64,000 nt of DNA from Klebsiella aerogenes KCTC 2190 (GTDB lineage: Bacteria; Pseudomonadota; Gammaproteobacteria; Enterobacterales; Enterobacteriaceae): contig NC_015663.1 of NCBI RefSeq assembly GCF_000215745.1, positions 3,038,001 through 3,102,000 of the forward strand. Direction: 5' to 3'. Of this stretch, positions 1 to 64,000 are shown piece after piece. Each line of letters opens with the position of its first letter. The stretch's first letter is position 1. Under the pieces are notes generated by a model. It saw only the letters and a program-made list of their open reading frames with translations, was not told where the DNA came from and did no database searches. The position numbers were made by a program, and so were the translations under genes.

Positions 1-117
1 TGGCAGCTACTGGGGCGCACGCCGCTGGCATTATTCGATCCAAAGCGTGAAGAGCCGGTGCTGCTGCGTTCTGGCGATCGCGTGCGCTTTGTGCCGCAGA
101 AGGAGGGGGTATGTTGA
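1..117 (+). CDS. pxpB: 5-oxoprolinase subunit PxpB, 3' end only
   Basis: The window opens inside an open frame that reads to a TGA at 115-117 and ends in FVPQKEGVC. This matches the C-terminus of PxpB (YbgJ), the subunit that pairs with PxpC. PxpABC converts 5-oxoproline to glutamate with ATP. Only 38 codons are visible, so the call rests on this tail and on the pxpC-pxpA genes that follow. The stop lies beyond the pxpC start, a 7-nt overlap that suggests translational coupling. Confidence 0.85.
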
Positions 118-1043
118 AATTTATCCGCGCCGGCATGTACACCTCGGTACAGGATGGCGGCCGGGAAGGCCAGCGCCAGTGGGGAATTAGCCGCTGCGGC
201 GCGCTGGATAAACCGGCGATGACCATTGCCAATCTGCTGGTGGGCAATGCGCCGGAGACGGCGGCGCTGGAAATTACGCTGGGTCAGGTCGATGTACAGT
301 TTACCCGCCATTGCTGGTTCGCGTTGACCGGTGCCGCCTGCGAAGCGACGCTCGACGGCGCGCCGGTCTGGCTGGGCTGGCGAATGGAAGCGAAGGCCGG
401 GCAGCGGCTGGTGCTAAAAAATCCTCAGCATGGGATCCGCAGCTACCTGGCGGTGGCGGGCGGTATCGACGTTCCTGAAGTTTTAGGTTCCCGCTCTACC
501 GATCTGAAAGTCGGTATCGGCGGAATCGAAGGGCGCCGGTTGCAGGATGGCGATCAATTGAAGATTGGGAAATCCTCCCGCCGCTTTAGTGCTTCGCGCG
601 GCGTTAAACAGCTGCCGATAGGCAATATTATTCGCGCGCTGCCGGGGCCGGAGTATCACGAATTCGACAGCGTGTCGCAGGAGTCTTTCTGGCGCTCGCC
701 GTGGAAGCTGAGCCCGCAGAGCAACCGTATGGGCTACCGCCTGCAGGGTCAGCCGCTCAAGCGCACAACCGACCGGGAAATGCTCTCCCATGGCCTGCTG
801 CCCGGCGTGGTACAGGTACCGCATAACGGCCAGCCGATTGTGTTAATGAACGATGCGCAGACCACCGGCGGCTATCCGCGTATAGCGTGCATTATTGAAG
901 CCGATATGTACCAACTGGCGCAAATTCCGCTGGGTCAGCCGATCCATTTCGTCCCCTGTTCGCTGGAAGATGCGCTGAAAGCGCGCGCCGACCAGCAGCG
1001 TTACCTTGAACAACTGGCCTGGAGATTAAGCGATGAAAATTGA
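111..1043 (+). CDS. pxpC: 5-oxoprolinase subunit PxpC
   Basis: Encodes 310 residues, the usual length for PxpC (YbgK), the carboxyltransferase-C/D-like subunit of the ATP-dependent 5-oxoprolinase PxpABC. Residues 1-20 carry the family start ([17 protein letters not shown]). The middle has [12 protein letters not shown], and near the C-terminus is [15 protein letters not shown], shared with allophanate/urea-carboxylase homologues. PxpB and PxpC are thought to activate 5-oxoproline, with PxpA completing hydrolysis. The ATG at 111 has AGGAGGGGGT directly before it. The gene overlaps pxpB by 7 nt and pxpA by 11 nt, a tight coupled operon. It is probably cytosolic. Confidence 0.95.
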
Positions 1044-1776
1044 TTTAAATGCCGACCTCGGCGAAGGCTGCGCCAGCGATAGCTCGCTGCTGCAGCTGGT
1101 CTCTTCCGCCAATATCGCCTGCGGCTTTCACGCCGGCGATGCGCTGCTCATGCAGCAGTGCGTGCGCGAGGCGCTGAAAAATGGCGTCGCTATTGGCGCG
1201 CACCCAAGCTTCCCGGACCGGGAAAATTTCGGCCGCACCGCGATGCAGTTACCGCCAGAGACGGTTTATGCCCAGGTGCTGTATCAAATTGGCGCGCTGG
1301 CGGCAATCGTGCATGCTCAGGGCGGCGAGCTGCGGCACGTCAAACCGCATGGCATGTTGTATAACCAGGCGGCGAAAGAGCCGGCTTTGGCCGATGCCAT
1401 CGCCCGTGCGGTGCGCGATGCCGACGCCGGGTTGGTGCTGGTCGGGCTGGCGGGGAGCGAGCTTATCCGCGCCGGACAGCGCTATCAGCTGACGACGCGC
1501 CAGGAAGTCTTCGCCGATCGCGGTTATCTCGCCGACGGTAGCCTGGTGCCGCGCAGCCAGCCGGGCGCGCTGATAGAGAGCGAAGAGCAGGCGCTGGCGC
1601 AAACGCTGGAAATGGTGCAGCACAATCGGGTGCGCAGCCTGAGCGGCGAATGGGCGCATGTGAAGGCGGAAACGGTCTGTCTGCATGGCGATGGTGCTCA
1701 TGCGCTCGATTTCGCCCGACGCCTGCGCGCCGCGTTTGCCGGGCGCAATATTGACGTCAGCGCGGACATCGATTAA
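1033..1776 (+). CDS. pxpA: 5-oxoprolinase subunit PxpA (LamB/YcsF family)
   Basis: Encodes 247 residues, full length for PxpA (YbgL). The N-terminal signature [13 protein letters not shown] and [11 protein letters not shown] a little later are diagnostic of the LamB/YcsF family, a deacetylase-like barrel with metal-binding Asp and His residues. [10 protein letters not shown] and [11 protein letters not shown] are further conserved blocks. With PxpBC it hydrolyses 5-oxoproline, a damage product of glutamine and glutamate, back to glutamate. The start overlaps the pxpC end by 11 nt. A 73-nt AT-rich gap separates it from the DUF969 gene, so a weaker second start of transcription there is possible. 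Confidence 0.95.
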
Positions 1777-1849
1777 TCGTCCGCCTGAGTATTTTAATAA
1801 TAATTAAATCAAATAACTAACAACACTCACAACTGAACAGGACGTTATT

Positions 1850-2575
1850 ATGCAAGAGGCGATATCCCTCTGGCCGCTGATCGGCATTGCCGTGATTGTG
1901 GTCGGTTTTGTATTACGCTTTAACCCGGTGCTGGTGGTGATAATCTCCGGGATCGTCACCGGCGTGGCGGCGCATATGCCAATAGCCACTATTCTGGAGA
2001 AACTGGGCGAGGGCTTCCTTAATACCCGTAATCTGCCGTTTATTCTGCTGTTGCCGCTGGCGGTGATCGGGCTGCTGGAGCGCCATGGTCTGAAAGAGCG
2101 GGCGCAGGCGTGGATCGCGAAGATCCATAGCGCGACCGCCGGACGTCTGCTGATCGTCTATCTGTTTGTGCGCGAAGCCACCGCCGCCCTGGGATTGACC
2201 AGCCTCGGCGGGCATCCGCAAATGGTGCGCCCGCTGCTGGCGCCAATGGCGGAGGGGGCGGCGGAAAAGCGCTTTGGCCCGCTGCCGGGTCATGTGCGCT
2301 ACCGCCTGCGCGCGATGTCGGCGGCGACCGACAACGTCGGGCTGTTTTTCGGTGAAGATATTTTTGTCGCCTTTGGCGCGATCATCTTCATGCACAACTT
2401 TATGCTGGAGTCGGGCGGGATCCAGACGGAACCGTTGCATATTGCCCTGTGGGGGATCCCGACGGCGATCTGTGCCTTCCTGATCCACGCCGCGCGCCTG
2501 TGGCGCCTCGATCGCCATCTCCAGCGTGAGCTGGACCGGGTTAACGCCGGGCAGGCGAAAGGCGGTGCGGCATGA
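1850..2575 (+). CDS. DUF969 family membrane protein
   Basis: Encodes 241 residues, very hydrophobic, with about five or six predicted membrane segments (for example residues 6-40, 62-78, 180-210). It matches my memory of DUF969, a family found next to DUF979. The two genes overlap by 4 nt (ATGA), as expected for two halves of one inner-membrane complex. Position between 5-oxoprolinase genes and a pyroglutamyl peptidase suggests transport of 5-oxoproline or a related compound, but this is inference from context. The ATG at 1850 follows CAGGACGTTATT. Confidence 0.8.
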   Translation: MQEAISLWPLIGIAVIVVGFVLRFNPVLVVIISGIVTGVAAHMPIATILEKLGEGFLNTRNLPFILLLPLAVIGLLERHGLKERAQAWIAKIHSATAGRLLIVYLFVREATAALGLTSLGGHPQMVRPLLAPMAEGAAEKRFGPLPGHVRYRLRAMSAATDNVGLFFGEDIFVAFGAIIFMHNFMLESGGIQTEPLHIALWGIPTAICAFLIHAARLWRLDRHLQRELDRVNAGQAKGGAA

Positions 2576-3567
2576 ACTTCCAGCAAACGTATTTATACTG
2601 GCTGGCCGGCGCGGTACTGCTGGTCGTGGCTATCATGTCCTGGCGCGACAAAAGCAATCCGCGGCGTCTGACAACCGGCCTGTTCTGGGGCCTGTACGGG
2701 CTGGTGTTCTTGCTCGGCGACTGGACGTATCAACTGGTGGGCGATAAGCGCACGGTGAATATCGCCGTTGGCGGGGTGGTGGTGGTACTGGCGCTGATCG
2801 CCGGTTTTGGCGGCGTGCGCTTCGGCAGCTACCATCAGCGTAGCCAGGAAGAGAAAACCGCCAGCGCGAAACGCCTCGGCAACAAACTTTTCTATCCGGC
2901 GCTGGCGATTCCGGTCGTCACCGTCATTGGCGTACTGCTGTTTAACAATCTGCCTTCATGGCAGGTGGCGCTCTTCGGGCCGGGCAACCACGCGACGCTG
3001 ATTACCCTGTTCTCGATGACCGTCGGTACGCTGATTGGCCTGGCGATGGCGATTCGTATGACCCATGAAACGGTGGCGCAGCCGATGCAGGAAGCGCGCC
3101 GTTTGCTTGATTCCGTCGGCTGGGCCTTTATCCTGCCGCAGATCCTCGCGGTGCTGGGGCTGCTGTTCACCACGGCGGGTGTCGGAACCAGCATTTCGTG
3201 GCTGACCGAGCACTATCTGGCGGTAGATAACCGTTTTATCGCCGTGGCCGTGTACGCCATCGGCATGGCGGTGTTGACGATGGTGATGGGCAATGCCTTT
3301 GCCGCTTTCCCGATTGTGACAGCCGGGGTTGGCATTCCGATTTTAGTTCTGCAGCACGGCGGCAATCCGGCGGTAATGGCGGCGATTGGTATGTTTTCCG
3401 GCTACTGCGGCACGCTGATGACGCCGATGGCGGCAAACTTTAATATCGTACCGGCGGCGCTGCTGGAACTGCCGGATAAAAACGCGGTGATTAAAGCCCA
3501 GGTACCGACCGGTATCCTGCTGCTGATCGTCAACGTATTTTTACTCTATTTCCTGATGTTCCTGTAA
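2572..3567 (+). CDS. DUF979 family membrane protein
   Basis: Encodes 331 residues with around nine to ten hydrophobic segments. It is recognised as DUF979, the usual partner of DUF969. The start lies inside the end of the DUF969 frame (ATGA overlap). Conserved-looking glycine-rich loops (GNAFAAFPIVTAG, FSGYCGTLMTPMAANFN) near the C-terminus recall substrate-binding hairpins of secondary permeases, though no substrate is demonstrated. A 6-nt gap with a strong AGGAGG leads into pcp. The best guess is an inner-membrane permease component for 5-oxoproline; a role in sensing or peptide export cannot be excluded. Confidence 0.8.
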   Translation: MNFQQTYLYWLAGAVLLVVAIMSWRDKSNPRRLTTGLFWGLYGLVFLLGDWTYQLVGDKRTVNIAVGGVVVVLALIAGFGGVRFGSYHQRSQEEKTASAKRLGNKLFYPALAIPVVTVIGVLLFNNLPSWQVALFGPGNHATLITLFSMTVGTLIGLAMAIRMTHETVAQPMQEARRLLDSVGWAFILPQILAVLGLLFTTAGVGTSISWLTEHYLAVDNRFIAVAVYAIGMAVLTMVMGNAFAAFPIVTAGVGIPILVLQHGGNPAVMAAIGMFSGYCGTLMTPMAANFNIVPAALLELPDKNAVIKAQVPTGILLLIVNVFLLYFLMFL

Positions 3568-3576
3568 GGAGGGATG

Positions 3577-4221
3577 ATGGCTGGCGTATTAATTACCGGT
3601 TTTGAGCCGTTCGGCGGCGAAACGGTTAATCCTTCATGGGAAGTGGTTAAGCAGCTTGATGGCATGATTATTCGTGGGCAGCAGGTGGTGGCTAAACAGT
3701 TACCTTGCGTGTTCGGCGAGGCGCTAACGGTGCTGAACGCCGCGCTGGAAACCTATCAACCGCAGCTAACGATTGCCGTCGGGCAGGCCGGAGGCCGTGT
3801 CGATATTACCGTCGAACGTGTGGCTATCAACGTCGATGATGCGCGGATCCCCGACAATAAAGGCCAGCAGCCGATCGATGAGCCGATCGTCGCTGACGGC
3901 CCCGCGGCATGCTTCAGTACGCTACCGATCAAAGCGATCGTTAGCGCGTTGCGCCAGCAGGGGATCCCTGCCTCGGTGTCGCAAACCGCGGGCACCTTCG
4001 TCTGCAATCACGTGATGTATGGTTTGCTGCATCAGCTGCAGGGAAAAAGCGGGCAGAAGGGTGGTTTTATCCATATTCCTTATCTACCTGAACAGGCGGC
4101 GGCCCATCCGGGGCAGGCGAGTATGTCGGTCGAGACGGTACGCGCGGCGCTGGAAACGGCGATTGCCGTCGCCCTTGAACAGGATGACGACGTCAAAATT
4201 GGCGGCGGCGCCACGCACTAA
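3577..4221 (+). CDS. pcp: Pyroglutamyl-peptidase I (pyrrolidone carboxyl peptidase)
   Basis: Encodes a cysteine peptidase of family C15 that removes N-terminal pyroglutamate from peptides. About 214 residues, normal for the family. The Glu of the catalytic triad lies in VERVAIN, the Cys in [14 protein letters not shown] and the His in [12 protein letters not shown], all in the expected order. Two ATG codons stand in tandem (3574 and 3577); the second leaves 4-5 nt after AGGAGG and is preferred. The free 5-oxoproline it releases is the substrate of PxpABC encoded just upstream, so the cluster makes metabolic sense. Cytosolic. Confidence 0.9.
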
Positions 4222-4236
4222 CAGAAGGACGAAACT

Positions 4237-5028
4237 ATGCCTGAAGGCCCGGAGATCCGCCGCGCGGCGGATACCCTGGAGGCGGCTATCAAAGGCGAAC
4301 CGTTAACCGAAGCCTGGTTCGCCTTTCCACAGTTGCAACCTTATCAAAATCAGCTAATTGGCCAGCGGGTGACCCATATCGCCACCCGCGGCAAGGCCCT
4401 GTTAACCCACTTCTCCGGCGGATTGACGTTGTATAGCCATAACCAGCTGTATGGCGTCTGGCGCGTGGTGGATGCCGGCGTTGAGCCGCAATCGAAGCGC
4501 GTGCTGCGCGTCAGGTTACAGACCGCACGCAAGGCGATTTTGCTCTATAGCGCCTCCGAGATTGAGATACTGACGGCGCAAGAGCTGGCCCATCATCCAT
4601 TTTTACAACGGGTCGGGCCGGATGTGCTGGATATGACGTTAACCGCCGGGCAGGTCAGAGAGCGGCTGTTATCGGCGAAATTTCGCAATCGCCAGTTTTC
4701 CGGCCTGTTGCTGGACCAGGCGTTTCTCGCCGGGCTCGGTAACTATCTGCGGGTGGAGATCCTGTGGCAGGTGGGGCTGACCGGGCAGCATAAGGCCGCC
4801 GAGCTCAATGACACGCAGCTCGATGCGCTGGCGCACGCGCTGCTGGATATCCCGCGCCTTTCTTACCGCACTCGCGGGCAAGTGGATGAAAACAAACATC
4901 ATGGCGCGCTATTCCGCTTTAAGGTTTTTCATCGCGAGGGTGAGGCCTGCGAACGCTGCGGCAGTATCATTGAGAAAACCATGCTGTCATCGCGACCCTT
5001 TTACTGGTGCCCTGGCTGCCAGCACTAA
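4237..5028 (+). CDS. nei: Endonuclease VIII (DNA glycosylase/AP lyase)
   Basis: Encodes 263 residues, identical in length to E. coli Nei, which excises oxidised pyrimidines and cleaves the abasic site. The mature N-terminus after Met removal is PEGPEIRR, giving the catalytic proline and glutamate. A conserved lysine sits in RGKALLTHF. The C-terminal zinc finger is complete, with cysteines in CERCGSII and WCPGCQH, and the H2TH region covers about residues 125-215. It starts 15 nt after pcp, preceded by AGAAGGACG, so it may be read through from the pxp cluster. It ends at a bidirectional terminator shared with gltA. Confidence 0.97.
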
Positions 5029-5070
5029 CGCCAGTTGTTGAGTGATTCAAATTTTTTTGTACGCTTAAAT

Positions 5071-5106
5071 AAAAAAAAAATCGGGGAAGGTCCCCGATTT
5101 TTTTTT
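5071..5106. terminator. Bidirectional rho-independent terminator, nei/gltA
   Basis: AATCGGGG-AAGG-TCCCCGATT forms a strong stem with a run of A before it and of T after it, so it can stop transcription from both nei (+) and gltA (-). Confidence 0.9.
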
Positions 5107-5128
5107 GCTAACCCCAACAGGGTTGAAA

Positions 5129-6412
5129 TTACTTCTTGAGATCGGACTTGAAATCGCGCTTCTGGTAGCCGGTATACAGCTGACGCGGACGGGCAATTTT
5201 CATACCGTCGCTGTGCATTTCGTTCCAGTGGGCAATCCAGCCGACGGTACGCGCCATCGCGAAGATGACGGTAAACATCGAGGATGGAATACCCATCGCT
5301 TTCAGGATGATGCCGGAGTAGAAATCGACGTTCGGATACAGTTTCTTCTCGATGAAGTACGGGTCGTTGAGCGCGATATGCTCAAGTTCCATCGCCACTT
5401 CCAGCAGATCGTCCTTGGTGCCCAGCTCTTTCAGTACTTCGTGGCAGGTTTCACGCATTACGGTGGCGCGCGGATCGTAGTTCTTGTACACGCGATGGCC
5501 GAAGCCCATCAGGCGGAAAGAGTCATTCTTGTCTTTCGCGCGGCGCACGAATTCCGGAATGTGTTCAACGGAGCTGATCTCTTCCAGCATTTTCAGCGCG
5601 GCTTCGTTGGCGCCGCCGTGCGCCGGCCCCCACAGGGAGGCGATACCCGCAGCGATGCAGGCGAACGGGTTAGCGCCGGAAGAGCCAGCGGTACGCACGG
5701 TAGAGGTTGAGGCGTTCTGTTCGTGGTCAGCGTGCAGGATCAGGATACGGTCCATCGCGCGTTCCAGCACCGGGTTAACCTCATAGGTTTCGCACGGCGT
5801 GGAGAACATCATATTCAGGAAGTTACCCGCGTAGGAGAGATCGTTGCGCGGATACACGAAAGGCTGGCCGATAGAATATTTGTAACACATCGCTGCCATG
5901 GTCGGCATTTTGGACAGCAGACGATAGGCGGCGATTTCACGGTGACGTGGGTTATTTACGTCCAGGGAATCGTGATAGAACGCCGCCAGGGCGCCGGTAA
6001 TACCGCACATCACCGCCATCGGGTGAGAGTCGCGGCGGAACGCGTGGAACAGACGGGTAATCTGCTCGTGGATCATGGTGTGGCGGGTAACGGTAGTTTT
6101 GAATTCGTCATACTGCTGTTGAGTCGGTTTTTCGCCGTTCAACAGGATGTAGCACACTTCAAGATAATTTGACTCGGTAGCCAGCTGATCGATCGGGAAA
6201 CCGCGGTGGAGCAGGATCCCTTCATCGCCGTCGATAAAAGTAATTTTAGATTCACACGAGGCTGTTGAAGTGAAACCGGGGTCGAAGGTGAAGACACCTT
6301 TTGAACCAAGACTACGAATATCAATAACATCCTGACCGAGCGTGCCTTTTAGCACATCAAGTTCAATAGCAGTGTCACCACCCAGGGTGATTTTTGCTTT
6401 AGCATCAGACAT
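5129..6412 (-). CDS. gltA: Citrate synthase (type II, NADH-sensitive)
   Basis: Encodes 427 residues, as in E. coli. It condenses oxaloacetate and acetyl-CoA to citrate, the entry to the TCA cycle. The active-site histidines lie in [12 protein letters not shown] and [14 protein letters not shown], and the N-terminal domain typical of the hexameric, NADH-inhibited enzyme of Gram-negative bacteria is present (starts [12 protein letters not shown]). It is transcribed away from sdhC across a 650-bp regulatory region, as in E. coli, where ArcA and CRP act. Frame and termini leave no doubt. Confidence 0.98.
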
Positions 6413-6811
6413 TTATGGTCTCCTTAGCGCCTTTTATTGCTTAAGACTGCCGGGTGGTGGATTTGCATTCGGCCCGAACCTGACTACGTTACCAGATTGT
6501 TATGTTGCTCACAGCTCTGTGTCGCGAAAATTGCAGGGTACAGAGCGCAGGCGCTTGATGGTACGTCTTCAGCCCGGGAGTGAAACGGCAGCAAATCAGC
6601 GTTTTAGCAGCCCGAATATTAAAACCTGTATACCACTAATAACTGTCCTGATTACATCGGTCAATACCATCACACTGTTACATAACTTATTCTCAGGTGA
6701 AAGAGTGACCCCATAACTTTTGGGCATTATTGCATTAATCTAGTAATGGTTGTAACAAGAATGTTTAATATTTGTCAAATCAGGTGATTAAAATTTAAAA
6801 TAATGTTGTAA

Positions 6812-6829
6812 TCGTGACCTTGATCACTG
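6812..6829. promoter_or_regulatory. Predicted CRP site upstream of sdhC
   Basis: GTGA-CCTTGA-TCAC is a perfect core CRP dyad. Its centre (about 6820) lies some 80 bp before the predicted sdhC transcription start, a normal class I position. Confidence 0.65.
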
Positions 6830-6865
6830 TTCCGGACAAAACCCGACAAACTATATGTAGGTTAA

Positions 6866-6894
6866 TTGTAATGATTTTGTGAACGGCCTATACT
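6866..6894 (+). promoter_or_regulatory. sdhC promoter
   Basis: TTGTAA and TATACT are separated by 17 bp. The block is nearly the same as the E. coli sdhC promoter, with transcription expected to start near 6901. Confidence 0.8.
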
Positions 6895-7066
6895 GCCGCC
6901 AGGTCTCCGGAACACCCTGCAATCCCGAGCCACCCAGCGTTGTTTGGTCACGCTTTTACTCCTGGAAAGGGGTTTTAACATGACTTCTGGTTATAGAAAG
7001 GACGCTGTCTGACCCGCAAGCAGACCGGAGGAAGGAAACAATAAGAACAGCATGTGGGCGTTATTC

Positions 7067-7456
7067 ATGGTAAGAAATGTGAAAAAACAAAGACCTGTCA
7101 ATCTGGATCTACAAACGATTCGATTCCCAATCACGGCGATAGCGTCCATTCTCCATCGCGTATCCGGTGTGATCACTTTTGTGGCGGTCGGTATTCTGCT
7201 TTGGTTGCTGGGCACCAGCCTTTCCTCTCCGGAGGGCTTCCTGACGGCCGCCTCCATCATGAATAGCTTCTTCGTGAAGTTCATCATGTGGGGCATCCTC
7301 ACCGCGCTGGCTTATCACGCCGTTGTCGGTATCCGCCATCTGCTGATGGACTTTGGCTATCTGGAAGAAACCCTCGAAGCAGGGACACGCTCCGCCAAAA
7401 TTTCTTTTGTTATTACTGTCGTGCTTTCACTTCTCGCAGGAGTCCTCGTATGGTAA
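7067..7456 (+). CDS. sdhC: Succinate dehydrogenase cytochrome b556 subunit
   Basis: Encodes 129 residues from this start, the length accepted for E. coli SdhC. An in-frame ATG at 7052 would add five residues (MWALF) and was the older choice. Three membrane helices anchor complex II. The histidine that ligates haem b is expected in [10 protein letters not shown], and Ser and Arg near SILHRVSG belong to the ubiquinone site. It is the first gene of sdhCDAB-sucABCD and overlaps sdhD by 7 nt, so the two anchor subunits are translated together. Confidence 0.95.
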
Positions 7457-7797
7457 GCAACGCCTCAGCACTGGGACGCAACGGCGTACATGACTTTATT
7501 CTGGTCCGTGCTACCGCCATCGTTCTGACCCTCTACATCATCTACATGGTTGGCTTCTTCGCCACCTCCGGTGAGATCTCCTGGGAAATCTGGACCGGAT
7601 TCTTCTCCTCCGCGTTCACCAAAGTCTTTACCCTGCTGGCTCTCGTTTCCATCCTGATTCACGCCTGGATCGGTATGTGGCAGGTGTTGACGGACTACGT
7701 TAAACCACTGGCCGTGCGCTTAGTTCTGCAACTGATTATCGTTGTGGCGCTGGTGGCTTACGTTCTTTATGGATTTGTTGTGGTGTGGGGTGTGTAA
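7450..7797 (+). CDS. sdhD: Succinate dehydrogenase membrane anchor subunit
   Basis: Encodes 115 residues with three membrane helices. The second haem-b ligand is the histidine in [16 protein letters not shown]. It pairs with SdhC to anchor SdhAB and form the quinone site in the inner membrane. The start overlaps sdhC, and the stop shares one base with the sdhA start. In E. coli the sRNA RyhB represses the operon by pairing near the sdhD start; the neighbourhood here is similar but I did not model the pairing. Confidence 0.97.
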
Positions 7798-9563
7798 TGA
7801 AATTGCCAGTCAGAGAATTTGATGCAGTTGTAATTGGTGCCGGCGGCGCAGGTATGCGCGCGGCGCTGCAGATTTCCCAGAGCGGACAGACCTGTGCGCT
7901 GCTCTCTAAAGTTTTCCCTACCCGTTCCCATACCGTTTCCGCGCAGGGTGGCATCACCGTTGCGCTCGGTAATACCCATGAAGATAACTGGGAATGGCAC
8001 ATGTACGACACCGTGAAAGGGTCGGACTATATCGGCGACCAGGACGCCATCGAATATATGTGTAAGACCGGCCCGGAAGCGATTCTTGAGCTGGAACATA
8101 TGGGTCTGCCGTTCTCCCGTCTTGATGACGGCCGTATTTATCAGCGTCCGTTTGGCGGCCAGTCGAAAAACTTCGGCGGCGAGCAGGCGGCACGTACCGC
8201 GGCGGCGGCCGACCGTACCGGTCACGCGCTGCTGCACACCCTGTATCAACAGAACCTGAAAAACCACACCACTATCTTCTCCGAATGGTATGCCCTCGAT
8301 CTGGTGAAAAACCAGGACGGCGCGGTGGTCGGTTGTACCGCTCTGTGCATCGAAACCGGTGAAGTGGTGTACTTCAAAGCTCGCGCTACGGTGCTGGCGA
8401 CCGGCGGTGCAGGCCGTATTTATCAATCCACCACCAACGCCCACATCAACACCGGTGACGGCGTCGGTATGGCTCTGCGCGCGGGCGTTCCGGTGCAGGA
8501 TATGGAAATGTGGCAGTTCCACCCGACCGGTATCGCCGGGGCAGGGGTACTGGTCACCGAAGGTTGCCGCGGCGAAGGCGGTTACCTGCTGAACAAACAC
8601 GGCGAGCGCTTTATGGAGCGTTATGCGCCGAACGCGAAAGACCTGGCGGGTCGTGACGTGGTGGCGCGTTCCATCATGATCGAAATCCGCGAAGGCCGCG
8701 GCTGCGATGGTCCGTGGGGCCCGCACGCCAAGCTGAAACTGGATCACCTGGGTAAAGAAGTGCTGGAATCCCGTCTGCCGGGCATTCTTGAACTTTCTCG
8801 TACCTTTGCCCACGTTGACCCGGTTAAAGAACCGATTCCGGTTATCCCAACCTGCCACTACATGATGGGCGGTATTCCGACCAAAGTAACTGGCCAGGCG
8901 CTGACCGTGAACGAGAAGGGCGAAGATGTGGTGATCCCGGGCCTGTTCGCCGTTGGCGAAATCGCCTGCGTATCGGTACACGGCGCCAACCGTCTGGGCG
9001 GCAACTCGCTGCTGGACCTGGTGGTCTTCGGCCGCGCGGCGGGTCTGCATCTGCAGGAATCCATCGCCGAGCAGGGCGCGCTGCGCGCTGCCAGCGAGTC
9101 CGATGTCGAAGCTTCCCTGGACCGCCTCAACCGTTGGAACAACACCCGTTCCGGCGAAGATCCGGTTGCTATCCGTAAAGCGCTGCAGGAATGTATGCAG
9201 CATAACTTCTCGGTCTTCCGTGAAGGCGACGCGATGCACAAAGGTCTGGAAAAACTGAAAGAGATCCGCGAGCGTCTGAAAAATGCGCGCCTGGACGACA
9301 CTTCCAGCGAGTTCAACACCCAGCGTGTCGAGTGTCTGGAGCTGGATAACCTGATGGAAACGGCCTATTCCACGGCGGTATCCGCAAACTTCCGTACCGA
9401 AAGCCGCGGCGCGCATAGCCGCTTCGACTTCCCGGAACGTGATGATGAAAACTGGCTGTGCCATTCCCTGTATCTGCCAGAGTCGGAATCCATGACGCGT
9501 CGAGCGGTCAACATGGAACCGAAACTGCGTCCGGCATTCCCGCCGAAGATTCGTACTTATTAA
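7797..9563 (+). CDS. sdhA: Succinate dehydrogenase flavoprotein subunit
   Basis: Encodes 588 residues, as in E. coli. The N-terminal FAD-binding Rossmann motif is [14 protein letters not shown]. The histidine that binds FAD covalently is in [10 protein letters not shown], and the active-site block HPTGIAG plus a C-terminal [14 protein letters not shown] complete the family pattern. It oxidises succinate to fumarate and passes electrons to SdhB. The ATG chosen (7797) overlaps the sdhD stop; an upstream in-frame start at 7785 would only lengthen the protein beyond the family norm. Confidence 0.98.
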
Positions 9564-9578
9564 TGCGGAGACAGGAAT

Positions 9579-10295
9579 ATGAAACTCGAGTTTTCAATTT
9601 ATCGCTATAACCCGGATGTTGACGACGCTCCGCATATGCAGGATTACACCCTCGAAGCGGAAGAAGGTCGCGACATGATGTTGCTGGATGCGCTTATCCA
9701 GCTGAAAGAAAAAGATCCGTCGCTGTCGTTCCGCCGCTCCTGCCGTGAAGGGGTGTGCGGTTCCGATGGTCTGAACATGAACGGTAAAAATGGTCTGGCG
9801 TGCATCACGCCGATCTCCGCGCTGAATCAGCCGGGTAAGAAAATTGTTATCCGTCCGCTGCCTGGATTGCCGGTTATCCGCGATTTGGTGGTAGACATGG
9901 GGCAATTCTACGCACAATATGAGAAGATCAAGCCTTACTTATTGAATAATGGGCAAAATCCTCCGGCTCGCGAGCATCTGCAGATGCCTGAGCAGCGCGA
10001 GAAACTCGATGGTCTGTACGAGTGTATTCTGTGCGCATGTTGTTCGACCTCTTGCCCGTCGTTCTGGTGGAACCCGGACAAGTTCATCGGCCCGGCAGGC
10101 CTTCTGGCCGCGTATCGCTTCCTGATCGACAGCCGCGATACCGAAACCAGCGAGCGTCTGGAAGGTCTGAGCGATGCTTTCAGCGTATTCCGCTGTCACA
10201 GCATTATGAACTGCGTCAGTGTGTGTCCTAAGGGATTGAACCCAACGCGCGCTATCGGCCATATTAAGTCGATGCTGCTGCAGCGCAGCGCGTAA
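9579..10295 (+). CDS. sdhB: Succinate dehydrogenase iron-sulfur subunit
   Basis: Encodes 238 residues. All three cluster motifs are visible: [2Fe-2S] in CREGVCGSDGLN with a later Cys in GLACIT, and [4Fe-4S] and [3Fe-4S] cysteines in CILCACCSTSCPS and CHSIMNCVSVCPKGLNP. It carries electrons from SdhA to ubiquinone. It sits 15 nt after sdhA behind GGAGACAGG. A REP/BIME element follows its stop, which may protect the sdhCDAB part of the transcript. Confidence 0.98.
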   Translation: MKLEFSIYRYNPDVDDAPHMQDYTLEAEEGRDMMLLDALIQLKEKDPSLSFRRSCREGVCGSDGLNMNGKNGLACITPISALNQPGKKIVIRPLPGLPVIRDLVVDMGQFYAQYEKIKPYLLNNGQNPPAREHLQMPEQREKLDGLYECILCACCSTSCPSFWWNPDKFIGPAGLLAAYRFLIDSRDTETSERLEGLSDAFSVFRCHSIMNCVSVCPKGLNPTRAIGHIKSMLLQRSA

Positions 10296-10306
10296 GTTGT
10301 TTTCGT

Positions 10307-10386
10307 TGCCGGATGGCGACGTAAACGTCTTATCCGGCCTACAGGATCGTATCTTGTAGGCCTGATAAGCGAAGCGCCATCAGGCA
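10307..10386. repeat. REP/BIME palindromic repeat between sdhB and sucA
   Basis: Two inverted REP units face each other: TGCCGGATGGCGACG...CTTATCCGGCCTACA and TGTAGGCCTGATAAGCG...GCCATCAGGCA. This is the common enterobacterial BIME arrangement. It is expected to form a stable stem in mRNA and may bind gyrase or IHF. Confidence 0.85.
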
Positions 10387-10560
10387 ATAGAGATAGCAGG
10401 AAACCTCTAAAAACTGCCCCTGATAGTTAGACAGTTTTTAAAGGTTCCTTAGCGGATAGAAACCACAACTCGTCCGCAACAAGTGAACCCCGGCACGTGC
10501 ACTCGGTGTGCGTGGTAGTTTCTACGGCGAAATAAGCATAAAAATGCTTAAGGGATCACG

Positions 10561-13368
10561 ATGCAGAACGGCGCAATGAAAGCCTGGCTGGACTCTTCTT
10601 ACCTCTCTGGTTCGAACCAGAGCTGGATAGAACAGCTCTATGAAGACTTCTTAACCGATCCTGACTCTGTTGACGCCAACTGGCGTTCGATGTTCCAGCA
10701 GTTACCTGGCACCGGAGTTAAACCGGATCAATTTCATTCGAAAACACGTGATTATTTCCGTCGACTGGCGAAGGATGCCTCACGTTACACTTCTTCGATA
10801 TCCGACCCTGATACCAATGTGAAGCAGGTTAAAGTCCTGCAGCTAATCAACGCATACCGCTTCCGCGGTCACCAGCAGGCGAATCTCGATCCGCTGGGAC
10901 TGTGGCAGCAAGAGAGAGTGGCGGATCTCGATCCGGCTTACCACGATCTCACCGAGGCCGATTTCCAGGAAAGCTATAACGTAGGTTCTTTCGCCATCGG
11001 AAAAGACACGATGAAGCTGGGCGACCTGATCGCGGCGCTTAAGCAAACCTACTGCGGCTCCATCGGCGCGGAATACATGCACATCACCTCTACTGAAGAA
11101 AAACGCTGGATCCAGCAGCGCATTGAGTCAGTAGCAGGCAAAGCGAGCTTCACCGCGGAAGAGAAAAAGCGCTTCCTGAGCGAGCTGACCGCCGCGGAAG
11201 GCCTGGAGCGCTATCTCGGCGCCAAATTCCCGGGCGCGAAACGCTTCTCGCTGGAAGGCGGCGATGCGTTAATCCCGATGCTCAAAGAGATCATCCGCCA
11301 CGCCGGTAAGAGTGGCACCCGTGAAGTGGTGCTGGGCATGGCGCACCGTGGTCGTCTGAACGTACTGGTCAACGTGCTGGGTAAAAAACCGCAGGACCTG
11401 TTCGACGAATTCGCGGGCAAACATAAAGAACACCTCGGCACCGGCGACGTGAAGTACCACATGGGCTTCTCTTCCGATATGGAAACCGAAGGCGGTCTGG
11501 TTCACCTGGCGCTGGCGTTTAACCCGTCGCACCTGGAAATCGTCAGCCCGGTGGTTATCGGCTCCGTACGCGCCCGTCTGGATCGTCTGGACGAGCCGAG
11601 CAGCAACAAAGTGCTGCCAATCACCATCCACGGCGACGCCGCGGTAGCCGGCCAGGGCGTGGTTCAGGAAACCCTGAACATGTCCAAAGCGCGCGGTTAC
11701 GAAGTGGGCGGAACCGTTCGCATCGTTATCAACAACCAGGTTGGCTTCACCACGTCCAACCCGCTGGATGCGCGTTCTACGCCGTACTGCACCGATATCG
11801 GTAAGATGGTTCAGGCGCCGATTTTCCACGTTAACGCGGATGACCCGGAAGCGGTTGCTTTCGTTACCCGTCTGGCGCTGGATTTCCGTAATACCTTCAA
11901 ACGCGATGTCTTCATCGACCTGGTGTGCTACCGCCGTCACGGCCACAACGAAGCCGACGAGCCGAGCGCAACCCAGCCGCTGATGTACCAGAAAATCAAA
12001 AAGCATCCGACTCCGCGCAAAATCTATGCTGACAAGCTGGAACAGGACAAAGTCGCGACGCTGGAAGACGCTACCGAACAGGTTAACCTCTACCGCGATG
12101 CGCTGGATGCCGGCGATTGCGTGGTAGCGGAATGGCGTCCGATGAACATGCACTCCTTTACCTGGTCTCCGTACCTCAACCATGAGTGGGACGAGAGCTA
12201 CCCGGATAAAGTTGAGCCAAAACGTCTGCAAGAGCTGGCCAAACGCATCAGTACGGTGCCGGAAACCGTTGAGATGCAGTCTCGCGTAGCGAAAATCTAC
12301 GGCGACCGCCAACTGATGGCCGCCGGTGAGAAACTGTTCGACTGGGGCGCGGCGGAAAACCTGGCGTACGCCACCCTGGTTGATGAAGGTATCCCGGTGC
12401 GTCTGTCCGGCGAAGACTCCGGCCGCGGCACCTTCTTCCACCGTCATGCGGTTATCCATAACCAGAGCAACGGTTCTACCTATACGCCGCTGCAGAACGT
12501 ACACAACGGCCAGGGCCAGTTCCGCGTCTGGGACTCCGTGCTGTCTGAAGAAGCGGTACTGGCATTCGAATACGGTTACGCCACCGCGGAACCACGCACC
12601 CTGACCATCTGGGAAGCGCAGTTCGGCGACTTCGCCAACGGCGCGCAGGTGGTGATTGACCAGTTCATCAGCTCCGGCGAGCAGAAATGGGGCCGGATGT
12701 GCGGCCTGGTGATGCTGCTGCCGCACGGCTACGAAGGGCAGGGCCCGGAGCACTCCTCCGCGCGTCTGGAACGTTATCTGCAGCTGTGCGCTGAGCAGAA
12801 CATGCAGGTTTGCGTACCGTCCACTCCGGCACAGGTTTACCACATGCTGCGTCGTCAGGCGCTGCGCGGTATGCGCCGTCCGCTGGTGGTCATGTCGCCG
12901 AAATCTCTGCTGCGTCACCCGCTGGCGGTTTCCAGCATGGACGAACTGGCGAACGGCACCTTTATGCCGGCGATTGGCGAAATCGACGAACTCGATCCGC
13001 AAGCCGTGAAACGCGTCGTACTGTGCTCTGGTAAGGTTTACTACGACCTGCTGGAACAGCGCCGTAAAAACGAGCAAAAAGATGTCGCCATCGTGCGTAT
13101 CGAACAGCTCTATCCGTTCCCGCATCAGGCGGTACAGGAAGCGCTGAAAGCTTACTCGCACGTCCACGATTTTGTCTGGTGCCAGGAAGAGCCGCTCAAC
13201 CAGGGCGCATGGTACTGCAGCCAGCACCACCTTCGTGAAGTAGTTCCATTTGGGGCCTCTCTGCGTTATGCAGGCCGCCCGGCCTCCGCCTCTCCGGCGG
13301 TAGGGTATATGTCCGTTCACCAGAAACAGCAACAAGATCTGGTCAATGACGCGCTGAACGTCGATTAA
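10561..13368 (+). CDS. sucA: 2-oxoglutarate dehydrogenase E1 component
   Basis: Encodes 935 residues (E. coli 933). It is the thiamine-diphosphate E1 enzyme that decarboxylates 2-oxoglutarate and transfers succinyl to the lipoyl group of SucB. The N-terminal segment [15 protein letters not shown], the ThDP region with [16 protein letters not shown] and [11 protein letters not shown], and the C-terminal [21 protein letters not shown] block are all near-identical to E. coli. The 265-nt gap after sdhB holds a BIME and may hold the secondary suc promoter known in E. coli. The start ATG follows AAGGGATCACG. Confidence 0.98.
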
Positions 13369-13382
13369 TTAAAGGATACACA

Positions 13383-14603
13383 ATGAGTAGCGTAGATATT
13401 CTGGTTCCCGACCTTCCTGAGTCCGTAGCTGACGCAACCGTCGCCACCTGGCACAAAAAACCGGGCGACGCGGTAGTCCGCGACGAAGTTCTGGTCGAAA
13501 TCGAAACTGACAAAGTGGTACTGGAAGTACCGGCATCAGCGGACGGCATTCTGGATGCAGTACTGGAAGACGAAGGCGCCACCGTGCTGTCTCGTCAGAT
13601 TCTGGGCCGCCTGCGTGAAGGCAACAGCGCCGGTAAAGCCGCTGATGCGAAAGCTGATACCAAAGAGTCCACCCCGGCTCAGCGTCAGCAAGCGTCTCTG
13701 GAAGAGCAGAGCAACGACGCGCTTAGCCCGGCTATCCGTCGTCTGCTGGCTGAACACAGCCTCGACGCGGCGGCGATTAAAGGCACTGGCGTTGGCGGCC
13801 GCCTGACCCGCGAAGACGTTGAGAAACATCTGGCGAGCGCGCCGGCGAAAGCTGAAACGAAAGCGCCAGCCGCTGCTGCGGCGCCGGTTGCGCAACTGGG
13901 CCACCGCTCTGAAAAACGCGTACCGATGACCCGTCTGCGTAAACGCGTTGCCGAGCGTCTGCTGGAAGCGAAAAACTCTACCGCCATGCTGACCACGTTC
14001 AACGAAGTCAACATGAAGCCGATTATGGATCTGCGTAAGCAGTACGGCGAAGCGTTCGAAAAACGTCACGGTATCCGTCTGGGCTTCATGTCCTTCTACG
14101 TGAAAGCGGTTGTTGAAGCGCTGAAACGCTACCCGGAAGTGAATGCTTCCATCGATGGCGACGATGTGGTTTATCACAACTACTTCGACGTGAGCATGGC
14201 GGTTTCGACCCCACGTGGCTTGGTGACTCCGGTGCTGCGTGACGTTGACCTGCTGGGCATGGCGGATATCGAAAAGAATATTAAAGAGCTGGCAGTGAAA
14301 GGCCGTGACGGCAAGCTGACCGTAGATGACCTGACCGGCGGTAACTTCACCATTACCAACGGCGGCGTATTCGGTTCTCTGATGTCCACGCCGATCATCA
14401 ACCCACCGCAGAGCGCCATTCTGGGTATGCATGCCATTAAAGACCGTCCGATGGCGGTGAATGGCAAGGTAGAAATTCTGCCGATGATGTACCTGGCGCT
14501 CTCCTACGACCACCGTCTGATCGACGGACGTGAATCGGTAGGCTTCCTGGTAGCGATTAAAGAGCTGCTGGAAGATCCGACTCGTCTGCTGCTGGACGTG
14601 TAG
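13383..14603 (+). CDS. sucB: Dihydrolipoyl succinyltransferase (2-oxoglutarate dehydrogenase E2)
   Basis: Encodes 406 residues. The N-terminal lipoyl domain (about 1-80) has its lipoylated lysine in [12 protein letters not shown]. An Ala/Lys-rich linker is followed by the E1/E3-binding domain ([15 protein letters not shown]) and the catalytic domain, with the active-site histidine in [14 protein letters not shown]. It forms the 24-mer core of the complex and makes succinyl-CoA. It lies 14 nt after sucA with a good AAAGGA. A second BIME separates it from sucC. Confidence 0.98.
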
Positions 14604-14622
14604 TCAGTAAGAGTATTACCTA

Positions 14623-14708
14623 CCGTAGGCCGGATAAGGCGTTCGCGCCGCCATCCGGCGTTGATGAGATGCCTGATGGCGACGCTTGCGCGTCTTATCA
14701 GGCCTACA
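14623..14708. repeat. REP/BIME palindromic repeat between sucB and sucC
   Basis: Inverted REP units CCGTAGGCCGGATAAGGCG...CCATCCGGCG and TGCCTGATGGCGACGC...CTTATCAGGCCTACA. Same family and layout as the element after sdhB. It marks the border between the 2-oxoglutarate dehydrogenase genes and the succinyl-CoA synthetase genes. Confidence 0.85.
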
Positions 14709-14748
14709 GGTTTAAAGATAATTATTACCTGAAGGATGGACTGAACAC

Positions 14749-15915
14749 ATGAACTTACATGAATATCAGGCAAAACAACTTTTTGCCCGCTATGGCTTAC
14801 CGGCGCCGGTGGGTTATGCCTGTACTACTCCGCGTGAAGCAGAAGAAGCCGCTTCAAAAATCGGCGCGGGTCCGTGGGTAGTGAAATGTCAGGTTCACGC
14901 TGGTGGCCGCGGTAAAGCGGGCGGTGTGAAAGTAGTTAAGAGCAAAGAAGAGATTCGCGCTTTTGCTGAGCATTGGCTGGGCAAACGCCTGGTGACTTAC
15001 CAAACAGATGCTAACGGCCAGCCGGTAAACCAGATTCTGGTTGAAGCGGCGACCGATATTGATAAAGAGCTGTATCTGGGCGCGGTTGTTGACCGTAGCT
15101 CCCGTCGCGTGGTGTTCATGGCGTCTACCGAAGGCGGCGTGGAAATCGAAAAAGTAGCGGAAGAAACCCCGCACCTGATCCACAAGATCGCCATCGATCC
15201 GCTGGCGGGCCCGATGCCTTACCAGGGTCGCGAACTGGCGTTCAAACTGGGTCTGGAAGGTAAACAGGTTCAGCAGTTCACCAAGATCTTCATGGGGCTG
15301 GCGACCATCTTCCTCGAGCGCGACCTGGCGCTGATCGAAATCAACCCGCTGGTTATCACCAAGCAGGGTGACCTGATCTGCCTCGACGGTAAACTGGGCG
15401 CTGACGGCAACGCGCTGTTCCGCCAGCCGGATCTGCGTGAAATGCGCGACCAGTCTCAGGAAGATCCGCGCGAAGCTCAGGCGGCGCAGTGGGAACTGAA
15501 CTACGTTGCGCTCGACGGCAACATCGGTTGCATGGTTAACGGCGCAGGCCTGGCGATGGGTACCATGGACATCGTTAAGCTGCACGGCGGCGAACCGGCT
15601 AACTTCCTCGACGTTGGCGGCGGCGCGACCAAAGAGCGCGTGACCGAAGCGTTTAAAATCATCCTCTCTGACGACAACGTTAAAGCGGTTCTGGTTAACA
15701 TCTTCGGCGGTATCGTACGTTGCGACCTGATCGCTGACGGCATCATCGGCGCGGTTGAAGAAGTGGGTGTTAACGTACCGGTTGTTGTACGTCTCGAAGG
15801 TAACAACGCCGAACTGGGCGCGAAAAAACTGGCTGACAGCGGCCTGAATATTATTGCAGCGAAAAGTCTGACGGACGCAGCACAGCAGGTTGTTGCCGCA
15901 GTGGAGGGGAAATAA
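14749..15915 (+). CDS. sucC: Succinyl-CoA synthetase beta subunit (ADP-forming)
   Basis: Encodes 388 residues, same as E. coli. The N-terminal ATP-grasp fold begins [16 protein letters not shown] and includes [16 protein letters not shown]. Nucleotide-binding and subunit contact blocks ([36 protein letters not shown]) are intact. It makes ATP from succinyl-CoA with SucD. The stop shares a base with the sucD start, ensuring equal synthesis of the two subunits. Confidence 0.98.
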
Positions 15916-16784
15916 TGTCAGTTTTAATTAATAAAGACACCAAGGTTATCTGCCAGGGCTTTACCGGTAGCCAGGGTACATTCCACTCTGAACAAGCGAT
16001 CGCTTACGGCACTCAGATGGTTGGCGGCGTAACGCCAGGTAAAGGCGGCACCACCCACCTGGGCCTGCCGGTATTTAACACCGTGCGCGAAGCCGTTGAA
16101 GCCACCGGCGCGACTGCGACCGTCATCTACGTTCCGGCGCCGTTCTGCAAAGACTCCATTCTGGAAGCTATCGACGCGGGCATTAAGCTGATTATCACCA
16201 TCACCGAAGGTATCCCGACCCTGGATATGCTGACCGTGAAAGTGAAGCTGGACGAAGCTGGCGTTCGCATGATCGGCCCGAACTGCCCAGGCGTTATCAC
16301 CCCGGGCGAGTGCAAAATCGGCATCATGCCGGGTCACATTCACAAGCCGGGTAAAGTGGGCATCGTTTCACGTTCCGGTACCCTGACCTATGAAGCGGTT
16401 AAGCAGACCACCGACTACGGCTTCGGCCAGTCTACCTGCGTCGGTATCGGCGGCGACCCGATCCCGGGCTCCAACTTCATCGATATCCTGAAAATGTTCC
16501 AGGAAGACCCGCAGACCGAAGCGATCGTCATGATCGGTGAAATCGGCGGCAGCGCGGAAGAAGAAGCGGCAGCTTACATTAAAGAGCACGTGACTAAGCC
16601 GGTTGTCGGCTACATCGCGGGCGTTACCGCGCCGAAAGGCAAGCGTATGGGCCACGCCGGCGCCATCATCGCGGGCGGTAAAGGTACTGCTGATGAGAAA
16701 TTTGCTGCGCTGGAAGCGGCCGGTGTGAAAACCGTTCGCAGCTTGGCGGATATCGGCGAAGCGCTGAAAGCTATCATCAAGTAA
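15915..16784 (+). CDS. sucD: Succinyl-CoA synthetase alpha subunit
   Basis: Encodes 289 residues. The CoA-binding Rossmann domain has [15 protein letters not shown] near the N-terminus. The phosphorylated histidine is in [13 protein letters not shown] toward the C-terminus. With SucC it forms the heterotetramer that links the TCA cycle to substrate-level phosphorylation. It is the last coding gene of the sdh-suc operon; its 3' region contains the predicted SdhX sRNA and the operon terminator. E. coli K-12 has mngRAB between here and cydA; here cydA follows directly. Confidence 0.98.
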
Positions 16785-16789
16785 ACCCT

Positions 16790-16859
16790 CACTGCTCCTC
16801 AGGAGCAGACTAATGTCCGATTTCGACATGGTTGGCCACCGTCAGGTGGCCTTTTTTTT
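16790..16859 (+). ncRNA. sdhX: SdhX (RybD)-like sRNA in the 3' UTR of the sdh-suc operon
   Basis: E. coli releases the Hfq-binding sRNA SdhX from the 3' UTR of sucD. The corresponding segment here ends in a strong GGCCACC-GTCA-GGTGGCC hairpin plus eight Ts, the usual Hfq-type 3' end. The 5' end after RNase E cleavage cannot be placed from sequence, so the borders are approximate. Confidence 0.55.
16834..16859 (+). terminator. sdh-suc operon terminator
   Basis: GGCCACC-GTCA-GGTGGCC followed by TTTTTTTT, 50 nt after the sucD stop. Confidence 0.93.
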
Positions 16860-17575
16860 GCCTTGTCGACAGCCGCAGGCGCTCTCTTGCGTTAAAAAAC
16901 GCTATTATATTGATTTACTGAATATTATTGGGAATAATCACTCGCCGCTTTGCCGGGGGAGGGGAGATGGTTAATTTTATGTGAAAATAAACAGAAAAAC
17001 GCAGACGTTATTTTTTGCATTTCGATTGGGAAAAATAGTGTGACCGGTCTAACATTATTAGGATCGCATCATTTCTTACCTTAAATTGGTCAAAGTTAAA
17101 ATTATATTACCTATAATTCTCATCTCTCTCTTTTTAGTAACCGCTAGCGGCAGACTTTAAACACATTTTTAACATCAATTTCACTGTTATTCTTTATTGC
17201 GCCACATAATTAACATAGGCGGGAAAAATTGATTTATATCAATGCTTAATACTTGGAAAAAATCCCCAAAAAACGTTAAATTGTCGCAAATCAAATTGGC
17301 CTATTCAGGGCATTTTCGCTATATATTGATCACCGTCGAAAAATGTAAAGCTGGAACAATAAAATCCTATTTATTGTAAGGTTATTGCGGCGTAATATAT
17401 TAGAGAATCATTTGGTTTTTTCGTTAACGTATTTGTAACCTTTGCGAGGGCACTGTTTCATCGCCAGATGAGCAGTAACGTACCAGGGAGCAAATAATTT
17501 TGTATTGGGGCATGCGTATGAACCTGAATTTTGGGTTCGTTCTCGGAGTCTTCATGCGATGAGCAAGGAGTCATG
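16860..17575. promoter_or_regulatory. cydABX upstream regulatory region
   Basis: About 700 bp, markedly AT-rich, with no supported gene. In E. coli the cyd operon has several promoters here, with ArcA~P activating in low oxygen and FNR repressing under anoxia. Many GTTAA/TTAAC-type direct repeats that could be ArcA boxes are visible around 17165-17285 and near 17424. A strong AAGGAG precedes the cydA ATG. Confidence 0.75.
17229..17242. promoter_or_regulatory. Predicted FNR box upstream of cydA
   Basis: TTGATTTATATCAA is a perfect match to the FNR consensus TTGAT-N4-ATCAA. It lies about 335 bp before the cydA start, in line with FNR control of cyd in E. coli. Confidence 0.75.
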
Positions 17576-19144
17576 ATGTTAGATATAGTCGAACTGTCGC
17601 GCTTACAGTTTGCCTTGACCGCGATGTACCACTTCCTTTTTGTGCCGCTAACGCTCGGTATGGCGTTCCTGCTGGCCATCATGGAAACGGTCTACGTCCT
17701 TTCCGGCAAACAGATTTATAAAGATATGACCAAGTTCTGGGGCAAGTTGTTTGGTATCAACTTCGCTCTGGGTGTCGCAACCGGTTTGACCATGGAGTTC
17801 CAGTTCGGGACTAACTGGTCTTACTATTCTCACTATGTGGGCGATATCTTCGGTGCGCCGCTGGCCATTGAAGGTCTGATGGCCTTCTTCCTCGAATCTA
17901 CCTTTGTAGGTCTGTTCTTCTTCGGTTGGGATCGTCTGGGCAAAGTTCAGCACATGGCGGTGACCTGGCTGGTCGCTCTGGGGTCTAACCTCTCCGCGCT
18001 GTGGATCCTCGTGGCCAACGGCTGGATGCAGAACCCGATCGCATCGGATTTCAACTTTGAAACCATGCGTATGGAGATGGTCAGCTTCTCTGAGCTGGTC
18101 CTGAACCCGGTTGCTCAGGTTAAATTCGTCCACACCGTGGCCTCCGGCTATGTGACTGGCGCGATGTTCATCCTTGCTATCAGCTCCTGGTACATGCTTA
18201 AAGGCCGTGATTTCGCCTTTGCTAAGCGCTCCTTCGCGATTGCTGCAAGCTTTGGTATGGCCGCTATCCTCTCCGTTATCGTCCTCGGCGATGAGTCCGG
18301 TTACGAAATGGGTGACGTGCAGAAAACCAAACTGGCGGCGATTGAAGCAGAATGGGAAACTCAGCCGGCGCCGGCTGCCTTTACCCTGTTTGGTATTCCC
18401 GATCAGGAAGCGCAAACCAACCACTTCTCCATCCAGATCCCTTACGCGCTGGGTATCATCGCTACCCGCTCGGTGGATAAGCCGGTTATCGGCCTGAAAG
18501 ATCTGATGGCGCAGCATGAAGAGCGTATTCGTAACGGGATGAAAGCCTATGCGCTGCTGGAACAGCTGCGCGCCGGTTCCACCGATCAGGCGGTACGCGA
18601 TCGGTTCAATGATGTTAAGAAAGACCTCGGTTATGGCCTGCTGCTCAAGCGCTATACCCCGAACGTCGCCGACGCCACGGAAGAGCAGATCGCTAAAGCG
18701 ACCAAAGACTCTATTCCGAGCGTAGCGCCGCTGTACTTCGCCTTCCGTATCATGGTGGCGTGCGGCGTACTGATGCTGTTGATTATCGGCGCCTCTTTCT
18801 GGACCGTGATTCGTAACCGCATTGGCGAGAAAAAATGGCTGCTGCGCGCCGCGTTCTTCGGTCTGCCGCTGCCGTGGATTGCCGTTGAAGCGGGCTGGTT
18901 TGTTGCCGAGTATGGCCGTCAGCCGTGGGCGATTGGTGAAGTGCTGCCTACAGCGGTGGCGAACTCATCGCTGACCGCGGGCGATCTGATCTTCTCGATG
19001 TTGCTGATCTGCGGTCTGTATACGCTGTTCCTGGTGGCTGAACTGTTCCTGATGTTCAAGTTTGCCCGCAAAGGACCGAGCAGCCTGAAAACGGGTCGCT
19101 ATCACTTTGAACAGTCCTCCGCGGCTATTCAGTCGGCACGCTAA
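17576..19144 (+). CDS. cydA: Cytochrome bd-I ubiquinol oxidase subunit I
   Basis: Encodes 522 residues from the ATG at 17576, matching E. coli CydA; an upstream in-frame ATG at 17531 would add an unrelated 15-residue leader. His19 ([10 protein letters not shown]) and the histidine in [11 protein letters not shown] are haem ligands, and the periplasmic Q-loop around residues 240-340 is full length (long form). It oxidises ubiquinol and reduces oxygen with high affinity. It is the first gene of cydABX-ybgE, spaced 15 nt from cydB. Confidence 0.98.
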
Positions 19145-19159
19145 GACAGGAGTCGTCAA

Positions 19160-20299
19160 ATGATCGATTATGAAGTATTGCGTTTAATCTGGTGGCTACT
19201 GATCGGCATCCTGCTGATTGGCTTCGCCGTCGCCGACGGTTTCGACATGGGGGTGGGCATGCTCACCCGTTTCCTCGGTCGTAATGACACCGAGCGTCGA
19301 ATCATGATCAACTCCATCGCCCCGCACTGGGACGGAAACCAGGTGTGGCTCATCACCGCCGGCGGCGCGCTGTTTGCTGCCTGGCCGATGGTATACGCCG
19401 CCGCGTTCTCCGGCTTCTATGTGGCGATGATTCTGGTGCTGGCGTCTTTATTCTTCCGTCCGGTGGGCTTCGACTACCGCTCCAAGATTGAAGATACCCG
19501 CTGGCGCAACATGTGGGACTGGGGCATCTTCGTGGGGAGCTTTGTGCCGCCGCTGGTTATCGGCGTGGCTTTCGGCAACCTGCTGCAGGGCGTACCGTTC
19601 CATATTGATGAGTATCTGCGTCTGTACTACACCGGCAACTTCTTCCAGCTGCTGAATCCGTTTGGTCTGCTGGCGGGTATCGTCAGCGTGGCGATGATCC
19701 TGACGCAGGGTGCGACCTACCTGCAGATGCGTACCGTAGGCGAATTGCATCTGCGCACCCGCACCGTCTCCACGGTGGCGGCGCTGGTGACGCTGGTTTG
19801 CTTCGCGCTGGCGGGCGTATGGGTCTACTACGGTATCGACGGTTACGTGGTGAAATCGGTGCTGGATCATACCGGCCCGTCTAACCCGCTGACCAAAGAA
19901 GTGGCGCGTGAAGCCGGCGCGTGGATGGTTAACTTTAACAATATGCCAGCGCTGTGGGCTATTCCTGCCTTGGGCGTGGTGCTGCCGCTGCTGACCGTCG
20001 CGTCGACAAAAGCAGATAAAGGCGCCATGGCGTTTCTGTTCTCCTCGCTGACGCTGGCCTGCATCATCCTGACCGCGGGTATCGCGATGTTCCCGTTCAT
20101 CATGCCGTCCAGCACGATGCTGAATGCGAGCCTGACGATGTGGGATGCCACCTCCAGCCAGCTGACGCTGAATGTGATGACCTACGTGGCTATCGTGTTT
20201 GTGCCGATTATCCTCGGCTACACCACCTGGTGTTACTGGAAGATGTTTGGCCGCATTACCCGCGAAGACATCGAAAAGAACACCCACTCGCTGTACTAA
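19160..20299 (+). CDS. cydB: Cytochrome bd-I ubiquinol oxidase subunit II
   Basis: Encodes 379 residues, as in E. coli, with about eight or nine membrane helices. The conserved N-terminal YEVLRLIWWLLIGILLIGF and ADGFDMGVGML (with acidic residues of the proton path) are intact. It forms the heterodimer with CydA. The start follows GACAGGAGTCGTCAA. cydX begins 15 nt after its stop. Confidence 0.98.
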   Translation: MIDYEVLRLIWWLLIGILLIGFAVADGFDMGVGMLTRFLGRNDTERRIMINSIAPHWDGNQVWLITAGGALFAAWPMVYAAAFSGFYVAMILVLASLFFRPVGFDYRSKIEDTRWRNMWDWGIFVGSFVPPLVIGVAFGNLLQGVPFHIDEYLRLYYTGNFFQLLNPFGLLAGIVSVAMILTQGATYLQMRTVGELHLRTRTVSTVAALVTLVCFALAGVWVYYGIDGYVVKSVLDHTGPSNPLTKEVAREAGAWMVNFNNMPALWAIPALGVVLPLLTVASTKADKGAMAFLFSSLTLACIILTAGIAMFPFIMPSSTMLNASLTMWDATSSQLTLNVMTYVAIVFVPIILGYTTWCYWKMFGRITREDIEKNTHSLY

Positions 20300-20314
20300 G
20301 GTAAGGAGCTATAT

Positions 20315-20428
20315 ATGTGGTACTTCGCATGGATTTTGGGAACGCTGCTTGCCTGTGCCTTTGGGGTGATTACCGCGCTGGCGCTTGAGCACGTGGAAGC
20401 TACCAAAGCAGGTAAAGAAGAGCATTGA
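20315..20428 (+). CDS. cydX: Cytochrome bd-I small subunit CydX
   Basis: A 37-residue protein beginning MWYFAWILGTLLACAFGV and ending in EEH. It has a single membrane helix, and the conserved Trp and Glu residues of CydX are present. It is needed for stable and active cytochrome bd-I. It has its own GGTAAGGAG ribosome site and lies between cydB and ybgE. Its stop codon shares an A with the ybgE ATG. Confidence 0.96.
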   Translation: MWYFAWILGTLLACAFGVITALALEHVEATKAGKEEH

Positions 20429-20718
20429 TGAAAATTATCGCGACCCTTTACGCGATGATGGACAAGCGCCCGTTAAGGGCGCTTTCCTTATTAATGGCGC
20501 TGCTGCTGGCAGGCTGCATCTTCTGGGATCCGTCGCGCTTTGCGGCGAAGACCAGTGGGCTTGAAATCTGGCATGGTTTCTTGCTGATGTGGGCGGTGTG
20601 CGCCGGCGTCATTCACGGTGTGGGCTTCCGTCCGAAAGCCGTGCACTGGCAGGGGATTTTCTGTCCGCTTATCGCTGATATTGTTCTCTTTGCAGGCCTG
20701 ATCTTTTTCTTCTTTTGA
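20428..20718 (+). CDS. ybgE: Cyd operon protein YbgE
   Basis: Encodes 96 residues with about three hydrophobic segments, matching E. coli YbgE, a small inner-membrane protein always found in the cyd operon. Its function is not established. The start is the ATG that overlaps the cydX stop. An AGC signature (LLLAGCIFWDPS) resembles a lipobox but lies inside a membrane segment, so I do not call it a lipoprotein. A hairpin with no clear T-tail follows at 20753-20770. Confidence 0.93.
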   Translation: MKIIATLYAMMDKRPLRALSLLMALLLAGCIFWDPSRFAAKTSGLEIWHGFLLMWAVCAGVIHGVGFRPKAVHWQGIFCPLIADIVLFAGLIFFFF

Positions 20719-20878
20719 AAGATAAGAGTATAAGAGAAGTCTGTTAACCGCATGGGCTTGCATAAGCCCATAAAAATTTACTCGCCGTTTACTTTCTCCC
20801 ATTCCAAACCACGATTCCCGCGCGTATAGTAGCGAAGTTTGAAAGCACTACTCTTTTTTTGCATTACCGGGATGTAAA

Positions 20879-21972
<1,094 letters not shown>

Positions 21973-21975
21973 GCC

Positions 21976-22404
21976 ATGGCCAGAGCACGTGGACGCGGAC
22001 GTCGCGAACTGAAGTCCGAGATTAACATCGTTCCGCTGCTGGATGTCCTGTTGGTGCTGTTGCTGATCTTCATGGCGACAGCGCCGATTATTACGCAGAG
22101 CGTGGAAGTCGATCTGCCGGACGCCACGGAGTCGCAAGCGGTGAAAAGCAACGATGAACCACCGGTTATCGTTGAAGTCTCCGGAGTAGGGCAGTACAGC
22201 GTGAAAGTCGGTCAGGAAACGTTGTCCCAACTGCCACCGGAGCAGGTCATTGCTGAAGCGAAGCGCCGACTCGAAGCGAACGAGAAGACGGTGTTCCTTA
22301 TCGGTGGCGCGAAAGATGTGCCTTACGATGAAATCATTAAAGCGCTTAACCTGTTGCATAGCGCAGGGGTTAAATCGGTTGGCTTAATGACCAAGCCTAT
22401 TTAA
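21976..22404 (+). CDS. tolR: Tol-Pal system protein TolR
   Basis: Encodes 142 residues, full length. One membrane helix near residues 17-38 carries the essential Asp in PLLDVLLVLLLIFM, the residue that takes part in proton flow with TolQ. The rest is a periplasmic domain of the ExbD family. Located 3 nt after tolQ. A 90-nt gap precedes tolA. Confidence 0.97.
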   Translation: MARARGRGRRELKSEINIVPLLDVLLVLLLIFMATAPIITQSVEVDLPDATESQAVKSNDEPPVIVEVSGVGQYSVKVGQETLSQLPPEQVIAEAKRRLEANEKTVFLIGGAKDVPYDEIIKALNLLHSAGVKSVGLMTKPI

Positions 22405-22494
22405 TCGGCCCGCGGAGCGAGCGGCGGTGGATATCGATAGCATTCCGCCGTTGCTTTTAAGCGGCAACAGGCGAACAGTTTTTGGGAACCGATA

Positions 22495-23799
22495 GTGTCA
22501 AAGGCAACCGAACAAAACGATAAGCTTAAACGAGCGATCATAGTTTCAGTGGTGCTGCACATCATTCTGATTGCGCTACTGATCTGGAGTTCGTTCGACG
22601 AGCATCTGGATACTTCCGGCGGCGGCGGAGGTTCGTCCATTGATGCGGTGATGGTCGATCCTGGCGCGGTAGTCAACAACTACAACCGCCAGCAGCAACA
22701 GCAGTCCAGCGCGCGTCGCGCGGCCGAGCAGCGTGAAAAGCAGGCTCAGCAGCAGGCCGAGGAACTGCGGGAAAAACAGGCTGCCGAGCAGGAACGCCTG
22801 AAGCAAATGGAACAAGAACGTCTGCAGGCGCAGGAAGCGGCTAAAGAAGCGAAAGAGCAGCAAAAACAGGCTGAAGAAGCGGCAGCCAAGGCGGCGGCCG
22901 CGGCAAAAGCGAAAGCAGATGCCCAGGCGAAAGAAGCGCAGGAAGCTGCCGCTAAAGCCGCTGCTGATGCCAAAGCGAAGGCCGATGCCCAGGCGAAAGT
23001 CGCGGAAGCGGCTGCCGCTAAGGCGGCAGCCAAAGCAGCCGCTGACGCGAAGAAACAGGCGGAAGCCGAAGCGGCGAAAGCCGCCGCGGATGCGCAGAAG
23101 AAAGCCGAAGCGGAAGCTGCGAAAAAAGCTCAGCAGGATGCAGAGAAGAAAGCACAGCAGCAGGCCGAGAAGAAAGCTCAGCAGGAAGCGGCGAAACAGG
23201 CTGCGGCAGAAAAGGCCGCCGCTGAGAAAGCCGCTGCCCAGAAAGCTGCCGCGGAAAAAGCCGCTGCTGAAAAAGCCGCAGCAGCCGAAAAAGCCGCTGC
23301 CGCCAAAGCTGCCGCAGCAGAAAAAGCGGCGGCTGATAAAGCGGCCAAAGCCGCCGCCGCGAAGGCCGCCGCGGCCAAGAAAGCCGCTGCAGCTAAAGAA
23401 GCAAGCGGTGTTGACGATCTGCTTGGTGACCTGAGCTCAGGTAAGAATGCGCCGAAAACCGGCGGTGGCGCTAAAGGCAATGGCCAGCCATCGAAAGATA
23501 GCGGTGCCTCAGGCGCCAACGGCGGGGCAACGGGAGCTGATATCAGCGCATACGCAAAGCAAATACAGATGGCTATTCAAAGCCGCCTGTATGATGCCAG
23601 CCTCTATCAAGGCAAGCGTTGCGTGTTGCATATCAACCTTGGGCCTGACGGCACATTAAAGGATATCACCTCTGAAGGAGGCGACCCTGCGCTGTGTCAG
23701 GCGGCATTAACGGCAGCACGTACTGCGAGTATTCCTAAACCGCCAAGTCAGGCTGTTTATGAGAAAATAAAAAATGCGACACTAGACTTTAAACTGTAA
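22495..23799 (+). CDS. tolA: Cell envelope integrity protein TolA
   Basis: Encodes 434 residues, starting GTG. Domain I has one membrane helix (about 14-34) with a Ser-His pattern that contacts TolQ. Domain II (about 65-310) is an Ala/Lys/Glu-rich helical rod made of degenerate KAAAEKAA units, slightly longer than in E. coli (421). Domain III (about 345-434) binds TolB, Pal and colicins/phage g3p, with cysteines in QGKRCVLHINL and GGDPALCQAAL. It spans the periplasm to link the inner membrane to Pal-TolB. Confidence 0.96.
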   Translation: MSKATEQNDKLKRAIIVSVVLHIILIALLIWSSFDEHLDTSGGGGGSSIDAVMVDPGAVVNNYNRQQQQQSSARRAAEQREKQAQQQAEELREKQAAEQERLKQMEQERLQAQEAAKEAKEQQKQAEEAAAKAAAAAKAKADAQAKEAQEAAAKAAADAKAKADAQAKVAEAAAAKAAAKAAADAKKQAEAEAAKAAADAQKKAEAEAAKKAQQDAEKKAQQQAEKKAQQEAAKQAAAEKAAAEKAAAQKAAAEKAAAEKAAAAEKAAAAKAAAAEKAAADKAAKAAAAKAAAAKKAAAAKEASGVDDLLGDLSSGKNAPKTGGGAKGNGQPSKDSGASGANGGATGADISAYAKQIQMAIQSRLYDASLYQGKRCVLHINLGPDGTLKDITSEGGDPALCQAALTAARTASIPKPPSQAVYEKIKNATLDFKL

Positions 23800-23801
23800 T
23801 C

Positions 23802-23829
23802 GTTTTTCCCCGTGCAAGCGGGGAAAAAC
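23802..23829 (+). other. Perfect 11-bp stem between tolA and tolB
   Basis: GTTTTTCCCCG-TGCAAG-CGGGGAAAAAC follows the tolA stop but has no T-run after it, so it is not a typical terminator. It may be an mRNA stabilising or processing element, or a weak attenuator before tolB-pal. Confidence 0.7.
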
Positions 23830-23929
23830 AATCTATGGTAGTCACAGGGTTTTGGTAGTTTTGTGTATTTGGGTTTGTTAACATTCTGCTAAATTATCGT
23901 GGGCTTTCCGCCCGGATAAGGGAGATATG

Positions 23930-25222
23930 ATGAAGCAGGCATTACGAGTAGCATTTGGTTTTTTGATGCTGTGGGCGGCGGTGCTGCACGCAGAAGTACG
24001 CATCGAGATCACCCAAGGGGTGGACTCGGCGCGCCCCATCGGTGTGGTGCCATTCCAGTGGGCTGGCCCAGGCGCTGCGCCTGAAGATATTGGCGGCGTG
24101 GTAGCGGCTGACCTGCGTAACAGCGGCAAGTTTAACCCGCTGGATCGCTCGCGCCTGCCTCAGCAGCCGGGTAGCGCTCAGGAAGTGCAACCTGCAGCAT
24201 GGTCCGCGCTGGGCGTTGACGCCGTGGTCGTAGGCCAGGTGACGCCAAACCCTGACGGTTCTTACCAGGTTGCCTATCAGTTGGTTGATACCGGCGGTGC
24301 GCCGGGTACCATCCTGTCGCAAGGCTCTTTCAAAGTGACCAAGCAGTACCTGCGTTATGCCGGACATACTGCCAGTGACGCGGTATTCGAAAAGCTGACC
24401 GGAATTAAAGGCGCTTTCCGTACCCGTATTGCTTACGTGGTTCGCACCAACGGCGGTCAGTTCCCGTATGAGCTGCGCGTCTCTGACTACGACGGCTACA
24501 ACCAGTTCCTGGTTCACCGTTCATCACAGCCGCTGATGTCGCCGGCATGGTCTCCGGACGGTTCTAAACTGGCCTATGTGACCTTCGAAAGCGGCCGCTC
24601 CGCGCTGGTAGTTCAGACGTTGGCGAATGGCGCAGTCCGTCAGATTGCCTCCTTCCCGCAGCACAACGGCGCGCCGGCCTTCTCGCCGGATGGCAGCAAA
24701 CTGGCATTCGCACTGTCGAAAACCGGTAGCCTGAATCTGTACGTGATGGACCTTGGCTCCGGCCAGATTCGTCAGGTGACTAACGGTCGCAGCAATAACA
24801 CCGAACCGAGCTGGTTCCCGGATAGCCAGAACCTGGCGTTTACTTCCGACCAGGCTGGCCGTCCTCAGGTGTATAAAGTCAACATCAACGGCGGTACGCC
24901 GCAGCGTATTACCTGGGAAGGTTCGCAGAACCAGGATGCTGACGTCAGCGCTGATGGTAAAATTATGGTAATGGTAAGCTCGGCCAACGGTCAGCAGCAC
25001 ATTGCTAAGCAAGATCTGGAAGCGGGTGGTGTACAGGTTCTGTCATCAACGTTTTTAGATGAAACGCCAAGTCTGGCACCTAACGGCACTATGGTAATCT
25101 ACAGCTCTTCTCAGGGGATGGGATCCGTGCTGAATCTGGTTTCTACAGATGGGCGTTTCAAAGCGCGTCTTCCGGCAACTGATGGACAGGTAAAATTCCC
25201 TGCCTGGTCGCCGTATCTGTGA
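23930..25222 (+). CDS. tolB: Tol-Pal system periplasmic protein TolB
   Basis: Encodes 430 residues including a signal peptide ([21 protein letters not shown]). Two domains follow: an alpha/beta part and a six-bladed beta-propeller with repeated [11 protein letters not shown] and [11 protein letters not shown] motifs. The propeller binds Pal and the mature N-terminus binds TolA. The second of two tandem ATGs is chosen to match E. coli. It starts about 130 nt after tolA, past a strong stem loop. Confidence 0.97.
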
Positions 25223-25232
25223 TAATAAATAA

Positions 25233-25781
<549 letters not shown>

Positions 25782-25790
25782 GAGAATTGC

Positions 25791-26594
25791 ATGAGCAGTA
25801 ACTTCAGACATCATTTATTGAGTCTGTCGTTACTGGTTGGCATAGCGGCCCCCTGGGCCGCTTTTGCTCAGGCGCCAATCAGTAGTGTCGGCTCAGGCTC
25901 GGTCGAAGACCGCGTCACTCAACTTGAGCGTATTTCCAATGCTCACAGCCAGCTTTTAACCCAACTCCAGCAGCAACTCTCCGATAACCAAAGCGATATT
26001 GATTCCCTGCGCGGTCAGATTCAGGAAAATCAGTATCAGCTCAATCAGATTGTCGAACGCCAGAAGCAGATTCTGCAACAGATCGACGGGCTGACGAGCG
26101 GTGGCGGAGCAGCAGCGGCAGGCGCGCAGGCGCAGGCTCCGTCGTCTTCCGGCGATCAAAGCTCGGCTGCCGCCAGTACGGCGCCAGCGGCGTCTTCCGG
26201 GGCGCCTGCGATGACCGGGGATGCCAACACCGATTACAACGCGGCTATTGCGCTGGTTAAAGATTCGTCCCGCCAGGATGACGCAATGGTGGCGTTTCAG
26301 AACTTCGTCAAGAAGTACCCGGATTCAACTTATCAGCCGAACGCCAACTACTGGCTCGGACAGTTGAACTACAATAAGGGGAAAAAAGACGATGCGGCAT
26401 ATTATTTTGCCTCAGTGGTGAAAAACTATCCGAAATCCCCGAAAGCGCCGGATGCGATGTTTAAAGTCGGCGTTATCATGCAGGACAAAGGCGACACCGC
26501 GAAAGCGAAAGCGGTTTACCAGCAGGTAGTCAGCAAATTCCCTGGCACCGATGGTGCGAAACAAGCGCAAAAACGCCTTAACGCCCTGGGTTGA
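25791..26594 (+). CDS. cpoB: Cell division coordinator CpoB
   Basis: Encodes 267 residues with a signal peptide (cleavage near WAAFAQA). A coiled-coil trimerisation region (about 38-105, rich in Gln and Leu) is followed by an Ala/Ser linker and TPR repeats (about 145-267) with the FQNFVKKYPDSTYQPNA and FASVVKNYPKSPKAPDA units. It coordinates Tol energy with PBP1B-LpoB during constriction. It is the last gene of the tol operon, 9 nt after pal. Confidence 0.96.
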   Translation: MSSNFRHHLLSLSLLVGIAAPWAAFAQAPISSVGSGSVEDRVTQLERISNAHSQLLTQLQQQLSDNQSDIDSLRGQIQENQYQLNQIVERQKQILQQIDGLTSGGGAAAAGAQAQAPSSSGDQSSAAASTAPAASSGAPAMTGDANTDYNAAIALVKDSSRQDDAMVAFQNFVKKYPDSTYQPNANYWLGQLNYNKGKKDDAAYYFASVVKNYPKSPKAPDAMFKVGVIMQDKGDTAKAKAVYQQVVSKFPGTDGAKQAQKRLNALG

Positions 26595-26601
26595 TTATGG
26601 C

Positions 26602-26632
26602 ATGACCAGAAATCGCGTTATTTCTGGTCTTG
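26602..26632 (+). terminator. Possible terminator after cpoB
   Basis: GACCAGAAAT-CGCGTT-ATTTCTGGTC forms a 10-bp stem right after the cpoB stop, but only a short T-rich tail (TTGTCG) follows. Confidence 0.55.
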
Positions 26633-26677
26633 TCGCACGAAACCCAAGCAGTTAAGTGATCTTTATCGAAATTTTAG

Positions 26678-26705
26678 TTGCGCTGAAATCTGAAATCAGT
26701 AATAT
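26678..26705 (+). promoter_or_regulatory. Predicted promoter of the tRNA cluster
   Basis: TTGCGC and TAATAT are separated by 16 bp, followed by a GC-rich discriminator (ATGCCGCCG) typical of stringently controlled stable-RNA promoters. Confidence 0.6.
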
Positions 26706-26755
26706 ATGCCGCCGTTGCCAAGGGATATCGAACAAGCCCAAAGCGACGCCAGAGT

Positions 26756-26831
26756 GGGTCGTTAGCTCAGTTGGTAGAGCAGTTGACTTTTAATCAATTG
26801 GTCGCAGGTTCGAATCCTGCACGACCCACCA
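26756..26831 (+). tRNA. tRNA-Lys (UUU)
   Basis: A 76-nt cloverleaf with acceptor GGGTCGT pairing ACGACCC, TTCGAAT in the T loop, anticodon TTT in GACTTTTAATC, and encoded CCA. Identical to the other three tRNA-Lys copies here. Confidence 0.98.
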
Positions 26832-26875
26832 ATCGTTCTGGTTGAAGTAGTATCGGTAGTATCCAGCGCAGTATC

Positions 26876-26951
26876 GGGTGATTAGCTCAGCTGGGAGAGC
26901 ACCTCCCTTACAAGGAGGGGGTCGGCGGTTCGATCCCGTCATCACCCACCA
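26876..26951 (+). tRNA. tRNA-Val (UAC)
   Basis: A 76-nt cloverleaf with acceptor GGGTGAT/ATCACCC, anticodon TAC in CCTTACAAGG, T loop TTCGATC and encoded CCA. In E. coli the matching locus is lysT-valT. Confidence 0.98.
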
Positions 26952-26954
26952 CTC

Positions 26955-27030
26955 GGGTCGTTAGCTCAGTTGGTAGAGCAGTTGACTTTTAATCAATTGG
27001 TCGCAGGTTCGAATCCTGCACGACCCACCA
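26955..27030 (+). tRNA. tRNA-Lys (UUU)
   Basis: Second identical tRNA-Lys copy, 3 nt after the tRNA-Val CCA, so both probably come from one precursor. Confidence 0.98.
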
Positions 27031-27077
27031 TCTAAAACGATGGTGCCGAGTACAAAATCTTTCAGGTAACACCCTTA

Positions 27078-27153
27078 GGGTCGTTAGCTCAGTTGGTAGA
27101 GCAGTTGACTTTTAATCAATTGGTCGCAGGTTCGAATCCTGCACGACCCACCA
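27078..27153 (+). tRNA. tRNA-Lys (UUU)
   Basis: Third identical tRNA-Lys copy. It is followed, 24 nt on, by the first 75-nt repeat ending in a copy of its own 3' end. Confidence 0.98.
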
Positions 27154-27177
27154 ATCTTTAACGGTGGTTTCTGGTAG

Positions 27178-27252
27178 AACGTGAAGGATAACGTTGCGAT
27201 AGCAACGGCCCGTAGGGCGAGGCAAAGCCGAGTCATCCTGCACGACCCACCA
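27178..27252 (+). repeat. tRNA-Lys 3'-end associated repeat, copy 1
   Basis: 75 nt starting AACGTGAAGGATAACG and ending CATCCTGCACGACCCACCA. The last 17 nt equal the T-arm and acceptor end of tRNA-Lys. The inner part can fold as AGGAT/ATCCT closing three hairpins: CGTTGC-GATA-GCAACG, GCCC-GTA-GGGC and GGC-AAA-GCC. Copy 2 differs at four positions only. Confidence 0.85.
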
Positions 27253-27285
27253 TCCTGAATGATTACAGCAGTAAAATCCCGCAAG

Positions 27286-27361
27286 GGGTCGTTAGCTCAG
27301 TTGGTAGAGCAGTTGACTTTTAATCAATTGGTCGCAGGTTCGAATCCTGCACGACCCACCA
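27286..27361 (+). tRNA. tRNA-Lys (UUU)
   Basis: Fourth identical tRNA-Lys copy, followed 23 nt on by the second copy of the 75-nt repeat. Confidence 0.98.
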
Positions 27362-27384
27362 TTCAACATTGAACTTTGATGTTG

Positions 27385-27459
27385 AACGTGAAGGATAACG
27401 TTGCGTCAGCAACGGCCCGTAGGGCGAGGCGAAGCTGAGTCATCCTGCACGACCCACCA
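27385..27459 (+). repeat. tRNA-Lys 3'-end associated repeat, copy 2
   Basis: Same 75-nt unit as 27178-27252. Three of the four differences fall in loops (GATA to GTCA, AAA to GAA); the fourth turns a G-C into a G-U pair in the third hairpin. It also ends in the tRNA-Lys 3' sequence including CCA. Confidence 0.85.
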
Positions 27460-27463
27460 ATGT

Positions 27464-27491
27464 AAAAAGGCGCCCTAAAGGCGCCTTTTTG
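27464..27491 (+). terminator. tRNA cluster terminator
   Basis: AAAAAGGCGCC-CTAAA-GGCGCCTTTTT, a strong stem and T-run a few nt after the second repeat copy. Confidence 0.93.
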
Positions 27492-27640
27492 CTATGCGTC
27501 ATTCTCCACAATCATCTCCATGTTCGCACTACGCTTACCGTGACTCCATAGCGCACGAACCGGTAGCCCGGGAAGATGCGCAGCATCGTCCCCGGGGAAT
27601 ACAAAATTCATCACGACATTTCGCTTGCGATCGGCTATCT

Positions 27641-27658
27641 TGTTTAGCATATAAAACA
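27641..27658. promoter_or_regulatory. Predicted NadR operator of nadA-pnuC
   Basis: TGTTTAGCATATAAAACA matches the enterobacterial NadR box (TGTTTA and TAAACA halves) and lies about 75 bp before nadA. NadR represses NAD biosynthesis when NAD is plentiful. Confidence 0.75.
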
Positions 27659-27731
27659 TAGTGACCGTATTAAGGCGATACAAAGCGATATTTACGGTTT
27701 CAAAGTTAAGCCAGTAAAACGAGATTGCATG

Positions 27732-28775
27732 ATGAGCGTAATGTTTGATCCTGAAACGGCGATTTATCCTTTCCCGCCAAAACCACAACCGTTGAACCGT
27801 GACGAAAAAGTGTTTTACCGCGAGAAAATTAAACGCCTGCTGCGTGAGCGCGACGCCGTGATGGTGGCGCATTACTACACCGATCCTGAAATTCAGCAAC
27901 TGGCCGAAGAGACCGGCGGCTGTATTGCCGACTCGCTGGAAATGGCGCGTTTTGGCGCGCGTCACCCGGCCTCCACGCTGCTGGTTGCCGGAGTGCGTTT
28001 TATGGGCGAAACGGCCAAAATCCTTAGTCCGGAAAAGACCATCCTGATGCCGACGCTGAATGCGGAGTGTTCTCTGGATCTCGGCTGTCCCATTGATGAC
28101 TTTAATGCATTTTGCGATGCTCACCCGGATCGCACCGTGGTGGTCTATGCCAATACGTCAGCGGCGGTAAAAGCGCGCGCCGACTGGGTAGTGACTTCCA
28201 GCATCGCCGTGGAATTGATTGAACATCTCGATAGCCTCGGACAAAAGATACTTTGGGCGCCGGACCGCCATCTTGGTCGCTATGTACAGCGCCAGACCGG
28301 GGCCGACGTGCTGTGCTGGCAGGGCGCCTGCATCGTCCATGATGAATTTAAAACCCAGGCGCTGGCGCGCATGAAGGGGCTCTACCCCGACGCGGCGATC
28401 CTGGTGCATCCGGAATCACCGCAGGCGATTGTCGACATGGCGGATGCGGTAGGATCAACCAGCCAATTAATTGCTGCGGCGAAAAGCCTGCCGCAGCGCC
28501 AGCTTATCGTGGCCACCGATCGCGGGATCTTCTATAAAATGCAGCAGGCGGTACCGGAAAAAGATCTGCTGGAAGCGCCTACGGCAGGTGAGGGCGCAAC
28601 CTGTCGCAGTTGCGCCCATTGCCCCTGGATGGCGATGAACGGCCTGAAAGCGATAGCGGAAGGGTTAGAGCAGGGCGGCGTTGAACACGAAATTCACGTT
28701 GACGCCAAACTGCGTGCCGGGGCATTAATTCCGCTTAACCGTATGCTGGAATTTGCGGCTACACTACGGGGATAA
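27732..28775 (+). CDS. nadA: Quinolinate synthase NadA
   Basis: Encodes 347 residues, as in E. coli. It condenses iminoaspartate and dihydroxyacetone phosphate to quinolinate, the first committed product for NAD. The cluster cysteines of the [4Fe-4S] enzyme include those in [23 protein letters not shown] and [16 protein letters not shown]. The second of two tandem ATGs (27729, 27732) matches E. coli. A NadR-like box sits in the promoter, and pnuC follows in the same direction. Confidence 0.97.
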
Positions 28776-28810
28776 CTCATTACCGCGTCGCGTTACGCTT
28801 AGGGGATAAA

Positions 28811-29530
28811 ATGGATTTTTTCAGTACGCAGAATATTTTAGTGCATATACCGATCGGCGCCGGTGGCTACGATCTGTCGTGGATTGAGGCGGTGGGGACC
28901 ATCGCCGGCCTGTTGTGCATCTGGCTGGCGAGCCTGGAAAAGATTAGCAACTATGCCTTCGGCCTGGTGAACGTGACGCTTTTTGCGATCATCTTCTTCC
29001 AGATCCAGCTGTACGCCAGCCTGCTGCTACAGCTGTTTTTCTTCGCGGCGAACGTTTACGGTTGGTACGCGTGGTCAAGGCAGACCAGCGATAACGAAGC
29101 GGAACTGAAAATTCGCTGGCTGCCGTTGCCAAAAGCGCTGGCCTGGCTGGCGGGCTGCGTAGTGGCTATCGGTCTGATGACGGTGTTTATTAACCCGGTG
29201 TTTGCCTTCCTGACCCGTATCGCCGTCAACCTGATGCAAATGCTCGGGCTGCAGGTGGCGATGCCGACGCTGGAACCCGATGCTTTCCCATTCTGGGATT
29301 CCTGCATGATGGTGCTGTCGATTGCCGCGATGGTATTGATGACGCGTAAATACGTTGAGAACTGGCTGCTGTGGGTGATCATCAACGTCATTAGCGTGGT
29401 GATATTCGCTCTACAGGGCGTGTATGCGATGTCGCTGGAATATTTGCTGCTGACGTTCATTGCCCTGAATGGCAGCCGGATGTGGATTAACAGCGCGCGT
29501 GAGCGGGGTTCTCACGCGCTTTCACGTTAA
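28811..29530 (+). CDS. pnuC: Nicotinamide riboside transporter PnuC
   Basis: Encodes 239 residues with about seven membrane helices. The substrate-binding region has [11 protein letters not shown] and, near the C-terminus, the paired [19 protein letters not shown]. It takes up nicotinamide riboside, trapped by NadR kinase. It is co-transcribed with nadA (35-nt gap). Its stop overlaps the zitB stop by 4 nt in a tail-to-tail arrangement. Confidence 0.96.
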
Positions 29531-30465
29531 TGGTGATGATGATGCTCATGTCCGGAATGCGCCAGATTCAGGTGGCATTCCGGGCCGCTGCAGGGACGGT
29601 ACTCCATCTGTACCGTCACATGCTCAATTTCATATTTATGCTCAATAAAATGCTGGATGCTATCAAGTAGCGCATCGTGATCGTGCGGCGGCACGACCTG
29701 TACGTGCAGCGTCATCACCGGTTTTTCCCCCACCAGCCAGACGTGAACGTGGTGAACGTCGCGGACTTCAGGTATCGAGCGGCGTAGATCGCGGCCTAAT
29801 GCTTCGACATCCAGCGAGCGCGGCGCGCCCTCCAACAACTCATTCATACTCTCCTGCAGCAGTCGCCAGGCGCTGCGCAGTACTAAACACGACACCAGCA
29901 CCGAGAGGATCGGGTCAATCGGCGTCCAGCCGGTCATCAGAATGACGATAGCGGCCACGATGGCGCCGACGGAACCCAATAGATCTCCCAGCACATGCAG
30001 TGCCGCCGCGCGGACGTTAAGATTACTTTCGGCGCTGCCGCGGTGCAGGATCCAGAAGGCGAGGATATTGGCCAGCAGTCCGGCGACGGCGATAACCATC
30101 ATGGTTTTTCCCGCCACCGGCTGCGGATGGTTAAAACGCTGTACCGCTTCCCAGAAGATGAAAATGGTAATGACCACCAGGGCGATGGCGTTGACGAAGG
30201 CGGCGAGAGTAGTTAAACGCAGCCAGCCAAAGGTGTGGCGGCTATTTGGCGGCCGGCTGGCGAAGCGCACCGCCAGCAGAGCGAACAGGAGGGCGGCGGA
30301 GTCGGTGAGCATATGTCCGGCATCGGCGAGCAGGGCCAGGGAACCGGAAATGACGCCGCCGATGGCCTCAATAATCATAAAACCGGCGGTTACGATAAAA
30401 GCCCAAAGCAGCCGGTTGGCGTTACTGTTTTCGCCAGCAGGGGTCGGTGAATGTGCATGCGCCAT
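29527..30465 (-). CDS. zitB: Zinc efflux transporter ZitB (CDF family)
   Basis: Encodes 312 residues. It is a cation diffusion facilitator with six membrane helices; the zinc site is the [12 protein letters not shown] and [13 protein letters not shown] pair, one His and three Asp. The C-terminal cytoplasmic domain ([20 protein letters not shown]) binds zinc and mediates dimerisation. The chain ends in a His-rich tail (HEHHHHH). It exports zinc by proton exchange. It lies between pnuC and ybgS, as in E. coli. Confidence 0.96.
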
Positions 30466-30527
30466 GATGTCATCCCTTAATAGTTATCATTATTACACTA
30501 TGACATCTTACCGAAATTCAGCGAACA

Positions 30528-30563
30528 AAGGGATCAAGGTGAGCATTGCCACCTCGATCCCTT
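30528..30563 (-). terminator. Possible ybgS terminator
   Basis: AAGGGATC and GATCCCTT pair around a second, inner AGGT/ACCT stem just past the ybgS stop. The T-tail on the minus strand is short, so the call is moderate. Confidence 0.5.
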
Positions 30564-30579
30564 ATCTCACCCGTTTCAA

Positions 30580-30951
30580 TTACTGCGAGGTGCCATCCGT
30601 TTTGCTGGCATCGTTGTTCATGCCATTGCCGCTTTCCATTTTTTTATCCGTATCCGGACAGCGTCCATCTTTGCACATGCTGTTTTTATGGACCTCGTCG
30701 CTCGACATCCCGTCATGATTCATCGTCGAACCATCAGGATGAAGCATGGTGCCGCCGGAGTTAATTTTGTCGTTATCGACATTATTTGGCGCCACGTTTT
30801 CACGGGCATCGGGCGCAACCTGTCCGGCATCAGCGGCGGAATTGGCCTGACCGTTGTTCGATTGCGCGCCGCTATCGGCGGCCAGCGCGGCGCCGCTGGC
30901 TAAGCTTAAGGTGGCGGTGAGAAGTAGGGCTGTGAGTTTATTCATATTCAT
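30580..30951 (-). CDS. ybgS: YbgS-like small periplasmic protein
   Basis: Encodes 123 residues from the ATG at 30951, preceded by GCAGGAGTATCCG. A signal peptide (residues 1-25, ending GAALAADSG) is clear. The mature part is polar, Asn/Asp/Gly-rich, with no cysteine-rich domain apart from a single [11 protein letters not shown] pair. It closely matches E. coli YbgS (once called a homeobox protein), encoded at the same place next to zitB and aroG. Function unknown; the composition suggests an unstructured stress-related protein. Confidence 0.9.
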
Positions 30952-31265
30952 CGGATACTCCTGCTTAGTCGATTTGTTAGCTAAACGCGCCAACATAGAT
31001 GTGCCAGGGATCTGCGGTGCTATGGTTTAACACTCCGCCTTAGCGTGAGGATTTAAAATATAATACTGAAAATAAACATTTAATTGGATGTTGCAGTTAA
31101 AAATTGTAGTTGGCTGGCAGGATTTCGCTACTTTATGGCGTATTTTTCCCTAATTCCAGGATTATTCCATCGTCAGTGTAAAATCACGTTTACACTTTTT
31201 GACCGAAGAGATAGATTGGAAGGATTGCATTTCATTGTATAAGTATGGCAACGCCTGGAAAGAAG
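30952..31265. promoter_or_regulatory. ybgS-aroG divergent intergenic region
   Basis: About 310 bp between the divergent ybgS and aroG starts, AT-rich, holding the promoters of both genes and the TyrR box listed separately. I see no gene in it. Confidence 0.7.
31177..31194. promoter_or_regulatory. TyrR box upstream of aroG
   Basis: TGTAAAATCACGTTTACA matches the strong TyrR consensus TGTAAA-N6-TTTACA and lies about 70 bp before aroG, where TyrR with phenylalanine or tryptophan represses in E. coli. Confidence 0.85.
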
Positions 31266-32318
31266 ATGAATTATCAGAACGACGATTTACGCATTAAAGA
31301 GATCAACGAATTATTACCTCCCGTTGCGCTCCTGGAAAAATTCCCCGCTACCGAAAATGCTGCTAATACCGTTGCACATGCTCGCAAAGCGATTCACAAC
31401 ATCCTCAAAGGCAACGACGATCGTCTGCTGGTGGTAATTGGTCCGTGCTCTATTCACGACCCTGCCGCGGCGAAAGAGTATGCCAGCCGCCTGCTGAAAC
31501 TGCGTGAAGCGCTCAAAGGCGAGCTGGAAATCGTTATGCGCGTCTATTTTGAAAAACCGCGCACCACCGTCGGTTGGAAGGGGCTAATTAACGATCCGCA
31601 CATGGATAACAGCTTCCGCATTAACGACGGGCTGCGTATCGCGCGTAAGCTGCTGCTGGAAATCAACGACAGCGGTTTGCCAGCGGCGGGCGAGTTCCTT
31701 GACATGATCACCCCGCAATATGTGGCGGACCTGATGAGCTGGGGGGCAATCGGCGCGCGTACCACTGAATCCCAGGTGCATCGTGAACTCTCTTCCGGCC
31801 TCTCATGCCCGGTTGGCTTCAAAAATGGCACCGATGGCACCATCAAGGTCGCTATCGATGCGATCAACGCTGCTGGCGCGCCGCACTGTTTCTTATCGGT
31901 AACGAAGTGGGGCCATTCCGCTATTGTGAACACCAGCGGCAACAGCGATTGCCATATCATTCTGCGTGGCGGTAAAGAGCCGAACTATAGCGCTCAGCAC
32001 GTTGCCGAAGTGAAAGTGGGTCTGGCAAAAGCCGGTCTGCCGGCGCAAATCATGATCGACTTCAGCCACGCTAACTCCAGCAAGCAGTTTAAAAAGCAGA
32101 TGGAAGTCGGCGCCGATGTGTGCCAGCAGATTGCCAGCGGTGAAAACGCGATTATGGGCGTGATGATTGAAAGCCACCTGGTGGAAGGCAATCAGAGCCT
32201 GGAAAGCGGCGAACCGCTGACCTACGGCAAGAGCGTGACCGACGCCTGCATCGGCTGGGAAGATACCGAGACCATCCTGCGCCAACTGGCAGATGCGGTT
32301 AAAGCGCGCCGCGGCTAG
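31266..32318 (+). CDS. aroG: 3-deoxy-7-phosphoheptulonate synthase, Phe-sensitive
   Basis: Encodes 350 residues from MNYQNDDLRIKEINELLPP, as in E. coli AroG. It condenses phosphoenolpyruvate and erythrose 4-phosphate, the first shikimate step. Conserved VVIGPCSIHDP, KPRTTVGWKGL and DFSHANSSKQ place substrate and metal ligands. An earlier ATG (31245) would add MATPGKK with no homology. Regulated by TyrR from the box upstream. A strong terminator is shared with gpmA. Confidence 0.97.
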   Translation: MNYQNDDLRIKEINELLPPVALLEKFPATENAANTVAHARKAIHNILKGNDDRLLVVIGPCSIHDPAAAKEYASRLLKLREALKGELEIVMRVYFEKPRTTVGWKGLINDPHMDNSFRINDGLRIARKLLLEINDSGLPAAGEFLDMITPQYVADLMSWGAIGARTTESQVHRELSSGLSCPVGFKNGTDGTIKVAIDAINAAGAPHCFLSVTKWGHSAIVNTSGNSDCHIILRGGKEPNYSAQHVAEVKVGLAKAGLPAQIMIDFSHANSSKQFKKQMEVGADVCQQIASGENAIMGVMIESHLVEGNQSLESGEPLTYGKSVTDACIGWEDTETILRQLADAVKARRG

Positions 32319-32373
32319 CCTGTACTTTGCCATTGTTGGCTGCGTTCGCGTTAGGCCTGCAATGGCTAAAAAT

Positions 32374-32404
32374 AAAAAGCGTGGGAAATCCCACGCTTTT
32401 TTTA
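32374..32404. terminator. Bidirectional terminator, aroG/gpmA
   Basis: AAAAAGCGTGGGA-AA-TCCCACGCTTTTTTT: T-run on both strands, between convergent aroG and gpmA. Confidence 0.92.
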
Positions 32405-32428
32405 TGGCTGAAATTATTCAGTCGCTTA

Positions 32429-33181
32429 TTACTTCGCTTTACCCTGGTTAGCGACAGCCGCGGCCTTCGCAGCGATTTCGTCAGCATTGCCCAGGTAGTA
32501 GTGTTTGATCGGCTTGAAGTTTTCATCGAACTCATACACCAGCGGTACGCCGGTCGGGATGTTCAGTTCAAGGATCTCGTCTTCGCCCATGTTGTCGAGG
32601 TATTTCACCAGCGCACGCAGGGAGTTACCGTGAGCGGCGATAATGACGCGCTCGCCGCTTTTCAGGCGCGGCAGAATGGTTTCGTTCCAGTAAGGTACGA
32701 CGCGGTCGATGGTCAGCGCCAGGCTCTCGGTGGTCGGCAGTTCCGCATCGGTCAGCTTCGCGTAACGCGGATCGTGGCCCGGATAACGTTCGTCATCTTT
32801 GGTCAGTTCCGGCGGGGTGACGGCAAAGCCGCGACGCCACTGTTTAACCTGCTCGTCGCCATACTTCTCAGCGGTTTCGGCTTTGTTCAGGCCCTGCAGC
32901 GCGCCGTAGTGACGTTCGTTCAGTTTCCAGGATTTCTCAACCGGCAGCCAGGCCTGATCCAGTTCGTCCAGCACGTTCCACAGGGTGTGGATGGCACGTT
33001 TCAGCACGGAGGTATAAGCAAAATCAAAGCTGAAGCCTTCTTCCTTCAGCAGTTTACCCGCCGCTTTCGCTTCGCTAACGCCTTTTTCAGACAGGTCAAC
33101 GTCGTACCAACCGGTGAAACGGTTTTCGTTGTTCCATTGGCTCTCGCCGTGACGAACTAGTACCAGCTTAGTTACAGCCAT
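32429..33181 (-). CDS. gpmA: 2,3-bisphosphoglycerate-dependent phosphoglycerate mutase
   Basis: Encodes 250 residues. The catalytic His is in [10 protein letters not shown] near the N-terminus and the second in [13 protein letters not shown]. It interconverts 3- and 2-phosphoglycerate in glycolysis and gluconeogenesis. The start (33181) follows GAGGAGTAAGAGA on the minus strand. E. coli gpmA is Fur-regulated, and a Fur-like box lies upstream here too. Confidence 0.97.
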
Positions 33182-33235
33182 TCTCTTACTCCTCCTACAC
33201 GCAACCCGACTACTGTGGTGTATGTGTTTATTGAT

Positions 33236-33254
33236 TGATAACTATTCTCATTAT
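33236..33254. promoter_or_regulatory. Fur-like box upstream of gpmA
   Basis: TGATAACTATTCTCATTAT resembles the Fur consensus GATAATGATAATCATTATC, with the ends matching best. E. coli gpmA has been reported as Fur-controlled. Confidence 0.5.
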
Positions 33255-33383
33255 ATTGCCGTGATTTACCTCACGGCAATGCTTATCCCTAACCATAGCG
33301 AAAATAGTGACGCAGTGTAAGATGCTTGTAAAACACAGGTTAGCTTTTTGTCTTTTAGCGGTGCAAATTACAGCAAAAAGGCG

Positions 33384-33410
33384 AAAAAAAACCCTCCGCA
33401 GGGAGGGCTA
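33384..33410 (-). terminator. gal operon terminator
   Basis: On the minus strand CCCTCC-CTGC-GGAGGG followed by TTTTTTTT, just past the galM stop. Confidence 0.92.
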
Positions 33411-33415
33411 TGGCG

Positions 33416-34459
33416 TTATCCGGCGATAAACTGATATTCCGTCAGACTAACGTATTCGGCGCCGGGCCGTAATACGCAATCTGGCTGCGGCCAATGCGGA
33501 TGATTGGGGGAGTCCGGCAGGAACTCGCTTTCCAGCGCCAGCCCTTGCCAGTCGCCGTAAGGTTGACTGCCGCGCGATGGCGTGCCGCCGAGATAGTTAC
33601 CGGAATAAAACTGCAGCGCCGGGGCCGAGGTGTACACCGTCAGCTGTAGCTTTTCATCCTGCGACCAGACATGCGCCGCCGGCTGGCGGGCGTCGCCTTT
33701 GGCCTGCAGCAGAAAGGCGTGATCGTAACCTTTCACTTTTTGCTGGTCAGCATCGGCAAGAAACTCTCCAGCAAGCACCTTCGGCGCGCGGAAATCAAAG
33801 CTGGTGTACTCCACGTCGCGCAAATCGCCATACGGAATACCGTCGCTCTCCACCGGCAGATACTGGTCGGCCAGGATCTGCAGGCGGTGGTGGCGCACGT
33901 CGCCCTGCGCGCCGTCGAGGTTAAAATAGACATGGTTAGTCATATTGACCGGGCAGGGCTTATCAACGGTGGCGCGGTACTCAATGGCGATACGATTATC
34001 GTCAGTCAGGCGATAGCGCGCGGTTGCCTGAAGATGACCCGGGAAGCCCTGATCGCCATCGGCGGAGTCGAGCGCAAACAGCACCTGGCTGTCGTCGTGG
34101 CTGACAATTTGCCAGCGACGTTTGTCGAAGCCGTCCGGCCCGCCGTGGAGCTGGTGGCCGGCCTCGTTCGACGGGGTTAAGTTCACAACTTCGCCATCGA
34201 GCGTGAAGCGGCTGTTGGCGATACGGTTAGCGTAGCGGCCGACGGATGCGCCCAGAAATGCCGCCTGCTGGCGATATTGCTGCGGCGTGGCGCAGCCAAG
34301 CAACGCTTCGCGCAGGCTGCCATCGGCAAGAGGCACTTGCGCGGAAAGTAGCGTCGCGCCCCAGTCCATCACCGTTACGCTCATCCCGGCGTCATTACGC
34401 AGCGTTATCACGTTCCACGGCTGTCCGTCGGGCGCGAGTTCGCGAGTTGGCGTTAGCAT
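33416..34459 (-). CDS. galM: Galactose mutarotase (aldose 1-epimerase)
   Basis: Encodes 347 residues. It converts beta- to alpha-galactose so that GalK can act. [28 protein letters not shown] and [12 protein letters not shown] carry the family's sugar-binding and catalytic residues, with a catalytic Glu in [13 protein letters not shown] near the end. It is the last gene of galETKM, and its start overlaps the galK end by 7 nt. Followed by a strong terminator. Confidence 0.97.
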
Positions 34460-35601
34460 TGGCCGGCTCCCTGGGATGGTTTGCAGACGTAAAACGTCTC
34501 TTTAATGCCGGTTTTCGCTTCATACTGAGCGGCTACCGCCTGCTGTACTTTTTCAACCAGTGCTTCCGGTATCAGGGCAACGATGCAGCCGCCAAAGCCG
34601 CCGCCGGTCATACGCACGCCGCCCTGGTCGCCGATAACCGCTTTGACAATCTCAACCAGCGTATCAATTTGCGGTACGGTGATTTCAAAATCATCGCGCA
34701 TGGAGGCGTGAGACTCTGCCATCAGTTGGCCCATGCGCTGCAGGTCGCCGTTTGCCAGCGCGCTCGCCGCTTCGACGGTACGGGCGTTTTCGGTTAACAC
34801 ATGGCGCACGCGTTTTGCCACAATCGGGTCCAGCTCGTGGGCCACGGCATTAAATTGCGCAAGCTCAACGTCACGCAGAGCGGGCTGCTGGAAGAAACGC
34901 GCGCCGGTTTCACACTGTTCGCGGCGGGTGTTGTATTCGCTGCCGACCAGCGTGCGTTTAAAGTTGCTGTTGATAATCACCACCGCGACGCCTTTCGGCA
35001 TTGACACCGCTTTGGTGCCAAGGGTGCGGCAGTCAATCAGCAGCGCATGATCTTTTTTACCCAGCGCCGAAATAAGCTGGTCCATAATGCCGCAATTACA
35101 GCCGACGAACTGGTTTTCCGCTTCCTGGCCGTTAAGGGCGATTTGCGCGCCGTCGAGCGGCAGATGATATAGCTGCTGGAACACGGTGCCGACGGCGACT
35201 TCCAGCGAAGCCGAGGAGCTTAAACCCGCGCCCTGCGGTACGTTGCCGCTGATGACCAGATCGGCGCCGCCGAAGTGGTTATTGCGCTTCTGCAGGTGTT
35301 TGACCACGCCGCGTACGTAGTTTGACCACTGTTGGGTATCGTGGCTAACGATAGGCGCATCGAGGGAAAACTCGTCGCGCTGGTTGTCATAATCGGCGGC
35401 AATGACCCGCACGATACGGTCGGAACGCGGCGCGCAGCTGACAACGGTTTGATAGTCAATGGCGCACGGCAGCACGAAACCATCGTTGTAATCGGTATGT
35501 TCGCCAATCAGGTTGACGCGGCCCGGCGCCTGAATGACGTGACTGGCAGGGTAGCCAAACTGTTCAGCAAACAGCGCCTGGGTGTTCTCTTTCAGACTCA
35601 T
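34453..35601 (-). CDS. galK: Galactokinase
   Basis: Encodes 382 residues of the GHMP kinase family. The galactokinase signature [16 protein letters not shown] is near the N-terminus, the ATP loop is [15 protein letters not shown], and the C-terminal [17 protein letters not shown] binds phosphate. It phosphorylates alpha-galactose. Its ATG shares a base with the galT stop, and in E. coli the sRNA Spot 42 binds at this spot. Confidence 0.97.
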
Positions 35602-36650
35602 TATTCAACTCCTGATTCACGAAAATGGATATCGCTAACGGCACGTAACTTTTCGGCGGCTTGCTCCGCCGTGAGATCGCGCTGGGTTTCGGCTAGCATT
35701 TCGTAGCCGACCATAAATTTGCGCACCGTGGCGGAGCGCAACAGCGGCGGGTAAAAGTGAGCGTGCAGCTGCCAGTGTTGATTATCTTCATTATTAAACG
35801 GCGCGCCGTGCCAGCCCATGGAGTAGGGGAAGGAGGTCTGGAACAGGTTGTCGTAACGGCTGGTCAGCTTTTTCAGCGCCAGCGCCAGGTCGTGGCGCTG
35901 GGCTGCGGTTAAATCGGTCAGACGCTGGATGTGCGTTTTTGGCAGCAGCAGCGTCTCAAATGGCCAGGCCGCCCAATACGGGACCACGGCCAGCCAGTGT
36001 TCGGTTTCTACAACGGTACGGCTGCCGTCGGCCAGTTCGCGTTGCACATAATCCACCAGCATCGGTGAACCCTGCTCAGCGAAATATTTCTTTTGCAGAC
36101 GGTCTTCACGTTCCGCCTCATTGGGCAGGAAACTGTTGGCCCATACCTGGCCGTGAGGATGCGGGTTGGAGCAGCCCATCGCCGCGCCTTTATTTTCGAA
36201 GACCTGGACCCAGGGATAACTTTTCCCAAGGTCCGCGGTCTGCTCTTGCCACGTTTTAACCACGCCTTCCAGTGCTTCAATGCTCAGTTCCGGCAGCGTT
36301 TTGCTGTGGTCTGGCGAGAAGCAGATAACCCGACTGGTGCCGCGGGCGCTTTGGCAGCGCATCAGCGGATCGTCGCTCTCCGGAGCGTCCGGCGTATCGG
36401 TCATCAATGCGGCAAAGTCGTTGGTAAACACGTAGGTGCCGGTGTAATTCGGGTTAGTGTCGCCGGTGACGCGGGTATTGCCCGGGCACAAGAAACAATC
36501 CGCATCGTGCGCGGGCAACGTTTGTTTTGCCGGCGTCTCCTGCGCCCCTTGCCAGGGGCGCTTGGCGCGATGCGGTGAAACCAGAATCCACTGCCCGGTT
36601 AACGGGTTATAACGACGGTGCGGATGGTCGACGGGGTTAAATTGCGTCAT
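35601..36650 (-). CDS. galT: Galactose-1-phosphate uridylyltransferase
   Basis: Encodes 349 residues. The nucleophilic histidine lies in the HPHGQVW motif (in [14 protein letters not shown]), and zinc ligands occur in DCFLCPGN and in [18 protein letters not shown]. It swaps UMP between UDP-glucose and galactose 1-phosphate by a ping-pong route. Second gene of galETKM, about 30 nt after galE. Slightly longer than the E. coli protein (348). Confidence 0.97.
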
Positions 36651-36681
36651 GGTATTTCCTTAGAGCCTTACCTTTAGGCTA

Positions 36682-37698
36682 TTAGTCCGGATAACCCTGC
36701 GGATGACGGGACTGCCAGTGCCAGGTGTCCTGCGCCATTTCGTCAAGGTTGCGCGTCACGCGCCAGTTCAGCTCGCGGTCGGCTTTGGCGGCATCAGCCC
36801 AGTAGGCCGGGAGATCGCCATCGCGGCGCGGCGCGAAGTGATAATTAATCGGTTTACCGCAGGCTTTGCTGAAGGCGTTGACCACGTCCAGCACGCTGCT
36901 GCCGACGCCTGCGCCGAGGTTGTAGATATGTACGCCAGCTTTGTTCGCCAGTTTTTCCATGGCGGCGACGTGACCGTCGGCGAGGTCCATCACGTGGATG
37001 TAGTCGCGCACGCCGGTGCCGTCTTCGGTCGGATAGTCGTTACCGAATACCGCCAGTGATTCGCGACGGCCAACGGCAACCTGCGCGATATACGGCATCA
37101 GGTTGTTTGGAATGCCCTGCGGATCTTCGCCCATATCGCCTGATGGATGCGCGCCGACCGGGTTGAAGTAGCGCAGCAGCGCGATGCTCCAGTCTGGCTG
37201 GGCTTTCTGCAGGTCGGCGAGGATCTGCTCAACCATCAGTTTGCTTTTACCGTAGGGGCTTTGCGGGGTACCGGTCGGGAAGCTTTCAACATAAGGGATC
37301 TTCGGCTGGTCGCCGTAGACGGTCGCGGAGGAGCTGAAAATAAAGTTTTTAACGCCGGCTGCGCGCATAGCGGAAACTAATTTAAGTGTACCGGTGACGT
37401 TATTGTCGTAATATTCCAGCGGCTTGGCGACGGACTCGCCGACGGCTTTCAGGCCGGCAAAATGGATCACGGCTTCGATAGCGTGATCGTGCAGAATTTC
37501 CGTCATCAGCGCTTCATTACGAATATCGCCTTCGACAAAGGTGGCTTTCTTGCCGCCGAGACGTTCAATGACCGGCAATACGCTGCGTTTACTGTTGCAG
37601 AGATTGTCGAGAATAATCACATCATGTCCCTGCAGCAGCAGCTGTACGCAAGTATGACTTCCAATGTAACCGCTACCACCTGTGACCAGTACTTTCAT
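36682..37698 (-). CDS. galE: UDP-glucose 4-epimerase
   Basis: Encodes 338 residues from MKVLVTGGSGYIGSH, the NAD-binding start. The SDR catalytic pair is the Tyr-Lys of SPYGKSKLM, and the C-terminal ADAAKADRELNW matches the E. coli enzyme. It makes UDP-galactose and UDP-glucose interconvert. An upstream ATG at 37740 gives a 14-residue non-homologous leader and is rejected. The internal GalR operator lies in its first codons. Confidence 0.98.
   Translation of the reverse strand: MKVLVTGGSGYIGSHTCVQLLLQGHDVIILDNLCNSKRSVLPVIERLGGKKATFVEGDIRNEALMTEILHDHAIEAVIHFAGLKAVGESVAKPLEYYDNNVTGTLKLVSAMRAAGVKNFIFSSSATVYGDQPKIPYVESFPTGTPQSPYGKSKLMVEQILADLQKAQPDWSIALLRYFNPVGAHPSGDMGEDPQGIPNNLMPYIAQVAVGRRESLAVFGNDYPTEDGTGVRDYIHVMDLADGHVAAMEKLANKAGVHIYNLGAGVGSSVLDVVNAFSKACGKPINYHFAPRRDGDLPAYWADAAKADRELNWRVTRNLDEMAQDTWHWQSRHPQGYPD
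37664..37679. promoter_or_regulatory. Internal gal operator (OI)
   Basis: GTGGTAGCGGTTACAT on the minus strand, in the first codons of galE, equal to E. coli galOI. GalR binding here and at OE forms the repression loop with HU. Confidence 0.85.
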
Positions 37699-37776
37699 GA
37701 TTCGCTCCAATAGGCTTATCGTGTGAGAAGAAGATAGCATACCAAAGAAGGGAAAAGTGTGACACAGGCCAAAATG
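37699..37776 (-). promoter_or_regulatory. gal promoters with CRP site
   Basis: On the minus strand the region aligns with the E. coli gal promoters. The P2 -10 TATGCTA is kept; the P1 -10 reads TATCTTC instead of TATGGTT, but with the same number of consensus matches. TGTGA followed six nt later by CCAAA (37758-37773) marks the CRP site. Spacing to galE equals that of E. coli. Confidence 0.8.
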
Positions 37777-37792
37777 GTGGAATCGTTTACAC
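37777..37792. promoter_or_regulatory. External gal operator (OE)
   Basis: GTGTAAACGATTCCAC on the minus strand, identical to E. coli galOE. Binds GalR and GalS. Confidence 0.9.
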
Positions 37793-37869
37793 TTGATGTG
37801 ATATTAAGACTGATTTTAGTTAATTCTTTATAAAACAGATAATTGTGGTGATTATTGGTTATTTCTCTG

Positions 37870-37900
37870 AAAAAATACAGGGATCCGCAGACCCCTGTAT
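37870..37900 (-). terminator. modF terminator
   Basis: On the minus strand ATACAGGG-GTCTGCGGAT-CCCTGTAT followed by TTTTT, a few nt past the modF stop. Confidence 0.85.
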
Positions 37901-37904
37901 AGCG

Positions 37905-39380
37905 CTATTCTGCCAGCGGACCGAGGCGGTAAGTGTAACCGTCTCCACTGCGAATGAACTCCAGACGGTGGGTAATGCAGTCAGGGGCATCTTCGGCATG
38001 ATGCGATACAAACAGCAGCTGCGTGGCCCCTTCGCCAATTAAAACATCAACAAAACGACGTACCAGTTGACGATTCAGCGGATCCAGTCCCTGTAACGGT
38101 TCATCGAGTATCAGCAGGGTCGGGTGTTTGACCAGCGCGCGAACGATCAGCGCCAACCGCTGCTGCCCCCACGACAGACTATGGAACGGCGCGTCGGCGG
38201 TGCGTTTATCAATGCCGAGAATATCCAGCCAGCGCTGGACCAGCTTGTGCTGCTTATCAGAGACCGCCTGATAAATGCCTATCGAATCAAAGTAGCCGGA
38301 AAGGATCACGTTACGCACGTTAGTGCTGACGCGGTATTCCAGATGCAGGCTGCTGCTGACATAGCCAATATGTTTTTTGATATCCCAAATAGTCTCACCG
38401 CTACCGCGACGGCGGCCGAATAGCGTCAGGTCGTTGCTGTAACCCTGTGGATGGTCGCCGGTGATCAGGCTCAGCAATGTGGATTTGCCCGCGCCGTTGG
38501 GGCCGACAATCTGCCAGTGTTCGCCGGGGTTCACCGTCCAGCTTAGCTGGTTAATGATCGCTTTATCGTTATACGACACCGTGCCGTCGTTAAGGACGAT
38601 AAGCGGAGCGTTCGCCGCTAAGTCGTGCCGGGCGGCGGGGGCATCCGGTTCTGGTAGCGTCATACCGGCAAGTTTTTCGCTATGCGCCAGTTGGGCAACC
38701 AGCGCCTGTTGTAATAACGCCTGTTTCTCGCCGGTTTCGCTCAGCGTGCAATCCGCCAGCACCCCGGCATATTCAATGAATTCCGGGATCTCATCGAAGC
38801 GGTTGAGTACCAGTACCAGGGTGATGCCTGCCTGATGCAGGCTGGCCAGCAGGTCGGCCAACTGTTGGCGCGAAGCGACGTCCAGGCCATCAAACGGCTC
38901 GTCGAGAATCAGCAGGTCTGGGTCGCTCATCAGCGCCTGGCAGAGGAGCGTTTTGCGGGTTTCGCCCGTCGACAGATATTTAAAGCGCCGCGTCAGCAGG
39001 TGGCTAATACCAAACTGCTCCGCCAGCCGGGTACAGCGTTCCGGGTCGCGTCTTTCATCTTCGATGATTTCCGCGGTGGTGCGACCGGTATCTTCTTCGC
39101 CGGGACTGAGCATATCGGTGTTGTTACGTTGCCACTCGTCGCTGACCAGTTTCTGCAGCTGTTCGAAGGAGAGGCGAGTGATACGCTGAAATGCGCTTTC
39201 GCGCTGCCCGTTTAACAGAGTCAGTTCACCGGCCAGCGCTCTGGCCAGCGCCGATTTACCGCTACCGTTACTGCCGACGAAAGCCCAGCTTTCGCCAGCG
39301 CGTAGCGTGAGGCGATCGATATGTAAGGTTTTTATATCGCTAAGGCGAAACGTACCTTGCGAAATTTGCAATGATGACAT
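37905..39380 (-). CDS. modF: ModF, tandem ABC ATPase
   Basis: Encodes 491 residues from MSSLQISQGTFRLSD. Two ABC domains: the first has Walker A GSNGSGKSAL (about residue 36) and signature STGETRKTL; the second has GPNGAGKSTL and signature LSWGQQRLAL, each followed by a Walker B (DLLILDEPFDGL, TLLILDEPLQGL). E. coli ModF lies next to modE, but its role (possibly in molybdate storage or use) is not established. It has no membrane partner here. Located downstream of modE in the same direction. Confidence 0.95.
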   Translation of the reverse strand: MSSLQISQGTFRLSDIKTLHIDRLTLRAGESWAFVGSNGSGKSALARALAGELTLLNGQRESAFQRITRLSFEQLQKLVSDEWQRNNTDMLSPGEEDTGRTTAEIIEDERRDPERCTRLAEQFGISHLLTRRFKYLSTGETRKTLLCQALMSDPDLLILDEPFDGLDVASRQQLADLLASLHQAGITLVLVLNRFDEIPEFIEYAGVLADCTLSETGEKQALLQQALVAQLAHSEKLAGMTLPEPDAPAARHDLAANAPLIVLNDGTVSYNDKAIINQLSWTVNPGEHWQIVGPNGAGKSTLLSLITGDHPQGYSNDLTLFGRRRGSGETIWDIKKHIGYVSSSLHLEYRVSTNVRNVILSGYFDSIGIYQAVSDKQHKLVQRWLDILGIDKRTADAPFHSLSWGQQRLALIVRALVKHPTLLILDEPLQGLDPLNRQLVRRFVDVLIGEGATQLLFVSHHAEDAPDCITHRLEFIRSGDGYTYRLGPLAE

Positions 39381-39447
39381 TGTGTATCCCACTTTTTGCA
39401 GCGTTGTGCTTCAGGGATACGTCTTCACGGCAATAAAGTCAATGCCA

Positions 39448-40236
39448 TTAGCATAAGGTTGCCAGAATGATGCGATCGGCATTGAAGTAAGCGATCGCCT
39501 GCGCGCCTTCCTGCAAACCGTCGGTTTGCGCCGTTGACAGCGTGGCGCACAGGTTTTGCCCATCCGGCAACGCCATGATGACTTCGCACCGATCCGGCCC
39601 GCGTTCAATGTGGCTGATGCGCCCGGTAAGCTGGTTGTCCGCCTGCTGCGCCACGGCGTGGTCAAGCGTGATGCCGACCCACGGCGCTTTCAGCAACACC
39701 AGCACTTCCTGGCCTTCAGTGAGCCCGAGGCGGTCGGCGCTTTGAGCGGTAATGGCGACTTTAAAACGGGTCTGGCCGTCCGCCAGCAGCACGTCGACAT
39801 GTTGCTGTACCTGCTGGTGGTCGCGACCGGTGATGGTGCCGAACCACTGGTTGCGGGCGCTGGTTTGTAACGAGAAGCGGGAAATCGCCGCCAGCAAGCT
39901 GTCGAGGGGCAGGGCGTCATCGTCGCTTAGTACGTCGAAGGCTTTTTGTTGAATCTGCGCCAACAGATCGTATAACTGAATCAACCGCTGTCCATAGCGG
40001 GTCAGCACCGCGCCGCCGCCGCCTTTACCGCCGGTGGCGCGGTCGACCAGCGACTGTTCGCTAAGCTGGTTCATTTCGTTGATCGCATCCCATGCGCTTT
40101 TATAGCTGATACCGGCATTCTTCGCCCCCTGGCTAATAGAACCGGTCAGGTCAATCTGCTTGAGTAAGGCGATCCGGCGGGGATCGGCGAACAGGCGCTG
40201 CTGAAGCTTAAGCGTAAGTAGGATTTCGGCCTGCAT
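39448..40236 (-). CDS. modE: Molybdate-dependent transcriptional regulator ModE
   Basis: Encodes 262 residues from MQAEILLTLKLQQRLFADP. The N-terminal winged HTH (about 10-110) precedes two Mop/TOBE domains (about 124-191 and 196-262) that bind molybdate at the dimer interface. With molybdate it represses modABC and activates molybdoenzyme genes. The longer in-frame start at 40326 adds 30 non-homologous residues. Divergent from acrZ and modABC, and followed by modF, as in E. coli. Confidence 0.97.
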   Translation of the reverse strand: MQAEILLTLKLQQRLFADPRRIALLKQIDLTGSISQGAKNAGISYKSAWDAINEMNQLSEQSLVDRATGGKGGGGAVLTRYGQRLIQLYDLLAQIQQKAFDVLSDDDALPLDSLLAAISRFSLQTSARNQWFGTITGRDHQQVQQHVDVLLADGQTRFKVAITAQSADRLGLTEGQEVLVLLKAPWVGITLDHAVAQQADNQLTGRISHIERGPDRCEVIMALPDGQNLCATLSTAQTDGLQEGAQAIAYFNADRIILATLC

Positions 40237-40389
40237 AATCAATTCCTGACGTAAAAAGCATATTGTGAACGATAGCGCCCATCTTGCAACAGGCATCTGC
40301 CGCGGCGGCGGCGAGGCACCGCACAAATGGGGCGTGTTTTTCCGGCTGAAATGGTTACAATGAAGTATTCGTACTATCTGGAGCCAACC

Positions 40390-40539
40390 ATGTTAGAGCT
40401 GTTGAAAAGTCTGGTATTTGCTGTCGTCATGGTACCTGTGGTGATGGCGGTCATCCTCGGTCTGATTTACGGTCTCGGCGAAGTGTTCAACATTTTCTCC
40501 GGCGTCGGTCATAAAGACAGCAGCCAGCAAAATCACTGA
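40390..40539 (+). CDS. acrZ: AcrZ, small AcrB-associated efflux protein
   Basis: A 49-residue protein beginning [21 protein letters not shown] single transmembrane helix covers about residues 8-30. In E. coli it binds AcrB and changes substrate preference of AcrAB-TolC. The start at 40390 gives the family length; an earlier in-frame ATG (40363) would add nine residues. It has its own terminator, so it is a separate unit between modE and modA. It has usually been annotated as ybhT. Confidence 0.95.
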
Positions 40540-40547
40540 TTCCCCAA

Positions 40548-40575
40548 CGCCCGGCTCGCCGGGCGTTTTCTTTTG
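40548..40575 (+). terminator. acrZ terminator
   Basis: CGCCCGG-CTCG-CCGGGCG followed by TTTTCTTTT. Confidence 0.9.
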
Positions 40576-40624
40576 TACCTATCCTGATTATCCCTAAATC
40601 GCGCTGGGAAATCCTGAGCATAGT

Positions 40625-40648
40625 CGTTATATTATTCGCTACATAACG
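40625..40648. promoter_or_regulatory. ModE operator of modABC
   Basis: CGTTAT and ATAACG inverted halves flank a 12-nt spacer. They match the ModE box of E. coli modA, about 20 bp upstream of the modA start. Molybdate-ModE represses here. Confidence 0.88.
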
Positions 40649-40666
40649 AACACACAGGAGTTTCCA

Positions 40667-41443
40667 ATGGCAGGTCAATGGTCGCGTTTTCTGACCGGAG
40701 CGGCTTTAACGCTCTGCGTTTCTGGTCATGCGCTGGCGCAGGACGGCAAAGTTACCGTCTTTGCCGCGGCGTCGTTAACCAACGCTATGCAGGATATTGC
40801 GCAAGCCTATAAAAAAGAGCACCGCGTTGAAGTGGTCTCTTCCTTTGCTTCTTCCTCCACGCTGGCGCGGCAGATTGAAGCCGGCGCCCCCGCCGATCTG
40901 TTTATTTCTGCGGACCAGAAATGGATGGACTATGCCGTAGACAAAAAATCAATCGATACGGCAACCCGCACCACGCTGCTGGGTAATAGCCTGGTGGTGG
41001 TCGCGCCGAAAGCCAGCGATCGCAGCGATATCACCATTAATGATAAAACCGACTGGGCCAGCCTGCTGCAAGGCGGGCGTCTGGCGGTCGGCGATCCGGA
41101 TCACGTACCGGCGGGGATCTACGCGAAAGAAGCGCTGCAGAAACTGGGGGCCTGGGAGACGCTGTCGCCGAAGCTCGCGCCGGCAGAAGACGTGCGCGGC
41201 GCGCTGGCGCTGGTGGAGCGCAACGAAGCGCCGCTGGGCATCGTCTACGGCTCTGATGCCGTCGCCAGCAAGGGGGTCAAAGTGGTGGGCACCTTCCCGG
41301 AGGATTCGCACAAAAAAGTCGAGTATCCGCTGGCTATCGTTGATGGGCATAAAAATGCTACCGTAACCGCGTTTTATGACTACCTCAAAGGCCCGGAAGC
41401 CTCGGCTATCTTTAAACGTTACGGATTCACCACACAGCAATGA
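40667..41443 (+). CDS. modA: Molybdate ABC transporter substrate-binding protein
   Basis: Encodes 258 residues with a signal peptide (cleavage after GHALA). The mature protein begins QDGKVTVFAAASLTNAMQDIA; the two Ser and the Ala of AAASL and SSFASSSTLARQ contact molybdate or tungstate. Further family blocks are GAPADLFISADQKWMD and GIVYGSDA. Periplasmic. Overlaps modB by 4 nt (ATGA). Repressed by ModE through the box upstream. Confidence 0.97.
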   Translation: MAGQWSRFLTGAALTLCVSGHALAQDGKVTVFAAASLTNAMQDIAQAYKKEHRVEVVSSFASSSTLARQIEAGAPADLFISADQKWMDYAVDKKSIDTATRTTLLGNSLVVVAPKASDRSDITINDKTDWASLLQGGRLAVGDPDHVPAGIYAKEALQKLGAWETLSPKLAPAEDVRGALALVERNEAPLGIVYGSDAVASKGVKVVGTFPEDSHKKVEYPLAIVDGHKNATVTAFYDYLKGPEASAIFKRYGFTTQQ

Positions 41444-42129
41444 TTTTAAGCGATCCCGAATGGCAGGCGGTACTGCTGAGCCTGAAAGTTTCATCCCTGG
41501 CGGTGGTTTGCAGCTTACCTTTTGGGATCTTTTTCGCCTGGCTGCTGGTGCGCCGCCATTTTCCCGGCAAAGCGTTACTCGATAGCATTATACATTTACC
41601 GCTGGTGCTGCCGCCGGTGGTGGTTGGCTATCTGTTGCTGATTTCCATGGGGCGGCGCGGCTTTATCGGTAGTTGGTTATACGACTGGTTTGGTCTGACC
41701 TTCGCCTTCAGCTGGCGGGGGGCGGTGCTGGCGGCGGCGGTGATGTCATTTCCGCTGATGGTGCGGGCGATACGCCTCGCGCTTGAAGGGGTGGACGTGA
41801 AGCTTGAACAGGCGGCGCGCACCCTCGGGGCTAATCGCTGGCGGGTATTTTTCACCATCACGCTGCCGTTGACCCTGCCGGGCATTATTGTCGGTACGGT
41901 GCTGGCTTTCGCCCGTTCGCTGGGAGAGTTTGGCGCGACGATCACCTTTGTCTCAAACATTCCTGGCGAAACGCGCACCATTCCTTCCGCGATGTATACC
42001 CTGATTCAAACGCCCGGCAGCGAAGGCGCCGCCGCGCGGTTATGCATCATCTCTATTGTCCTGGCGCTGGTATCGCTGCTGGTGTCTGAATGGCTGGCGC
42101 GCCTTAGCCGTAAGCGGATGGGAAAATAA
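41440..42129 (+). CDS. modB: Molybdate ABC transporter permease
   Basis: Encodes 229 residues with about five or six membrane helices. The cytoplasmic EAA loop that docks with ModC is [23 protein letters not shown]. The start overlaps modA by 4 nt and the stop lies 2 nt before modC. Forms the channel for molybdate in the inner membrane as a dimer. Confidence 0.97.
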
Positions 42130-42131
42130 CT

Positions 42132-43190
42132 ATGCTGGAGCTCGATTTTAGCCAGACGTTGGGCAACCACTGCCTCGAAGTGCATGAAACCCTGCCCGCC
42201 AGCGGCATTACCGCTATTTTCGGCGTCTCGGGCGCGGGCAAAACCTCGCTGATTAATGCGATCAGCGGGCTGACGCAGCCGCAGCAGGGGCGAATTGTGC
42301 TCAATGGCCGGGTGCTCAATGACGCGCGACAGCGCATCTGCCTGGCGCCGGAGAAGCGGCGTATCGGTTATGTGTTTCAGGACGCGCGGCTGTTTCCGCA
42401 CTATAAAGTGCGCGGCAACCTGAAATATGGGATGGCCAAAAGCATGGCCGCGCAATTTGACAAGCTGGTGGCGTTATTGGGCATTGAGCACCTGCTCGAA
42501 CGGCTGCCCGGTAGTTTGTCCGGCGGGGAAAAACAGCGGGTGGCGATTGGCCGCGCCCTGTTGACCGCGCCGGAATTGCTGCTGCTGGATGAGCCGCTGG
42601 CCTCGCTGGATATTCCGCGCAAGCGCGAATTACTCCCCTATTTACAGCGGCTGGCGCGCGAGATCCATATCCCGATGCTGTATGTCAGCCACTCGCTGGA
42701 TGAAATTCAGCACCTGGCCGATAACGTGCTGGTGCTGGAAGCGGGAAAAGTGAAGGCGTTTGGCGATCTCGAAACGGTGTGGAGCAGCAGCGTGATGCAT
42801 CCGTGGCTGCCGCAGGAGCAGCAGAGCACGATTCTTAACGTCTCGGTGATCGCGCAGCATCCGCAATATGCAATGACTGCGCTGGCGCTGGGCGATCAGC
42901 AACTATGGGTTAATCAGCTGGCGCGGGAGCCGGGCGAAGCGGCGCGTATTCGTATTCAGGCGTCGGATGTGTCGCTGGTGCTGGAGCACCCGCGACAGAC
43001 CAGTATCCGTAATATCCTGCGCGCGCAGGTCGTTGGCTGCGTGGAAACCAACGGCCAGATCGAGGTACAGCTTACGGTCAGCGGCAAAACGCTATGGGCG
43101 CGAATTAGCCCATGGGCGCGGGATGACCTGGGCATCACCCCAGGTCAGTGGCTGTATGCGCAAATTAAGAGCGTATCGATCGCGGCCTGA
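42132..43190 (+). CDS. modC: Molybdate ABC transporter ATP-binding protein
   Basis: Encodes 352 residues. Walker A is [12 protein letters not shown] (about 31-42), signature [14 protein letters not shown], and Walker [13 protein letters not shown], followed by the H-loop SHSLDEI. The C-terminal Mop/TOBE domain (about 290-352) resembles the ModE sensor and may give feedback by molybdate. It ends on the base next to the ybhA stop, tail to tail with no spacer. Confidence 0.97.
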
Positions 43191-44009
43191 TTACAGCAGG
43201 TTACGATTGATAAAGTCGGCGATGCTGGTTGTTTCGTTTTCGCCGATCACCACGTTGGCCCGTGCTTTGACTTCCTCAACCGCGTTACCCATCGCCACGC
43301 CGGTCCCGGCGGCTTCCAGCATGCTGAGGTCGTTGTAGTTATCGCCAAAAGCGATGACGTCCTGCATGGATAATCCTTGCGCGGCGACCCACTGCGCCAG
43401 GCGTTTGCCTTTGCTGTTGCCGGCGCGGGCGATATCAACCTGATCGTGCCACGACCATTCGCATTCCAGGCCCAGATTCTGGCCGACGGTCTGCGCGAAG
43501 GCCTGCAGTTTCGGGATATTTTCATCGGTGAGGGCGAATTTCCATACCGCTTGTACTTCACGCGCCGCCTGCGCCAGAGAATCCACCTGGGTGAAAACCG
43601 GGCGCTGTTCAACCGGCAGCGACTGCGCCCAGTTAGTGGTGCGGATCACATGGCCGGTCGGACGTTCATAAAGCATGGCGTCATCGACGTACATCAGACC
43701 GTGAATATCGTGTTCGGCGAGCAGGCTGGTGAGGCTGAGGGCCTTATCCACCGGCATCGGATCGGCTTCGAGAACCTTTTTTGCATGATAATCATACAAA
43801 TAGGTACCATTACAACAAATTGCAGGTGTATCGAGAGCCAGTGCCTGATAAAAAGGATGGATAGCGACGTGATGTCGGCCGGTTACAACGATCACCTGAT
43901 ATCCAGCCTCCCGGGCGCGAGCCAGCGCATCGAGCGACGCCGGAAGAATCGTTTTTTTCGAGGTCAGTAGGGTGCCGTCTAAATCGAGGGCGATCACGCG
44001 TGAGGTCAT
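43191..44009 (-). CDS. ybhA: Pyridoxal phosphatase YbhA (HAD family)
   Basis: Encodes 272 residues, the same as E. coli YbhA. HAD motif I is ALDLDGTLLTS, motif II TGRHHVAIHP, motif III lysine in NSKGKRLAQ, and motif IV FGDNYNDLSMLEAAG, with the cap domain of Cof-type phosphatases between. It hydrolyses pyridoxal phosphate and some other phosphosugars. The ATG at 44009 matches E. coli; an upstream start at 44057 adds 16 non-homologous residues. Confidence 0.95.
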   Translation of the reverse strand: MTSRVIALDLDGTLLTSKKTILPASLDALARAREAGYQVIVVTGRHHVAIHPFYQALALDTPAICCNGTYLYDYHAKKVLEADPMPVDKALSLTSLLAEHDIHGLMYVDDAMLYERPTGHVIRTTNWAQSLPVEQRPVFTQVDSLAQAAREVQAVWKFALTDENIPKLQAFAQTVGQNLGLECEWSWHDQVDIARAGNSKGKRLAQWVAAQGLSMQDVIAFGDNYNDLSMLEAAGTGVAMGNAVEEVKARANVVIGENETTSIADFINRNLL

Positions 44010-44193
44010 GTGTTGGTTCCGGTAAATGGTGAAAAAGGGTCTGCCATGATGGTACACGGCTTCGTCTCAGGGGCAAATTTTTCAGCATCTACCGTTAAAA
44101 GCGTCTATACCATTCATCGTTGCGCCGCGCGCCGGATGAAATGTATAACGATGTCCACGAGCAGTTTCACGAGCAGTGAGGAAAGGAGTAGTC

Positions 44194-45189
44194 ATGAAAC
44201 AAACCGTATATACCGCCAGCCCGGAGAGCCATCAGATTCACGTCTGGAGCCTCAATGCTGAGGGAAATCTGACATTGGTTCAGGTTGTTGATGCCCCGGG
44301 CCAGGTGCAGCCGATGGTGGTAAGCCCGAACAAAGAGTATCTCTATGTCGGCGTGCGTCCGGAGTTTCGCGTCCTGGCTTACCGCATTGCGCCAGATAAT
44401 GGCGCGCTGACTTTCGCCGGCGAAGCCGCGCTGCCGGGGAGCCCGACGCATATCTCCACCGACCATCAGGGCCGTTTTGTTTTCAGCGCATCCTACAATC
44501 AGGGCTGCGTGAGCGTGACGCCATTGATTGACGGCCTGCCGGGCGAAACGGTCACCGTCGTCGAGGGGCTGGAGGGCTGCCACTCGGCCAATATTTCACC
44601 GGACAACCGCACGCTATGGGTACCGGCGCTGAAGCAGGATCGTATTTGCCTGTTTAATCTGAGCGATGACGGCTATCTGGCCGCGCAGGAGCCGGCGGAA
44701 GTTACTACCGTGGAAGGCGCCGGTCCGCGGCATATGGTGTTCCATCCGAACCAGCAGTATGGCTACTGTGTGAACGAGCTGAACAGCTCCGTTGACGTGT
44801 GGGAGCTTAAAGATCCGCACGGGAAAATTGAGTGCGTACAGACGCTGGATATGATGCCGCCAGATTTTACCGGCGTGCGTTGGGCTGCGGATATCCATAT
44901 TACGCCGGATGGCCGTCATCTTTATGCCTGCGATCGTACCGCCAGCATTATCACCATCTTTAGCGTTTCTGAAGACGGTAGCGTACTGTCTATTGAAAGC
45001 TACCAGCCGACCGAAGCGCAGCCGCGCGGCTTTAATCTCGATCACAGCGGTAAGTATCTGATTGCCGCGGGGCAGAAATCGCATCATATCGCGGTTTATG
45101 AAATTGCCGGCGAGCAGGGGCTGTTAAAAGAGAAAGGGCGTTATGCTGTTGGTCAGGGCCCTATGTGGGTAGTGGTTAACGCGCATTAA
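44194..45189 (+). CDS. pgl: 6-phosphogluconolactonase
   Basis: Encodes 331 residues, matching E. coli Pgl (YbhE). It is a seven-bladed beta-propeller enzyme that hydrolyses 6-phosphogluconolactone in the pentose phosphate pathway. Repeated blade motifs include [29 protein letters not shown] and [11 protein letters not shown]. The ATG at 44194 has GAAAGGAGTAGTC before it; the six-codon longer start at 44176 does not. A strong bidirectional terminator follows. Confidence 0.97.
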
Positions 45190-45203
45190 TTTGCTATTGA
45201 TAG

Positions 45204-45234
45204 AAAAAAACCTCGCGCCGGCGAGGTTTTTTTA
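45204..45234. terminator. Bidirectional terminator, pgl/ariR
   Basis: AAAAAAACCTCGC-GCCG-GCGAGGTTTTTTT, serving both pgl (+) and the ycgZ-ymgA-ariR unit (-). Confidence 0.92.
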
Positions 45235-45249
45235 TTCGGACTGACAGCT

Positions 45250-45531
45250 TTAAATATCATCCATCGTATAGCCGACGACAATTTCCAGCGTCTTGCGAAT
45301 CACATCCGCGGTAACCACGTTATCGGTGGTTTCCAGCGCATTGATCAACCATAAAATAAGCGCCTTATTGCTCAGATGTCCATCTGAGCTGAGGATACTG
45401 TCGATTGCCAGCGACATTACCGCAGATTCATCGACTAATTTATCTCCGGCGCTGCGGAAATATTCTGAGAGCGCTGTATCCTGCAGTCCTGCGTAAATAT
45501 CTGATTGCTGATGCATAGTCTGTCTCATCAT
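45250..45531 (-). CDS. ariR: AriR (YmgB)-like biofilm/acid-resistance small protein
   Basis: Encodes up to 93 residues. It aligns with E. coli AriR across its whole length (ALSEYFRSAGDKLVDESAV, NKALILWLINALETT, ADVIRKTLEIV). AriR is a small, mostly helical dimer that affects biofilm and acid resistance and acts as a connector on the Rcs phosphorelay. Three Met codons stand near the start (45531, 45528, 45516), so the N-terminus is uncertain. Last gene of ycgZ-ymgA-ariR, in the same order as E. coli. Confidence 0.9.
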   Translation of the reverse strand: MMRQTMHQQSDIYAGLQDTALSEYFRSAGDKLVDESAVMSLAIDSILSSDGHLSNKALILWLINALETTDNVVTADVIRKTLEIVVGYTMDDI

Positions 45532-45563
45532 ATTCTCACTTGTTTAGTAAACTTGTTCGGGGA

Positions 45564-45866
45564 TCAGTGTATTTTTTTGCCCGTCGGTTCGACGTTACTA
45601 TCCACAACAACGGCTCTGTTTTCCCACTGGCCGTTAATCTTTTTAATGACCGGCGCGTGATTACCGCGCGTCGTGAGTCTGACGCTAATTTCATCGATAA
45701 CGGCAATAATTGCATTCCTTCGCTGGCGGTTCGTTTCCGCTGCCTGCATTAACCGAAGTTTGACTAGCAGCGTCGGAATATTAATTGGCCGGTTTGTTTT
45801 AAGAAGAGATAAAACTGCCTCGCCAATAATCTCATCGCTAACCCGATCTGATTGACTGCTTTTCAT
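45564..45866 (-). CDS. ymgA: YmgA-like small connector protein
   Basis: Encodes 100 residues. The N-terminal SDEIIGEAVLSLLKTNRPINIPTLLVKL matches E. coli YmgA, and KKINGQWENR with the C-terminal KKIH fits too. In E. coli YmgA and YmgB act through RcsC to induce colanic acid and biofilm matrix genes. Two tandem ATGs (45869, 45866) lie after GAGGGAC; the second gives the E. coli-like start MKSS. It lies between ycgZ and ariR in one transcription unit. Confidence 0.87.
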   Translation of the reverse strand: MKSSQSDRVSDEIIGEAVLSLLKTNRPINIPTLLVKLRLMQAAETNRQRRNAIIAVIDEISVRLTTRGNHAPVIKKINGQWENRAVVVDSNVEPTGKKIH

Positions 45867-45931
45867 CATCGTCCCTCTGCATGCCAGGTTGTTCCTGTAG
45901 GCCCGGTCAGGTGCAGGCCGACAGTCAGCGT

Positions 45932-46177
45932 TTACTCCTGACGCTCAAACAGCAGGCCAATCAACGTTTGATAATGATTTTCTTCTTCCGGGGCTCGTGC
46001 GACGTCAAGACGGCTCAGTAACTTGGTGCAAAGCGCTTTGCGGTTTAAATGCCGCCCTTCGGTGAGAATGTCCATCACGATTTCGCCCAGCGTCTCCTGC
46101 TGAGAAGGTAACGATGCTTTGTTGAAATACTGGGCTATCGCGTTCGCTGTATCTGGAATGTAACCATTCTGCTGCAT
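45932..46177 (-). CDS. ycgZ: YcgZ-like small connector protein
   Basis: Encodes 81 residues from the ATG at 46177, preceded by AAAGGAGCGCAT. ANAIAQYFNKASLPSQQETLGEIVMDIL aligns with E. coli YcgZ, as does HYQTLIGLLFE at the end. It is the first gene of the unit that BluR represses and blue light with BluF de-represses in E. coli. An in-frame start at 46201 would add eight residues without a good ribosome site. The product may tune Rcs signalling in the cold. Confidence 0.9.
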   Translation of the reverse strand: MQQNGYIPDTANAIAQYFNKASLPSQQETLGEIVMDILTEGRHLNRKALCTKLLSRLDVARAPEEENHYQTLIGLLFERQE

Positions 46178-46486
46178 ATGCGCTCCTTTAATTTCACTCA
46201 TCTGTTAACTGTGAGTAAACTTATACAATAATTTGTAACTTGTACATAGCGTATTGCGCAATAAATCGTGTCTGGAGTATATTTGATTGAAAATTATTGA
46301 TAAATTTGTTGTTTTTTTATTTTGTGTAAAATTGCAATGAGGGTTTTAAGCGTGACGGATTGTACAAGATTGTGCGGCCTGGCGGCGTTGTGTGTTCAAA
46401 TTTTGTTAATATAAATACTTGTTTCGCAAGACGTATCGAACAGTAACTGCTACTGTGAATGCTTATACCTCTCATCTGGAACCGCT
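46178..46486. promoter_or_regulatory. ycgZ-bluF divergent region with TTGTACA motifs
   Basis: 309 bp, very AT-rich, holding both divergent promoters. Two candidate BluR/MlrA-type half sites are seen: TTGTACA at 46240-46246, with TATACAA 11 nt before it, and TTGTACAA at 46360-46367. In E. coli BluR represses ycgZ from this intergenic region. Confidence 0.65.
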
Positions 46487-47698
46487 ATGCTCACCACCAT
46501 CATTTATCGCAGCCATATCTGCGACGATGTCTCATTCAAATCGCTCGAGTCGATGGTTGCTGCGGCTAACGAGAGAAATGGTCAGGCGGATGTCACCGGT
46601 ATTTTACTTTTTAACGGTACGCATTTTTTCCAACTCATTGAAGGACCGGAAGAAAACGTACAGCAAATCTATCGACATATTTGCGCCGACCCGCGTCATT
46701 ACAATCTGGTGGAGCTTCTGTGCGATTACGCGCCGGCTCGCCGCTTTGGTAAGGTCGGCATGGAGCTGTTTGATTTAAGGGAACACGATCGCGACGCGGT
46801 ACTACAGAACGTGCTGGATAAGGGGACGACAAAATATCAGCTGACTTACGACGACCGGGCGCTGCATTTTTTCCGTACCTTTGTCGAAGCGACGGAAAAA
46901 GAGAACTATTATGAAATTCCGTCAGCTGATAGCTGGGATTTTACTGCTGATGAGAGCTCGTTTTATCCGGCCGTACCCTGTATCGACGGCGCTGAATCAT
47001 GCTGTTTTGCTTTTCAGCCGGTGGTTGACCCCTTTGCCTGCGAAATAATCTCCTGGGAAGCGCTGCTGCGTACCGTTGACGGAGAACCGCCCGCAGCCTA
47101 TTTTGCCGGTTTGTCAGGCGATGAGATTTACGTCGCGGATCTGCAAAGTAAACGGGTTGCGCTGGCCATTGCCGGTAAGTTAGGCCTGCGTGAACGTACG
47201 CTGACCATCAATCTACTGCCGATGACGCTGGTGAAAGTGGCGGATGCGGTGCCATTCCTGCTAACGGAAATTCAGCGCAACGATTTGATTCCGGAACAAA
47301 TTATTGTTGAATTCACCGAGCGTGAAGTGATTTCGCGAATGGATGAGTTTACCGATGCCGTACGCAAATTGAAGGGGGCGGGAATACGCGTCGCTATCGA
47401 TCACTTTGGCGCCGGTTTTGCCGGGCTATCGCTGCTGGCGCAATATCAACCGGATCGAATTAAAATTGACCAACAGCTGATCCGCAACATCCATCGTGAC
47501 GGGCCGCGTCAGGCTATCGTGCAGGCGATTATTAAATGCTGCCACTCGCTGGAAATTGCCGTATCGGTGGTTGGCGTTGAGCAGGCGGAGGAGTGGATGT
47601 GGCTGGAGGCGGCGGGTATTTCTCATTTCCAGGGAAATCTGTTTGCCAGCCCGCGACTGGGTGGTCTGCCGGCTATCGCCTGGCCGGGGAAAATATGA
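46487..47698 (+). CDS. bluF: BluF, blue-light (BLUF-EAL) anti-repressor
   Basis: Encodes 403 residues, as in E. coli BluF. The BLUF domain (1-93) has Tyr7 (IIYRS), Asn31 and Gln49 (FFQLIEG), the residues that bind flavin and sense light. The EAL domain (about 155-400) keeps the EAL triplet (SWEALLRT), INLLP and VEFTE, but the DDFG motif is DHFGAGFAG and the catalytic Glu of EGVE is Val, so c-di-GMP hydrolysis is unlikely. It is expected to bind BluR and release it from DNA on blue light at low temperature. Confidence 0.95.
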   Translation: MLTTIIYRSHICDDVSFKSLESMVAAANERNGQADVTGILLFNGTHFFQLIEGPEENVQQIYRHICADPRHYNLVELLCDYAPARRFGKVGMELFDLREHDRDAVLQNVLDKGTTKYQLTYDDRALHFFRTFVEATEKENYYEIPSADSWDFTADESSFYPAVPCIDGAESCCFAFQPVVDPFACEIISWEALLRTVDGEPPAAYFAGLSGDEIYVADLQSKRVALAIAGKLGLRERTLTINLLPMTLVKVADAVPFLLTEIQRNDLIPEQIIVEFTEREVISRMDEFTDAVRKLKGAGIRVAIDHFGAGFAGLSLLAQYQPDRIKIDQQLIRNIHRDGPRQAIVQAIIKCCHSLEIAVSVVGVEQAEEWMWLEAAGISHFQGNLFASPRLGGLPAIAWPGKI

Positions 47699-47854
47699 TC
47701 CCTCCTGGGATAGCGTAAACATACTTTCATCCTTTTTCCCGCACGCTGTGAGCTGCAACCTGATATCTTTATCTGTACAAGAAAAGAGAGTTGTACAGTA
47801 TGCCTAAATTCGTTAGTTTAGGCGCTAAAGTATCAGGTTGAGATAAGGCGGCTT
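47699..47854 (+). promoter_or_regulatory. bluR promoter region with paired TTGTACA motifs
   Basis: TGTACAA at 47774-47780 and TTGTACA at 47791-47797, ten nt apart, form an inverted pair before bluR. This would suit autoregulation by BluR, a MerR-type dimer. A separate short inverted repeat (CCTAAA/TTTAGG) follows at 47803-47822. Confidence 0.6.
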
Positions 47855-48589
47855 ATGGCTTTTTACAGTATCGGTGAAGTAGCCGAGCGTTGCGGAATCA
47901 ATCCGGTCACCCTTCGAGCCTGGCAGCGGCGTTACGGTTTGCTGAAACCGCAGCGTAGCGAAGGCGGGCACCGTCAGTTTGATGAAGAAGATATTCAGCG
48001 AATCGAAGAAATTAAGCGCTGGATAGAACGTGGCGTTTCAGTGGGCAAGGTTAAAGCGCTGCTGGAAGGCCAGCTACCTGCCGCCCGTGACGAATCCGCA
48101 CAGTTGCAGGAAGAGATGATGAGTATCCTGCGCTATATGCAGCCGGCAAAAATCCGCGCCAAAATCACCGCATTAAGCCATCAGCATCCCGTCGACACCC
48201 TGCTTGATAGCCTGTTCGCGCCGGTGCGCCAGCGGCTGAAGCTCGATCAAAACACTTCAATGGTCATCAGCAGCATGTTGGATGGCATATTGATTGATTG
48301 CGTGGCGCTGTTTTTAGCGGAATCGCGTAAAAAAAATGGCAAGGAGACGCTGCTGGTGGGGTGGGGGAATGAAGACCGCACCGGCCTATGGCTGGAAGCC
48401 TGGCGTCTTTCGCAACGCGGTTGGCATGTTAACGTGCTGGCGGAACCGTTAGAATCTCCCCGCCCGGAGCTGTTTCCTGGACAACATATTTTCGTCTGGA
48501 CCGGGCGCCCCGCCTCGCCGCTGCAACTGGAGCTGCTGGGCCACTGGCAGGAACAGGGCTTTAGTATTCACTTCCACGGTAACGAATAA
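47855..48589 (+). CDS. bluR: BluR, MerR-like repressor of the ycgZ unit
   Basis: Encodes 244 residues. The N-terminal MerR-type winged HTH is [21 protein letters not shown] with [19 protein letters not shown]; this is the MlrA/BluR subgroup. The C-terminal part (about 90-240) resembles a B12-binding-like fold without a cobalamin motif and is the likely BluF contact. It represses ycgZ-ymgA-ariR in the dark. The gene lies after bluF with its own promoter region, as in E. coli. Confidence 0.95.
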
Positions 48590-48622
48590 AAAAACCTGCC
48601 TTGCAAGTGAGGCAGGTTGCTG
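48590..48622 (-). terminator. Terminator between bluR and the LuxR-type gene
   Basis: AACCTGCC and GGCAGGTT pair around TTGCAAGTGA. On the minus strand a T-run (TTTTTTT) follows, so it ends the LuxR-type gene; for bluR it lacks a T-tail but may still stop transcription. Confidence 0.75.
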
Positions 48623-48642
48623 TTTGCTTACGTCGCGCGTGC

Positions 48643-49197
48643 TCACAGATGGATTTGACTCCAGGACTTAAATGTTTCGCTACGGCTGATATTAAAGAAA
48701 TCGGTCCTGCCGCTGCAGCCCAGTTTTTTTATCAGATTCAAACGGATTTGATAAATTGTCTTAATATGCAAGTTTAGCGAGCGACCAATGCTGGCAATGG
48801 CTTCGCCATTACTGATGAGCTGAATGACCTTCTTTTCTCGCTCGGTAAACTGTATCAGTTCGCCAGGAGAAGTATGCGATTTATAATAACGGGTCGGTTG
48901 ATTGAGAAATGTTTTTAATTCAGCAGGGGTCGATCTGGCGGGAATGCGTAACATTGGCAGTTCGCTAAGGAAATTAAGATCGTTGCCTTCGGTTAATAAA
49001 ATAAAAATCGTTTCCCGACGATTGTATTTGTGTTGCAACACCGAGAAATAGCTATCGCTGGTAAAGAAAACATGCTTTTTGCGAAAGCAACTTTCTGGCA
49101 GCGTGCGCAGAATAAGGCTGATACCACTCATCAGAAAGTGGTTGTCAATCCACAGGTCATAGCGTTCGGAACAAATGTGCGTGTGTTTACTGAACAT
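48643..49197 (-). CDS. LuxR-type helix-turn-helix regulator, unrecognised
   Basis: Encodes 184 residues from the ATG at 49197, which has GTGGAGACCAAA before it; the longer frame to 49290 is rejected. The C-terminal part (about 120-175) is a LuxR/FixJ HTH: FTEREKKVIQLISNGEAIAS followed by IGRSLNLHIKTIYQIRLNLI. The N-terminal part has no visible receiver Asp pattern. In this it resembles RcsA, BglJ, DctR and MatA, which pair with RcsB; I could not match it to one of them. It follows an AriR-like gene by 28 nt, so it may join the same pathway. Interesting but unassigned. Confidence 0.75.
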   Translation of the reverse strand: MFSKHTHICSERYDLWIDNHFLMSGISLILRTLPESCFRKKHVFFTSDSYFSVLQHKYNRRETIFILLTEGNDLNFLSELPMLRIPARSTPAELKTFLNQPTRYYKSHTSPGELIQFTEREKKVIQLISNGEAIASIGRSLNLHIKTIYQIRLNLIKKLGCSGRTDFFNISRSETFKSWSQIHL

Positions 49198-49225
49198 TTT
49201 GGTCTCCACGAAGCGGATGGACGAA

Positions 49226-49438
49226 TTAATGACGAATACCACAGCGCAGAATATCCAGCGCCTGTAAATAGATATCAGCAAGTATTTCATTACTTTCTAT
49301 TTGTAACCGTTGATTAATCTCACTAATTAATTGAAGATCGTCAACGGTTTTATTTTCCTGTAATAAGCTATTTTCTATGTTTTTCAGCAATGCGCAGTTA
49401 GCTATAAACTGCACAGGGATCGTATTTTTGATATGCAT
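49226..49438 (-). CDS. Small AriR-family-like protein
   Basis: Encodes 70 residues from MHIKNTIPVQFIANC. Residues 47-61 (SNEILADIYLQALDI) line up with the AriR C-terminal helix (ADVIRKTLEI), and the rest is similarly helical, so I place it in the YmgB/AriR/YmgC group with moderate trust. The start at 49438 has GGGAGATTCAGG before it; the frame continues to 49492. It precedes the LuxR-type gene in one unit. E. coli has a fourth gene, ymgC, in its ycgZ operon; this could be a relocated relative. Confidence 0.55.
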   Translation of the reverse strand: MHIKNTIPVQFIANCALLKNIENSLLQENKTVDDLQLISEINQRLQIESNEILADIYLQALDILRCGIRH

Positions 49439-49492
49439 AAGCCTGAATCTCCCACGCGATAAATAAAAGCCGCTGGCGTAAACGATTTGCAC

Positions 49493-49829
49493 ATCGTTTA
49501 CGCCAAAACATTGCGGACAGGCAACGGTAAAACAGGAACCACCTCAAAATAACCGCGGCGTTGGCGCAGAGTGCTGACCCGAGCGCGCGCGTAAAATCGA
49601 GCTACCCGTCAACTATAGACGCTCAGAGGAAAGTTGTACAAATTTCTGCGAAATAATTTGTACACATTAGCGATGTGTTAATGTGATTTTGTTTATGTCT
49701 TTGATTTTTTGTGGTTTTTATTTTTGCACTCTTGTACAAGTAAGGCGGTAAATCTCTCCGAAAAACGCAGAATGCGCTTCGCGCAGGGTTATACTTGTCT
49801 GCCGAGAAAGTGAAAAAGAAGGGAATGCG
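49493..49829. promoter_or_regulatory. Intergenic region before the AriR-like gene and blc, with TTGTACA motifs
   Basis: About 340 bp between divergent genes, with an AT-rich core. It holds TTGTACAA at 49634-49641, TTGTACA at 49658-49664 and the palindrome CTTGTACAAG at 49731-49740. The blc ATG (49830) follows GAAGGGAATGCG. No gene is seen here. Confidence 0.6.
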
Positions 49830-50363
49830 ATGAAACTATGGCCAATTTTGACCGGGGTAGCGGTATCGCTGGCGTTGGTCGCCTGTAAAACCCCAACGCC
49901 GCCTCGCGGGGTAAAACCGATAAACCATTTTGACGCCAGCCGTTATCTGGGGCGCTGGTATGAAGTCGCGCGTCTGGAAAACCGTTTTGAACGAGGTCTG
50001 GAGCAGGTGACGGCTACCTACAGTATGCGTGACGACGGCGGCATTCGCGTACTCAACCGAGGATTTGACCCGCGCAACAAACGCTGGCGCGAGAGCGAGG
50101 GCAAAGCCTATTTCACCGGCGCTTCCACCACGGCAGCGCTGAAAGTCTCTTTCTTCGGCCCCTTCTATGGCGGATATAACGTGATCGCGCTCGACGAGGA
50201 TTATCAATACGCGCTGGTGAGCGGTCCAAACCGCGACTATTTATGGCTGCTTTCGCGCACCCCGGATATTCCGTCCCACATTCGACAGCAGTACCTTGCC
50301 CTGGCCGCTGAGCTCGGTTTTGCGGTTAACAAACTGGTGTGGGTGCCGCAGGCGAAGGCTTAA
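49830..50363 (+). CDS. blc: Outer membrane lipoprotein Blc (bacterial lipocalin)
   Basis: Encodes 177 residues. The signal peptide ends in a lipobox (LALVACKT), giving an outer-membrane lipoprotein. Lipocalin signature GRWYEVARLENRFERGL is followed by LNRGFDPRNKRWRESEGKA, and the barrel strands end with LVSGPNRDYLWLLSRTP. It binds lysophospholipids and is induced in stationary phase in E. coli. Here it lies outside its usual E. coli location near ampC. The stop overlaps the anti-sigma gene tail by 4 nt. Confidence 0.95.
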   Translation: MKLWPILTGVAVSLALVACKTPTPPRGVKPINHFDASRYLGRWYEVARLENRFERGLEQVTATYSMRDDGGIRVLNRGFDPRNKRWRESEGKAYFTGASTTAALKVSFFGPFYGGYNVIALDEDYQYALVSGPNRDYLWLLSRTPDIPSHIRQQYLALAAELGFAVNKLVWVPQAKA

Positions 50364-51154
50364 ACTATCGCTTGCCGCAGGGTGTGCGCCGCATCGTTGA
50401 GCACGGGCGCCGGCATACGGCCGATCAGCGCAAACTGGTAGCCGCCGTGGCGCCACCAGCGCAGGTTCATGCCCTGACGCTGCTCATTTTGCGGCGGTGA
50501 GGCGGATTGCCGGGCGGCGGGTGAAATACAAAGCGCGACCGGGCCGTAACCGGTATGCAGCCAGAGGATTTGCGTGATCGAGGTACTTTCGTAGCGCAGC
50601 ATACGGACCATTTTCAGCTCCGCCTCAGGCAAGGCGAGCTGGCGTCGTTCTAGCAACAGTCCTGTATCCTGCGCCGAACGACGCAGGCCACGGTCGAGCA
50701 TCGCGGGTGAATTATCAACATCGGCCACGGTTTCCGCGCTATATAGCGACATGTACTGGGCTTCAAGACGGCGAATATTCTCGTCATCGTCTTCCTGCGG
50801 CTCAGGCCGCCAGAAATAACTTGCTGCGCTACCGATAACCAACAGGCCCAATGAGGCGGCAATCAGCGCGCGACGGCTGAAGCGCGCCTGATTTTGCGCT
50901 TTACTTTTCGGCCCGGTGAGGTAGGGCGCCAGTTTCGCCTGCATCCGCGCCACGGGCGCTTCATCAATCAGGGCGGCGAAAGCATGTTGATAAGGCTGAT
51001 GATTATTCATTAACCTGGCGGTGCGGCTGGCGAGCTGCGGGTCGCGGGCAAAGGTTTCGCTAAAACGGCGGGCGTCCTCCGCGCACATTTCGCCATCAAG
51101 CCAGGCGACAATGGCCTCGTCCTGCCAGGGTGGGGAAAAGCGAATAGGGTTCAT
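50360..51154 (-). CDS. Putative transmembrane anti-sigma factor
   Basis: Encodes 264 residues. An N-terminal helical region (about 10-75, DEAIVAWLDGEMCAEDARRF) resembles anti-sigma domains, a single membrane segment lies at about 96-114 (ALIAASLGLLVIGSAASYF), and the rest would be periplasmic. The zinc-binding HxxxCxxC of ZAS proteins is not complete. The start overlaps the ECF sigma gene by 4 nt (ATGA), which strongly supports the pairing. The signal it senses is unknown. Confidence 0.75.
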   Translation of the reverse strand: MNPIRFSPPWQDEAIVAWLDGEMCAEDARRFSETFARDPQLASRTARLMNNHQPYQHAFAALIDEAPVARMQAKLAPYLTGPKSKAQNQARFSRRALIAASLGLLVIGSAASYFWRPEPQEDDDENIRRLEAQYMSLYSAETVADVDNSPAMLDRGLRRSAQDTGLLLERRQLALPEAELKMVRMLRYESTSITQILWLHTGYGPVALCISPAARQSASPPQNEQRQGMNLRWWRHGGYQFALIGRMPAPVLNDAAHTLRQAIV

Positions 51155-51666
51155 GAGCGTTTCTCCTGCGCCGGGGGCGAAATCGCCGGCGTTTTGGCCA
51201 GTGTTTCCCGCGCGGCGGCCAGCCGACTCATAATGGTGCCAATAGGTACCGATAGCGTCTCGGCGGCTTCCTGATAACTAAACCCCTCGACATACACCAA
51301 AAAGACGGCATTACGCTGCGCCTCGGGCAGTTGATTAACCCGCAGCATAAGTTGCCGATAGCGCCACCGCGTATCGTCCTGTTCGCCCGGCTCGGGGGCG
51401 GCCAGCTCCTCACACTCGACAAACCCCTGGCCGAGGCGAACCTGGCGGGCGCGCAGCTCTGAAATCCAGATTGAGTGCAAAATGGCGAATAGCCACCTGT
51501 CGATGCGGGTGCCGGGGGTAAACTGCGCGCTCTTTTCGAGCGCGCGAAGGCAGGTGGCCTGCACCAGCTCCTCGGCGACGTCGCGGTTGTGCGAGAGTAC
51601 GAGGCCGTAGCGCCACAGGCGAGAAAGATGGGCGGCAAGTTGGCTATCAACGATACGGTTAGCGAT
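51151..51666 (-). CDS. ECF-type RNA polymerase sigma factor (unusual start)
   Basis: Region 2 is clear (LWRYGLVLSHNRDVAEELVQ, then RIDRWLFAILHSIWISELRAR), as is region 4 (LPEAQRNAVFLVYVEGFSYQ, then LSVPIGTIMSRLAAARETL). The first ATG, GTG or TTG in frame is the GTG at 51564, which would cut off about half of region 2. Homology runs back to an in-frame TGA at 51694, with no normal start. An ATC at 51664-51666 lies 7 nt after AAGGA and is my candidate, giving about 171 residues. Anti-sigma gene overlaps at its end. Confidence 0.7.
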   Translation of the reverse strand: MANRIVDSQLAAHLSRLWRYGLVLSHNRDVAEELVQATCLRALEKSAQFTPGTRIDRWLFAILHSIWISELRARQVRLGQGFVECEELAAPEPGEQDDTRWRYRQLMLRVNQLPEAQRNAVFLVYVEGFSYQEAAETLSVPIGTIMSRLAAARETLAKTPAISPPAQEKRS

Positions 51667-51702
51667 GTTCTTATCCTTATTGATTCTGGCGAATCACGAC
51701 TA

Positions 51703-52242
51703 TCAGGATTCCGGATGTCCGTTTATTGCCGACTGAAGATCGCGGTACTCTTCGCAGCTTTGGCCGCAAATGCCGGCGATGGCCGCCAGCTGCTGTTTGG
51801 CCAAATCGGGGAGTCCTTTGACCATCCACGCCTCGCCAAGGTATTCGCGGGCTTTCGCGTAGTCCGGTTTCAGCGCCAGCGCCCGCTGATAATAGCCAAT
51901 TCCTTCATCGGTTCTGCCGAGCTTACGGGTGGCGTAGCCGCGATAGTTCCACGCCTCAGGCGTATTGGCGTTGTGCAGCGTATCCAGCAGGTTAAGTGCG
52001 GCCTGATATTCGCCTTTTTTCGCCAGATGCCAGGCATAATTGGTTTTATCCTCATCGCTAAGGCTACTGGTTTTCTGCGGGACGCATTTTTGGCTCACGC
52101 TGTCGTAGGCCTGACCGCTCGGGCAATCCGGGGTTTGTTTGCTCGGGCTGTTATCGCCCATGGCCAACGCCGCCGGGGTATATAACAAAAATAGCAGCGC
52201 CGGAACGACTAAGCGCCTGATGGGAGAAATTCGTGCGTTCAT
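51703..52242 (-). CDS. Secreted TPR-repeat protein
   Basis: Encodes 179 residues with a signal peptide (residues 1-27, ending TPAALA). Two or three TPR units follow: NYAWHLAKKGEYQAALNLLD, EAWNYRGYATRKLGRTDEGI and YYQRALALKPDYAKAREYLG. Cysteine pairs (DCPSGQAYDSVSQKCVP and GICGQSC) suggest disulphides in the periplasm. It has a GGAGGCCACC ribosome site. It lies 37 nt upstream of the ECF sigma gene in the same direction, so it may be part of a sensing unit with the sigma/anti-sigma pair. No exact family name. Confidence 0.75.
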   Translation of the reverse strand: MNARISPIRRLVVPALLFLLYTPAALAMGDNSPSKQTPDCPSGQAYDSVSQKCVPQKTSSLSDEDKTNYAWHLAKKGEYQAALNLLDTLHNANTPEAWNYRGYATRKLGRTDEGIGYYQRALALKPDYAKAREYLGEAWMVKGLPDLAKQQLAAIAGICGQSCEEYRDLQSAINGHPES

Positions 52243-52377
52243 GGTGGCCTCCAGGTGAGTGAGAGACGCGATAAGGCATCGCGTTGCCGGTACTGAAGAG
52301 TAAACGCGCGAGCGGGAGGATTTATTCGCCGTTGGCGAAAATTATTAATTAGCGTTGTGGCAGGAGTACACGCGGAT

Positions 52378-52410
52378 AAGAAAAGCCCGCGCTCGGGGAG
52401 AGCGCGGGCC
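52378..52410 (-). terminator. ybhC terminator
   Basis: On the minus strand GCCCGCGCTC-TCCCC-GAGCGCGGGC followed by TTTTCTT. Confidence 0.92.
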
Positions 52411-52417
52411 GATAATA

Positions 52418-53701
52418 TTACTGTTTCGGAGCGGCAACCACAAAACTGCCTACGCCGCGGTTGTTATATTCCCACATGCGGTTGAAGCCGTTGTCGTTAA
52501 GGTTACGCTGCGGGTTGCCTTTGTCATCCTGCGCGCCAACATTACCGCTGAAGGCGCGATTAGAACCGACCGCCGCCGCCCACGGTTGAGCAATGTTAAA
52601 GCCTTCATTGATGACGCTATCGCGAATCACCACCTGGCCATTGCTGTTGCCGTCGACGTCCAGCGCGCGGCCCAGCTGCGCGACGTTATCGCCGGAAGCG
52701 GTGAAGCGGCTATTGGTCGCCAGGAAGCCGTAGGTTACGCTTTTCAGCGTTGCCGGGGCGAAAACGTAGGCTTCTTTCTGCGTACGCGAGTTCACGACGC
52801 GGAAATCGGTATTATCGAATACCACCGCGCCGCGACCGGAAACGATATCCACATCGCCTTCAATATAGCTATTGGTCACCAGCGTGCGGGTCTGACGGTT
52901 ATCCTGCAGACGGTTCTGCACGCCGCTATTGGTCACAAAGAAGGTGTTCTGGCGGCCAAGAATGTTGACCTTGTTGATCTGCACCTGGTCGCCATCGCTG
53001 CGCAAGGCCACTGCCTGATGGGTACCGGCATCGACGCTGTCGCCGAGATTGTTGGCGATGGTCAGGTTCTGCAGCTGCAGGCCATTATTCTGCGACCAGA
53101 AGACCGCGGAACACATCACGCCGACAGTGGCGGCGGATTTGCTCTGGCAGCTGTCGAACATATACCACGCGGGCTTGCCTGGCATGTATTTGCCGCCCGG
53201 ATTGACCAGATGACGCCAGCTATTGCGGTCCATTTCGGAATCAATCGCTTCGCTGATTTTGACGTCGGCAGGGTTTTCACCGGTACCATAAATCGTCAGC
53301 GCGCCCGGCGCGGCAGGCACGTAGACAGTGCCCGCATATTCGCCTGGCATAACGGCGATGAACAGGCGACGGGCAGAGTGACGGGCAATCGCCGCATCGA
53401 CCGCGGCCTGAATAGTCGTGTGGGTCACGCCCTGAGCACCCGCCGGGCCGACGATGAAATCAGGCTGCGCCGGCAGGCTGATAGCGGATGGCGTCCACGC
53501 GGCGGCATTCGGCGTCAGCGACTGAAAATAGGCCGCTTGAGTGAAGTTTTTCGCTTCATCGGCGCTAAGAATCGGCCGTGCGGTATTGCCCGGTGCAGTC
53601 TGCGTTGAGGGCTTTTGATCGGCAGGCGTCGAGCTACAGGCGGACAGCGTCACGCCGAAGGCCAGCGCCAGCGCCAGACGGGAAACGGAATATGTGTTCA
53701 T
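52418..53701 (-). CDS. ybhC: Acyl-CoA thioesterase YbhC (pectinesterase fold)
   Basis: Encodes 427 residues from MNTYSVSRLALALAFGV, with a lipobox (GVTLSACSS), so an outer-membrane lipoprotein. The right-handed beta-helix of the pectinesterase family is recognisable from DGDQVQINKVNILGRQNTFF and SYIEGDVDIVSGRGAVVFDN. E. coli YbhC has acyl-CoA thioesterase activity and not pectin methylesterase activity, and its role is not well known. The start at 53701 follows CCCGGAGCAAC. Confidence 0.95.
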   Translation of the reverse strand: MNTYSVSRLALALAFGVTLSACSSTPADQKPSTQTAPGNTARPILSADEAKNFTQAAYFQSLTPNAAAWTPSAISLPAQPDFIVGPAGAQGVTHTTIQAAVDAAIARHSARRLFIAVMPGEYAGTVYVPAAPGALTIYGTGENPADVKISEAIDSEMDRNSWRHLVNPGGKYMPGKPAWYMFDSCQSKSAATVGVMCSAVFWSQNNGLQLQNLTIANNLGDSVDAGTHQAVALRSDGDQVQINKVNILGRQNTFFVTNSGVQNRLQDNRQTRTLVTNSYIEGDVDIVSGRGAVVFDNTDFRVVNSRTQKEAYVFAPATLKSVTYGFLATNSRFTASGDNVAQLGRALDVDGNSNGQVVIRDSVINEGFNIAQPWAAAVGSNRAFSGNVGAQDDKGNPQRNLNDNGFNRMWEYNNRGVGSFVVAAPKQ

Positions 53702-53897
53702 GTTGCTCCGGGCGATAATATGCAAAGTTACATACCCTTTGTGCGTGACAGGGTATAAGTCCTTTAAAACCTGCTGTTTTATACTAACTTGAACGAAACG
53801 GGAAGATGCCAGTTCAAAAACTTCACTTCTTTACGCAACGCGAAGCGCTGATGGAACGTCTTTAGTCACAAAAAAATAACATTTACCCGCGCTTTTA

Positions 53898-53936
53898 TTG
53901 ACATTACCGGCGTTATGAAAATAAATGTCTATACAA
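53898..53936 (+). promoter_or_regulatory. Predicted hutI promoter with HutC-like operator
   Basis: A perfect -35 TTGACA (53898-53903) is followed after 17 bp by ATAAAT. TGTCTATACAA (53926-53936), the reverse complement of the hutU operator core, overlaps the expected start of transcription, a good place for repression by HutC. Confidence 0.65.
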
Positions 53937-53956
53937 CCCATGACAAGTTGAATGCT

Positions 53957-55174
53957 ATGACTGAAGCCACCTCTGAACTCGTTATCTGGCGAAACGCGCG
54001 TCTCGCCACTTTGAATCCTGATTCTTCTCAACCATACGGCCTGCTGGAGCGCCATGCGCTGCTGGTGCGTAACGGCCGTATCGAGGCGATCGTCGACGAC
54101 GCTGACGCCCCGGCGGGGCGTCGTATCGACCTCGAAGGCCGGCTGCTGACGCCGGGTCTCATTGACTGCCACACGCACCTGATTTTTGGCGGCAGCCGGG
54201 CGCAGGAGTGGGAGCAGCGGCTGAACGGCGTGTCGTATCAAACCATCAGCGCCAACGGCGGCGGCATTAACTCCACCGTGCGCGCCACGCGCGAAAGCAG
54301 CGAAGCTGAACTACTGGCGCTGGCGCAGCCGCGTCTGGAGCGCCTTCTGCGTGAAGGGGTGACAACACTGGAGATTAAATCAGGCTACGGTCTCGATCTG
54401 CAAAACGAACGTAAAATGCTGCGGGTCGCCCGACAACTGGCTGACGACAATGGCGTGGAACTGTCGGCGACGCTGCTCTCCGCCCACGCCACGCCGCCGG
54501 AATATCATGGCGACGCCGATGGCTATATCTCGCTGGTCTGCGAGACCATACTGCCGACGCTGTGGCAAGAGGGGCTGTTTGAAAGCGTTGACGTCTTCTG
54601 TGAAAACGTCGGCTTCAGTCCACAGCAAACCGAGCGCGTATTTCAGGCCGCGCAGGCGCTGGGCATTCCGGTAAAAGGCCACGTTGAGCAGCTCTCGTCA
54701 CTGGGCGGCGCACAACTGGTGAGCCGCTATCATGGGCTTTCCGCCGACCATATCGAGTATCTGACGGAAGAGGGTGTGGCTGCGATGCGCGAAAGCGGCA
54801 CCGTGGCAGCCCTGCTCCCCGGCGCGTTCTACTTCCTCAATGAAACCCGCAAACCGCCGGTGGAACTGCTGCGCAAGTACCAGGTGCCGATGGCGGTGGC
54901 GACCGATTTCAACCCGGGCACCAGCCCCTTCGCTAGCCTGCATCTGGCGATGAACATGGCCTGCGTCAAGTTTGGTTTAACGCCGGAAGAGGCCTGGGCC
55001 GGGGTGACTCGCCATGCCGCGCGGGCGCTGGGGCGACAGGAGAGCCATGGTCAGCTGGCGGCGGGCTTTGTCGCAAACTTCGCTATCTGGGATGCCGAGC
55101 ATCCGGTCGAGATGGTGTATGAGCCGGGGCGCGCGCCGCTCTGGGGGCGCGTGGTACGAGGAGAACTGCAATGA
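53957..55174 (+). CDS. hutI: Imidazolonepropionase
   Basis: Encodes 405 residues from [11 protein letters not shown]. The metal-binding amidohydrolase motif is [16 protein letters not shown], and [15 protein letters not shown] plus [11 protein letters not shown] hold the remaining ligands. It opens imidazolonepropionate to formiminoglutamate, the third step of histidine degradation. The open frame extends to 53915, but those codons cover the operator, so the internal ATG is preferred. It overlaps hutG by 4 nt. Confidence 0.95.
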
Positions 55175-56127
55175 TGCTGTGGCAAGCTACCCCCGCGAAC
55201 CTTTGGCAGGGGCGTGATGATAGCGCGGAGGCGCCCAATGCGCTGCGCCTGTTCCAGACCATCGCCCGCGCGGAACGCTTCGCGCCGCAGGAGATGCCTG
55301 GCGATATCGCGCTGCTCGGCTTCGCCTGCGACGAAGGCGTACGGCGTAATAAAGGGCGCACCGGCGCCGGAGATGGCCCGGAAACGTTACGCCGGGCCTT
55401 AGCCAATATGGCCAGTCATCAGGGCCATGACCGCTGCGTGGATATGGGCACGATTAGCGTCGATGGCGAACAGTTAGAAGCCGCGCACCAGGCGCTGCGC
55501 GAGGCGGTGGCCGCCTGTCAACGCGCCGGCAAACGCACGCTGGTGCTGGGCGGCGGTCACGAGACGGCCTTCGGCCACGGCGCTGGGGTACTGGACGCCT
55601 TCCCGGGCGAAAAAGTGGGCATTATTAATCTCGATGCACATCTGGATTTACGCTTTGCCGAATGCGCCAGTTCCGGGACGCCGTTCCGCCAGTTGGCGCT
55701 GGAGTGTGAAGCGCAGCAGCGAGGTTTTCACTATACCTGCATCGGGGTTAGCCGGGCGGCGAACACCCAGGCGCTATGGGATGAAGCGGCGCGCCGCCAG
55801 GTGGCTATCGTTGAGGATCTGGAGGTGCTGGCAGCCTTCGAAACACGCGTGTTGCCGGAGCTTGAGCGCAATATCGCGCAATTCGACCGTCTGTATCTGA
55901 CTATCGATCTCGACGTGCTGCCGGCGCGCGAAATGCCGGCGGTTTCCGCGCCGGCGGCGCTGGGCGTGCCGCTGGCGACCCTGCTGCGGATCGTTGAGCC
56001 GTTGTGCCGCAGCGGTAAGCTACAGGCGGTGGATTTGGTCGAGTTTAATCCGCAATTTGACATCGACGGACAGGGCGCCCGCGCGGCGGCCCGTCTGGCA
56101 TGGCAAATCGCCCATTGGTGGCGCTAG
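55171..56127 (+). CDS. hutG: Formimidoylglutamase
   Basis: Encodes 318 residues of the arginase/ureohydrolase family. Manganese ligands are in [22 protein letters not shown] and [16 protein letters not shown]. It converts N-formimino-glutamate to glutamate and formamide. Overlaps the hutI stop. Two tandem ATGs stand at the start (55171, 55174), both after AGGAGAACTGCA. Confidence 0.96.
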
Positions 56128-56188
56128 CGATCCGCGCTATTATTTTCGTTTCGCCGCTCCGCTTATTACGCATAAGGAAAGCCAGGCC

Positions 56189-56914
56189 ATGTTTGCACAA
56201 CAACCTCGTTCCGCGCCCGCGCCTTTCTATGAAAAGGTGAAGCAGGCGATCAGCGAAAAGATCCACCGCGGCGAGTGGCGCCCGCACGACCGAATTCCCT
56301 CGGAGGCTGAACTGGTCGCCCAGTTCGGCTTCAGCCGAATGACCATCAACCGCGCGCTGCGCGAGCTGACGGATGAAGGCTTGCTGGTGAGGCTACAGGG
56401 CGTCGGTACCTTCGTCGCCGAGCCGAAAGGGCAGTCGGCGCTATTTGAAGTGCGCAGCATTGCCGATGAGATTGCCTCCCGCCGTCACCAGCACCGCTGC
56501 GAGGTGCTGCTTTTAGAGGAGACCGAAGCGGATGTTATCCAGGCGGAGGCGCTCAACGTCGCCGAAGGCACGCGTATCTTTCATTCGCTGATGGTGCATT
56601 TTGAAAATGATGTCCCGGTACAAATTGAAGACCGCTGCGTCAATGCCGCGGTGGTGCCAGACTATCTATTACAGGATTACACCGCCACCACGCCGCATGA
56701 TTATCTGTCGCTGATTGCGCCGTTAACCGAAGGCGAACATATCGTCGAGGCGGTGCAGGCGACGTCAGAAGAGTGCGCGCTGCTGCGCATTCTGCCGCAC
56801 GATCCCTGCCTGCTTATTCGCCGCCGCACCTGGTCGACGACGCATATTGTCTCACACGCTCGCCTGCTGTTTCCCGGCGCGCGCTACCGTCTGCAGGGCC
56901 ATTTCAGCTCGTAA
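56189..56914 (+). CDS. hutC: Histidine utilization repressor HutC (GntR family)
   Basis: Encodes 241 residues. The N-terminal GntR winged HTH spans about 15-75 (YEKVKQAISEKIHRGEW, then IPSEAELVAQFGFSRMTINR). The C-terminal UbiC/UTRA ligand domain (from about 95) ends RTWSTTHIVSHARLLFPGARYRLQGHF. It represses hut genes until urocanate binds. It lies 61 nt after hutG, most likely in the hutIGC unit. Confidence 0.96.
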   Translation: MFAQQPRSAPAPFYEKVKQAISEKIHRGEWRPHDRIPSEAELVAQFGFSRMTINRALRELTDEGLLVRLQGVGTFVAEPKGQSALFEVRSIADEIASRRHQHRCEVLLLEETEADVIQAEALNVAEGTRIFHSLMVHFENDVPVQIEDRCVNAAVVPDYLLQDYTATTPHDYLSLIAPLTEGEHIVEAVQATSEECALLRILPHDPCLLIRRRTWSTTHIVSHARLLFPGARYRLQGHFSS

Positions 56915-56998
56915 TTCTCCCTGGCGTCAGCAAAACGTGATTGCTGACGCAATATAACAAAATTGTATCATTTCTGTTAAATCCTGGCTTGCGTAGAG

Positions 56999-57010
56999 TT
57001 GTATAGACAA
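56999..57010. promoter_or_regulatory. HutC-like operator of hutUH
   Basis: TTGTATAGACAA, with a second, less regular GTATATGTATCTAGGTACAC right after it. The core is the reverse complement of the one before hutI. It lies about 50 bp upstream of hutU. Confidence 0.7.
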
Positions 57011-57056
57011 GTATATGTATCTAGGTACACAACGTTAATTGTCAGGAGAAACCCCG

Positions 57057-58745
57057 ATGTCGCAAAGCAAATATCGCCAGCTGGACGTACGTGCCCCGAG
57101 AGGCACGACGCTTACCGCCAAGAGCTGGTTGACCGAAGCGCCGCTGCGTATGTTAATGAACAACCTCGATCCCGATGTCGCCGAAAACCCGCATGAGCTG
57201 GTGGTCTATGGCGGTATCGGTCGCGCTGCGCGCAACTGGGAATGCTATGACGCTATCGTGAAGGCGCTGAAAAACCTGGAAAGCGATGAGACCCTGCTGG
57301 TGCAGTCCGGCAAACCGGTCGGCGTATTTAAAACGCATGAAAACTCGCCGCGCGTGCTGATCGCTAACTCCAACCTGGTCCCGCACTGGGCCACCTGGGA
57401 ACACTTCAACGAACTGGATGCCAAAGGGCTGGCGATGTACGGCCAGATGACCGCCGGCAGCTGGATCTACATCGGTAGCCAGGGCATCGTGCAGGGCACC
57501 TACGAAACCTTCGTCGAAGCCGGTCGCCAGCACTATCAGGGCAGCCTGAAAGGCCGCTGGGTGTTAACCGCCGGTCTGGGCGGCATGGGCGGCGCACAGC
57601 CGCTGGCTGCGACGCTGGCAGGCGCCTGCTCGCTGAACATTGAATGCCAGCAGAGCCGCATCGATTTCCGTCTGCGTACCCGCTACGTGGATGAACAGGC
57701 CACTTCTCTGGATGACGCCCTGGCGCGCATCAAAAAATACACCGCCGAAGGCCGCGCCATCTCTATCGCGCTGTGCGGCAACGCCGCGGATATCGTTCCG
57801 GAACTGGTGAAACGCGGCGTACGCCCGGATATGGTCACCGACCAGACCAGCGCCCACGACCCGCTGCACGGCTATCTGCCGAAAGGCTGGAGCTGGGAGG
57901 AGTATCAGCAGAAAGCCGAATCCGATCCGCAAGGCACTATCCTGGCGGCGAAACGCTCGATGGCCGACCACGTTCAGGCGATGCTGGCCTTTAATGAAAT
58001 GGGCGTACCGACCTTCGACTACGGCAACAACATCCGCCAGATGGCGCAGGAAATGGGCGTCAGCAACGCCTTCGATTTCCCGGGCTTCGTGCCGGCGTAT
58101 ATCCGTCCGCTGTTCTGCCGCGGTATCGGCCCGTTCCGTTGGGTAGCGCTGTCCGGCGATCCGCAGGATATCTACAAAACCGACGCGAAAGTGAAAGAGA
58201 TCATTAAAGATGATAAGCATCTGCACCACTGGCTGGATATGGCGCGCGAGCGCATCAGCTTCCAGGGACTGCCGGCGCGTATCTGCTGGGTAGGTCTGGA
58301 GTGGCGGCAGAAGCTGGGGCTGGCCTTTAACGAAATGGTGCGTAGCGGCGAAGTCTCCGCGCCGATCGTGATTGGCCGCGATCACCTTGATTCCGGTTCC
58401 GTCGCCAGCCCGAACCGCGAAACCGAAGCCATGCGCGACGGCTCGGATGCGGTATCTGACTGGCCGTTGCTCAACGCACTGCTTAACACCGCCAGCGGCG
58501 CGACCTGGGTATCGCTGCACCACGGCGGCGGCGTAGGCATGGGCTTCTCGCAGCACTCCGGGATGGTTATCGTCTGTGATGGTACCGATGAAGCGGCGGC
58601 GCGTATCGCTCGCGTCCTGCATAACGACCCGGCGACCGGCGTAATGCGTCATGCCGACGCGGGTTACGATATCGCCATTGAATGTGCGGCGGAACAGGGT
58701 CTGAATCTTCCGATGGTTGCGGCAACGCAGGGGAACGCTAAATGA
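57057..58745 (+). CDS. hutU: Urocanate hydratase (urocanase)
   Basis: Encodes 562 residues from [16 protein letters not shown], preceded by CAGGAGAAACCCCG; the in-frame start at 57039 lies before this ribosome site. It is an NAD+-dependent enzyme; glycine-rich [13 protein letters not shown] binds NAD, and [10 protein letters not shown] with [16 protein letters not shown] lies near the active site. It hydrates urocanate to imidazolonepropionate. The stop overlaps hutH by 4 nt. It is under HutC control from the box above. Confidence 0.97.
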
Positions 58746-60277
58746 AATCTTTAACGCTAATTCCGGGGCAACTGAGCCTGTCGCAGCTCCGCGACGTTTA
58801 CAGCCACCCGCTGAACATTACCCTTGATAGCAGCGCGTTTGCGGCAATTGATGAGAGCGTGGCCTGCGTTAACGCCATCCTCGCCGAAGGGCGGACCGCC
58901 TACGGTATCAACACCGGTTTTGGCCTGCTGGCCCAGACCCGTATCTCGACGGAAGATCTGGAGAACCTGCAGCGTTCGCTGGTGCTATCCCATGCGGCAG
59001 GCGTTGGCGAGCCGCTGGATGATGACCTGGCGCGCCTGATTATGGTGCTGAAGATTAACAGCCTGTCCCGCGGTTTCTCCGGGATCCGCCTGAGCGTGAT
59101 CCAGGCGCTGATTGGCCTGGTCAATGCCGGCGTGACGCCGTGGATCCCGGCGAAAGGTTCCGTCGGCGCCTCCGGCGACCTCGCGCCGCTGGCGCATATG
59201 TCGCTGACGCTGCTTGGCGAAGGCAAAGCGCGGGTACGCGGCGGCGAATGGCTGCCGGCGACGGAAGCGTTACGTCAGGCGGGGCTGGAGCCGATTACCC
59301 TGGCGGCGAAAGAAGGTCTGGCGCTGCTGAACGGCACCCAGGCGTCGACGGCTTTTGCGCTGCGCGGCCTGTTCGAAGCCGAGGATCTGTTCGCCTCCGC
59401 GGTCGTTTGCGGGGCGTTAACCACCGAAGCGGCGCTGGGTTCGCGTCGTCCGTTCGATGCGCGTATTCACGAGGTGCGCGGCCAGCGTGGCCAGATTGAT
59501 GCGGCGGCTCTGTATCGCCACCTGTTGACCGATGACAGCGCGATTTCGCAGTCGCACCATAACTGCGCCAAGGTGCAGGATCCGTACTCTCTGCGCTGTC
59601 AGCCGCAGGTGATGGGCGCCTGCCTGACGCAGATCCGCCAGGCGGCGGAAGTACTGTTAGCCGAAGCGAACGCGGTCTCCGATAACCCGCTGGTCTTTGC
59701 CGCCGAAAATGACGTCATCTCCGGCGGTAACTTCCATGCCGAACCGGTAGCGATGGCGGCGGATAATATCGCACTGGCGATCGCGGAAATCGGCTCGCTC
59801 TCCGAGCGTCGTATCGCGCTGATGATGGACAGCCATATGTCGCAGCTGCCGCCGTTCCTCGTGAAAAATGGCGGCGTCAACTCCGGCTTTATGATAGCCC
59901 AGGTCACGGCGGCGGCTTTAGCCAGTGAAAACAAAGCGCTGTCGCACCCGCATAGCGTTGACAGCCTGCCCACCTCCGCGAACCAGGAAGACCACGTCTC
60001 GATGGCACCGGCTGCCGGTCGTCGCCTGTGGGCGATGGCGGAAAACACCCGCGGGGTGCTGGCAGTTGAGTGGCTGGCGGCGGCGCAGGGGCTGGATATG
60101 CGCGAAGGGCTGACCACCAGTCCGCTGCTGGAAGAGGCGCGTCATCTGCTGCGCGAACGCGTGCCGCATTATACCCAAGACCGTTTCTTCGCTCCTGATA
60201 TTGAAAATGCCACCGAGCTTTTGGCCGCACGTCACCTGACGCGTCTGCTGCCTGCCGTATTGCCTGGCCTGAATTAA
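58742..60277 (+). CDS. hutH: Histidine ammonia-lyase
   Basis: Encodes 511 residues. The tripeptide Ala143-Ser144-Gly145 ([15 protein letters not shown]) makes the MIO cofactor by itself. The Tyr-containing segment YGINTGFG and [17 protein letters not shown] are other active-site blocks. It releases ammonia from histidine to yield urocanate, the inducer of the pathway. The ATG overlaps the hutU stop, giving balanced synthesis. Confidence 0.97.
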
Positions 60278-60376
60278 TCACCGTTGTTCTCTGTACCCGC
60301 GTCGGGGGGATGTCATCCCCCCGGCCGTCCTACATCGCATATTTGTCGTCATATAAAAAAACCAGGACACCTGTAT

Positions 60377-61759
60377 ATGCAACAACAACACAAACCGCAT
60401 CTGCTGCGCGGGCTGAATGCCCGACACATTCGTTTTATTGCGCTCGGTTCCGCTATCGGCACCGGGCTGTTCTACGGTTCGGCCTCCGCCATTAAGGCGG
60501 CGGGTCCGGCGGTGCTGCTGGCCTATCTGATCGGCGGCGCGGCGGTCTTTATGGTCATGCGCGCGCTGGGTGAAATGGCGGTGCGCAATCCGGTTTCCGG
60601 CTCCTTCGGCAGCTACGCTCGCCAGTATCTCGGGCCGCTGGCCGGATTTATTACCGGCTGGACCTACACCTTTGAAATGGTGATCGTGGCGCTGGCCGAC
60701 GTCACCGCGTTCGGTATCTATATGGGGTTGTGGTATCCCGATGTGCCGCGCTGGATCTGGATCCTCAGCATCATCTTCTTTATTGGCGCGATGAACCTGT
60801 GCAACGTGCGGGTGTTCGGCGAGATGGAGTTCTGGCTGTCGCTGATTAAAGTGGTAGCGATTATCGCCATGATGGCGGCGGGCGCGGGGATTATCTTCTT
60901 TGGCTTTGGCCATAGTTTCCCGGCCACCGGGCTGGAAAATCTGTGGAGCCACGGCGGCTTTGCGCCAAATGGCTGGCAGGGGATCATCGCTTCGCTTGGC
61001 ATCGTGATGTTCGCTTTCGGCGGTGTAGAGATTATCGGCGTCACGGCGGCGGAAGCGCAGAACCCGAAGAAGGTCATCCCGCAGGCCATCAACACCATTC
61101 CGCTGCGTATTATTCTGTTTTACGTCTGCACCCTGGCGGTGCTGATGGCGATCTTCCCGTGGAATAGTTTTGGCGAGCAGGGCAGTCCGTTTGTGCTGAT
61201 CTTTGATGGCCTCGGGATCCCGGCGGCGGCGACTGTACTGAATATCATCGTGATTAGCGCCAGTATCTCGGCGATTAACAGCGATATTTTTGGCGCCGGG
61301 CGCATGATGTACGGTATGTCGAAAGAGGGGCTTGCGCCGAAGTGCTTCCAGCGGATCGCCAGCAACGGCGTACCCTGGATGACGGTCGTGGTGATGGGCG
61401 TGGCGCTGCTGGTGGCGGTGGTGCTTAACTATCTGATGCCGGAACAGGTCTTTGTCCTGATTGCCTCGCTGGCGGCGTTCGCCACCGTCTGGGTGTGGTT
61501 GATGATCCTGCTCTCTCATTTCTCGATGCGCCGCGGTTTGTCGGCCGAAGAGCGCAGTAAGATCGAATTCCCGATCCCCTTCTGGCCGGTTGGCCCGCTG
61601 TTGACGCTACTGTTTATGGGGCTGGTGATCGCCGTGCTGGGAATGGTGGAAGAGACGCGCGTGGCGCTGTTAGCCGGGCTGGTCTGGCTGGGGCTGCTGA
61701 CGGTGGTGTGGTATGCACGCGTGCGTAAAACCGCGCTGCAGGTGGCCACGGAACAGTAA
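60377..61759 (+). CDS. Amino acid permease, probable histidine transporter (APC family)
   Basis: Encodes 460 residues with about twelve membrane segments. The N-terminal block [20 protein letters not shown] is the APC amino acid permease signature of the ProY/HutT/LysP group. The adjacent hutUH genes and same direction point to histidine (or urocanate) as the substrate; ProY-like proline transport is an alternative. It is about 100 nt after hutH, preceded by CAGGACACCTGTAT. No terminator separates the two. Pseudomonas HutT has a comparable place. Confidence 0.85.
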
Positions 61760-62183
61760 GGTCAATCTCCCCGGTGGCGCTGCGCTTACTGGGGCTACGT
61801 TTGGACCGTAGATACTGTTATCGGTTTGCAACGGTTTTGGTCGGGGAAAACATGTGCTTTGTGTTAATTCCGACACATTGCGCTCCCGATATTTCTTCTG
61901 CGTTATGTCCTCATGGCGCAGGGAGCGCACAGGGGGCGGCCAGTCGCCGCCGCCCCCTGTACCCCCGGGCTCTGGCCGCCAAAATCGCCACTTCGTGGTA
62001 CCTTCGACTTATCCCTGCAGGCTTCGGGTCGGGCCGAGGCAGCGTCCTTGCAAAACACGGCCCTCAGCCCGCATCCATGCGGGCTGCCCCGGCCTTCCGG
62101 GAACGTCTCAGCGATTTTGAGGCCGCCAACAACGGCAGTTTCAGCAAGCATGGTGAATAAATTAAAGGCAGGCCGCACGGACC
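61760..62183. other. GC-rich structured intergenic region, no supported gene
   Basis: Only spurious frames are seen. It carries two strong perfect stems: a 12-bp ACAGGGGGCGGC/GCCGCCCCCTGT (61929-61960) and an 8-bp CAGCCCGC/GCGGGCTG (62065-62086). It may be a repeat, a structured RNA or a remnant of inserted DNA. No function can be assigned. Confidence 0.5.
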
Positions 62184-62266
62184 GTAGGTCGGGTAAGCGC
62201 AGCGCCACCCGACAATATACCGGCACCTCGGGTTGCCCGGATAAGGCGCAAGCCGCTATCCGGGGG
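62184..62266. repeat. REP-like palindromes before ybhB
   Basis: GTAGGTCGGGTAAGCGCAGC...GCCACCCGAC and TGCCCGGATAAGGCGCAAGC...CTATCCGGGGG are two REP-type palindromes, 20 nt apart, between the convergent permease and ybhB. Confidence 0.75.
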
Positions 62267-62271
62267 GATAA

Positions 62272-62748
62272 TTAACTGAACAGGGCGGTGATGGAAGCGC
62301 TGGCGAGCGAATGGAAATGGACATTAAAGCCGACCATCGCGCCGCTCGCCTCGGCATCGACATCAATCTTATCGATATCCAGCGCGTGCACGGTAAAAAT
62401 GTAGCGGTGGGTTTCACCCTTCGGCGGCGCCGCGCCGCCGTAGCCTGCCTTACCAAAATCGGTACGGGTCTGAATGGCCTCTTCCGGTAGCTCCGCCTGA
62501 CCGGAACCGGCCCCCTGCGGTAAAACCCGGGTATCGGCAGGCAGGTTGGCTACCACCCAGTGCCACCAGCCGGAACCGGTCGGCGCATCCGGGTCGTAGC
62601 AGGTGACGACAAAGCTTTTGGTTCCCGCGGGGACGTCGTCCCACATCAGATGCGGCGAAAGATTATCGCCATCGTACCCCATACCGTTGAATACGTGACG
62701 ATTAGGCAGCTTGCCGCCGTCTTGCAGATCGTGGCTGGTCAGTTTCAT
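62272..62748 (-). CDS. ybhB: YbhB, PEBP (Raf kinase inhibitor-like) family protein
   Basis: Encodes 158 residues, same as E. coli YbhB. The phosphatidylethanolamine-binding protein motif CYDPDAPTGSGWWHWVVANLP carries the ligand-pocket residues, followed by YGGAAPPKGETHRYIFTVHALD. Function is not established; it belongs to the Raf kinase inhibitor fold. Located next to bioA as in E. coli. The start follows TGAGGATGAAGC. Confidence 0.95.
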   Translation of the reverse strand: MKLTSHDLQDGGKLPNRHVFNGMGYDGDNLSPHLMWDDVPAGTKSFVVTCYDPDAPTGSGWWHWVVANLPADTRVLPQGAGSGQAELPEEAIQTRTDFGKAGYGGAAPPKGETHRYIFTVHALDIDKIDVDAEASGAMVGFNVHFHSLASASITALFS

Positions 62749-62818
62749 GCTTCATCCTCATTGATAATGCGCTGATTAACAAAGAAGTGTAGCTTTCCCG
62801 ACGGCGCAATTCCGCTGT

Positions 62819-64000
62819 TTATTCGCTAAAAAATGTTTCTTCTTGTACCGCCATATTGACCGCACGGGTCAGGCGAGTCAGCTGTTGTGGGCTGATGATG
62901 TACGGTGGCATCAGATAAATCAGCCGGCCAAACGGGCGGATCCATACCCCTTGCTCAACGAAAAAGCGCTGCAGAGCGGCCATGTTCACCGGATGACGGG
63001 TTTCAACCACGCCAATCGCGCCGAGTACGCGCACGTCGGCGACCCATTCTGACTCTCGTGCCGGAGCCAGCTCGGCCTTCAGCTGGGCTTCAATCGCCGC
63101 TACCTGCTGTTGCCATTCGCCGCTCTCCAGCAGGCGCAGGCTTTCGCTTGCCACCGCGCAGGCCAGCGGATTACCCATAAAGGTGGGGCCGTGCATAAAG
63201 CAGCCGGCTTCGCCATTGCTGATGGTTTCAGCAACTGTTCGGGTGGTGATGGCGGCGGAAAGGGTCATGGTACCGCCGGTCAGCGCTTTACCCAGACACA
63301 GAATATCGGCGGAGATACCGGCATGCTCGCAGGCGAACAGTTTGCCGGTACGGCCAAAGCCGGTGGCAATCTCATCGGCGATCAGCAAAATCCCTTCCCG
63401 GTCGCACATTTTACGCACTCGCTTCAGCCACTCCGGATGGTACATGCGCATCCCGCCGGCGCCCTGGACTACCGGTTCGAGGATCACCGCGGCGATTTCG
63501 TGGCGATGCGCGGCCATCAGGCGGGCAAACGGCACCATATCCATCTCGTCCCACTCGCCGTCGAAGCGGCTTTGCGGCGCGGGGGCAAACAGGTTATCCG
63601 GCAGGTAGCCCTGCCACAGGCTGTGCATTGAATTCTGCGGATCGCAGACCGACATCGCGCCGAAGGTGTCGCCGTGATAGCCGTTGCGGAAGGTCAGGAA
63701 ACGACGGCGCGGCTGGCCCTTAGCCTGCCAGTACTGCAGCGCCATTTTCATCGCCACTTCTACCGCCACCGAACCGGAATCGGCGAGGAAAACGCACTCC
63801 AGCGATTCCGGCGTCATCGCCACCAGTTGGCGACAGAGCGCCACCGCCGACGGATGGGTGATCCCGCCGAACATCACGTGCGACATCTGGTCGATCTGCG
63901 CTTTCATCGCCGCATTCAGGCGCGGGTGATTGTAGCCGTGGATCGCCGCCCACCAGGAGGACATGCCGTCAACCAGCTGTTCGCCGCCGGCGAGGGACAG
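62819..64000 (-). CDS. bioA: Adenosylmethionine-8-amino-7-oxononanoate aminotransferase, 5' end cut by window
   Basis: A biotin pathway enzyme that makes 7,8-diaminononanoate. 393 codons are visible and the frame continues past the window edge (reading [13 protein letters not shown] upstream of the first in-frame ATG); the full E. coli protein is 429 residues. The PLP lysine is in [15 protein letters not shown], and the cofactor Asp is in [14 protein letters not shown]. Transcribed toward ybhB, away from the expected bioBFCD operon. About 35 N-terminal residues are missing. Confidence 0.96.

Follow-up and report, generated by a model that had tools for sequence, protein, structure and literature searches.

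Conserved pairs of TGTACA half-sites point to a small predicted BluR regulon in Klebsiella

In the portions available, PMC3509220 names ycgZ-ymgABC as the direct target of BluR in Escherichia coli, mentions residual binding to csgD, and places the BluR footprint over repeats of GTACA within the ycgZ promoter. The same portions give the MlrA box as TTGTACA-N12-TGCACAA (at csgD, AAAGTTGTACA-N12-TGCACAATTTT) and present MlrA as an activator of csgD, whereas BluR is described there only as a repressor. Within the LitR/CarH class, Pseudomonas putida PplR1 and P. mendocina PmlR2 are MerR-type light-response repressors that, according to the available part of PMC9758184, read T(G/A)TACA-N12-TGTA(C/T)A, and repression by PmlR2 is relieved by a blue-light photoreceptor.

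We compared these systems with a 64,000-nucleotide stretch of Klebsiella aerogenes KCTC 2190 (hereafter, the window). The genes, the predicted GTACA half-sites overlying the ycgZ promoter and the MlrA-type repressor encoded beside a BLUF-EAL gene are like those of the E. coli BluF-BluR-ycgZ-ymgABC pathway (PMC3509220), with bluR adjoining both bluF and the ycgZ-ymgAB unit (Table 1). However, Klebsiella has a second boxed operon, bdm-like/luxR, and the E. coli pathway as presented in the available portion of PMC3509220 includes no discussion of a box at bluR; the terms "autoregul-" and "LuxR" are absent from the text of that paper. Furthermore, the Klebsiella ycgZ box lacks the second TGTACA (N7) found in most other genera. 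The bluR box shares its half-site and N12 spacing with the csgD MlrA box and also has the TGTACA-N12-TGTACA form read by PmlR2 and PplR1. The PmlR2 system differs in its LOV photoreceptor and in the B12-binding domain of PmlR2 (PMC9758184, in part), while BluR carries the MlrA domain set (PF13411, PF22270 and PF22267, each above cut-off) and scores 259.6 bits against the MlrA equivalog NF011617, below its cut-off of 417.

Table 1. Genes and candidate regulatory sites of the blue-light locus (window coordinates).
Feature	Position	Strand	Basis or remark
ariR/ymgB	45250..45531	-	PF10798 above cut-off
Gene at ymgA position	45564..45869	-	position in ycgZ operon
ycgZ	45932..46177	-	NF040640 above cut-off
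ycgZ operator, TGTACA-N13-TGTATA (read toward ycgZ)	46222..46246	-	45-69 bases upstream of ATG 46177
Distal TTGTACAA, ycgZ-bluF space	46360..46367	.	120 bases from proximal TGTACA
bluF, BLUF-EAL photoreceptor	46487..47698	+	PF04940, PF00563 above cut-off
bluR operator, TGTACA-N12-TGTACA	47774..47797	+	58-81 bases upstream of bluR ATG
bluR, MerR/MlrA-type regulator	47855..48589	+	MerR_1, MlrA_helical, MlrA_C above cut-off
LuxR-type regulator	48643..49197	-	PF00196 above cut-off; RcsB-like in C-terminal two thirds
Bdm-like small protein, first gene of luxR unit	49226..49423	-	PF10684, NF008515 weak, below cut-off
Promoter-like TGTACA-N17-TATAGT, bdm-like/luxR unit	49612..49640	-	consensus scan
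bdm-like/luxR operator, TGTACA-N18-TGTACA	49634..49664	-	proximal half-site = -35-like hexamer
Third site, TTGTACAA	49732..49739	.	74 bases past luxR pair
blc lipocalin	49830..50363	+	NF007786 above cut-off

Most gene assignments follow from family models. The ycgZ reading frame opens at 46201, the ATG used here is preceded by AAAGGAG, and the NCBIfam model aligned from residue 1; the gene at the ymgA position gave no match in Pfam and NCBIfam searches. The leading gene of the LuxR unit, previously labelled AriR-like, has to be renamed, as the AriR/YmgB family gave no match and the Bdm family is matched weakly, below cut-off (20.2 bits against a gathering score of 32.9 for PF10684). The helix-turn-helix of the LuxR-type protein aligns with NarL-type regulators (RcsB, EsrB, BglJ, EvgA, CsgD), and for RcsB chains the alignment with its family profile spans positions 43-174 and includes part of the receiver region. 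It differs from these regulators in its short N-terminal part and reaches no equivalog model at cut-off (15.7 bits against 235 for RcsB).

Operator geometry and its conservation could be read directly from the genomes compared. The exact N12 pair precedes bluR in all 11 BluR-bearing genomes of the genus, and 44 of the 47 named loci have a TGTACA within 150 bases upstream of bluR (none was found in L041, L043 and L077). A TGTACA pair with 12-26 bases between half-sites stands there in 30/47 loci, or 43/47 if TATACA/TGTATA are allowed, while seven control hexamers occur in 0-1 of the 47 and form no pair. Relative to the published start in E. coli K-12, the bluR boxes occupy -27..-22 and -7..-2, on top of the promoter mapped there. 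In the ycgZ-bluF space, scored in 43 loci after leaving out 4 of 47 in which ycgZ or a full bluF is absent, TGTACA occurs throughout (43/43) and as a pair in 35/43, compared to 0-6/43 and no pair for controls. The specific form TGTACA-N12..14-TGTATA was found in 26/43 of these spaces, including 5/5 named Klebsiella loci, as well as in the window. Furthermore, when the window is counted with the 43 loci, 38 of the 44 sequences contain a TGTACA situated over 110 bases away from the start of ycgZ; such a lone distal site, like the one near the bdm-like gene, may act as an auxiliary operator.

Before the bdm-like/luxR unit, the TGTACA-N18-TGTACA pair is kept in nine of the genus's ten LuxR-bearing genomes, while G016 has TGTACT as its second half-site. 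AACTATAG occurs on the plus strand at this promoter in 10/10 genomes, and no known RNA in Rfam matched the luxR leader. The consensus scan returned 8 promoter-like sites versus 5.2 expected, which makes the promoter call weak on its own. The N18 spacing differs from that in the boxes of bluR and ycgZ (N12-N13), and one dimer might not span it. All 10 luxR genomes have BluR and all 9 BluR-less genomes are without luxR, while G004 has BluR and no luxR; this joint presence could simply reflect linkage, the genes being neighbours. In other genera, a luxR homologue follows ariR inside the ycgZ operon in 8 of the 47 named loci. In K. pneumoniae, indole raises a LuxR gene, KPHS_16110, along with ycgZ and ymgA (PMC11830697); should that gene be the present luxR, this would speak independently for co-regulation.

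We consider it probable (roughly 0.75) that these sites are BluR operators and that ycgZ-ymgA-ariR, bluR and, in Klebsiella, bdm-like/luxR are co-induced by blue light. In the dark, BluR would sit on paired TGTACA half-sites covering promoter elements of these three units, and under blue light BluF would pull BluR off, so that all three would be induced at once. Both the light-dependent step and the antagonistic role of BluF are taken over from E. coli, as far as PMC3509220 describes them, and we infer repression at bluR (autorepression) and at luxR. Given its likeness to RcsB, the LuxR-type protein may take part in the Rcs output, into which YmgB feeds in E. coli. The predicted autorepression, together with a second target operon encoding a DNA-binding protein, would extend what is nearly a one-operon switch to a small regulon and would open the effect of blue light in Klebsiella to testing.

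The first-pass annotation had proposed a BluR regulon that might also include blc. While conserved sites before ycgZ, bluR and the Klebsiella Bdm-like/LuxR unit support the larger part of that proposal, its extension to blc, based on a site placed at 49731 (the site exists, although its start is 49732), found no support. The third site lies 91 bases ahead of the blc ATG in the window, as such an extension would have it. However, control of blc by BluR from this site is unlikely and was rejected, because the site is present in 10/10 LuxR-bearing genomes and adjoins blc in only one, that of the window. In 6/10 genomes, ybhC is the adjoining gene and its 3' end faces the site, and the distance from site to pair is 74-75 or 83-84 bases, independent of what lies past it. 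Likewise, tblastn found no blc in the 12.7 kb loci of the five named Klebsiella, to which the wider search was limited, as the genus LuxR loci extend about 1 kb past the sites. The third site is thus probably an accessory of the bdm-like/luxR promoter and not an element of blc, and blc is probably a bystander that would have arrived later beside a pre-existing site, under whose influence it could conceivably have come once in place.

The motif itself had been likened to the MlrA box, and it does belong to the type of operator that the MlrA/BluR family uses (PMC3509220, in part). As MlrA reads the same hexamer, the motif alone cannot name BluR. The genome of the window encodes three MlrA_C proteins, namely BluR, MlrA and a third paralogue, and MlrA could share the sites in this genome. 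A similar box before rcsD is exact in 9/9 BluR-less genomes. That MlrA or the third paralogue reads them instead of BluR is nevertheless improbable. In K. spallanzanii (G017, the same as G021), the sole MlrA-type protein found is BluR (E 1e-20), and the ycgZ box, bluR pair, luxR pair and third site are all kept, which makes BluR the likely reader. Moreover, three K. pneumoniae-like genomes (G012, G013 and G019) without an MlrA orthologue, which do carry the third paralogue (its identity to E. coli MlrA is given as 44% in PMC3509220), keep the bluR and luxR boxes and the third site, while their rcsD box is absent. Judged from sequence, BluR is therefore the best candidate. MlrA calls were defined in the genus by 45-49% identity to BluR and in the named set by at least 60% identity to the MlrA of the window's genome; the call in G038 covers residues 1-151 only.

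The rcsD upstream pair, TGTACA-N13-TGTACA, is also present in E. coli K-12. When every genome was scored in the same way (N12-14, no more than one mismatch across the two half-sites, 420 bases upstream), the box was found in 17 of 20 genus genomes, 11 exact and 6 with one mismatch, all N13. Across 47 genomes, made up of 20 from the genus and 27 named ones (L031 and L032, duplicates of G012 and G017, were left out, as were L070 and 16 further loci), it occurs in 25/34 MlrA-bearing versus 1/13 MlrA-less genomes (Fisher 6e-5, ignoring kinship), or in 24/34 of the former when the named set was scored more narrowly. G034, G039 and G048 have a second paralogue that shares 46-47% identity with MlrA and may be a diverged form of it; recounting these three as MlrA-bearing gives 25/37 versus 1/10 (0.003, likewise ignoring kinship). 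Seven control hexamers scored in 2 of 329 genome tests. The box thus appears to track the paralogue MlrA and not BluR, although it is missing in half of the 18 named MlrA-bearing genomes and K. spallanzanii, without MlrA, has it with one mismatch. Control of rcsD by BluR, suspected from the close pair, was dropped on the same grounds.

It is a tentative possibility that the Rcs phosphorelay is divided between two MerR paralogues that recognise one half-site. BluR, responding to blue light, would control the small connector proteins as well as its own gene and an RcsB-like partner, which is encoded either within the ycgZ operon or downstream of a BluR-boxed promoter of its own. MlrA would act on rcsD, a gene of the relay itself, through the conserved TGTACA-N13-TGTACA box that Klebsiella shares with E. 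coli K-12. Within the genus, BluR and MlrA have each been lost naturally in some genomes, which illustrates how two such paralogues can keep separate targets.

It is very unlikely that the LuxR-type protein itself binds TTGTACA: the motif does stand in its gene's own promoter, but of the 47 named loci, 34 showed no luxR homologue inside the locus, and nearly all of these 34 keep the motif before bluR and ycgZ. A chance origin in AT-rich intergenic DNA, for which nothing beyond AT-richness speaks, can practically be dismissed, because 0/20,000 dinucleotide shuffles reach the 7 TGTACA of the three intergenic segments (871 bases; mean 0.23) and spacing is kept across genera.

The clustering of TTGTACA noticed in the first-pass annotation is therefore borne out, and the genome-wide count it had named beforehand as a check showed that the motif is not common (127+115 strand matches, of which 30 places are the palindromic TTGTACAA, giving about 212 distinct places in 5,280,350 bases). 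Seven places in 3,563 bases compare to 0.14 expected from the genome (Poisson 2e-10). In the window, there are 11 strand matches (shuffle mean 3.83; 11 reached in 1/100 shuffles), 10 of them within 46240-49739. The seven places there (46240, 46360, 47774 on the minus strand, 47791, 49634, 49658 and 49732) agree with the earlier list, except that the 8-mer TTGTACAA occurs at only three (46360, 49634, 49732), the others being the 7-mer. Outside the window, TTGTACAA has 27 places, 21 within and 6 between ORFs by a greedy ORF rule only, and rcsD is the only gene identified among them. Close pairs (TGTACA-N8..30-TGTACA) number four in the genome, two of them in the 46-50 kb stretch and one before rcsD. 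Across the 20 genus genomes, there are 56 (control pattern 7), with 11 at bluR, 9 at luxR and 11 at rcsD; the remaining 25 lie at other loci, six of them belonging to one repeat in G013.

The clustering of TTGTACA proposed in the first-pass annotation was borne out by a genome-wide count: 242 strand matches, corresponding to about 212 distinct places, were found on the single contig of 5,280,350 bases (window, 3038001-3102000), with 7 places within 3,563 bases compared to 0.14 expected. The positions assigned to the motif were confirmed in the window, except for one that was shifted by a base (true place 49732), and the full 8-mer occurs at three of the motif places. The three intergenic segments harbor 7 TGTACA compared to 0.23 expected, a number reached in 0 of 20,000 dinucleotide shuffles. 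Of the genome's 4 close TGTACA pairs (8-30 bases between half-sites), two lie in the bluR-luxR region.

Coordinates and strands of genes, boxes and related loci (window positions unless a genome, G, or locus, L, is named; G000, the window's genome).
Feature	Position	Strand	Remark
ariR, gene in ymgA position, ycgZ		-	
ycgZ operator	46222..46246	-	
bluF, bluR		+	
bluR operator	47774..47797	+	
LuxR-type gene, Bdm-like gene		-	
Leader hairpin of Bdm-like/luxR unit	49473-49506	-	terminator-like, 14 pairs
Bdm-like/luxR operator	49634..49664	-	
Third site	49732..49739		single box
blc		+	
blc, unmatched gene, ECF sigma gene	49830-51564		between Bdm-like gene and ybhC
TGTACA-N13-TGTACA, micF-rcsD	L103:2998-3022 (G000:C1:5155527-5155551)		
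TGTACA-N13-TGTACA, micF-rcsD, E. coli K-12	L219:3327-3351		like place
TGTACACCAGGCCTTTTTT(A/G)TACA pair	G000:C1:2985689-2985712	either	also G002 and G012; one of the three BluR-less
luxR homologue after ariR	L039, L040, L044, L046, L049, L057, L071, L072		Pseudocitrobacter, Kluyvera and others

Among 47 named bluR loci, TGTACA was found within 150 bases upstream of bluR in 44, and as a pair in 30 (43 if TATACA/TGTATA are counted), with half-sites mostly 18-19 bases apart, while seven control hexamers occurred there in 0-1 loci and never as pairs. The pair lies 58-81 bases upstream of the start codon in the window and 56-81 in E. coli. Transcription of E. coli bluR starts 54 bases before the gene, according to the available text of PMC3509220; with the annotated start codon taken, TGTACA-N14-TGTACA of E. 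coli K-12 is thus located at -27 to -2 of the start site, where a bound repressor would block the bluR promoter. The N12 spacing of the window's bluR pair is shared by the MlrA box of csgD (PMC3509220, in part) and, in pseudomonads, by the boxes of the LitR-type proteins PplR1 and PmlR2; repression by PmlR2 is lifted by a blue-light LOV protein (PMC9758184, in part). The ycgZ-bluF space was compared in 43 of these loci, as ycgZ and bluF are not both present in L038, L045, L047, and L068. All 43 contain TGTACA, and 35 contain a pair, with half-sites mostly 13 apart; the form TGTACA-N12..14-TGTATA is present in the window and in 26 of the loci, among them all 5 named Klebsiella loci. Control hexamers were found in 0-6 of the 43 loci, with zero pairs.

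The window's type of luxR is present in 10 of 20 genomes of the genus, and its TGTACA-N18-TGTACA pair is exact in 9 of these, the second half-site reading TGTACT in G016. The proximal half-site doubles as a -35-like hexamer, separated by 17 bases from a TATAGT (8 such sites in the whole scan vs 5.2 expected), and this TATAGT is kept in all ten genomes. The same holds for the third site, whose distance to the pair is 74-75 bases in G000, G012, G013, and G019 and 83-84 bases in G003, G007, G009, G010, and G017; in G016, it lies 75 bases from the damaged half-site. The two spacing classes differ by 8-10 bases, near one helical turn. The suggestion that blc is a target via this site was not supported, since blc is adjacent in only one of the ten genomes, that of the window, where the genes next to it are one that matches no Pfam or NCBIfam family and then an ECF sigma gene. 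In 6 of the 10, the neighbor is ybhC, with its 3' end facing the sites, and tblastn revealed neither blc nor ybhC beside the sites in three K. pneumoniae-like genomes. For K. pneumoniae L031, the first plus-strand ORF past the third site begins 445 bases away from it, and a minus-strand ORF of 102 residues lies in between. As the third site is kept without an adjacent blc, it probably belongs with the luxR promoter region. The leaders of the luxR unit also form hairpins in three other Klebsiella loci, with differing sequences, and an Rfam search of the window's hairpin leader gave no match.

BluR orthologues (80% or more) were identified in 11 of the 20 genomes, including all ten with luxR, which is absent from 9 of 9 genomes without BluR. 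Taken alone, this joint presence could reflect linkage. A stronger argument comes from K. spallanzanii (G017, identical to G021/L032 as judged from matching coordinates), in which BluR and MlrA queries retrieved one family member at E 1e-20, BluR itself, while the ycgZ box, the bluR and luxR pairs, and the third site are all intact, which, at the level of sequence, points to BluR as the likely reader. Three K. pneumoniae-like genomes keep the bluR and luxR boxes without an MlrA orthologue, with the third paralogue present. The window's genome encodes both MlrA (locus L106) and the third MlrA-type protein (L107), which is about 35% identical to BluR; L106 contains zero TGTACA, and L107 contains one, inside an ORF.

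The only other close TGTACA pair between ORFs in the window's genome lies in the micF-rcsD space. Across the 20 genomes of the genus, this box is exact in 11, has one mismatch in 6, and is gone in 3. In a set of 47 genomes, it was found in 25 of 34 with MlrA and 1 of 13 without (25/37 vs 1/10 if three unclear genomes are moved); by BluR status, 8 of 11 BluR-bearing and 9 of 9 BluR-less genomes of the genus have it. Judged by these distributions, the rcsD box appears to go with MlrA and not with BluR, with K. spallanzanii as an exception; it is missing in half of the named MlrA-bearing genomes. Among the matches listed, titles and abstracts revealed no report of MlrA or BluR at rcsD, subscription journals being mostly outside this coverage.

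Eight of the 47 named loci have a LuxR-type homologue directly after ariR on the same strand, which places it behind the ycgZ operator. These homologues are alignable over the full length with 29-38% identity to the window's protein, and the alignment of 17 sequences contains 27 invariant columns. Being encoded either in the ycgZ operon or behind its own boxed promoter, the regulator is linked with BluR-type boxes in two ways. None of the equivalog models was reached by the LuxR-type protein. The family profile matched best to the HTH of EsrB (2e-7) and also, over positions 43-174, to full RcsB chains (5.5e-6); the protein may act with RcsB in Rcs output. According to the available part of PMC11830697, indole upregulates ycgZ, ymgA, and a LuxR gene, KPHS_16110, in K. 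pneumoniae.
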